From the NCBI GenBank assembly GCA_900557255.1, contig USSA01000019.1, forward strand, positions 1 through 31,240: a DNA stretch of 31,240 nt, written 5' to 3'. This document shows positions 1 through 31,240 of the stretch, in pieces. The position numbers were made by a program, and so were the translations under genes. Under the pieces are notes generated by a model. It searched no databases, was not told the DNA's origin, and worked only from the letters and a program-made list of their open reading frames with translations. Numbering within the stretch: position 1 is the stretch's first letter; each line of letters opens with the position of its first letter. The DNA comes from an uncultured Prevotella sp. GTDB lineage: Bacteria; Bacteroidota; Bacteroidia; Bacteroidales; Bacteroidaceae.

Positions 1-1
1 G

Positions 2-664
2 AAACTCGGAGCCGAACTCATCGTGGGCAGCGTGCAGGAAAGCATCGACAAGGGACGAGTGAAGGAAGAAACGGGTTATTATGCATCCCGAAACAAGTTG
101 CAGACCACTACCCTGCTCGATACCCTGGAGGAATATAAATTCGATGCAGCCATCGGTGGCGCCCGAAGAGATGAGGAGAAGGCGCGTGCCAAGGAACGCT
201 TCTTCAGTCATCGTGACGAATTCGGACAATGGAACCCGAAGAACCAGCGTCCTGAGCTCTGGAACATCTTCAACGGCAGAAAGAATATGGGCGAGCACTT
301 CCGTGTGTTCCCAATCTCCAACTGGACCGAGATGGATGTATGGCAGTATATCTTCCTGGAAAACATCCCGATGCCTTCGCTCTACTTCACCCACGAAAGA
401 GAGGTATTCAACCGCGACGGACAATGGCTCGCAGCCCTGCCTTGCATCAAGCGCAAGCCTACAGAGGAAGTGGTAAAGAAGCTGGTTCGCTGCCGCACCA
501 TCGGTGACATTACCTGCACCGGACTCACGGAATCGAAGGCGACAACCGTAGCGGATATCATTGACGAGATTGCTTCTACACGCGTGACAGAACGTGGAGG
601 AAGAGCCGATGACAAGCGAAGCGAAACGGCAATGGAAGACCGCAAGAAGGCGGGATACTTCTAA
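2..664 (+). CDS. cysD: Sulfate adenylyltransferase subunit 2 (CysD), 5' truncated by window edge
   Basis: CysD is the small catalytic subunit of ATP sulfurylase. It makes adenosine 5'-phosphosulfate (APS) from sulfate and ATP, with CysN supplying GTP energy. The frame is open to the left edge, so the N-terminal part, including the PP-loop, lies outside the window; the GTG at 23 is an internal Val codon. What remains matches the family closely: GGARRDEEKARAKER, WNPKNQRPELWN, an FPISNWTEMDVWQYI block and the C-terminal KKAGYF ending. It is followed by cysN on the same strand after 158 bp of heptamer repeats. Identification is secure; only the start is missing. Confidence 0.96.
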   Translation, partial: KLGAELIVGSVQESIDKGRVKEETGYYASRNKLQTTTLLDTLEEYKFDAAIGGARRDEEKARAKERFFSHRDEFGQWNPKNQRPELWNIFNGRKNMGEHFRVFPISNWTEMDVWQYIFLENIPMPSLYFTHEREVFNRDGQWLAALPCIKRKPTEEVVKKLVRCRTIGDITCTGLTESKATTVADIIDEIASTRVTERGGRADDKRSETAMEDRKKAGYF

Positions 665-666
665 TT

Positions 667-813
667 TTCAATGTTGAATATTAAATGTTGAATGTTGAAT
701 TAGCATAGCAGTCATATACAGCAAACAACTTAACACTTAACATTTAACACTTAACATTTAAATCAAGGTGAAGGTGAGGGCGCTAGCCCATTTAACATTT
801 AACACTTAACATT
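667..813. repeat. Heptamer-repeat tract between cysD and cysN
   Basis: Seven-base periodic repeats fill this intergenic space. TTGAATG/TTAAATG units occupy 667-701, and TTAACAC/TTAACAT units occupy 730-762 and again 791-813. An 18-base stretch is present twice (741-758 and 796-813). The first block is roughly complementary to the later ones, so the transcript could fold. A short GGGC-GCTA-GCCC dyad lies near 778-789 between the second and third blocks. There is no coding potential. Confidence 0.8.
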
Positions 814-822
814 AAAAGAAAC

Positions 823-2088
823 ATGGATAGAGGTTATTTAGATATGGAGCTGCTCCGCTTCTCTACTGCGGGCAGCGTGGACGATGGAAAGAGTACTTTG
901 ATAGGAAGACTGCTTTATGATAGCAAGTCGATTTTCGAAGACCAGTTGGAGGCGGTGGAGGCTGCTAGCAAGAGCCGCGGTAATGAAGAAGTGAACCTGG
1001 CTTTGCTCACGGATGGACTCCGTGCAGAGCGCGAACAGGGCATCACCATCGATGTGGCTTACCGCTATTTTGCTACACCGAAACGCAAGTTTATCATCGC
1101 CGATACTCCGGGACATATTCAGTATACCCGCAACATGGTAACGGGTGCTAGTACTGCCGACCTGAGCATCATTCTGATTGATGCACGTCATGGCGTACTG
1201 GAGCAGACCGTGCGCCACAGCTATATTTCTTCGCTGCTCGGTATACCACATATCCTGGTGGCTATCAACAAGATGGACTTGGTTGATTTCAGTAAAGATG
1301 TATACGACAAGATTGTTGCCGACTACAAGAAGATGTCGGAGGCATTGGATATCAAGAACGTGGTGTTTATCCCTATCAGCGCCAAGGATGGCGACAACGT
1401 GGTGAACAAGAGCGATAAGACTCCTTGGTATGAGGGACCTACCTTGTTGAACTATCTGGAGACGGTTCCGGTAGGTCATAAGACGGTGAGCGATTTCGTC
1501 CGTTTCCCTGTACAGTATGTGATTCGTCCTATCAGCAGCCAGTTCCCTGACTACCGAGGTTATGCGGGCAGAGTAAGCGGCGGCATCATCCGTCCGGGCG
1601 ATAAGATCAGAGTGTTGCCATCGGGCACGGAGAGCACCGTAAAGAGCATCGACTTCGTAGAGGAACACCTGGAGGAAGCGTATGCCCCAATGAGCGTTAC
1701 CCTGACTCTGAATGATGATATCGACATATCACGTGGCGATACCCTCGTGAAGGCAGATGAGAAGCAGCCTAGCATCGAACAGGACATCACGCTGGATGTA
1801 TGCTGGTTCAATGAGCGCCCTGCTGCCGTAAGAAACAAATACGTAATCCGTCAGGCAACCTTCGAAACCCAGGGTTTGATTCGAAGCATCAACTATCGCC
1901 GCAATATCAACACCTTGGAGAAGGAAGAAGGAGTATCGGAATTGAAGATGAACGATATTGCCGAGATCACCATTCACACCGCCAACCCATTGGTATTCGA
2001 TAAATATACGGAGAATAAGGTAACAGGCAGCCTCATCTTCATCGACCCGGATACGAACGAAACCGTGGGAGCAGGACTGATTAAGTAA
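823..2088 (+). CDS. cysN: Sulfate adenylyltransferase subunit 1 (CysN), GTPase
   Basis: CysN is the regulatory GTPase subunit of ATP sulfurylase; GTP hydrolysis drives APS formation by CysD. All translation-GTPase motifs are visible: P-loop GSVDDGKST at residues 17-25, DTPGH at 94-98, NKMD at 149-152 and an SAKDGDN-type G5. EF-Tu-like beta-barrel domains 2 and 3 follow. At 421 residues it is a CysN-only protein with no fused C-terminal APS kinase (CysC). The chosen ATG follows an A-rich AAAAGAAAC stretch; a later ATG at residue 8 is possible, but both precede the G domain. It probably forms an operon with cysD and cysH. Confidence 0.97.
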   Translation: MDRGYLDMELLRFSTAGSVDDGKSTLIGRLLYDSKSIFEDQLEAVEAASKSRGNEEVNLALLTDGLRAEREQGITIDVAYRYFATPKRKFIIADTPGHIQYTRNMVTGASTADLSIILIDARHGVLEQTVRHSYISSLLGIPHILVAINKMDLVDFSKDVYDKIVADYKKMSEALDIKNVVFIPISAKDGDNVVNKSDKTPWYEGPTLLNYLETVPVGHKTVSDFVRFPVQYVIRPISSQFPDYRGYAGRVSGGIIRPGDKIRVLPSGTESTVKSIDFVEEHLEEAYAPMSVTLTLNDDIDISRGDTLVKADEKQPSIEQDITLDVCWFNERPAAVRNKYVIRQATFETQGLIRSINYRRNINTLEKEEGVSELKMNDIAEITIHTANPLVFDKYTENKVTGSLIFIDPDTNETVGAGLIK

Positions 2089-2125
2089 TGTTGAATGTTG
2101 AATGTTAAATGTTGAATGTTAAATG
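2089..2125. repeat. Heptamer tract running into the cysH start codon
   Basis: About five TTGAATG/TTAAATG heptamers lie directly after the cysN stop, and the last unit contributes the ATG of cysH (2123-2125). No Shine-Dalgarno sequence is visible, which is common in Bacteroidota. A change in repeat number would alter the cysN-cysH spacing. Confidence 0.75.
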
Positions 2126-2848
2126 ATAAGTATTCAAAGTAATATAAAGGATTTGGTTCCGGAACTCAATAAGAAATTCAGCGATGCGCCTGCCGAGGAT
2201 ATTGTCGGTTATTTCCTTCAGGCATTCAAAGGGCGCATCGCTCTTTCTTCTTCCCTCAGCATCGAGGACCAGACGCTTACCGACATCATCGTGAAGATAG
2301 ATAAATCTGCTCGCATCTTCACACTCGATACAGGCAGACTCTTCCCGGAGACCTACCAGTTGATCGACAAGACAAACATGACCTACGGCATCAACCTGGA
2401 AGTATTCTTCCCTAACTATGAGGCGGTGCAGCAGATGGTGAAGGAAGAGGGCATCAACCTCTTCTATAATTCGATAGAAAGCCGTCACCGCTGCTGCCAG
2501 GTCAGAAAACTGGAACCGCTGAAGCGTGCGATGCAGGGACTCGACGTATGGATCTGCGGATTGAGAAAGCAGCAGAGCGTAACCCGCAAGGATATGCAGG
2601 TGGTGGAATGGGACGACATCCATAACCTAATCAAGGTGAACCCGCTCATCAACTGGAGCGAAGAGGATGTGGAGCAATATGTAAAGAAGCACCATGTGCC
2701 TTATAACAAACTGCAGGACAAGGGTTATCCGAGCATCGGTTGCCAACCTTGTACAAGAGCCATCAAGCCAGGCGAGGATATCCGAGCCGGAAGATGGTGG
2801 TGGGAATCGCCGGAACATCGCGAATGCGGACTGCATCAGAGAAGCTAG
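2123..2848 (+). CDS. cysH: Adenylyl-sulfate (APS) reductase of the CysH family, Fe-S type
   Basis: This 241-residue protein reduces activated sulfate to sulfite. It contains the Cys pairs that ligate a [4Fe-4S] cluster in assimilatory APS reductases: C124-C125 (HRCCQVRK) and C207/C210 (IGCQPC). The C-terminal catalytic cysteine is in ECGLH at residues 234-238. PAPS reductases of the enterobacterial type lack the four cluster cysteines, so APS is the likelier substrate. This fits the absence of an APS kinase domain in CysN. The SSSLSIEDQ and TLDTGRLFPETY segments form the nucleotide-binding part. A thioredoxin-type reductant is expected from the family. Substrate choice is inferred from motifs only. 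Confidence 0.93.
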   Translation: MISIQSNIKDLVPELNKKFSDAPAEDIVGYFLQAFKGRIALSSSLSIEDQTLTDIIVKIDKSARIFTLDTGRLFPETYQLIDKTNMTYGINLEVFFPNYEAVQQMVKEEGINLFYNSIESRHRCCQVRKLEPLKRAMQGLDVWICGLRKQQSVTRKDMQVVEWDDIHNLIKVNPLINWSEEDVEQYVKKHHVPYNKLQDKGYPSIGCQPCTRAIKPGEDIRAGRWWWESPEHRECGLHQRS

Positions 2849-2935
2849 GTTTTAAGTGAAGAACGAAGAGTGAAGAGTGAAGAAACAACGTTCGACGGAC
2901 GAAGTGAAAGTCAATTCAAATGTTTTAGGAAGGGA

Positions 2936-3019
2936 ATGAGCATGAAGAATTTAATCATCAATATCTTGGAGGCAGCGGCATTCCTGCTGTTGGGATTGGG
3001 CGTTAGCCTGCTTGGATAA
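2936..3019 (+). CDS. Small hydrophobic membrane peptide (27 aa)
   Basis: A short frame, MSMKNLIINILEAAAFLLLG and onward, lies between cysH and the first permease gene on the same strand, 12 bp upstream of the pstC-like start. An ATG two codons later (2942) is an alternative start. AGGAAGGGA just upstream is a plausible ribosome binding site. The peptide has a short basic/polar N-terminus followed by one hydrophobic segment of about 16 residues (FLLLGLGVSLLG end), as in small single-span proteins. I do not recognise a family. Its tight position suggests co-translation with the ABC permeases, perhaps as a small accessory subunit, but this is inference. Confidence 0.5.
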   Translation: MSMKNLIINILEAAAFLLLGLGVSLLG

Positions 3020-3031
3020 TAAAATACGAGT

Positions 3032-3913
3032 ATGGATTATAGAATAGCAAAGGATAAGATAGCAGGACAGGTGATGTTTCTCTTGACCATCGCCTCCATA
3101 TTCCTGGTAATCATCATGGCGGTGGGACTGTTTATCAAGTCGGAGCCGATATTGAGCCAATATAACCTGTGGGAACTCCTCACAGAGAGCAACTGGCGAC
3201 CGATGGAAGGCAAGTTCGGATTCCTACCTTTCCTCGCCGGCACCTTCTGGTGTACGGCACTCGCCATCCTCATCGCCCTGCCCATCTCCCTGTTCATGGC
3301 CATCTATCTCACGGAATACGCCCACCGCAACATCCGGAAATACGTTTATCCCCTGCTCGATATTCTAGCCGGACTTCCCTCCGTCATCTATGGCGTGTGG
3401 GGCACCCTGCTCATCGTGCCTTGGGTTTCGAAGCATGTTGCTCCCCTTTTCGTAGAGTTCTCTTCGGGATATACGGTTCTGGCGGGCGGCATCGTATTGA
3501 GCGTGATGATCATCCCGCTCCTGGTGAGCCTGTTTATGGAGATATTCGATAACATATCAACAGATTTGAGAGAAGCTTCGCTCTCGCTGGGTGCCACGCA
3601 ATGGCAAACCATCAAGCATGTTGTGCTGAGGAAGGCACGACCGGGAATGATTGCCGCTGTAGTCTTGGCGCTGAGCCGAACGCTGGGAGAAACGATAGCT
3701 GTACTGATGGTGTGCGGAAACCTCGCCATCGTTCCGGGCAGCGTGCTCGATGCCTGCTATCCGATACCGGCACTCATCGCTAACAATTATGGTGAAATGC
3801 TCTCGGTTCCGCTTTATGACAGCGCCCTGATGTTTGCCGCCTTCCTTCTGTTTTTCGTGGTAGTGATATTGAATCTCGGCTCGAGAATCGTGCTTTTAAA
3901 GGTAAAAGAGTAA
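3032..3913 (+). CDS. PstC-like ABC transporter permease
   Basis: This 293-residue inner-membrane permease belongs to the PstC branch of the binding-protein-dependent transport family. The N-terminal membrane segment is at about residues 14-36, followed by a periplasmic stretch and the core (about 70-285). The core carries an EAA-type cytoplasmic loop, EASLSLGATQWQT, that contacts the ATPase. PstC normally pairs with PstA to import phosphate, using PstS and PstB. Here neither PstS nor PstB is in view and the gene follows cysDNH. It could therefore serve sulfate or another oxyanion, or depend on unlinked partners. I leave the symbol empty because the substrate is uncertain. The next gene starts 19 bp downstream. 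Confidence 0.88.
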   Translation: MDYRIAKDKIAGQVMFLLTIASIFLVIIMAVGLFIKSEPILSQYNLWELLTESNWRPMEGKFGFLPFLAGTFWCTALAILIALPISLFMAIYLTEYAHRNIRKYVYPLLDILAGLPSVIYGVWGTLLIVPWVSKHVAPLFVEFSSGYTVLAGGIVLSVMIIPLLVSLFMEIFDNISTDLREASLSLGATQWQTIKHVVLRKARPGMIAAVVLALSRTLGETIAVLMVCGNLAIVPGSVLDACYPIPALIANNYGEMLSVPLYDSALMFAAFLLFFVVVILNLGSRIVLLKVKE

Positions 3914-3932
3914 AAAGAGTAAAAAAAGGCTT

Positions 3933-4772
3933 ATGAAATACTTGGAAGAAAGAATCGTGAAATTACTGATGCTCGGCTCGATAGGCATTGTGGGCTTCTT
4001 CGTGTTGAGCGTTCTCTGGACTATCTTCAAACGAGGACTGCCGGTGCTCTCCTGGGAGATGGTGAGCCAGTTGCCTAGCGGTGGCTTCTATCTGGGCGGC
4101 AAGGGCGGCTTCCTCAATGCCATCGTGGGCAGCCTTTATATCGTAGGCGGCTCTACCTTGCTCGGTCTGCTTATCTCGCTGCCCGTAGTGTTCTATATGA
4201 ATGTATATCTCAAACCCAACTCAAAATTCGGATATATCGCCCGTCTGGCTTATGATACCCTCTTCGGAATTCCGAGCATCGTTTATGGCTCCTTTGCCTT
4301 TACGGTGATGGTTTGGCTGGGCATCAGGGCATCGCTGGGCGGAGGTATTCTCGTCACCACCCTGCTCATCGTTCCGATACTCATCCGTTCGATGGACGAA
4401 GTGGCAAAGACGATTCCGCAAGAGATACTCGATTCTTCCTACAGTCTGGGAGCCACGAGGATAGAAACCATCGGCGTGGTACTGAGACAGATAGCCCCAG
4501 CCATCGCTACCGCCACCTTATTAAGTATAGGTAGAGCCATCGGCGATTGTGCCGGAGTGATGTTTACGGCAGGATTCTCCGATCATATCCCTCATGGACT
4601 GAACCAGCAGGCAGCTACCCTCCCATTGAGCGTGTTCTTCCAGTTAAGCGCGCCGCAGGAGGAGGTTCAGAACAGAGCCTACGCTGCAGCCGTGGTACTC
4701 ACCATCATCGTTTTGGTGTTGAGCTTCGGAGGCAGATACATGATGGCCCATTTCTCTAAAAACAAGGTATAA
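3933..4772 (+). CDS. PstA-like ABC transporter permease
   Basis: This is the 279-residue partner permease of the preceding gene. It has an N-terminal membrane segment (about 11-33) and an EAA-like loop, DSSYSLGATRIETIGVVLRQ, ending in several hydrophobic segments. The PstC/PstA order is the usual one, but the pair is followed directly by a terminator and convergent panD rather than pstB and phoU. The ATPase must come from upstream of the window or elsewhere. Annotation pipelines will probably call it PstA; the cys neighbourhood makes sulfate a real alternative substrate. Confidence 0.88.
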   Translation: MKYLEERIVKLLMLGSIGIVGFFVLSVLWTIFKRGLPVLSWEMVSQLPSGGFYLGGKGGFLNAIVGSLYIVGGSTLLGLLISLPVVFYMNVYLKPNSKFGYIARLAYDTLFGIPSIVYGSFAFTVMVWLGIRASLGGGILVTTLLIVPILIRSMDEVAKTIPQEILDSSYSLGATRIETIGVVLRQIAPAIATATLLSIGRAIGDCAGVMFTAGFSDHIPHGLNQQAATLPLSVFFQLSAPQEEVQNRAYAAAVVLTIIVLVLSFGGRYMMAHFSKNKV

Positions 4773-4775
4773 ACA

Positions 4776-4819
4776 AATATGCGTTCCTACGGATTCATCT
4801 ATCCACAGGAACGCATATT
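4776..4819 (+). terminator. Terminator hairpin after the permease genes
   Basis: A perfect 13-bp stem (4776-4788 with 4807-4819; AATATGCGTTCCT and its complement) encloses an 18-nt loop that can form an inner GGAT/ATCC pair. It starts 4 bp after the pstA-like stop. The following run is CTTTATGATT rather than a clean T tract. Because panD converges from the right, it may act in both directions. Confidence 0.7.
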
Positions 4820-4879
4820 CTTTATGATTATCATACGAGATTATCATTCTTTATACAATTCTATATCATCATACGATAT

Positions 4880-5224
4880 TTAAACCTTATTTCCCTCTTT
4901 TGGGAAAACCACGGTTGGTTGGAAGGTCTTAGCCTCCTCAAAGTCCATCAGGGCATAAGCGATGATGATGACGGTATCGCCCACCTGCACCTTGCGGGCT
5001 GCAGCACCGTTCAGGCAGATACAACCGCTGCCACGCTCACCCTTGATAATATAGGTCTCCAAGCGCTCACCATTGTTGTTATCTACAATCTGAACCTTCT
5101 CGCCTGCTATCAGATTAGCAGCGTCCATCAAGTCCTCATCGATGGTGATGCTACCCATATAATTCAGGTTAGCCTCAGTTACGGTCACACAATGGAGCTT
5201 ACTCTTCAATACTTCTATCTGCAT
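4880..5224 (-). CDS. panD: Aspartate 1-decarboxylase
   Basis: PanD converts L-aspartate to beta-alanine for pantothenate and coenzyme A synthesis. The 114-residue proenzyme is pyruvoyl-dependent. The self-cleavage site Gly24-Ser25 (YMGSITID) is intact and yields the pyruvoyl group on the alpha chain. Further family features are K9, the [22 protein letters not shown] block and IIIAYALM. It lies 60 bp downstream of panC on the same strand, so the two probably form an operon that supplies both beta-alanine and the condensation enzyme. Confidence 0.97.
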
Positions 5225-5284
5225 TGTTCTGTTATTACTTGATCTGTTACGGATTAAACTTAATAAAGAATATCTATCGAGGAA

Positions 5285-6142
5285 TTATCCCTTATACTTG
5301 ATATGGTCGATGAGACGGATAGGAGTCTTACCGCAATAAACGGTGATGCAACCTACCACGTATGCACTATCCTCCCATGAAGAAACATCCTGCAGGCTGT
5401 CGCCATCCACAATCTGGAAATACTCTACCTCCAGACCCTCTACAGCATTGATGTCGGCAACTACCTTATCGTGAGTTTCCTGTACGGTATGAGTCTTGGC
5501 ATACTCCACACTCTCCTTCAGGGCCTTATAGATGTTTGGCGCAATGGCACGCTCATCAGGAGCCAGCAAAGTATTACGGCTGCTCTTAGCCAAACCGTCC
5601 TCATCACGGACAATAGGGCACTCAACAATCTGCACATCGCTGTTGATGTACTTCACGAGCTGCTTGATGACAGCAATCTGCTGCCAATCCTTCTCACCGA
5701 AATAAGCACGAGTTGGTCGAACGATATAGAAAAGACGGCTCACTACCTGACATACACCATTGAAATGACCCGGGCGCTTGGCACCCTCCATCACAGTAGA
5801 AACAGGTGGAAACTCGAAGTGGCGTGTATCAGGTGTAGGATACATCTCCTTCACCGATGGTGCAAACACATAGTCAGCACCACAAGCCTCCAAGAGCTTG
5901 CAGTCAGCATCGAGGGTACGAGGATAGCGATCCAAGTCACCCTGATCATTAAACTGTGTAGGATTCAGGAACACAGAAACCACAGTCACGCCATTTTCCT
6001 TCACACTGCGCTTAACAAGAGAGGCGTGACCCTCATGCAGCGCACCCATAGTTGGCACAAGGCCGATTTCCTTTCCCTCCTTACGACACATGAAGAGTTC
6101 GTTCTGGAGGTCAACAATCTTATTGAATACTTTCATCGTCAT
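5285..6142 (-). CDS. panC: Pantothenate synthetase
   Basis: PanC joins pantoate and beta-alanine using ATP. It carries [14 protein letters not shown], with the HxGH nucleotidyl-transfer motif at residues 36-39, plus the [16 protein letters not shown] and GLAKSSRN (KMSKS-like) motifs. The frame is open 13 codons further upstream to 6181, but family proteins begin with a short lead such as MxVF. I therefore chose the ATG at 6142 (MTMKVFNK); 6136 is the alternative. panD follows in the same transcriptional direction. Confidence 0.95.
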
Positions 6143-6270
6143 AATCTGTTTTCGGGTGCAAAATAACAACTTTTTTCTCAAATGAGAAAGAAAAAACTTA
6201 AAAATATGCGAATTATTGCCGAAAATAATGAATTTCGGAGAAAAAATGCCCCTATTTGAAGTTTTTTTTG

Positions 6271-6278
6271 TACCTTTG
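6271..6278 (+). promoter_or_regulatory. -7 box upstream of the GT5-like gene
   Basis: TACCTTTG followed by CA matches the Bacteroidota -7 element TAnnTTTG and lies 32 bp before the start codon at 6311. A TTTG at 6255-6258 is too close for a standard -33 element (12 bp instead of about 20), so the -33 is weak or absent. Confidence 0.6.
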
Positions 6279-6310
6279 CACGTAATTCGTAAGAATAAAA
6301 TTTAAATTTT

Positions 6311-7123
6311 ATGGCAAAAAAAGTATTATTTATCAATCAGGAGATCGACCCATACGTAGCCGAGTCTCACATGTCAATCATGGGACGCGAACTGCCCCAG
6401 AAGATGCAGGAAGCAGGTTTTGAGATCCGCACCTTCATGCCTAAGTGGGGCACCATCAACGAGCGTCGCGGACAATTGCACGAGGTCATTCGCCTGTCTG
6501 GTATGAACCTTATTATAGATGATACAGACCATCCGCTGATCATCAAGGTTGCATCTATACCAACAACACGACAGCAGATTTATTTCATCGATAATGACGA
6601 CTATTTCAAGAGCCGCCAGATGGGTACCGATGAAAACGGAAAGGAATATGCCGATAACGGAGAAAGAGCTATCTTCTTTGCACGTGGCGTATTGGAAACC
6701 GTGAAGAAGCTCCGCTGGCAGCCTGACGTAATCGTCTGCCAGGGTTGGGCTAGCGCAGTAGTACCTTTCTATGTAAAGACAGCCTACAGCGAAGAGCCTT
6801 CATTTGCAGAATCAAAGGTGATTACCGCTCTCTATACCAACGAACTCAAGGGTGAACTGGGTACCAACTTCAAACGTTGCGTTGCCTTCCGCGATGCCAA
6901 GTCTGAACTGCTTGACAGTTATCAGGACGACTTCGACTTCATTGAGCTCGGCAAACTCGCCATCGACTACAGCGACGGTGTGGTAGAAGGTGAAGAAGAA
7001 GCTAACCAGATTCTCGTTGATTATGCGAAGGAGAAGAACAAGCCTGTATTGGCTTATCCGGGAGAAGATATCCAGGAGCCATACGCAGACTTCATCAACA
7101 AGGTTTGTCCTGACGCTGAATAA
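6311..7123 (+). CDS. Glycogen/starch-synthase-like GT5 N-terminal domain protein
   Basis: This 270-residue protein resembles only the N-terminal Rossmann domain of GT5 glycogen synthases: it begins KVLFINQEIDPYV, with LPQKMQEAGFEIRTFMPKWG next and DVIVCQGWASAVVPFYV later. The C-terminal nucleotide-sugar domain is absent, since full enzymes are about 470-550 residues. The KxGG motif that binds ADP-glucose near the N-terminus is replaced by AESHMSIMG. The protein is therefore unlikely to be a self-sufficient ADP-glucose synthase. Databases usually label such proteins glycogen/starch synthase. It is followed by a DUF4270 gene after 35 bp, probably co-transcribed. Confidence 0.85.
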   Translation: MAKKVLFINQEIDPYVAESHMSIMGRELPQKMQEAGFEIRTFMPKWGTINERRGQLHEVIRLSGMNLIIDDTDHPLIIKVASIPTTRQQIYFIDNDDYFKSRQMGTDENGKEYADNGERAIFFARGVLETVKKLRWQPDVIVCQGWASAVVPFYVKTAYSEEPSFAESKVITALYTNELKGELGTNFKRCVAFRDAKSELLDSYQDDFDFIELGKLAIDYSDGVVEGEEEANQILVDYAKEKNKPVLAYPGEDIQEPYADFINKVCPDAE

Positions 7124-7158
7124 AATTCCGACAACAGAGACACATACATTAAAGGATA

Positions 7159-8601
7159 ATGAAAATTTTAAGACTCTTAACAGTATTAGCAATAGCAGCG
7201 CTTACTTTCGCTGCATGTGATGACACCACCGAGGGAATCGGTGGTAGCATCACTAATAAGATAGACAACATTAACATTTCTGACTCAGCGTTCAATGTTA
7301 CCACAAAGTCTATAGTAGCAGATTCCGTATTGAGCCGCAACAACACGGGCCTTATCGGTAATATGAAAGACCCGGAAACCGGCAATTATGTAAAGGGCGA
7401 CTACATGACCCAGTTGAGCGTATTGCCTACTTTCTCTGTAGATACACTCGATTACATCAAGAAGGCAAACAATGGAAAACTAGAAGCAGACTCATGCTAT
7501 CTCCTCATTTCATACAATGCCAGCTATGGAGACACCATCGCCCCAATGAAGGTGACAGCCTATGAGATGACCAAGCCGATGGCAGAGGATAAGGAGTATT
7601 ACTCTAATTATGATGCCTTCCAGAACGGCTGGGTAAGCGAAGACAGCCAGCATTGGAGCAGTAATTACAACTTGAGCAATACATCAGACGTCAAGAACTT
7701 CAAGATTTACTTGAATAAGGAGTACAAGAAAGATGGTAAGACTTATAAGAACTACGGATCTTACATCCTGCAGACATACGAAAAGCATCCAGAGTACTTC
7801 AAGACCAACTTCAAGTTCCTGCACAATGTCTGCCCTGGCTTCTACATCAAGAATGTAGGTGGTACGGGTAACATGGCTAAGATCTGGAATACAGAGCTTA
7901 TCTTCTACTGGACCCGTCACAAGACCATCAATAAAGACAGTACTGCTGTAGGAATCGGATACAACCGTTTTGATGGTACAGAAGAGGTATTGCAGCTCAA
8001 CAAGATTGAGAATGATACCGAGAACTTGGAGCAGTTGGCAAGTCGTCAGGATAGCTGTACTTATCTCAAGTCGCCTGCCGGTATCTTCACCGAGGTTACC
8101 CTCCCTATCGAAGACATCATGAAGGGCCATGAGAAGGATACGCTCAACACAGCTACCATCTCCTTCCCACGACTCAACAATGCAGACGAAGACAACCCAT
8201 ACAACTTTGCTACACCAAGCACCATCCTGATGGTTCAGAAAGACAGTTTGCAGTCGTTCTTCGAAAAGAGCAAGTTGGCAGATAGCCGTACTTCTTATAC
8301 CACAAGCTACAGCAGTACAGGTACTTATAAGAATGCCTATACATTCCAGAATATCGCCAACCTGGTTTCTGCCATGTATAAGAACAAGGGCAAGGGAGAA
8401 AACTGGAATAAAGTAGTACTGGTTCCTGTAAACGTTATCACAACCACACAGGGCCATACTACCGTCATCTCCAAGATTAATCACGATATGTCACTCGCTT
8501 CTACCCGACTGAAACGAGGTATAATAACCACCGACAGCAACGGCAAGGAGACAAGTCCTATACAGATAAAGGTGATTTACAGTAAGTTTAAAGAAGAATA
8601 A
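7159..8601 (+). CDS. DUF4270 domain-containing lipoprotein
   Basis: A 480-residue protein with a lipoprotein signal peptide: MKILRLLTVLAIAALTFAAC, with the lipobox cysteine at residue 20. It should therefore be membrane-anchored, probably in the outer membrane or surface-exposed. The rest fits DUF4270, a Bacteroidota family of unknown function: an early DSVLSRN..GNMKDPETG strand set, many Tyr/Asn/Thr-rich beta segments and a C-terminal IKVIYSKF ending. The start has AAAGGATA just upstream. It sits between the GT5-like gene and a 48-residue gene in one apparent operon. Confidence 0.88.
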   Translation: MKILRLLTVLAIAALTFAACDDTTEGIGGSITNKIDNINISDSAFNVTTKSIVADSVLSRNNTGLIGNMKDPETGNYVKGDYMTQLSVLPTFSVDTLDYIKKANNGKLEADSCYLLISYNASYGDTIAPMKVTAYEMTKPMAEDKEYYSNYDAFQNGWVSEDSQHWSSNYNLSNTSDVKNFKIYLNKEYKKDGKTYKNYGSYILQTYEKHPEYFKTNFKFLHNVCPGFYIKNVGGTGNMAKIWNTELIFYWTRHKTINKDSTAVGIGYNRFDGTEEVLQLNKIENDTENLEQLASRQDSCTYLKSPAGIFTEVTLPIEDIMKGHEKDTLNTATISFPRLNNADEDNPYNFATPSTILMVQKDSLQSFFEKSKLADSRTSYTTSYSSTGTYKNAYTFQNIANLVSAMYKNKGKGENWNKVVLVPVNVITTTQGHTTVISKINHDMSLASTRLKRGIITTDSNGKETSPIQIKVIYSKFKEE

Positions 8602-8636
8602 GCATTCATAACGCAAAGTAAAAAAGGAAACGAAAC

Positions 8637-8783
8637 ATGGCTGATAATTTTTTGGAGCGTCATCGCGAAGAATACGAAATACGCAAGGCTGCATGGCTCA
8701 AGAAGAAGAAACTATTCATGAAGTCAGGCAAGAAACAGAAGCCCCAGACACAGATGCCACGTCCTGAAGACGAAGCGTTATAA
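8637..8783 (+). CDS. Small basic protein (48 aa)
   Basis: A short frame (MADNFLERHREEYEIRKAAW then lysine-rich) lies 35 bp after the DUF4270 stop and before a strong terminator. AAAAAGGAAACG upstream is a fair ribosome binding site. The N-terminal half looks like an amphipathic charged helix. The second half is KKKK, GKKQK and a Pro/Gln-rich tail ending EDEAL. It could contact nucleic acid, but no family or function is recognised. I have a general recollection of similar short proteins in Bacteroidota, which I cannot verify here. Confidence 0.65.
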   Translation: MADNFLERHREEYEIRKAAWLKKKKLFMKSGKKQKPQTQMPRPEDEAL

Positions 8784-8812
8784 ACACGAAAATATTCAGA
8801 ATCCTGAGAAAG

Positions 8813-8858
8813 AGGGTGTATCATAAAGCATTTGAATGTTTATGATACACCCTTTTTA
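8813..8858 (+). terminator. Rho-independent terminator of the GT5/DUF4270 operon
   Basis: A perfect 15-bp stem (AGGGTGTATCATAAA, 8813-8827, with 8839-8853) has a small loop and is followed by a T run. It closes the 6311-8783 operon. Confidence 0.9.
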
Positions 8859-8933
8859 CTTTGCCGGTTAATCCTTAAAAACCGCCGCATAAGTACGATA
8901 AAAGCCATTTAATACAAAATAAAGCAAAATTAA

Positions 8934-8965
8934 TTTGGAATTTACCCATTTTTTTTATATCTTTG
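8934..8965 (+). promoter_or_regulatory. Consensus promoter of a non-coding transcript
   Basis: TTTG at 8934-8937, exactly 20 bp, then TATCTTTG at 8958-8965: a full match to the Bacteroidota housekeeping promoter. The start of transcription is expected near 8970. No gene follows on this strand. Confidence 0.8.
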
Positions 8966-8970
8966 CATTG

Positions 8971-9270
8971 TAAATTAAAAGTATTTTATATTAAACAGAC
9001 AAAAAGCAATAAAATAAAAATAATCAAGATATTAGTAGAGATACTGATCTATGGGTTTAACTTTTCTAAGAACTTGCATTTAAGGATACAAGATATTTGC
9101 AGGATACAAGTTACTTGCAATATATGAGATACTTGGTTTATGTTTATAGATAATGGAGAAATTACTCTCATAAAGAATTTGTTTTTAAGTTTAAACAAAA
9201 ATGCTAAAGTTAGATGTTAGTAATTATAAGTCCCCGTAGTGACCGTGAGGCTACTGCGGGGACGCTTTTT
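8971..9270 (+). ncRNA. Candidate stand-alone small RNA (about 300 nt)
   Basis: The stretch from 8784 to 9350 has no credible gene; the longest ATG frames on the + strand are about 10 codons (for example 9051 and 9202). It does hold a consensus promoter and, about 300 nt later, a strong GC-rich terminator. In between is AU-rich sequence with internal repeats: GGATACAAG at 9084-9092 and 9102-9110, and TTGCA at 9074, 9097 and 9115. CAAG/CTTG and TTGCA/TGCAA pairs could fold. I cannot match it to tmRNA, RNase P, SRP or a known riboswitch; a 6S-like role is possible but unsupported. The ends are estimates from promoter and terminator positions. Confidence 0.55.
9230..9270 (+). terminator. Strong terminator of the candidate small RNA
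   Basis: GTCCCCG pairs with CGGGGAC, and the stem continues inward through AGT/ACT with G-U pairs to CC/GG around a GTGA loop. Five T residues follow. No coding gene lies immediately upstream. Confidence 0.9.
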
Positions 9271-9291
9271 CAATTTATACTATATAGAAAC

Positions 9292-9322
9292 AAAAAGGGC
9301 AAGACCAGAGATGGCCTTGCCC
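9292..9322 (-). terminator. Terminator of the outer-membrane barrel gene
   Basis: Read on the - strand, GGGCAAG ... CTTGCCC (9316-9322 with 9297-9303) is followed by TTTTT. It lies 29 bp past the stop of the gene at 9351 and faces the small-RNA terminator. Confidence 0.85.
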
Positions 9323-9350
9323 AATCTATTTTTATAACTCTTTATCAATA

Positions 9351-10160
9351 TTATAAGATTCTACCTGTAAGAGAGAACTTCAAAACAGGATAAACCTTCA
9401 AGTCTTTTACGAACTTAGAGAGATCATCCTCGCCAGCATCTTCCAATGCCTTATTGATATCTATCTCGTTACCATTCTGGTAAACCTTGAGCTTGCCCAT
9501 GAACTGGCAACCCAACTCAAAGCGGCAACCGATACGGTTCTTAGGAACCAGACGACCGAAACCTAAACCAAGGTATGGACGAACATTCTTGCAACGGATA
9601 TCGCCCTGAAGGTTATAGTTCTCATCGAGCTCCAAGTTGTAACCACCCAGGTTAGCTGATAAAGCCTTACGGAACTGACTCTCCAAGTTTGGATTATCTT
9701 TCAAGTGTCTATTAGAGAAGTCACGAAGTTCATCGCAAGAACCAGTAACCTCGGCTATCTTCTCACCCCCAATAGACAAACCAGCAGCGATAAAGAACTT
9801 GCTGCCACCACCGAATGGATAGAGATTAGCCTTTACATTAAAGGTTGTACGATCGAAAGCACCTTCTGCATGAATAGTTGCACTGGGTGGATAATTAACT
9901 CCAGATACTTGTGGCAAAGACCTAGTATCAACATCTACATCCAAATCACCAGACAGTTTGAAAGAAGGCATGATGTTCACACCTGCTTCAACCTCAAGGA
10001 AGTTAGTAACAGGAGCAGCCACACCAACACTAATACCCTCGGTACCTGCACCCACGTTAAGACCTACATGGTTAAAGATACCACGCTTGTAATCGCTCTG
10101 TGCCATTACGCTTCCAACACCAGCAAGCAGAAGAACTGCCATCATCATTAATTTCTTCAT
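9351..10160 (-). CDS. Outer-membrane beta-barrel protein
   Basis: A 269-residue secreted protein. It has a classical signal peptide (MKKLMMMAVLLLAGVGSVMA, cleavage before Gln21). Alternating hydrophobic/polar strands follow (GLNVGAGTEGISVGVAAPV, FLEVEAGVNIMPSF, FFIAAGLSIGG, VRPYLGLGFGRLV, CRFELGCQFMG), and it ends in a terminal strand FSLTGRIL. This is the layout of a small porin-like outer-membrane barrel. The function is unknown. It has its own promoter and terminator, so it is monocistronic. Confidence 0.82.
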   Translation of the reverse strand: MKKLMMMAVLLLAGVGSVMAQSDYKRGIFNHVGLNVGAGTEGISVGVAAPVTNFLEVEAGVNIMPSFKLSGDLDVDVDTRSLPQVSGVNYPPSATIHAEGAFDRTTFNVKANLYPFGGGSKFFIAAGLSIGGEKIAEVTGSCDELRDFSNRHLKDNPNLESQFRKALSANLGGYNLELDENYNLQGDIRCKNVRPYLGLGFGRLVPKNRIGCRFELGCQFMGKLKVYQNGNEIDINKALEDAGEDDLSKFVKDLKVYPVLKFSLTGRIL

Positions 10161-10222
10161 AATCGTTCTGTTTATAAGTTAAATATTAAACTCTTTTTTG
10201 CATATCGTTCGTAAATATGCTA

Positions 10223-10254
10223 CAAATATAAACAAAAGTTACAAGAAGAACAAA
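10223..10254 (-). promoter_or_regulatory. Promoter of the outer-membrane barrel gene
   Basis: On the - strand, TTTG (10251-10254), 20 bp, TATATTTG (10223-10230): a full match to the Bacteroidota consensus, about 63 bp upstream of the start codon. Confidence 0.8.
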
Positions 10255-10269
10255 TAATTACATAAAAAA

Positions 10270-10306
10270 TTAAGACTCTTTAGTACTTTAGCATACTAAA
10301 GAGCCC
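10270..10306 (-). terminator. Terminator downstream of the UvrD/PcrA helicase gene
   Basis: On the - strand, CTCTTTAGTA (10294-10303) and TACTAAAGAG (10276-10285) form a 10-bp stem with a short loop, followed by CTTAATTTTTT. It lies about 40 bp past the helicase stop. Confidence 0.8.
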
Positions 10307-10344
10307 TAATATATTATTAAAAACGCAAAATCAGACTACTAAAC

Positions 10345-12909
10345 TTAATCTACTACCGTAAACTTGGCATATTTCAGCAGAAGCTGTTTGGTGCCAGAAT
10401 GAACGAACTCCACCGTAGCCTTCGTATTCTCACCAGTACCTTCAATCTTCAATACCGTTCCCCGTCCAAAACGCTGATGTTCAATCTTCATTCCCTCCTG
10501 CAAACCGCAAGAAGAACTGCCTGAAGCTGTAGAAGAAGAAACTGATGCTGCAGAAGATCCAGTACCGCGAGAAGCAGGATGAGAAGAATGCGTCTCCATG
10601 TAACGCTTAGCTGCATTCAGCGCTCTAACAGACTTGAAATTGCCTTCAGAGAGAGATGAGCGTCCGGAAACAGACGAGCGTCCGGAAGTATGTGAAGTCT
10701 CCGGTTCATCATCAAAGAGAGAAGGCTTAGGATCTGCTACAAACTGCGATGCTACCGGTTTAGAATTCTGATACCTGCTACTGTATCTAGGCTGCTCAGC
10801 ATCCTCCCACGGTCTGCGAGGACGTTGCGCTCTCGCCCACTCCGGCTGGTCAGACATCAAATCAGCTCTGGAGCCAAACATCGAACCAGACCTTGAACCA
10901 AGCCTTGATTCAGACATAGAGCCAAACAAGCTTCCACCAGCCTCATCCAGGCAATCAATCAACTTGCCGTCAATCTCATCGATAAACCGACTCGGATTAT
11001 CAAACTCCATCTTGCCATATCGCCAGCGGTTCTTGGCGTTCGTCAGGATACAATGTTTCTCAGCTCGAGTAATGGCAACGTAAAGCAATCTCCGTTCCTC
11101 CTCCAGTTCTCGGAGCGAAGCAGCAGAAAGAGGACTTGGGAAGATATTCTCTTCCAAACCAACCACGAAGACCGTAGGAAACTCCAGACCCTTGGCAGCA
11201 TGAACCGTCATCAGAGAAACACGAGGTTCATCCTTATCACCATCGCTGTCAGCATCGGTAAGCAGCGCCACATCCTGCAGATAATCCTTCAGGAAGAGTT
11301 GATCGAACCTACCCTCTTCACGGCATTCCTCCACAAAAGCAGACATACCGCTCAAGAATTCCTCCAGGTTCTCCTGACGTGCCAGATCATCGGCATCCTT
11401 GCCCGACATGATATCCTGACTGATACCACTCTCCTTGATAATGGCATCACCCAATTCATAGACATCCGTAGTTTGAGCCCGTTCGATAAACGAAGAAATC
11501 AGCAATCTGAAGGTTTCCAGCTTGTTCATCGCACCCTTGTTTACAGCCAGTCCATACTGCTCAGGGGCACCGATTACCTCCCAGAAACTCACCTGGTTCT
11601 GATGGGCACAGTCAGCAATCTTCAGCACCGTAGTAGCCCCTATTCCTCGTGCCGGATAGTTGATGATACGCTTGATAGCCTCTTCATCATCCGGATTCGC
11701 CACCAGACGGAAATAAGCTATGATGTCCTTGATTTCCTTGCGCTGGTAGAAACTCAGTCCGCCATAAATGCGATAAGGAATCCCCTGCTTTCTGAACTCC
11801 TCCTCGAAGCTGCGGCTCTGGGCATTGGTGCGGTAGAGAATGGCAAAATCACTATACTGGCAGCCATCCTCGCGCCGGATACGCTTCACGTCCTTCGCCA
11901 CAATCGCCGCCTCTTCCTTGTCGCTGTAAGCAGGCTTATACTGAATCTTCTCGCCCTTCGCATTCTCGCTGAACACATCCTTAGGAATCTGGTTGCGGTT
12001 ATGCTTGATCAGACTGTTAGCCGCCTCAACGATGGTCTGGGTAGAGCGGTAGTTCTGTTCCAGTTTGAAGAGACGCGTGCCCTGAAACTGGCGCTGATAG
12101 TTGAGAATATTATCGATATTGGCACCACGGAAACTATAGATACTCTGCGAGTCATCACCCACGGCACAAACACGCTGCTTCTCCTGACAGAGTTGCATGA
12201 CGATAGACATCTGAACGTGGTTGGTATCCTGATACTCATCCACCAGGACATAATCGAAGCGGGCGGCATATTTGTGGCGAATATCCTCATGCTCCCTGAA
12301 GAGCTGATAGGTAAGCGTCAGCAAATCATCGAAATCCATGGCATTAGCCTGCTTGCAGCGCTGCACGTAAGCCACGAAAATCTTACCAACCTCAGGCATC
12401 TGCGCACGCTTGTTCTGCTCGAAGATAGCCGCATCACTCTCATAAGCCGCAGCACTCATCAGGTTGTTCTTCGCCATCGAAATCTTGGCATGAACGGCAG
12501 CAGGCTTATACTTCTTATCATCCAGCCCCATCTCCTTCACTATCGCCTTGATCAGCGAGCGCGAGTCACTTTCGTCATAAATGGTAAAGTTGTTGTTGAA
12601 GCCGATATGCTCAGCCTCCGCTCTCAGGATTCGGGAGAAGATGCTATGGAAGGTACCCATATAGAGATGCTGGGCGAGATCATTTCCCACCAGTTTTCCG
12701 ATACGTTCCTTCATCTCTCTTGCCGCCTTGTTGGTAAAGGTGAGCGCCATGATGCTCCAGGGTTTCATGCCCTGGCTCAGGAGATAAGCTATTTTATAAG
12801 TAAGCACACGCGTTTTACCCGAACCTGCACCGGCTATCACCAGTGAAGGTCCGTCAATATATTCTACCGCAGCACGCTGCGCTTCGTTCAAGTCTTTCAG
12901 TAAATCCAT
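10345..12909 (-). CDS. UvrD/PcrA-type ATP-dependent DNA helicase
   Basis: An 854-residue superfamily 1A 3'-5' DNA helicase for repair and removal of replication blocks. All core motifs are visible: Q-motif LNEAQRAAV (about 7-15), Walker A GAGSGKT (27-33), DEYQDTN (224-230), QNYRST, VHAAKGLEFPTVFVVGLEE, and LLYVAITRAEK. The C-terminal region first has a low-complexity Ser/Arg linker with repeated GS(M/R)FGS-type units. It ends in a small Tudor-like module (IEHQRFGRGTVLKIEGTGE) typical of PcrA. Whether to call it uvrD or pcrA is a naming choice. mtgA lies 82 bp upstream on the same strand. Confidence 0.96.
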   Translation of the reverse strand: MDLLKDLNEAQRAAVEYIDGPSLVIAGAGSGKTRVLTYKIAYLLSQGMKPWSIMALTFTNKAAREMKERIGKLVGNDLAQHLYMGTFHSIFSRILRAEAEHIGFNNNFTIYDESDSRSLIKAIVKEMGLDDKKYKPAAVHAKISMAKNNLMSAAAYESDAAIFEQNKRAQMPEVGKIFVAYVQRCKQANAMDFDDLLTLTYQLFREHEDIRHKYAARFDYVLVDEYQDTNHVQMSIVMQLCQEKQRVCAVGDDSQSIYSFRGANIDNILNYQRQFQGTRLFKLEQNYRSTQTIVEAANSLIKHNRNQIPKDVFSENAKGEKIQYKPAYSDKEEAAIVAKDVKRIRREDGCQYSDFAILYRTNAQSRSFEEEFRKQGIPYRIYGGLSFYQRKEIKDIIAYFRLVANPDDEEAIKRIINYPARGIGATTVLKIADCAHQNQVSFWEVIGAPEQYGLAVNKGAMNKLETFRLLISSFIERAQTTDVYELGDAIIKESGISQDIMSGKDADDLARQENLEEFLSGMSAFVEECREEGRFDQLFLKDYLQDVALLTDADSDGDKDEPRVSLMTVHAAKGLEFPTVFVVGLEENIFPSPLSAASLRELEEERRLLYVAITRAEKHCILTNAKNRWRYGKMEFDNPSRFIDEIDGKLIDCLDEAGGSLFGSMSESRLGSRSGSMFGSRADLMSDQPEWARAQRPRRPWEDAEQPRYSSRYQNSKPVASQFVADPKPSLFDDEPETSHTSGRSSVSGRSSLSEGNFKSVRALNAAKRYMETHSSHPASRGTGSSAASVSSSTASGSSSCGLQEGMKIEHQRFGRGTVLKIEGTGENTKATVEFVHSGTKQLLLKYAKFTVVD

Positions 12910-12951
12910 GAATCAATATTTGAGGCAAAAAACTATTTTAAGGTCACCCCT

Positions 12952-12986
12952 ATCAACTATAAACTATAAACTATAAACTATCAACT
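12952..12986. repeat. AACTATA heptamer tract between mtgA and the helicase gene
   Basis: Four to five AACTATA/AACTATC heptamers in tandem. The sequence matches the arm of the palindromic elements at 22918-22973 and 30729-30800 but without a second inverted arm here. Confidence 0.75.
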
Positions 12987-12991
12987 AAGTA

Positions 12992-13726
12992 TTACTTCCC
13001 CCTATATCCTCCCACAGCAGTGCCTGGGTCGAAATCTTCGCCCTCACGAGGGAAGGTAGGGATAAATCTCATCTGATGTTCTATCTGTCGCTGGCGCTTC
13101 TTCATATAAGCGCTAGGATGCAGCGAACTGAATTTGCGCGGATTAGGAAGCGTAGCTGCTATCAGCGCACACTCGCCACGAAACAGATCTTTCGCTTTCT
13201 TGTCGAAATGATATTCTGCAACCGCATCCACACCATAGATACCCGGTCCCATCTCAATGCTGTTGAGATAAACCTCCATGATACGCTGCTTGCTCCACAT
13301 CATTTCGATGAGGAAGGTAAAGTAGACTTCAAATCCCTTGCGGGTCCATGAACGGCCAGGCCACAGGAAGACATTCTTAGCAGTCTGCTGACTGATGGTA
13401 CTGGCTCCATGCACCTTTCCACCACGTGCATTATTCTTCGCCGCACTCTCGATGGCATTGAAGTCGAAACCGTGATGCTTCAGGAATCTCGCATCTTCGC
13501 TCGCCATCACTGCCACTGGCATGTGAGGCGAAATCTTATCCATCGAAACCCAATGATGATGCATGGTAATACTCTCACCATCAGCTACTTGCTGAAAGCA
13601 TCTGATTATCATCAGAGGAGTGACATATACAGGAATGAACCTATATGCCACTACAGCAAGAATGGTGGTACTGAAAAACAGCACCACCACCCATTTTACT
13701 ATATTCTTGATTTTCTTCAAAATCAT
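12992..13726 (-). CDS. mtgA: Monofunctional biosynthetic peptidoglycan transglycosylase
   Basis: A 244-residue GT51 enzyme that polymerises lipid II into glycan strands. One N-terminal membrane anchor (about residues 10-30) places the catalytic domain in the periplasm. Family motifs are [15 protein letters not shown] with catalytic Glu77, [15 protein letters not shown] (about 107-121), [13 protein letters not shown] [11 protein letters not shown] and [13 protein letters not shown]. No transpeptidase domain follows, so it is MtgA rather than a class A PBP. It lies 37 bp downstream of the OmpA-family gene, and co-transcription is likely. Confidence 0.95.
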
Positions 13727-13763
13727 ATATTTAGTTTTTTCCCTTCCGGGAGCATGAAAGTTA

Positions 13764-14453
13764 TTACTTCAATGTACCATTGTTGGCTGCGTTAACCATA
13801 GCCTGGCTAGCATACATATAGACCTCTACACGACGGTTCTGGGCACAAGCAGCAGTAGTATTAACAACAGGGTTAGCAGAACCAAAACCCTGAACATTCT
13901 TTACCTGACGGCTGGTAACACCGCAAGAAGCGAGATAGTTGTAAACAGCCTCTGCACGCTTCTGGCTCAATGGCAGGTTGATGCCATCATTACCTGTAGC
14001 ATCGGTATAACCCTGGATAGAAACCTCGCAGTCGGTATTGTTCTTCAATACACCGGCAAACTGAGCCAAATCAGTCTTTGCGCTGCTGCTGAGAGTAGAA
14101 CCATTAGTTGGGAAGAGGATACCAGAAGCAAATGTTACCTTAACGGCAGACAAGCCATTGGCATCTTTTACAGTCTCAACCTGTGCATTCTTCACCTGTT
14201 CAGCCTCAGCCTTCACCTTATCCATGTGCTTTCCGATGAGGTTACCAGCACCGCCACCAACAGCTGCACCGATAGCAGCACCTACGAGAGCACCTGTACC
14301 ACGATGGCTATTGTTGAGCAATCCACCAACGAGAGCACCCAGAGCTGCACCTGAACCGGCACCTACAGCTGTACCAGTCTTCTGATTGGTTCCACAACTT
14401 GAGAAAAGCAAGCACAAAGAGAGGCCTGCAACTGCAAAATTAGTCTTTTCCAT
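13764..14453 (-). CDS. OmpA-family lipoprotein with glycine zipper
   Basis: Translation most likely starts at 14453 ([20 protein letters not shown]), with AGGAG 8-12 bp upstream; the longer frame to 14678 crosses the promoter and is not coding. Cys20 in LFSSC is a lipobox. A glycine-zipper stretch follows (about 29-73, [12 protein letters not shown] and [15 protein letters not shown]). The C-terminal OmpA-like peptidoglycan-binding domain has [23 protein letters not shown] and NRRVEVYMY. The 229-residue protein should anchor an outer-membrane lipoprotein to the cell wall. It heads a possible operon with mtgA and the helicase gene. Confidence 0.9.
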
Positions 14454-14486
14454 TTTAAAATCTCCTATATTTATGTTATTTAATTG

Positions 14487-14494
14487 CAAAGATA
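14487..14494 (-). promoter_or_regulatory. -7 box of the OmpA-family lipoprotein gene
   Basis: On the - strand TATCTTTG followed by CA, 34 bp upstream of the ATG. No TTTG is seen at the expected -33 position, which is instead overlapped by a dyad at 14504-14518. Confidence 0.65.
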
Positions 14495-14503
14495 ACTCTT
14501 TTT

Positions 14504-14518
14504 TCTCCATAATGGAGA
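14504..14518. promoter_or_regulatory. 15-bp dyad, possible operator
   Basis: TCTCCAT-A-ATGGAGA is a perfect 7+1+7 dyad covering the -33 region of the leftward promoter and lying just upstream of a rightward -7-like box (14538-14545). It is a plausible binding site for a dimeric regulator of the divergent pair. No regulator is identified. Confidence 0.4.
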
Positions 14519-14537
14519 GTTTTCTAATATTTTTTTG

Positions 14538-14545
14538 TATTTTTG
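14538..14545 (+). promoter_or_regulatory. Possible -7 box of proS
   Basis: TATTTTTG followed by CA matches TAnnTTTG. It implies a leader of about 190 nt before the proS ATG at 14742. The leader contains inverted CTGCAG segments near 14635 and 14657 and a long AU-rich end; no known riboswitch or T-box was recognised. Confidence 0.4.
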
Positions 14546-14741
14546 CATGCAAATTTAAGGGTATTTGTCGAAATAGAGCTAGGAAATCACCTATTTGGGG
14601 GTGGAAAATCCCTAAAAGTAGAATTTCAGACACCTGCAGACATGTGAACTGTCGGCTGCAGATGATGAAGGGGCTCATGCTTATACCTTAATATATAAAC
14701 AACAGAAGAAATAAAAAACAAAATAAATAGAAAAAAGCAAT

Positions 14742-16223
14742 ATGGCTAAAGAACTCAAGAATTTAACCAAGCGCGCTGACAACTACAGTCAGTGGTACAA
14801 TGATTTGGTAGTAAAGGCTGATCTCGCTGAGTTGTCACCAGTTCGTGGTTGTATGATTATCAAACCATACGGTTACGCTATCTGGGAGAAGATGCAGCAG
14901 CAGCTCGACAAGATGTTTAAGCAGACAGGTGTACAGAACGCATACTTCCCTCTCCTCATCCCGAAGAGTTTCTTCTCTCGTGAGGCTGAGCACGTGGCAG
15001 GTTTCGCCAAGGAGTGTGCCGTAGTTACCCACTACCGTCTCCGTTCTACAGAGGATGGCAAAGAGGTTGAGGTTGATCCTAACGCAAAGCTCGATGAGGA
15101 GCTTATCATCCGTCCTACTTCTGAGACCATCATCTGGAACACCTATAAGAACTGGATCCATTCATGGCGTGATCTTCCTATCCTCTGCAACCAGTGGTGT
15201 AACGTAATGCGTTGGGAGATGCGTACCCGTCCATTCCTCCGTACCTCTGAGTTCCTCTGGCAGGAGGGTCATACAGCTCATGCTACCAAGGAAGAGGCTG
15301 AAGCAAAGGCTCAGGAGATGCTCAAGGTTTACGCTGATTTTGCAGAGAACTACATGGGCGTTCCTGTATTGCAGGGTGTGAAGAGTGAGACTGAGCGTTT
15401 CGCCGGTGCCCTGAACACTTATACCATCGAGGCAATGATGCAGGATGGCAAGGCTCTCCAGAGCGGTACTTCTCACTTCCTGGGTCAGAACTTCGCCAAG
15501 AGTTTCGACGTAACATACTTGAACAAGGAGAACAAGCCTGAGTATGTATGGGCTACTTCATGGGGTGTTTCTACCCGATTGATGGGTGCCCTCATCATGG
15601 TTCACAGCGATGACAACGGTCTCGTATTGCCTCCAAAGCTGGCTCCTATCCAGGTGGTTATCATCCCTATCAACAAGGGCGACGAGCAGTTGGCTCAGAT
15701 TACAGCCAAGTTGCAGCCAGTCATCGACCAGTTCCGTGAGCTCGGCATCACTGTGAAATATGATGACAATACAGCTAAACGTCCTGGCTTCAAGTTTGCT
15801 GACTACGAGTTGAAGGGTGTTCCTGTTCGTCTGGCTATGGGTGGACGTGACTTGGAGAACAACACCATCGAAATCATGCGTCGTGATACATTGGAGAAGG
15901 AGAACGTAAGCTTCGACGGCATCGTAGAGCGCGTAAAGAATATGTTGGAAGACATCCAGAAGAATATCTTCGAGAAGGCTCGTGCTTACCGTGATGCTCA
16001 CGTTTACGAGTGCGACAACTACGAGGAGTTCAAGGAGCGTGTGAAGGACGGTGGTTTCTTCCTCTGCCATTGGGACGGTACAGCCGAGACCGAGGCTAAG
16101 ATCAAGGAAGAGACTCAGGCTACCATCCGCTGCGTGCCTTTCGCTTACGAGCAGACTTCAGGTGTAGATATGGTAAGCGGCAAGCCAGCCGTAGCCCGTG
16201 TCATCATCGCAAGAAGCTATTAA
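14742..16223 (+). CDS. proS: Prolyl-tRNA synthetase (archaeal/eukaryotic-like type)
   Basis: A 493-residue class II aminoacyl-tRNA synthetase that charges tRNA-Pro. It begins with the [16 protein letters not shown] block typical of the short archaeal/eukaryotic-like ProRS. Then follow [10 protein letters not shown], the [16 protein letters not shown] motif 2 region, [16 protein letters not shown], and motif 3-like [20 protein letters not shown]. There is no inserted editing domain of the bacterial ProRS type. The C-terminal anticodon-binding part and zinc-domain-like end ([17 protein letters not shown] to ARSY) are complete. Bacteroidota generally carry this type. It is followed by a moderate hairpin. 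Confidence 0.97.
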
Positions 16224-16231
16224 TCATCTCC

Positions 16232-16256
16232 GGTGTCGGGAGTTCATCCTGACACC
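16232..16256 (+). terminator. Hairpin after proS
   Basis: GGTGTCGGGA pairs with TCCTGACACC (one G-U) around a 5-nt loop. No proper T tract follows (ATTATATATTT), so termination may be partial and could allow read-through into the next gene. Confidence 0.55.
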
Positions 16257-16270
16257 ATTATATATTTAAT

Positions 16271-16675
16271 ATGAGGCAGTTGATACTTTACATCATTTTT
16301 CTGATGTCCATGGTCTTCGCAGGCTATGGAGAGGTATCTGCTGCCTCTGTTTCTTATACCTCCGACGCTCTTCCAAAGAAGGATAAGCTGACTAAGGTAG
16401 AGTACGACCAGTGCCAAAGTGATGCCCAGCTGGAGAATGCTTCCGAGCTCGCCTATCGCATTTGCAGCAGTCGTCCGCAGCGCTTATTGCCTAGTGGTAA
16501 TATGCAGGGAAATCAATCGGCAAGTAGATTGCTTTCTTATAAATTTCATTTATTATTCACCCTTTTATCCGCTATAGATGGTGCGATGGAGCCTTTCCGT
16601 CAGGAGACCGCCCCTATCCACTTTGATGTCGCCAGCAAATATTATGTCATTTGCCTGCGGCGTCTCCTCTGTTAG
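16271..16675 (+). CDS. Hypothetical secreted protein (134 aa)
   Basis: The N-terminus MRQLILYIIFLMSMVFAGYG forms a signal peptide with likely cleavage around residue 24 (VSA-A). After a Ser/Lys-rich stretch comes ELAYRICSSRPQRLLPSGNM, a Cys/Arg/Pro cluster that looks like a short conserved motif. Cysteines also occur near the middle and at the C-terminus (YYVICLRRLLC). It should be exported. I recognise no named domain. The frame is in the same direction as proS and starts 47 bp after it. It could be a remnant or a lineage-specific small protein. Confidence 0.55.
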   Translation: MRQLILYIIFLMSMVFAGYGEVSAASVSYTSDALPKKDKLTKVEYDQCQSDAQLENASELAYRICSSRPQRLLPSGNMQGNQSASRLLSYKFHLLFTLLSAIDGAMEPFRQETAPIHFDVASKYYVICLRRLLC

Positions 16676-16822
16676 CGCTTGTTTTTCTCTTATATACATA
16701 ATATATCATATCGTTTGTCGCATCATCTCTTCAAGATGCGATAAGGATTATCACACCCCTATCATAACAAAAAAACAGTACAATATATATATTCATTTAA
16801 GATAAAAACAAGCAATAAGATT

Positions 16823-17218
16823 ATGGCAAAGATCAATCATATAGAAATGGGTGAAGACGTAATGGCACTCAATGACGTACAGGTAAAGAAGGGTTTCATG
16901 GGTTGGAGCGTCAAGCTCACCTACAAGCCAACACAGAGCAAGATCCAGATCATGGAGAAGGAATATACTGCTGAGGACGGAAAGAAGCTTCAGAACATCC
17001 TCACTGCAGCTCCTACAGAAGTGGAAAATGCCATCAGCAAGTTCCCGGTTTCAGCCATCAGCATGGGCAACTTCAAGTTGCAGGCATGTCTTTCTGACGA
17101 TTCTCAGTTTGCTGCCCTCCAACTCCTCGCCTACAAGGATTTCGGCTACAAGCCTGTTACCGACATGAAGGTTTATACCGGTAGAACTGCCGAAGTATTC
17201 TCCAGACTGTTCGCATAG
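16823..17218 (+). CDS. Hypothetical protein (131 aa)
   Basis: A soluble, charged 131-residue protein beginning MAKINHIEMGEDVMALNDVQ with no signal peptide. It contains WSVKLTYKPTQSKIQIMEKE, a lysine-rich helix (AEDGKKLQNIL), and a C-terminal YKPVTDMKVYTGRTAEVFSR. Codon use resembles the neighbouring proS, so it is probably expressed. I recognise no family. It is followed by strong hairpins at 17249-17269 and 17283-17316 and lies just outside the accessory cassette. Confidence 0.7.
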   Translation: MAKINHIEMGEDVMALNDVQVKKGFMGWSVKLTYKPTQSKIQIMEKEYTAEDGKKLQNILTAAPTEVENAISKFPVSAISMGNFKLQACLSDDSQFAALQLLAYKDFGYKPVTDMKVYTGRTAEVFSRLFA

Positions 17219-17241
17219 TAACGATAGATAACTATCAGATA

Positions 17242-17527
17242 GGTTCACCCTCTTCACAGATGGAAGAGGACTTTATTTCATGTGCTCCACTTTGCTCCCC
17301 GCAAGTGGAGCATTTTAGATTCATGGGTGAATACTTGCCCCAAGCATTCACCTTTTCGGCTCCGGGGTGAACCCTAGTAAAAAGAACTTTGTATATACAG
17401 CGCATGCTAGAAATATAAGAGTCTATATTACAATGGGTTATAGGGTATATTTAACACATTATTAACGCTAAAGATTGGCATCGGGGTTCACCCTTCACCG
17501 ACTTCATCGCTAAGTGTTCACCCTAAC
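17242..17527. repeat. Repeated GGGTTCACCC dyads in the leader of the primase-helicase gene
   Basis: The 371-bp stretch 17219-17589 has no gene. It carries several copies of a 10-bp near-palindrome. GGTTCACCCT is at 17242-17251, the reverse form GGGTGAACCC is at 17365-17374, GGGTTCACCC is at 17484-17493 (followed by TTCACC), and GTTCACCCTA is at 17516-17525. A GGTGAAT/ATTCACC hairpin at 17326-17352 is followed by TTTT. The arrangement resembles operators or iterons upstream of a replication-type gene. It could also simply be an autoregulated promoter region. Confidence 0.65.
17283..17316 (+). terminator. Terminator after the 131-aa protein gene
   Basis: TGCTCCACTT (17283-17292) pairs with AAGTGGAGCA (17303-17312), followed by TTTT. 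A shorter hairpin, CCTCTTC/GAAGAGG, precedes it at 17249-17269. Confidence 0.8.
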
Positions 17528-17589
17528 TCTTACTCAGAGAACGTTGCAAACAACAGATTAATATATTAACAACAGACAATTTTAATCAA

Positions 17590-18180
17590 ATGGAAAAAGA
17601 ACAAAACAACAACTGCATGAATGGGACTGCCACGATGCCATCGTACTTCCCTTGTATAAAATCTTCTGAGAGCCATCCTCTCGTCGACTGGTTGTATCTC
17701 AAGAGCGTGATTACCTCTAGCTCTGAGCTACGAATGATGACCGAGACTTACCGCAAGCGCCTCGCCATCAGCAAGCAGTTTGCCGACCAGTACAAGCCTG
17801 AGATGCCTGCCATCACGGTTTCGGCACTCATGGACGGCTACGGCAGACAACTTGCCGACTTCCTCAAACCTACCTACATGCTCCAACTCGACTTCGACCA
17901 TGTGAAGAAGGAAGATATGGAGCAGCTTATCCTACTGGTGAGAGGCGACAGTCATACGATGGTTGAGTATATCACCGTGAGCGGCAGGGGATTCAGAGTG
18001 TTCTGCGCCTACCATCCTGTAGATGACGACGACATCAGTGTGCTCGAACTCTTCGATGCCGTGCTGCAGAAGGCTATGGCTTACTACACTCAGCTCCTGG
18101 GGATAGCTCCCGACAAGCAGTGTGTCGACATCACCCGATGCGCCGGTCTTGCCTACGACCCGGATGCCTATTTCCGTTAG
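17590..18180 (+). CDS. VirE-N/BT4734-like primase domain, N-terminal part, ended by in-frame TAG
   Basis: 196 residues corresponding to the N-terminal VirE-N (BT4734/BF3469-like) domain of a primase-helicase. Visible motifs are MLQLDFDHV (an acidic DxD pair, about residues 97-105), EYITVSGRGFRVFCAYHP, and CVDITRCAGLAYDPDAYF close to the stop. The next frame continues with no frameshift after the TAG at 18178-18180, and homologues as I recall them are one protein of about 700-800 residues. This is therefore very likely the 5' half of a single gene. If the TAG is real, this product could still fold as an isolated primase-like domain. Confidence 0.8.
   Translation: MEKEQNNNCMNGTATMPSYFPCIKSSESHPLVDWLYLKSVITSSSELRMMTETYRKRLAISKQFADQYKPEMPAITVSALMDGYGRQLADFLKPTYMLQLDFDHVKKEDMEQLILLVRGDSHTMVEYITVSGRGFRVFCAYHPVDDDDISVLELFDAVLQKAMAYYTQLLGIAPDKQCVDITRCAGLAYDPDAYFR
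18178..18180 (+). other. In-frame amber codon splitting the primase-helicase gene
   Basis: TAG sits between TTC CGT and GAT GCC. Both flanking frames are phase 1 and both read as the same family (YDPDAYFR-stop-DAEPFALGPKDL). One base change from a sense codon such as CAG would produce it. Options are a nonsense mutation, a sequencing error, or read-through. Confidence 0.85.
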
Positions 18181-19866
18181 GATGCCGAGCCTTTTGCCTT
18201 GGGACCGAAAGATCTGAAGCCCCTCTACACGAAGAAGGCATTGCAGGCGAAGTATTCTGCCAGGCGAAACGCCAAGGGAGGAAAGCGAAGCAGCAAGGTG
18301 AAAGAGAAGACGAAGTCAAGCGACAAGGGTGTGCCTACCATCGAGGAGGCAGCTTCCCATATCAAGGAACTGCTCGACCTGTGGGGCTATCGGTTCGAGC
18401 CTGAGCATCACAACGAGTATGTATGGCACTTTGCCGACATCTGCATCTACTATGGCATCCCGCAGGAAGAAGTTCTGCCCTACGCCGACCGTGAGTTTGG
18501 CACCAGCTACCAAGATACGGCTTCTGTCATCAAGTCTCGCTACAAACATCTGCACAAGTTTGGCATCTGGCATTTCTATCGCCAAGGCGAGGCCCGCAGC
18601 GGCAAGCCATCGGTAAGGGGCATCAAGCAGTGGCTACTCTGCCACTATCTGTTCCGCCGGAACGTGCTGACGGGATTTTACGAGGTGGAGAGCCGCTTCG
18701 TTTTAAACGGCAAGTATCCTGACTGGGTACGCATCGACGACAATATCGAGAACTCCATCTGGAGCGAGATGGATGAGTCGGGGCTGCATCTCTCGGAGAA
18801 GACCTTGCACAACATCATCAACAGCGACTTCAGCGAGCCGTTCGACCCCTTGGACGATTACCTGCGCAGTCTGCCGAAATGGAAGAAGGGGGAGGATCCC
18901 GACTATATCGACCAGCTCGCCGACCGCATCGAGGTGGAAAACCTGCCCTGCAACGAACATACGCAGAGCCTCTTCCGCTATTTCTTCAAGAAGTGGCTGG
19001 TGGCGATGGTAGTGGCATGGGTAACGCTGAAGGTGGTGAACCAGATGATACTCATCTTCGTGGGCAAGGGCGGCATCTTCAAGACCACGTTCTTCCACAT
19101 GCTGTTGCCCCCACAGTTGCGCCAGTACTTCCTCAACGACTCGACGGGCACCTATACCGACAAGGACTTCATGGAGGCTTTCAGCAGCAAGGCTCTGCTC
19201 TGTCTCGACGAGTTTGAGATGGTATTCGGCAAGAACCTGAGCGCCTTCAAGAGCAACATGACCAAGGTGACATTCTCCATACGCCGACCTTACGACAAGT
19301 ACCGTTCGGAGATGCCCCACCGCGGATCACTCTGCGGCACCACCAACAGCCAGCAGTTCATCACCGATGAGGAGAACCGCCGCTACTGTCCTTGGCTGGT
19401 AAAGAGCATCGAGAGTCCGATAGAGCACCCGATAGACTACGACCACGTGTTTGCCGAGGCAGTGGCACTGGGTCAGGAGGTGATGAGCCATCCTAAGGGC
19501 GAGCCCCTGGAGTGGACATACTGGTTGACGAGGGATGACATCGAACTGATGCGCAGTCACAACCGCCTCTTCATGGTAGCCAACTATGCCGAGGAGCAGA
19601 TACTCCGTTACTACCGGGTGCCGGAGCCAGATACGCCGCTACAGTTTATCAAGTTCCGCTACAGTGCCGAGATACTGGAGAGGATAGGTGTGAACCCTGC
19701 CCTTCGCCAGAACCTGAACAACCAGAACATCGGTAACGTGATGAAGCGTCTTGGATTCAAGAAGATTCACAAGAAGAACGGCAACGGCTGGGCTGTGATA
19801 GAGAAGGAAGGTAGCGAAATCAACAACGATGCCTTCATCGATCCTAACGATACCGTGGAGGATTAA
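18181..19866 (+). CDS. Primase-helicase C-terminal part (DUF3874/VirE-like ATPase)
   Basis: This is the continuation of the preceding frame; the first ATG after the stop is at 18199 and would give 555 residues. It contains a winged/linker region (VRGIKQWLLCHYLFRRNVLTG) and a P-loop ATPase core. Walker A is degenerate: VGKGGIFKTTFF, with FK in place of GK. Walker B is ALLCLDEFEMV, and a sensor-like GTTNSQQFITDEENRRYCPW follows. These features fit the VirE/D5-like helicase part of Bacteroidota primase-helicases. Without the primase half it would be a helicase only, unless the TAG is suppressed. It heads the cassette with DUF4248, HU and amidase genes. Confidence 0.8.
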   Translation, partial: DAEPFALGPKDLKPLYTKKALQAKYSARRNAKGGKRSSKVKEKTKSSDKGVPTIEEAASHIKELLDLWGYRFEPEHHNEYVWHFADICIYYGIPQEEVLPYADREFGTSYQDTASVIKSRYKHLHKFGIWHFYRQGEARSGKPSVRGIKQWLLCHYLFRRNVLTGFYEVESRFVLNGKYPDWVRIDDNIENSIWSEMDESGLHLSEKTLHNIINSDFSEPFDPLDDYLRSLPKWKKGEDPDYIDQLADRIEVENLPCNEHTQSLFRYFFKKWLVAMVVAWVTLKVVNQMILIFVGKGGIFKTTFFHMLLPPQLRQYFLNDSTGTYTDKDFMEAFSSKALLCLDEFEMVFGKNLSAFKSNMTKVTFSIRRPYDKYRSEMPHRGSLCGTTNSQQFITDEENRRYCPWLVKSIESPIEHPIDYDHVFAEAVALGQEVMSHPKGEPLEWTYWLTRDDIELMRSHNRLFMVANYAEEQILRYYRVPEPDTPLQFIKFRYSAEILERIGVNPALRQNLNNQNIGNVMKRLGFKKIHKKNGNGWAVIEKEGSEINNDAFIDPNDTVED

Positions 19867-19930
19867 GTATCTTGGTTACGACCACTAAGTATCATAGTTA
19901 CGATGGCTAAGTATCATATTTATGAATCAT
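19865..19930 (+). repeat. Three 22-bp tandem repeats after the primase-helicase gene
   Basis: Units start AAGTATC at 19865, 19887 and 19909 with an exact 22-bp period; the second unit reads AAGTATCATAGTTACGATGG plus CT. The first unit overlaps the stop codon of the helicase frame. The units are degenerate, more so toward the third. Confidence 0.75.
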
Positions 19931-19950
19931 AACCCTAATAGATATTTCTC

Positions 19951-20060
19951 TGCACGCGAATTACGTACTGTTTTTACTGAACATGAATATCTTATTGTTT
20001 TTTCGGAACACGAATTACCTATTGGGTTTACTGAACACGAATTGCACGAATTAAACGAAT
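19951..20060 (+). repeat. Three to four degenerate 27-bp tandem repeats
   Basis: Units of 27 bp begin near 19952, 19979 and 20006, with core GAACACGAATTACCTATTG and T-rich ends. The fourth (20033) merges into the 28-bp ATTCGTG-type element. An ATG frame at 19922-20062 reads through them as a 46-residue peptide with a nine-residue period F(T/S)EHE. It has no ribosome binding site and I regard it as repeat-derived. Confidence 0.65.
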
Positions 20061-20108
20061 AAGTGGCTTCAGAATGAAAGATTCGTGAGATTCGAGAGAT
20101 TCGTGTTC
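20033..20108. repeat. Inverted pair of 28-bp ATTCGTG-type repeats
   Basis: Left arm 20033-20060 begins GAACACGAATTGCACGAATT; right arm 20081-20108 ends GAGATTCGTGTTC and is its imperfect complement, with a 20-nt loop between. The arms have a 9-bp internal period (ATTCGTGnn). It is one of several copies confined to this cassette. Confidence 0.75.
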
Positions 20109-20141
20109 AACACTTAACATTCAACATTATAATTACCGTCA

Positions 20142-20351
20142 ATGGATTTACGAAGTTACACCAAGCAGGAGTTAGCCCTGCTCTATTTTCCGGATTCCGA
20201 CCCAGACGTGGCAAGAGCCCATCTGATGAGATGGATAGTAAGATGCACCCAGCTCTACGAGCAGTTGCAGAAGAGTGGATACAACAAGAGCTGCAAGGAG
20301 TTCAATCCCCTGCAAGTATCCTATATTTTCTTCCATTTGGGAGAACCCTGA
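20142..20351 (+). CDS. DUF4248 domain-containing protein
   Basis: A 69-residue protein beginning MDLRSYTKQELALLYFPDSD, with LMRWIVRCTQLYEQL and a C-terminal FNPLQVSYIFFHLGEP. This matches DUF4248, a short Bacteroidota family. The N-terminal YTKQELA..YFP looks like a helix-turn-helix lead, so a DNA-binding or regulatory role is possible but unproven. The family commonly occurs beside the VirE-type primase-helicase and HU-like genes, as here. Confidence 0.85.
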   Translation: MDLRSYTKQELALLYFPDSDPDVARAHLMRWIVRCTQLYEQLQKSGYNKSCKEFNPLQVSYIFFHLGEP

Positions 20352-20360
20352 TATTTATCA

Positions 20361-20405
20361 GTGATAATCGGTGAGTATCGGTGAGCAACAATGAGCATCG
20401 GTGAG
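20361..20405 (+). repeat. 10-bp phased direct repeats upstream of the HU-like gene
   Basis: About 4.5 copies of GTGAGNATCG at an exact 10-bp period (20361, 20371, 20381, 20391, 20401); the third is degenerate. The run ends at the -33 position of a -7 box at 20425-20432. One repeat per helical turn suggests cooperative protein binding on one DNA face. Confidence 0.65.
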
Positions 20406-20424
20406 TTGGGAAAATGAAATGTTG

Positions 20425-20432
20425 TATCTTTG
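20425..20432 (+). promoter_or_regulatory. -7 box of the HU-like gene
   Basis: TATCTTTG followed by CAATG is a full TAnnTTTG match 50 bp before the start codon. There is no clear TTTG at -33; the phased repeats occupy that position, as expected for an activator-dependent promoter. Confidence 0.65.
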
Positions 20433-20482
20433 CAATGTGATTCAGAAAGAAGAACATTAACCATTTAAACACTTAAAAACTT

Positions 20483-21016
20483 ATGTTGCTTTACGTACTA
20501 AAACTAAATCAGAACGCCAAGATGCCAGAGGCATACGGCAAGTATTACGCCTATCCAGTCATCACTCAGACGGTAGACATCGACGGCCTGGCCGAACACA
20601 TGGCTAGCCACAACACTCCTTTCTCTAAGGGAGCCATCAAGGGCATGATTACCGATATGGTATCGTGCATCAAGGAACTCACCTTGCAGGGTTTCGCTGT
20701 GAAGATTGACGACCTCGCCATCTTCTCCATCGGCATCCGCAACAAGGAGGGAGCCGCCTCAGAGAAGGAGTTCACCATCGCCAAGAACATCGACGGTTTC
20801 CGTCTCCGTGCTCGTGGCACCGGTGAGTTCAGCGCCAAGACCATCAACCTCGAAGCTACGCTGAAGAAGGCCTCTGCTCTGTTAGGTGATGGCACCACCC
20901 CGGATACCACCCCGGATACCGGGAAGGATACCGGAAAGGATACCCCTGGTGGTGACAACACCGACCAGGGCGGTAGCGGAACCACTGGAGAAGGAGGAGG
21001 CGACGGCTTAGAGTAG
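20483..21016 (+). CDS. HU-family DNA-binding protein with Gly/Thr/Asp-rich tail
   Basis: A 177-residue HU-like protein of the Bacteroidota HU-HIG type. The HU core covers about residues 1-125: ITQTVDIDGLAEHMASHNTPFSKGAIKGMITDMVSCIKELTLQG, then beta-arm segment KIDDLAIFSIGI and FRLRARGTGEFS. The C-terminal tail (about 134-177) is low complexity, with TPDT/GKDT units encoded by 12-bp DNA repeats near 20895-20945, and is probably disordered. It should bind DNA, perhaps at the nearby repeats. It lies between the DUF4248 and smalltalk genes and has its own -7 box. Confidence 0.88.
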   Translation: MLLYVLKLNQNAKMPEAYGKYYAYPVITQTVDIDGLAEHMASHNTPFSKGAIKGMITDMVSCIKELTLQGFAVKIDDLAIFSIGIRNKEGAASEKEFTIAKNIDGFRLRARGTGEFSAKTINLEATLKKASALLGDGTTPDTTPDTGKDTGKDTPGGDNTDQGGSGTTGEGGGDGLE

Positions 21017-21233
21017 CCCTACCCGCCTCGCATCTGAAACAAGAGAAAGCGCATCGGCAGGATGCAGTCCGGAGTAATCCGAGGGCCTATCAGGAATGAG
21101 TTTCATCACTCACCATTCAACATTGTCAAATCATCGCCCTGAACGGATACTTGCTCATCCTGCCCGCTTCCTTCTTGTCTTCCCACACTAATCACTAAAC
21201 ATTAATCACTAATTACACTAATCACTAACAAAA
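21017..21233 (+). other. Non-coding spacer between HU-like and smalltalk genes
   Basis: This stretch holds no gene. GGCAGGATG (21056-21064) and CATCCTGCC (21156-21164) are exact complements 91 bp apart and could close a structured RNA domain. Heptamer-like CACTAATCACTAA repeats follow at about 21185-21230, directly before the smalltalk start. Confidence 0.4.
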
Positions 21234-21326
21234 ATGAAAAAGGAAACAATCCAGAAAGTCATCAACTTCGTCATCACCGTCCTCACTGCCGTCCTCAGCT
21301 CCTTCTGTGTGCAGAGCTGCAAGTGA
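21234..21326 (+). CDS. Smalltalk protein (30 aa)
   Basis: The peptide starts MKKETIQKVINFVITVLTAV and ends FCVQSCK. It has two N-terminal lysines, one hydrophobic helix of about 20 residues and a C-terminal Cys-containing end. This is the pattern of the very short Bacteroidota family named smalltalk protein, which is found next to N-acetylmuramoyl-L-alanine amidase genes. The C-terminal QSC resembles a lipobox-like end, but modification is speculative. The position before the amidase supports the call. Function is unknown; a membrane or signalling peptide is possible. Confidence 0.8.
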   Translation: MKKETIQKVINFVITVLTAVLSSFCVQSCK

Positions 21327-21334
21327 TAGCGTCT

Positions 21335-21464
21335 GAACACGAATTACACGAATCGAACGAATCAATCTATTCAAAGGCCATATTCGTGCTATTCGAGAAA
21401 TTCGTGTTCAATTAAATATCTGTTCAAGCACGGAAAATTCGCGTCATTCGAGATATTCGTGTTC
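21335..21464. repeat. Cluster of 28-bp ATTCGTG-type repeats, left of the GxxExxY gene
   Basis: One copy in the GAACACGAATTACACGAATC orientation (21335-21362), then two in the ATTCGTG orientation (21382-21409 and 21437-21464) 55 bp apart. The outer copies form a hairpin. The cluster is homologous and parallel to the one at 21863-22049. Confidence 0.8.
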
Positions 21465-21471
21465 AGTTAAA

Positions 21472-21843
21472 TCAAAACACTTTGCGTTCGTATTCCAATC
21501 CGTCAGAGTGGCCAAAATTATAGAGAATACCGAGTTTAAAACCTGTAGCTTTGAGATAATTATATACTTGACTTCGATGGGAATCATTGAGTTCTGAAAC
21601 AGCTTTCAGTTCAATAATAATGTCACCATAACAGACAAAATCAGCTCGATAAGTCTGCTTTAGTTCATGTCCATCATAGAAGACTTTAAGTTCTTTCTCA
21701 CGTTCAAAGGGGATGCCTCGCTTAGCAAATTCAATAGCCAAGGCTTCCTGATAAACGGCTTCAAGGAATCCTGAGCCCAATACATTATATACATGCATTG
21801 CAGCCCCAGTGATGTTATATGATTCTTTACTACGGTATATCAT
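21472..21843 (-). CDS. GxxExxY family protein (PD-(D/E)xK nuclease-like)
   Basis: Start chosen at 21843 (MIYRSKESYNITGAAMHVYN); the frame extends to 21942, but that part translates the flanking repeat. The 123-residue protein has the family signature G25-F-L-E28-A-V-Y31. A nuclease-like core D68 (YRADF) with E78-L-K80 (IIIELKA) follows, resembling PD-(D/E)xK enzymes. The nucleolytic activity of this family is not established as far as I know. It is the only gene on the - strand in the cassette and is bracketed by homologous direct repeats, which suggests it was inserted between smalltalk and amidase. The neighbours are otherwise co-directional. Confidence 0.87.
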   Translation of the reverse strand: MIYRSKESYNITGAAMHVYNVLGSGFLEAVYQEALAIEFAKRGIPFEREKELKVFYDGHELKQTYRADFVCYGDIIIELKAVSELNDSHRSQVYNYLKATGFKLGILYNFGHSDGLEYERKVF

Positions 21844-21862
21844 AATCTCTATATATTTTTTT

Positions 21863-22049
21863 GAACACGAATTACACGAATCGAACGAATACATCCTGTT
21901 CAAGCACGGAAAATTCGTGCTATTCGAGATATTCGTGTTCAATTAAATATCTGTTCAAGACGGAAAATTCGTGTCATTCGAGAAATTCGTGTTCAGTTAA
22001 ATATCTATTCAAGCACGGAAAATTCGTGTCATTCGAGGAATTCGTGTTC
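21863..22049. repeat. Cluster of 28-bp ATTCGTG-type repeats, right of the GxxExxY gene
   Basis: One copy in the GAACACG orientation (21863-21890), then three in the ATTCGTG orientation (21913-21940, 21967-21994, 22022-22049) at 54-55 bp spacing. The linkers are themselves conserved (AGTTAAATATCT, CAAGCACGGAAA). This is a true 55-bp tandem repeat, parallel to the cluster at 21335-21464. Confidence 0.85.
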
Positions 22050-22079
22050 AGTTAAACCCTTTAAAATCCATAGAATCCA

Positions 22080-22514
22080 ATGAAGAATCAAAGAAAAATC
22101 GATTTGATCGTGGTACATTGCAGTGCCACACGTATTAACCAGGACTTCCCGGTAGAAGCCTTAGAAGTCTGCCACAAGGCCCGTGGTTTCCACTCCATCG
22201 GTTACCACTATTACATTACGAAGGATGGCGTGGTCTATCCCTGCCGTCCAGAAAGCGAGGAGGGTGCTCACGCCCGCCACTACAACGCCCATAGCATCGG
22301 AATCTGCTACGAGGGTGGTCTCGACGAGAAAGGCAAGCCTGCCGACACTCGCACTCCAGCCCAGAAAGCATCTCTGGAAGACCTCCTCTACAGTCTCGTC
22401 CTCGACTATCCCGATGCCGAGATCCTAGGTCATCGCGACCTTCCCTGGGTTCGCAAGAGCTGTCCTTGCTTCGATGTCAAGGAATGGCTGAAGGAAATCG
22501 ACTTCCATCTCTAG
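22080..22514 (+). CDS. N-acetylmuramoyl-L-alanine amidase (Amidase_2, T7-lysozyme-like)
   Basis: A 144-residue zinc amidase that cleaves the bond between muramic acid and the stem peptide. Zinc ligands are recognisable by comparison with T7 lysozyme: His13 (VVHCSAT), His118 (GHRDLP) and Cys128 (RKSCPC). GYHYYITKDG holds the conserved tyrosine region, and Lys126 matches the catalytic lysine. There is no signal peptide, as in phage-type amidases. It is usually the last gene of the VirE/HU/smalltalk cassette, as here, and is followed by a strong terminator. How it reaches its substrate is unknown; holin-like help from the smalltalk peptide is only a guess. Confidence 0.92.
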   Translation: MKNQRKIDLIVVHCSATRINQDFPVEALEVCHKARGFHSIGYHYYITKDGVVYPCRPESEEGAHARHYNAHSIGICYEGGLDEKGKPADTRTPAQKASLEDLLYSLVLDYPDAEILGHRDLPWVRKSCPCFDVKEWLKEIDFHL

Positions 22515-22536
22515 AAAGCCCGGACAGTTCCCAAAA

Positions 22537-22564
22537 ATTCGTGCTATTCGAGTTATTCGTGTTC
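22537..22564. repeat. Single ATTCGTG-type repeat after the amidase gene
   Basis: One 28-bp copy in the ATTCGTG orientation (ATTCGTGCTATTCGAGTTAT, then TCGTGTTC), the last in the cassette, just before the terminator. Confidence 0.75.
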
Positions 22565-22570
22565 AAAATC

Positions 22571-22616
22571 ATCCCAGCTTATAAGTCCTAAAAAGCTTAT
22601 GGGTTGGGATTTTTTC
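22571..22616 (+). terminator. Terminator at the end of the cassette
   Basis: ATCCCAGCTTATAAG (22571-22585) pairs with 22596-22610 with three G-U pairs, followed by TTTTTT. It separates the cassette from the convergent xse genes. Confidence 0.85.
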
Positions 22617-22704
22617 GTTCTCAAAAATGAGAATACCCATTGCTTGCAACGAAAAAGATCCGTGAGATCCATGTGCGAAAATTCAAGTTTCTGCTTATCG
22701 TAAA

Positions 22705-22899
22705 TCAATCCTCGCTGAGGAGTTTCTTGATTTCCTCATCGGTCTTGGTGAGTTTGTCTTTACAGAGTTTCACCAAGGTTTTGGCACGTTTCAACTGCTC
22801 GGAGAGCTGATCAATATCGAGTTCATCATTCTCCATTCTTTCTACGATTTCTTCAAGCTCTCTTACGGCTTGTTCGTATTTCATTTCTTCTTTTTCCAT
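22705..22899 (-). CDS. xseB: Exodeoxyribonuclease VII small subunit
   Basis: A 64-residue helical protein, MEKEEMKYEQAVRELEEIVE then NDELDIDQLSEQLKRAKTLVKLCKDKL. This is the standard two-helix XseB fold that stabilises the large subunit. The enzyme degrades single-stranded DNA to oligonucleotides in repair. It is encoded 89 bp downstream of xseA on the same strand; a palindromic element occupies the gap, so the two may be co-transcribed through it. Confidence 0.93.
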   Translation of the reverse strand: MEKEEMKYEQAVRELEEIVERMENDELDIDQLSEQLKRAKTLVKLCKDKLTKTDEEIKKLLSED

Positions 22900-22917
22900 A
22901 ATCCTATTTTAGTTAAG

Positions 22918-22973
22918 AGTTAATAGTTTATAGCGGCTTCTCCGTTTAGCCAGATTGCTATAAACTATTAACT
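22918..22973. repeat. Palindromic element with conserved 22-nt loop, copy 1
   Basis: A 17-bp perfect inverted repeat (22918-22934 with 22957-22973; outer part AGTTAATAGTTTATAGC) around a 22-nt loop. Read on the - strand, the loop (AATCTGGCTAAACGGAGAAGCC in part: AATCT, ACGG, AAGCC) matches that of the element at 30729-30800. It lies between xseA and xseB. Confidence 0.8.
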
Positions 22974-22988
22974 ATAAATTATAAACTA

Positions 22989-24287
22989 TTATTCAACTTT
23001 TGCCTTCACGCTGCCCTCAGCCAACCTCGTTTCGATGATGTCGCCAGACTTCAGTTGCGAGGCAGAGCGGATGCTTTTACCATCTTTCAGCGTAATGCTG
23101 TAACCACGTTTCAGCAACAATTCGGGGTCTTGTGCCTGGATACGTTGGGAAAGAAGCTGCAGACGATGACTCTCGTTGAGCATCTTCCTTTCCAATATCG
23201 GCTGAATATTCTGAGAAAGAATCTCGAAATGGCGCTGGGCCTCCGATAGTTTCGACTGGACATTTGTGCTTAAACGGCTCATCAGACGGTCGAGATAGGC
23301 TCCCTGCTTCGTCTTCACCAGCGAAAACTGGACAGGAATCGTGTTGCTCAGTCTGTCGAGCCTCATCTTCTCCACCTGCAGACGGTGCTTCACATTCTGC
23401 ACGATAGCCTCTTGCGCATTCATTACACGGGCATAAACCTCGGTAAGATGGTTGACGAGGAAGGCGGCAGCGGCTGTCGGTGTCTTTACACGCTGGAAAG
23501 AAATCATATCCAGCACACTCTCGTCCCTTTCATGTCCTATTCCCGTGATGATAGGCAGCGGGAAGTTTGCCACATTCTCGGCAAGCGCCAGGGTGTCGAA
23601 ACCCGAGAGATCGCTCGTAGCGCCACCGCCTCGGATGATGACTACGCAGTCAAACTGTTCCCATTCGGCATTGATACTATCGAGGGCAGCTATCACACTC
23701 TGCTCTACCCCCTCGCCCTGCATCGTAGCCGGAAAGAGGCGGGTTTGAAACTGCAGACCATAATCGTTATCGGCAAGCTGGTTGCAGAAATCACCATAAC
23801 CTGCTGCCGTAGCACTGGAAATGACGGCGATGCGCTGGCAGAACATCGGGAGTGCCAACTCCTTCTGCAGTTCGAATACGCCCTCTGCTTTCAGCGTATT
23901 GATGATTTCCAGCCGCTTGCGCGCCATATCGCCCATCGTATAGTTAGGATCAATATCATCTACTATCCAGGAGAAGCCATAGTTTTCATGAAACTGCGCG
24001 TGTACCTTGAGTAGCACTTTCATACCGGCATGAATGCGCTGTCCGGTGATGCGCTCGAAATTCGGTTTGATGAACATCCATCGGTTTCGCCAGCAGGAGG
24101 CATGTGCCTTGGCAATGGGCGTATTAGACCGCTCATCCTTCTCGATGAGTTCCAGATAGCAGTGCCCGCCGTAGCCCTCGCGAGCCTCGGAGAGTTCCGC
24201 TTCCACCCAATAGCTATCGGGCAAGGACATCGAAATGACCTCACGGACTATGGAGTTTAATTCATAGAGAGATAACCTTTGCTTCAT
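22989..24287 (-). CDS. xseA: Exodeoxyribonuclease VII large subunit
   Basis: The 432-residue catalytic subunit of exonuclease VII. An N-terminal OB-fold (about 1-110, with WVEAELSEAREGYGGHCYLELIEK) is followed by the catalytic domain RGGGATSDLSGFDTLALAENVANFPLPIITGIGHERDES. Next come VKTPTAAAAFLV, a long coiled coil (about 270-380) that binds XseB, and a C-terminal RGYSITLKDGKSIRSASQLKSGD clamp. The length is normal for the family. xseB follows in the same direction. Confidence 0.97.
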   Translation of the reverse strand: MKQRLSLYELNSIVREVISMSLPDSYWVEAELSEAREGYGGHCYLELIEKDERSNTPIAKAHASCWRNRWMFIKPNFERITGQRIHAGMKVLLKVHAQFHENYGFSWIVDDIDPNYTMGDMARKRLEIINTLKAEGVFELQKELALPMFCQRIAVISSATAAGYGDFCNQLADNDYGLQFQTRLFPATMQGEGVEQSVIAALDSINAEWEQFDCVVIIRGGGATSDLSGFDTLALAENVANFPLPIITGIGHERDESVLDMISFQRVKTPTAAAAFLVNHLTEVYARVMNAQEAIVQNVKHRLQVEKMRLDRLSNTIPVQFSLVKTKQGAYLDRLMSRLSTNVQSKLSEAQRHFEILSQNIQPILERKMLNESHRLQLLSQRIQAQDPELLLKRGYSITLKDGKSIRSASQLKSGDIIETRLAEGSVKAKVE

Positions 24288-24309
24288 ATATTGCTCTTCA
24301 CTCTAAATT

Positions 24310-24330
24310 CTTCACTCTTCGTTCTTCACT
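24310..24330. repeat. 21-bp sequence shared with the region after cysH
   Basis: The - strand here carries the same 21 bases as 2856-2876 on the + strand (GTGAAGAACGAAGAGTGAAG plus A). Both lie in GAAGAGT-type heptamer tracts between genes. Confidence 0.7.
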
Positions 24331-24336
24331 TTTCAC

Positions 24337-25791
24337 TTACTTAATCGCTTTCCCCGTCTGATAAGCCTTCCAGAAATCAGGCACACCATATCCGAATACA
24401 TTATCGGGATGATGCTGATTATTACCAGCCAATCTCACGAGTTTCATAATCTGCTTAGCCGTCTTCTGAGGCAAAGCCTGCCAGAGACACGCTACCATTC
24501 CGGCGATGAGCGGAGATGAGAAAGACGTTCCGTTATCATTGATGATATTTCCACGGCCCGTAATCACACAGGTAGGACTTCCGTAAGCCATCACATCAGG
24601 CTTGATTCTGCCGTCAGCAGTAGGTCCCACGGCACTGAAAGCCGCATTCTCGCCCATTTCGTTTACGCTGCCCACGGTAAGGATATTGCGTGCATCGGCA
24701 GGGAAATTGATTTTCTTCCAACTTCCCATTCCGTCGTTTCCTGCAGAATTGACACAGATGATTCCCTTGTCAGCACACATCGAAGCGGTGCGGGAGATGA
24801 GGGTAGAATTACCGTCCTGCTCATAATAATGATGGTTGGTAGACGCATCATCGAAGCCATGATAGCCTAACGAAGAGTTGATGACATCCACGCCACAACT
24901 GTCAGCATATTCAGCCGCAAAAGCCCAGTAATCCTCTTCTGCCAGACTCTCTGTGCGCTCATCTTCACAGCGCACCAGCAGATATTGAGCCTCAGGCGCC
25001 ACCCCCACGAATCTTTCGGGTTCGTTGGCAGCCATCGTAGAAAGCACCATCGTTCCATGCTCCATCTCGGCGAAAATATTCTTGGATTGAGGAACCACAA
25101 AGTCCTTAACGCCCGCCAATCTGATATTATGCAGCGCCGGAATCTTATCCACATTCATGAATCCGCCGTCGAAGACAGCAATCATCATTCCTTTGCCCAA
25201 ATGTCCGGTTCCATGCAGCCGCTTGCCGTTGAGCGACTTGATCTGCGCATCGGCAGCACCATATTCGCCTACTCCACCAGTCCAATCGTTCAATTCCCTG
25301 CGAACGCTACTTCTGATGCGCTGACTGACAGAATCGGGAGCAGAGAAGACCTTCATCTTCCGGGTGATGAAATCGAGATCATCCAGTTTCCGTAGTTCCT
25401 TCTCCTTATGAATGCGGACCAGCAGGGTATTGTTCCACTTGCTCTTGCCCACAATCTCGATGCCTGCCTCGCTTACAGCCTGCTCATAAGCAGGAGCTAT
25501 AGGCAGATCAGTAACATCGATGGGCAGATTCTGCCTCTTTCTGCGCTCAATGGAACGGGGAGAGAGAAAATCTGCCGGGCGACTTACCGAAAAGGGAGTG
25601 TGACTGAGGTCTTTGTCTCTGAGATAAAGACGATACATCATACACTTGCCTCCCGGATACGACACCATATCGGTTTCGGCGATGCGGGGCAACCGCATCA
25701 GTTGCTCAAAATTGCTAACCCTGTCTTCGCGAGCAAACAAAGAGAGAGCAGTCATTAAGAATGCATAAAGCATCAAAAATTTTTTCATCAT
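24337..25791 (-). CDS. Secreted S8 (subtilisin-like) serine peptidase
   Basis: Start chosen at 25791 (MMKKFLMLYAFLMTALSLFA, a signal peptide); the frame extends 18 codons upstream without a signal-like lead. The 484-residue protein has a prodomain-like N-terminal region with SPRSIERRKRQNLPID. The catalytic triad is complete: Asp208 (AVFDGGF), His245 (EMEHGTMV) and Ser423 (NGTSFSSPLIAGM), with oxyanion Asn352 (NSAGND). It ends shortly after the catalytic domain with no recognisable sorting domain, so it is probably periplasmic or secreted by the general route. It has its own promoter. Substrate unknown. Confidence 0.92.
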   Translation of the reverse strand: MMKKFLMLYAFLMTALSLFAREDRVSNFEQLMRLPRIAETDMVSYPGGKCMMYRLYLRDKDLSHTPFSVSRPADFLSPRSIERRKRQNLPIDVTDLPIAPAYEQAVSEAGIEIVGKSKWNNTLLVRIHKEKELRKLDDLDFITRKMKVFSAPDSVSQRIRSSVRRELNDWTGGVGEYGAADAQIKSLNGKRLHGTGHLGKGMMIAVFDGGFMNVDKIPALHNIRLAGVKDFVVPQSKNIFAEMEHGTMVLSTMAANEPERFVGVAPEAQYLLVRCEDERTESLAEEDYWAFAAEYADSCGVDVINSSLGYHGFDDASTNHHYYEQDGNSTLISRTASMCADKGIICVNSAGNDGMGSWKKINFPADARNILTVGSVNEMGENAAFSAVGPTADGRIKPDVMAYGSPTCVITGRGNIINDNGTSFSSPLIAGMVACLWQALPQKTAKQIMKLVRLAGNNQHHPDNVFGYGVPDFWKAYQTGKAIK

Positions 25792-25878
25792 TATATCGGT
25801 AGTCCGGTTTGTTATTGTTGTTGCTGCAATATTTTTGTATTGCATTTGTTAATGAGTTGAATTGTTTATTCTGAAGTG

Positions 25879-25910
25879 CAAAAGTACAGAAATTGTACGA
25901 AAACACCAAA
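25879..25910 (-). promoter_or_regulatory. Promoter of the S8 peptidase gene
   Basis: On the - strand, TTTG (25907-25910), 20 bp, TACTTTTG (25879-25886): a complete Bacteroidota consensus about 88 bp before the chosen start. Confidence 0.8.
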
Positions 25911-25982
25911 GGAAAAGGGAAGTTTTTTATCATGAAATGCAAGTTTTTCTCATATATATAATAAGGTATCAGATATTTTTTG

Positions 25983-25990
25983 TACTTTTG
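25983..25990 (+). promoter_or_regulatory. -7 box of the MATE transporter gene
   Basis: TACTTTTG followed by CAGAC matches TAnnTTTG, 72 bp before the start at 26063; no clear TTTG at -33. It is divergent from the S8 peptidase promoter. Confidence 0.6.
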
Positions 25991-26062
25991 CAGACAAGTA
26001 GCCGCTGCAATAGCATTCTGAAAGAAGCTGGGCGAGCGGCTATGAGGAAAAAACAGATATAA

Positions 26063-27436
26063 ATGGAAAATAAACAAGCGACATTAGAATTAGGAACCAA
26101 GCCGGTGGGCAAGCTGCTCGTTCAGTATGCCTTGCCAGCTATGATTGCGATGACCGCCGCCTCACTCTACAACATCGTTGACCGAGTATTCATCGGTCAG
26201 GGTGTGGGAGCCATGGCCATCTCAGGTCTCGCCATCACCTTCCCCTTCATGAACCTCACCGCAGCCTTCGGAGCCGGTGTGGGCGTAGGAGCGTCTACTG
26301 CCATCAGCGTGAAGCTGGGACAAAAAGATTATGCCACAGCGCAAAACATTCTGGGTAATACGATTTCTCTGAATCTCATCATCGGTATCGGACTAAGCAT
26401 CATCTGCCTGCTCTTCCTCGACCCTATCCTGAGATTCTTCGGAGCCAGCGACCAGACGCTCATCTATGCACATGAGTATATGGTCATCATCCTGCTGGGC
26501 AATGTGGTGAGCCACATGTATTTCGGTATGAATGCCCTGCTCCGAGCCGCGAGCAAACCCAAGCAGGCGATGTTTGCCACCATCTTTACGGTGGTGATGA
26601 ACGTGATACTCGATGCCCTCTTCATCCTCGTTTTCAAATGGGGAATACAGGGTGCCGCCATCGCCACCATCCTTTCGCAGCTGATGGCGCTGATGTGGCA
26701 AATCAAGCTCTTCAGAAACAAGAATGAGCTGCTCCACTTCAAGAAAGGCATCTACAAACTGAAGAGGAAACTCGTGGATAATATCCTTGCCATCGGCATT
26801 TCGCCGTTCCTGATGAACGTGTGCGCCTGCATCATCGTCATCTTCATCAACAACCAGCTGGTACGGTTCGGAGGCGACCTCTCCGTGGGAGCCTACGGAA
26901 TAGCCAATGGTATTGCGATGGTGTTCGTGATGTTCGTATTCGGCGTAAACCAGGGAATGCAGCCTATAGCCGGATACAACTATGGAGCCCAGAAACTGGA
27001 CCGACTGATTCGCGTACTGAACCTGAGCATCATTGCCGCCACCGCCATTATGGTAACGGGCTGGCTGATAGCGATGTTCCTGTCTTACTACTGCGCGAGA
27101 ATGTTTACTACCGATAAGCAACTGATAGACTTAGGCATCAAGGCGATCAGAGTGGTGATGTTCTGCTTCCCGGTCATCGGGTTCCAGATGGTTATCACCA
27201 ACTTCTTCCAGTGCATCGGAAAGGTGAAGATCAGTATCTTCCTCTCCTTGTCGAGACAGTTGCTCATCCTTCTGCCGCTCCTGGCTTTTCTGCCGATGAT
27301 ATGGGACATTGATGGTGTATGGTACAGTATGCCTATCTCCGACTTCTCAGCCGCAGTCATCGCTGCCATCGTAATGTCATGGTACATGAACAAGTTGAAA
27401 AGACAACATAAAGAAAATATGAAAGTTAACGGTTAA
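26063..27436 (+). CDS. MATE family efflux transporter
   Basis: A 457-residue inner-membrane antiporter with about twelve hydrophobic segments in two homologous halves. It begins with LGTKPVGKLLVQYALPAMIAMTAASLYNIVDRVFIG, and its second half starts near ILAIGISPFLMNVCACIIVI. VNQGMQPIAGYNYGA is a typical MATE motif. It should export drugs or metabolites using a Na+ or H+ gradient; the substrate cannot be read from the sequence. A cytidylate-kinase-like gene follows after 33 bp. Confidence 0.95.
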   Translation: MENKQATLELGTKPVGKLLVQYALPAMIAMTAASLYNIVDRVFIGQGVGAMAISGLAITFPFMNLTAAFGAGVGVGASTAISVKLGQKDYATAQNILGNTISLNLIIGIGLSIICLLFLDPILRFFGASDQTLIYAHEYMVIILLGNVVSHMYFGMNALLRAASKPKQAMFATIFTVVMNVILDALFILVFKWGIQGAAIATILSQLMALMWQIKLFRNKNELLHFKKGIYKLKRKLVDNILAIGISPFLMNVCACIIVIFINNQLVRFGGDLSVGAYGIANGIAMVFVMFVFGVNQGMQPIAGYNYGAQKLDRLIRVLNLSIIAATAIMVTGWLIAMFLSYYCARMFTTDKQLIDLGIKAIRVVMFCFPVIGFQMVITNFFQCIGKVKISIFLSLSRQLLILLPLLAFLPMIWDIDGVWYSMPISDFSAAVIAAIVMSWYMNKLKRQHKENMKVNG

Positions 27437-27469
27437 TGGTTAACAGTTAACAGCTAATTTTTTAAGCTT

Positions 27470-28093
27470 ATGAATAAGATTATCATAAACGTAGGTCGCC
27501 AGATAGGTAGCGGCGGCCATATCATCGCCGAGAAGCTGGCGGAGGATTTCGGTTGCAAATGTTACGACCGTGAGCTGCTGAATCTTGCCGCCAAGGAGAG
27601 TGGATTCTCTGAGAAATTCTTCGAGCAGAACGATGAGCAGAAGGGATTCTTCAAGTCTCTCTTCCATACCCATCTGCCCTTCCTGAGCGATAACAATTTC
27701 TATCACAACGACTTCTCGCAGGAAGGTCTGTACAAGTTCCAGAGCGACGCCATCAGAAAGGCTGCCGATGAGGGCAACTGCGTGTTTGTGGGCAGAACCG
27801 CCGACTATGTGCTGCGTGATTACAAGAATGTGATAAATATCTTCATCACCGCCAACATCGACGACCGCATCAAGGCAGTTTGCAAGCGAAAGGACATCGA
27901 CAGAGCTAGCGCCCGCAAGTTCATCGAAAGCCATGAGGAGCAGCGCGCATCTTACTACGATTACTATACAGGCAAGAAGTGGGGACACAGCGAGAGCTAC
28001 GACCTCTGCATCAACAGCAGCCATCTGGGAATCGAAGAAACAGAGAAGTTTATCGCAGAATTTATCAGAAAGAAGTTCGGACTTAGTGATTAA
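27470..28093 (+). CDS. Cytidylate kinase-like family protein
   Basis: A 207-residue P-loop kinase resembling cytidylate kinase. N-terminal NVGRQIGSGGHIIAEKLAEDFGCKCYDRELL corresponds to the nucleotide-binding start, though the loop is GRQIGSGGH rather than GPSGSGKGT. CVFVGRTADYVL and a mobile RIKAVCKRKDI segment follow, then RASYYDYYTGKKWGHSESYDLCINSS. This is the Cytidylate_kin2 type common in Bacteroidota and Firmicutes; the true substrate is not established. It stands between the MATE and purT genes on one strand. Confidence 0.9.
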   Translation: MNKIIINVGRQIGSGGHIIAEKLAEDFGCKCYDRELLNLAAKESGFSEKFFEQNDEQKGFFKSLFHTHLPFLSDNNFYHNDFSQEGLYKFQSDAIRKAADEGNCVFVGRTADYVLRDYKNVINIFITANIDDRIKAVCKRKDIDRASARKFIESHEEQRASYYDYYTGKKWGHSESYDLCINSSHLGIEETEKFIAEFIRKKFGLSD

Positions 28094-28147
28094 TTATTAG
28101 TGATTAGTGATTAATTTTAGGGACATAAAATATTAAACATCATATAA

Positions 28148-29329
28148 ATGAAGAAGATTATGCTTTTGGGCTCAGGCGAACTGGGCAAAGAATTTACCAT
28201 CGCCGCAAAGCGAGCAGGACAGTACGTCATCGCTTGCGACAAGTATGACAATGCACCAGCCATGCAGGTAGCCGACGAGCGGGAAGTTTTCTCGATGCTC
28301 GATGGCGACGCATTGACCGCAGTGGTAGAGAAACATCACCCAGACATCATCGTGCCTGAGATTGAAGCTATCCGCACCGAGCGACTCTTCGACTTCGAGA
28401 AGGAGGGCATCCAGGTTGTGCCTTCTGCACGTGCCGTAAACTACACCATGAACCGCCGTGCCATCCGCGACCTTGCCGCCAAGAAACTGGGTCTGCGCAC
28501 CGCCAAGTATTTCTATGCCAAGACCTTCGAGGAGTTTAAGAACGCTGCCGACGAAATCGGTTTCCCATGCGTAGTGAAACCTCTGATGAGTTCAAGCGGT
28601 CATGGTCAGAGCTATGTTCACAACGATGATGAACTGAAGGAGGCTTACAAGGAAGCAATGGAAGAAGGTCGTGGCGACGTGAAGGAAGTAATCATCGAGG
28701 AATTCATCGACTTCGATTCAGAATTCACCCTGCTCACCATCACCCAGAAGGATGGTCCTACCCTCTTCTGTCCACCTATCGGCCACGTACAGAAGGGCGG
28801 CGACTACCGCGAGAGCTGGCAGCCATTCCAGATTCCAGAAGAGGCTTTGAAGAAGGCTGAGCACATTGCAGGTGAAGTAACCAAGGCATTGACAGGTGTC
28901 GGTCTCTGGGGCGTAGAGTTCTTCCTGAGCAAGCAGGGCGAGGTTATCTTCTCAGAGTTGAGTCCTCGTCCACACGATACAGGTATGGTAACCCTCGGTC
29001 ACACCACCAACCTGAGCGAGTTTGAGCTCCACTTCCGTGCCGTAATGGGCTTGCCTATCGCAGGAATCCATCTGGAGCACATCGGCTGTTCTGCCGTCAT
29101 CCTCTCGCCAGAGGAAAGCACCGAGCCATTAAACTACAATATGCTCGATGCCCTGAAGGAAGACCACACCCGCATCCGTATCTTCGGCAAGCCAGAGGCT
29201 CACGTAGGCCGCCGCATGGGCGTTGTTCTCTGCTACGGTGAAAAGGGTGATGACCTCAATCAGCTCCGCGACAAGGCAAAGCGTCTGGCAAAGACTGTAT
29301 TGGGAACCGACCCATACATGAAGAAATAG
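28148..29329 (+). CDS. purT: Formate-dependent phosphoribosylglycinamide formyltransferase
   Basis: A 393-residue ATP-grasp enzyme that makes formyl-GAR from GAR, formate and ATP in purine synthesis, replacing the folate-dependent PurN. Features are the N-terminal [47 protein letters not shown] and an ATP-grasp core with [17 protein letters not shown]. Next are [12 protein letters not shown] and [14 protein letters not shown], and a C-terminal [17 protein letters not shown]. Length matches the family. The ketoisomerase gene starts 2 bp after its stop. Confidence 0.97.
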
Positions 29330-29331
29330 AC

Positions 29332-29748
29332 ATGAAAGAATTAGGAAGAATTATCACATTACCCAAGATATTCGACCCTAGAGGCAACCTGACAGTGGCA
29401 GAGGGAGAGACGCATATTCCCTTTACCATTGCCCGTACCTACTGGACCTATGATGTTCCGGGCGGAGAAAGTCGCGGTGGCCATGCTCACAAGGAATGCC
29501 AGGAATTCATCATAGCAGCCAGCGGTTCCTTTTCGGTAACACTGGATAATGGAAAACAGAAGAAGACCTATCATCTCAACCACCCTTGGGAGGGACTGTT
29601 CGTGGATGTCAATATCTGGCGAACACTGGATGATTTCTCTTCCGGCTCATTGTGTCTGGTTCTGGCTTCCCACAAGTTTGAGGAAGAAGACTACATACGC
29701 GAATATGACGAATATCTCAGATTCATCAGTTCATCCAAAAAGTCCTAA
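29332..29748 (+). CDS. FdtA/QdtA-family sugar 3,4-ketoisomerase (cupin)
   Basis: A 138-residue cupin with the hallmark DPRGNLTVAEG and the PGGESRGGHAHKECQEFI metal/active-site segment. SGSFSVTLDNG and FEEEDYIREYDEYL are also present. FdtA/QdtA enzymes isomerise dTDP-4-keto-6-deoxyglucose to the 3-keto sugar on the way to 3-amino-3,6-dideoxyhexoses of surface glycans. The aminotransferase and acyltransferase (FdtB/FdtC) are not adjacent, so the product here cannot be stated. It follows purT by 2 bp and is followed by a FemAB/GNAT-like gene, probably in one transcript. Confidence 0.9.
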   Translation: MKELGRIITLPKIFDPRGNLTVAEGETHIPFTIARTYWTYDVPGGESRGGHAHKECQEFIIAASGSFSVTLDNGKQKKTYHLNHPWEGLFVDVNIWRTLDDFSSGSLCLVLASHKFEEEDYIREYDEYLRFISSSKKS

Positions 29749-29784
29749 TCTCTCAAAGACCGAGAATCAATAACGCAAAATATC

Positions 29785-30723
29785 ATGTTTGAGATCAGAA
29801 AATACAACGATGCAGACAAGGAAGTCTGGAATGCTTATGTAGAACATGCACGCAACGCCACCTTCCTCTTCAATCGCAACTACATGGATTATCATTCCGA
29901 CCGGTTCAAGGACTATTCCCTGATGTTCTACAAGAACGGGAAGCTCCATTCCCTATTGCCGGCCCATGAGAGAGAGGAAATATTCTGCTCTCACTTTGGC
30001 CTTACTTATGGAGGACTGATAATGAATAAGGATGTGACAGCAGCTGACGTTGTCCAGCTTTTCAAAGAATTGAACGAATACCTCAGGCAACAGGGTTTCA
30101 AAAAGGTACTATACAAACCTGTGCCTTGGGTTTACCACCAGATGCCATCCGAAGAAGATCTTTATGCCATCTATTGGGTATGTAAGGCACGTATCGTGAA
30201 ACGCGACATCGGCTCAGTTCTTTTCCTACAAGAGAAGCCCAGATGGAGAAGACTTCGCCGCCGCTCCCTGAAGAAAGCACAGGAGGCAGGAATTATTGTA
30301 AAGAAAGAGAACAATTTCGAAGATTTCTGGAAAGTTCTTGACGCTAATCTTGAAGAACGATATCAGGTGCATCCTGTTCATACTCTGCAAGAAATAGAAC
30401 TTTTACATAGCCGTTTTCCTGACAACATCATTCAATACAATGCCTACCTGAAAGATGAAATTGTAGCAGGATTCACCTTCTACATCACACCACAGACGGT
30501 ACATGGACAATACTGTTCATCAAACGACAAAGGTAAGGAACTTGGAGGCATTGACGCCATTTACGACCAGGTTCTAAATCATGATTATGCCGATTATAAA
30601 TTCTTTGACTTTGGTCGTTCTACAGAAGGCGATGGTGATTATCTGAACGAAGGTCTCATCAGCCAGAAAGAAGGGTTTGGAGGAAGAGGCGTTGTTTACG
30701 ACACCTATGAATGGAGCTTATAA
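29785..30723 (+). CDS. FemAB/GNAT-like acyltransferase
   Basis: A 312-residue soluble protein. The N-terminal WNAYVEHARNATFLFNRNYMDYHSDRFKDYS is typical of FemAB-like proteins. LKKAQEAGIIVKKENNFEDFWKVLD, then YLKDEIVAGFTFYITPQTVHGQY and GGIDAIYDQVL-type acyl-CoA-fold segments follow. Such proteins transfer acyl or aminoacyl groups to glycans, peptides or lipids. Coupling to the preceding sugar-nucleotide gene suggests a role in modifying a surface sugar, but this is inference. The last gene before a palindromic element. Confidence 0.82.
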   Translation: MFEIRKYNDADKEVWNAYVEHARNATFLFNRNYMDYHSDRFKDYSLMFYKNGKLHSLLPAHEREEIFCSHFGLTYGGLIMNKDVTAADVVQLFKELNEYLRQQGFKKVLYKPVPWVYHQMPSEEDLYAIYWVCKARIVKRDIGSVLFLQEKPRWRRLRRRSLKKAQEAGIIVKKENNFEDFWKVLDANLEERYQVHPVHTLQEIELLHSRFPDNIIQYNAYLKDEIVAGFTFYITPQTVHGQYCSSNDKGKELGGIDAIYDQVLNHDYADYKFFDFGRSTEGDGDYLNEGLISQKEGFGGRGVVYDTYEWSL

Positions 30724-30728
30724 TATTG

Positions 30729-30800
30729 ATAGTTAAAAGTTGATAGTTTATAGCAATCTTGCGAACGGCTAAGCCCTATAAACTATCAACTTTTAACTAT
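30729..30800. repeat. Palindromic element with conserved 22-nt loop, copy 2
   Basis: A 25-bp perfect inverted repeat (30729-30753 with 30776-30800) around a 22-nt loop containing AATCTTGCGAACGGCTAAGC. The loop and inner arms correspond to the element at 22918-22973 read on the other strand. It lies between two convergent genes, 3 bp past the lutC-like stop, and may serve as a bidirectional terminator. Confidence 0.85.
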
Positions 30801-30803
30801 AAA

Positions 30804-31240
30804 CTAAATCAGTATAACCGTCACACCACGAGCAGCCTGCGCACCCATTACCAGTGCCTGCTCAATATCGGCAGTCTTGGAAGGACCACTGATAAAAGTA
30901 CCGAAATTATACTTCGGATCCATCTCAATTCGGGCATAAGCCTCATGCATATTGTTCACAATCTTCTCTTTTTCGAGGAAAATCACGAGATATTCTGAGA
31001 TGAAAAGCACAGCTTTCTCCTTCATGGTCTGAGGAATCCAGATGCAGCCATTCTCGGCTACACCCACTTCGCCACGAACAATACCCACATCAGTACCGTT
31101 CAGGTCGTTAGCCTCAGCCACCGTATCAGGGTTCTTCTGGGCAATCGTGATTTCTGGCAGATGAGAAGCAAAGACCTTGGCTTCAGGATAAGCCTTCTTC
31201 ACCAGCTCATCCAGACTCTCACCCTCCTTCGCCTCTATCA
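30804..31240 (-). CDS. LutC-like LUD-domain protein, 5' end beyond the window
   Basis: The C-terminal 145 residues of a lactate-utilization LutC/YkgG-type protein. The frame is open to the right edge. It shows GTDVGIVRGEVGVAENGCIWI, with a typical VAExG segment, and ends GPSKTADIEQALVMGAQAARGVTVILI, the hallmark LUD C-terminus. LutABC oxidises L-lactate. In that order lutC is last, so lutA and lutB are expected to the right, outside the window. The apparent start at 31202 is an internal GTG. Confidence 0.92.
   Translation of the reverse strand, partial: IEAKEGESLDELVKKAYPEAKVFASHLPEITIAQKNPDTVAEANDLNGTDVGIVRGEVGVAENGCIWIPQTMKEKAVLFISEYLVIFLEKEKIVNNMHEAYARIEMDPKYNFGTFISGPSKTADIEQALVMGAQAARGVTVILI

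What the first reader, a model, noticed from the sequence alone, without database searches (positions are those of the whole stretch)
17219..22616. Self-contained Bacteroidota cassette: primase-helicase, DUF4248, HU-like, smalltalk, GxxExxY, amidase
The six gene types recur together in Bacteroidota genomes as I recall them, yet no function is established to my knowledge. The mix of replication-like (primase-helicase), DNA-architectural (HU, DUF4248), membrane-peptide and cell-wall-cleaving proteins resembles a reduced mobile or phage-derived element. An altruistic or lysis-type system, or a natural-product-release module, are alternatives. Own leader repeats, own internal repeat family and a strong terminator mark it as one unit against housekeeping neighbours.
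Basis: partly seen in the sequence, partly recalled or inferred. Interest (0 to 1): 0.75.

Follow-up and report, generated by a model that had tools for sequence, protein, structure and literature searches.

The report
Tiny nuclease gene with matching repeats
Inside a recurring gut-bacterial gene cassette sits a very small nuclease gene that, in most of the copies sampled, is framed by its own matching DNA repeats and is present or absent between close relatives, so it looks like an unrecognised minimal mobile element.

Summary
The genes are there, but they are two things, not one. (1) A five-gene Bacteroidales cassette: PrimPol/VapE-helicase, DUF4248, HU-HIG, smalltalk, phage-type amidase. 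It recurs in fixed order in Segatella/Prevotella genomes, with a leader and a terminator of its own. In this window an in-frame TAG cuts the primase-helicase. (2) GxxExxY and most of the "internal repeat family" are a separate insertion. The 95%-identical cassette of genome G001 has no GxxExxY and mostly another palindrome family in the same gaps; S. copri Indica has another GxxExxY (36% identical) and a third repeat type. Of 114 GxxExxY loci tested, 88 have matching repeats on both sides (67 inverted) against 9 of 208 control genes. The repeats are triple 7-nt units spaced 8-10 nt, different from gene to gene, and own flanks match far better than foreign ones. Both G001 copies sit between conserved genes (purM-prfA, thrS-infC) where a close relative has none. 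The predicted fold is Cas4-like, with the active-site residues present. Best reading: a minimal mobile element, or repeat-nuclease pair, that works like REP-RAYT with an unrelated nuclease. Architecture and presence/absence are shown; movement by the nuclease is inferred. My searches of the held library found no described link between this family and repeats.

The parts
17243..17522 (.). leader repeats: six [GA]TTCACC / GGTGAA[TC] heptamers upstream of the primase (iteron-like; role inferred)
   Evidence: starts 17243+, 17326-, 17346+, 17366-, 17486+, 17516+; five of the six at matching spots in G001 and Indica
17590..18180 (+). primase-helicase, N-terminal part: BT4734-like PrimPol domain, ends at in-frame TAG 18178-18180
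   Evidence: PF08800 E 6e-24; PADLOC PrimPol 9.5e-25
18181..19866 (+). primase-helicase, C-terminal part in the same frame: VapE-like SF3 helicase
   Evidence: PF05272 E 5.8e-25; phrog_1313 E 3.8e-40
20142..20351 (+). DUF4248 protein (69 aa, four helices predicted)
   Evidence: (PF14053 E 1.4e-27)
20483..21016 (+). HU-HIG DNA-binding protein with glycine-rich tail
   Evidence: PF18291 E 2.2e-10; TIGR01201, 47.6 bits, below its cut-off of 68.6
21234..21326 (+). smalltalk peptide, 30 aa
   Evidence: NF033879 E 1.5e-7; PF20096
22080..22514 (+). N-acetylmuramoyl-L-alanine amidase, phage-lysis type
   Evidence: PF01510 E 1.5e-20; phrog_822 E 3.6e-56
22571..22615 (+). terminator-like hairpin with T run at the cassette's right border
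   Evidence: read by eye; same in G001 and Indica (a second copy about 2 kb on)
21472..21843 (-). GxxExxY protein, 123 aa Cas4-like PD-(D/E)XK nuclease; active-site residues present
   Evidence: (PF13366 E 9.3e-42)
21329..22055 (.). GxxExxY with its repeat arms: segment that stands where G001 has about 140 nt with a palindrome of another type
20032..20060 (-). repeat arm (CACGAAT units)
   Evidence: I20
20081..20109 (+). repeat arm (ATTCGTG/ATTCGAG/ATTCGTG); palindrome with 20032-20060
21334..21362 (-). repeat arm
   Evidence: I12
21382..21410 (+). repeat arm; palindrome with 21334-21362
21437..21465 (+). repeat arm, tandem 55 nt from the previous one
   Evidence: D2
21862..21890 (-). repeat arm just upstream of the GxxExxY start codon
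21913..21941 (+). repeat arm; palindrome with 21862-21890
21967..21995 (+). repeat arm (tandem, 54 nt spacing)
22022..22050 (+). repeat arm (tandem, 55 nt spacing)
22537..22565 (+). repeat arm after the amidase; an arm of this type is there in G001 and Indica too

Best explanation
The window holds a five-gene Bacteroidales cassette into which an independent small repeat-nuclease element has been inserted. The element is a GxxExxY gene framed by arms made of three 7-nt units spaced 8-10 nt. GxxExxY is a minimal Cas4/RecB-like PD-(D/E)XK nuclease (shown by motif and predicted fold). Each copy carries its own arm sequence on both sides (shown for most loci tested). Inferred steps: the protein recognises its own arms, perhaps as hairpins or cruciforms; it cuts them or similar intergenic hairpins; transfer or repair copies the whole unit, or an arm-loop-arm palindrome without the gene, into another spacer. 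Palindromes without the gene would be the non-autonomous copies. The cassette itself is most likely a phage- or satellite-derived replication and lysis module kept on chromosomes; in this strain its primase-helicase is interrupted.
Against: No target-site duplication or clean junction was seen in any comparison. 26 of 114 loci have no flank match at the threshold. The ATYYGTG motif itself stands within 500 nt in only 17 of 90 genus and 1 of 30 phylum loci; the wider claim rests on the motif-free flank test. Genomes without GxxExxY also carry repeats: 6 of 29 in the genus, 10 of 74 in the phylum sample; 24 of 51 genus genomes with GxxExxY lack the pattern, which covers one unit family only. In G032 the commoner variant is not the one beside its fetched GxxExxY (6 ATCTGTG, 3 ATTCGTG). 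An ATTCGTG arm also remains in G001 and Indica, whose cassettes are otherwise of other types. One GxxExxY protein found no phage record, one DNA segment none, and two proteins found 8 of 72,556 plasmid records, so transfer between cells is not evident. Of the 8 plasmid-collection loci only 3 pass the threshold. No cutting or transposition has been measured.
Confidence: 0.6

Rival explanations
1. GxxExxY is a passenger: a selfish or homing-type nuclease gene that settles in palindromic repeats of other origin (spread by recombination or another enzyme), and the repeats do not depend on it.
For: Repeats occur in 6 of 29 genus and 10 of 74 phylum genomes without GxxExxY (different patterns). The thrS-infC insertion lies where the relative has a hairpin. 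GxxExxY stands inside a 54-55 nt tandem array in the window.
Against: Left and right arms match each other and differ between genes, and arm type follows protein similarity; in G001 two gene-less palindromes have the ends of the gene-bearing element.
Confidence: 0.2
2. One reading: all six genes form one reduced mobile or phage-derived element.
For: Five of the six recur together; amidase and helicase match phage families; location varies between relatives.
Against: GxxExxY is absent from 4 of the 5 other complete cassettes and unlike (36%) in the fifth; elsewhere it stands between purM-prfA, thrS-infC, behind radA and between fabD-fabG.
Confidence: 0.05
3. The five-gene cassette is a domesticated satellite-like module: PrimPol/helicase copies DNA from the GTTCACC leader, HU-HIG and DUF4248 bind it, and smalltalk plus amidase open the cell to release DNA. 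(About the cassette; compatible with the main reading.)
For: Lysis-type amidase, PrimPol plus SF3 helicase, iteron-like leader, conserved order.
Against: No integrase, capsid or packaging gene among the annotated neighbours of seven related loci, one of which has an IS1182 transposase about 3 kb away; those copies sit mostly among housekeeping genes; primase interrupted here; the leader heptamer is missing in iA622 and in the second G001 cassette.
Confidence: 0.3
4. The arms are only terminators or RNA stem-loops that insulate a foreign gene in an operon; nothing moves by them.
For: Arms lie close to start and stop (median gaps 31 and 26 nt, 61 loci) and can form hairpins.
Against: Of 208 control genes only 9 show matching flanks; arms are dispersed without the gene; units are sequence-matched, not just stable hairpins.
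Confidence: 0.1

Closest known systems
REP sequences / REPINs with RAYT (TnpA-REP); known from recall and the abstract starts
   Same: A single nuclease-type gene flanked by inverted palindromic repeats, with gene-less copies in intergenic spaces of the same genome.
   Different: RAYT is an HUH (Y1) transposase; GxxExxY is a PD-(D/E)XK Cas4-like nuclease. Units are triple 7-mers at 8-10 nt spacing that differ per gene.
Insertion sequences with MITEs
   Same: Inverted ends, internal gene, gene-less copies with the same ends, presence/absence at a site.
   Different: No DDE/HUH transposase profile, no target duplication seen, unit of 568 nt at the median with a gene of about 125 codons.
Cas4 / RecB-family nucleases
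   Same: Fold and D, ExK, QxxxY residues.
   Different: No four-cysteine cluster (one Cys in the window protein); not beside cas1/cas2 in the window.
GxxExxY family (TIGR04256, PF13366)
   Same: Full member.
   Different: The two papers found by name only mention it; no repeat link in the passages seen.
BT4734/BF3469 - HU - DUF4248 - amidase chromosomal loci of Bacteroidales
   Same: Same gene set (B. finegoldii).
   Different: Window copy has one operon order, an interrupted primase and an inserted GxxExxY.

Membership tests
GxxExxY (TIGR04256/PF13366) | profile match over curated cut-off | tested here: met
   144.2 bits against 35; 142.5 against 22
GxxExxY (TIGR04256/PF13366) | GxxExxY motif and D...ExK active site | tested here: met
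   G25 E28 Y31 D68 E78 K80 present in the window protein
REP-RAYT system | HUH/Y1 transposase gene | tested here: not met
   only PDDEXK_3 in the flanked gene
REP-RAYT system | gene flanked by inverted palindromic repeats | tested here: met
   (67 of 114 loci inverted)
REP-RAYT system | repeats dispersed in the genome without the gene | tested here: met
   G001: 20 hits, of which 2 flank a GxxExxY gene
REP-RAYT system | GTAG/CGTC tag at the repeat foot (title and abstract start of PMC3733652) | not tested
   -
Insertion sequence / MITE | terminal inverted repeats | tested here: met
   67 of 114 loci inverted
Insertion sequence / MITE | empty site in a close relative | tested here: met
   purM-prfA and thrS-infC, G001 against G067
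Insertion sequence / MITE | target-site duplication | tested here: inconclusive
   spacers too diverged to align at the junction
Insertion sequence / MITE | transposase activity | not testable with these tools
   needs experiment
Cas4 nucleases | RecB-type fold with D, ExK, QxxxY | tested here: met
Cas4 nucleases | four cysteines for an Fe-S cluster (recalled) | tested here: not met
   one Cys in the protein
Five-gene Bacteroidales cassette | prim-DUF4248-HU-smalltalk-amidase in this order | tested here: met
   five other complete loci
Five-gene Bacteroidales cassette | intact primase-helicase | tested here: not met
   TAG at 18178-18180; uninterrupted in L034 and L056
Integrative mobile element | integrase/recombinase and att sites | tested here: inconclusive
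   no recombinase among the eight proteins; genes beside other copies were not all profiled

The most novel reading that the evidence does not exclude
GxxExxY genes are among the smallest autonomous mobile elements: about 500-nt units in which a stand-alone Cas4-like nuclease, not a transposase, recognises its own triple-unit inverted ends and spreads them through intergenic hairpins. They would be the source of a large class of unassigned short palindromic repeats in Bacteroidota and perhaps other phyla, each nuclease lineage with its own unit sequence.
Probability: 0.4. Interest if true: 0.88.

Novelty: new variant of a known kind. Interest (0 to 1): 0.7.

Why it matters
GxxExxY is a very common protein family without a known function (two searches each scored about 8,000 candidates, the limit, and nearly all matched). 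A repeat partner gives it a testable substrate and could explain the origin of palindromic intergenic repeats that differ from strain to strain. If a Cas4-like nuclease alone can spread DNA, this bears on how Cas4 and other RecB-type nucleases came into mobile and CRISPR systems. For the cassette it removes a wrong member, so that functional guesses can rest on the five genes that do belong together.

Tried and rejected
Known RNA families: no Rfam match over the gathering score in the window; no tRNA found in the window. Rejected: GxxExxY as part of the cassette. Not supported: cassette as a defence system; PADLOC gives PrimPol and a reverse-transcriptase-associated primase profile for the N-terminal part, nothing for the other cassette proteins given, and a marginal hit (E 0.006) for GxxExxY (smalltalk was not given). 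Phage records: no DNA match for the GxxExxY segment, none for one GxxExxY protein. Gut-virome scaffolds carry DUF4248+HU (L247), DUF4248+amidase (L251) or amidase+HU (L248); they are unverified and without terminal overlap, so no evidence of a packaged form. DUF4248 fold search gave no match under E 3. Profile search of PDB sequences gave four weak matches, among them T7 endonuclease I (E 0.15). Literature: GxxExxY in 2 papers; PF13366/TIGR04256/PDDEXK_3 in 1 paper on Arctic microalgae, listing only; six literal repeat strings only in two animal papers, listing only; two combined-topic searches empty; cassette terms empty. The Cell Cycle 2017 paper of Burroughs and colleagues on HU clades is recalled only; one search for it did not bring it up.
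Full report
What is in the window. Five lie on the plus strand between 17590 and 22514: a BT4734-like PrimPol fused to a VapE-like helicase, DUF4248, HU-HIG, smalltalk and an Amidase_2 protein. GxxExxY lies on the minus strand (21472-21843, 123 aa). The primase-helicase frame is cut by TAG at 18178-18180; G001 reads 757 aa and S. copri Indica 758 aa without a stop. Whether this is a real lesion or a sequencing error cannot be told here.

The cassette. The nearest genome held (G001, 31% of the window's sampled words) has the same cassette beside xseB/xseA, 92-98% identical in the aligned pieces, but its left flank differs and proS lies 0.4 Mb away. In S. copri Indica the homologous block is window 17325-22619, apart from short repeat matches, and neither flank is shared within the fetched 10 kb. 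The complete order prim-DUF4248-HU-smalltalk-amidase was found in five fetched loci besides the window: L034 and L037 (both G001), L042 (G033), L056 (Indica), L058 (S. copri iAQ1173). Of 42 DUF4248 loci examined, many of them cut short, 24 also hold HU, 13 the primase-helicase, 5 all five genes (one search had left out 14 short loci, 11 of which repeat longer ones; the other 3 were added). DUF4248 matches occur in 16 of 60 sampled relatives, 7 of them in G001. In B. finegoldii five genes stand as two divergent halves, the smalltalk-sized one annotated only as hypothetical. Six further Bacteroidales records show prim with DUF4248, a DNA-binding protein and a glucosaminidase (L254), prim or a VapE-like protein with HU (L255, L258, L259), or prim alone (L256, L257). 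The leader carries six GTTCACC-type heptamers, 16/kb against 0.45/kb, five of them at matching spots in G001 and Indica; three in iAQ1173, one in G033, none in iA622 or the second G001 cassette. The amidase belongs to a phage lysis family (E 3.6e-56) and the helicase to phage helicases (E 3.8e-40). So the cassette is a recurring chromosomal unit with phage-like parts and unknown function; a replication-and-lysis role is the likeliest guess, not shown.

GxxExxY is a separate insertion. Between smalltalk and amidase the window has 727 nt (21329-22055) with GxxExxY and the repeat arms; G001 has about 140 nt there, a palindrome of another type, and no GxxExxY. In Indica the same gap holds a different GxxExxY (36% identical) with a third arm type. 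The gaps prim-DUF4248, DUF4248-HU and HU-smalltalk show the same swap: ATCTGTG-type palindromes in G001, ATCCGTG-type in Indica, ATTCGTG-type or none in the window. The swap is not total: G001 also has an ATTCGTG-like arm in the DUF4248-HU gap, and all three have one after the amidase. The G001 and Indica palindromes share inner hairpins but differ in the unit.

Flank test. In the genus 51 of 80 genomes had a GxxExxY match at E 0.001, 49 over the cut-off, 118 matches in all; I fetched 90 of them, best scoring first. In the phylum sample 74 of 148 genomes had a match, 73 over the cut-off; 30 loci were given, best scoring first. I compared the 350 nt upstream with the 350 nt downstream. Of the 120 loci five were too short and one a duplicate. 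Of 114, 67 match in inverted and 37 in direct orientation at score 15 or more, 88 in either. By group before removing the duplicate: 70 of 86 genus and 19 of 29 phylum loci. Controls: 9 of 208 ordinary genes from fetched genus and order loci, at least 750 nt from a GxxExxY; in the same loci, stretches 700-1050 nt away, inverted 0 of 112 and direct 3 of 112; near upstream against far downstream, inverted, 3 of 112. Own flank pairs score 15 or more in 59%, foreign pairs in 1.1%; in 56 of 68 positive loci the own partner is the best of 115; protein identity predicts flank likeness (Mantel rho 0.185, permutation p 0.001; at 70% identity or more 31% of pairs match, below 35% 0.1%, which still held the one duplicate). 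In the 61 inverted loci that could be measured the unit is 568 nt at the median from outer end to outer end (10-90%: 464-783) and the matched arm 36 nt; arm self-likeness peaks at shifts of 8-10 nt (0.32-0.35 against 0.25-0.31 at other shifts). In the 90 genus loci the ATYYGTG motif stands at 0.6-1.3/kb within 300 nt and at most 0.12/kb beyond; it is within 500 nt in 17 of 90 genus and 1 of 30 phylum loci, as most genes have another unit.

Presence and absence. In G001 one GxxExxY lies between purM and prfA: spacer 502 nt against 17 nt in G067, purM protein 100% identical, flanks 89-93% in DNA. Of the 30 loci fetched, 23 could be read across the spacer and only G001 had this GxxExxY; a divergent one could have been missed, as the test used one protein. 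The other lies between thrS and infC: 835 nt against 140 nt, flanks 93.5-94.9%, at the place of a hairpin in G067 (10 of 30 loci could be read, 1 with GxxExxY). G067 has one GxxExxY match only; by position and sequence it is the one in the Indica cassette, so G067 appears to be the Indica genome. Thus the three sites compared in this pair all differ. No target duplication could be read.

Dispersed copies. In the genus sample the repeat pattern occurs in 27 of 51 genomes with GxxExxY and 6 of 29 without (Fisher p 0.005), 326 against 18 copies, of which 153 are in one genome (G096, partly a 9-nt minisatellite); Spearman 0.43. In the phylum sample, with a wider pattern, 22 of 74 against 10 of 74 (p 0.027), and for 4 or more copies 10 against 0 (p 0.0014). 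These p-values ignore kinship between genomes. Variant counts over 11 chosen genomes, ATCTGTG then ATTCGTG: G079 14 and 1, as its GxxExxY flank predicts; G035 0 and 16, G096 11 and 69, G066 0 and 7, G002 1 and 3, as predicted; G032 6 and 3, against; G001 2 and 4, G067 1 and 2 (their flanks are mostly of other variants or spacing); G029, G031, G063 none. In G001 two gene-less palindromes have the same ends as the purM-prfA element.

Other phyla. In the plasmid collection 8 of 72,556 records hold a relative. At the threshold 3 of 8 loci pass (L181, L182, L184); L185 and L186 show units on both sides by eye but score below it; L179, L180 and L183 do not pass. In B. finegoldii (behind radA) and Sphingomonas (fabD-fabG) the gene sits tightly between genes of one direction.

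Reading. Shown: fold and residues, arms that match within and differ between loci, dispersal, presence/absence between close relatives. Inferred: that the protein recognises its arms, that it cuts hairpins, and that it moves the unit. It works like REP with RAYT but fails that membership, as the enzyme is unrelated. The passenger view remains the main rival.

Literature. Seen as passages only: PMC6231650 (deletion of a DUF4248 transcript in P. gingivalis; by its title hyperpigmentation and more tolerance to oxidative stress), PMC10434189, PMC10394638, PMC8934634, PMC12085832, PMC3733652. Seen in a search listing with abstract starts only: the REPIN/RAYT papers. None of the searches shows a described link between GxxExxY and repeats in the held library, which lacks most subscription papers and preprints.

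Mended after the first handing-in: primase lengths, heptamer positions, thrS-infC identity, the loci left out, the third flank control, the motif counts, and the remaining ATTCGTG arms in G001 and Indica.

Noticed in passing
L056 14393-16236 (S. copri Indica): An AAA-type ATPase (PADLOC PDC-M29A, E 3.8e-29) and a partner gene lie between two copies of the cassette's terminator region, like a candidate defence pair inserted at the cassette end.
   Followed up: partly
L056 8499-9017; G001 left flank: A divergent gene upstream of the primase is shared by G001 and Indica but missing in the window, where homology stops at 17325.
   Followed up: partly
window 18178-18180: In-frame TAG in the primase-helicase; the two closest relatives fetched are uninterrupted.
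   Followed up: partly
G096:C26:7204-7417: A minisatellite of 9-nt units (ATTCGTGTA) in a genome with 153 repeat-pattern hits and four GxxExxY matches.
   Followed up: no
window 9406-10325: A 920-nt stretch with a 269-aa gene is present in the window and absent at the same place in G001.
   Followed up: no
window 9025-9088: A 64-nt insertion relative to G001 whose first 9 nt (CAAGATATT) are repeated right behind it, like a small duplication or element.
   Followed up: no
L253, L256, L259 (B. finegoldii): Records typed as plasmids carry pflBA, proC, transketolase and the like, so they look like chromosome contigs labelled as plasmids.
   Followed up: no
L247, L248, L251: Unverified gut-virome scaffolds carry pairs of cassette genes.
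   Followed up: partly
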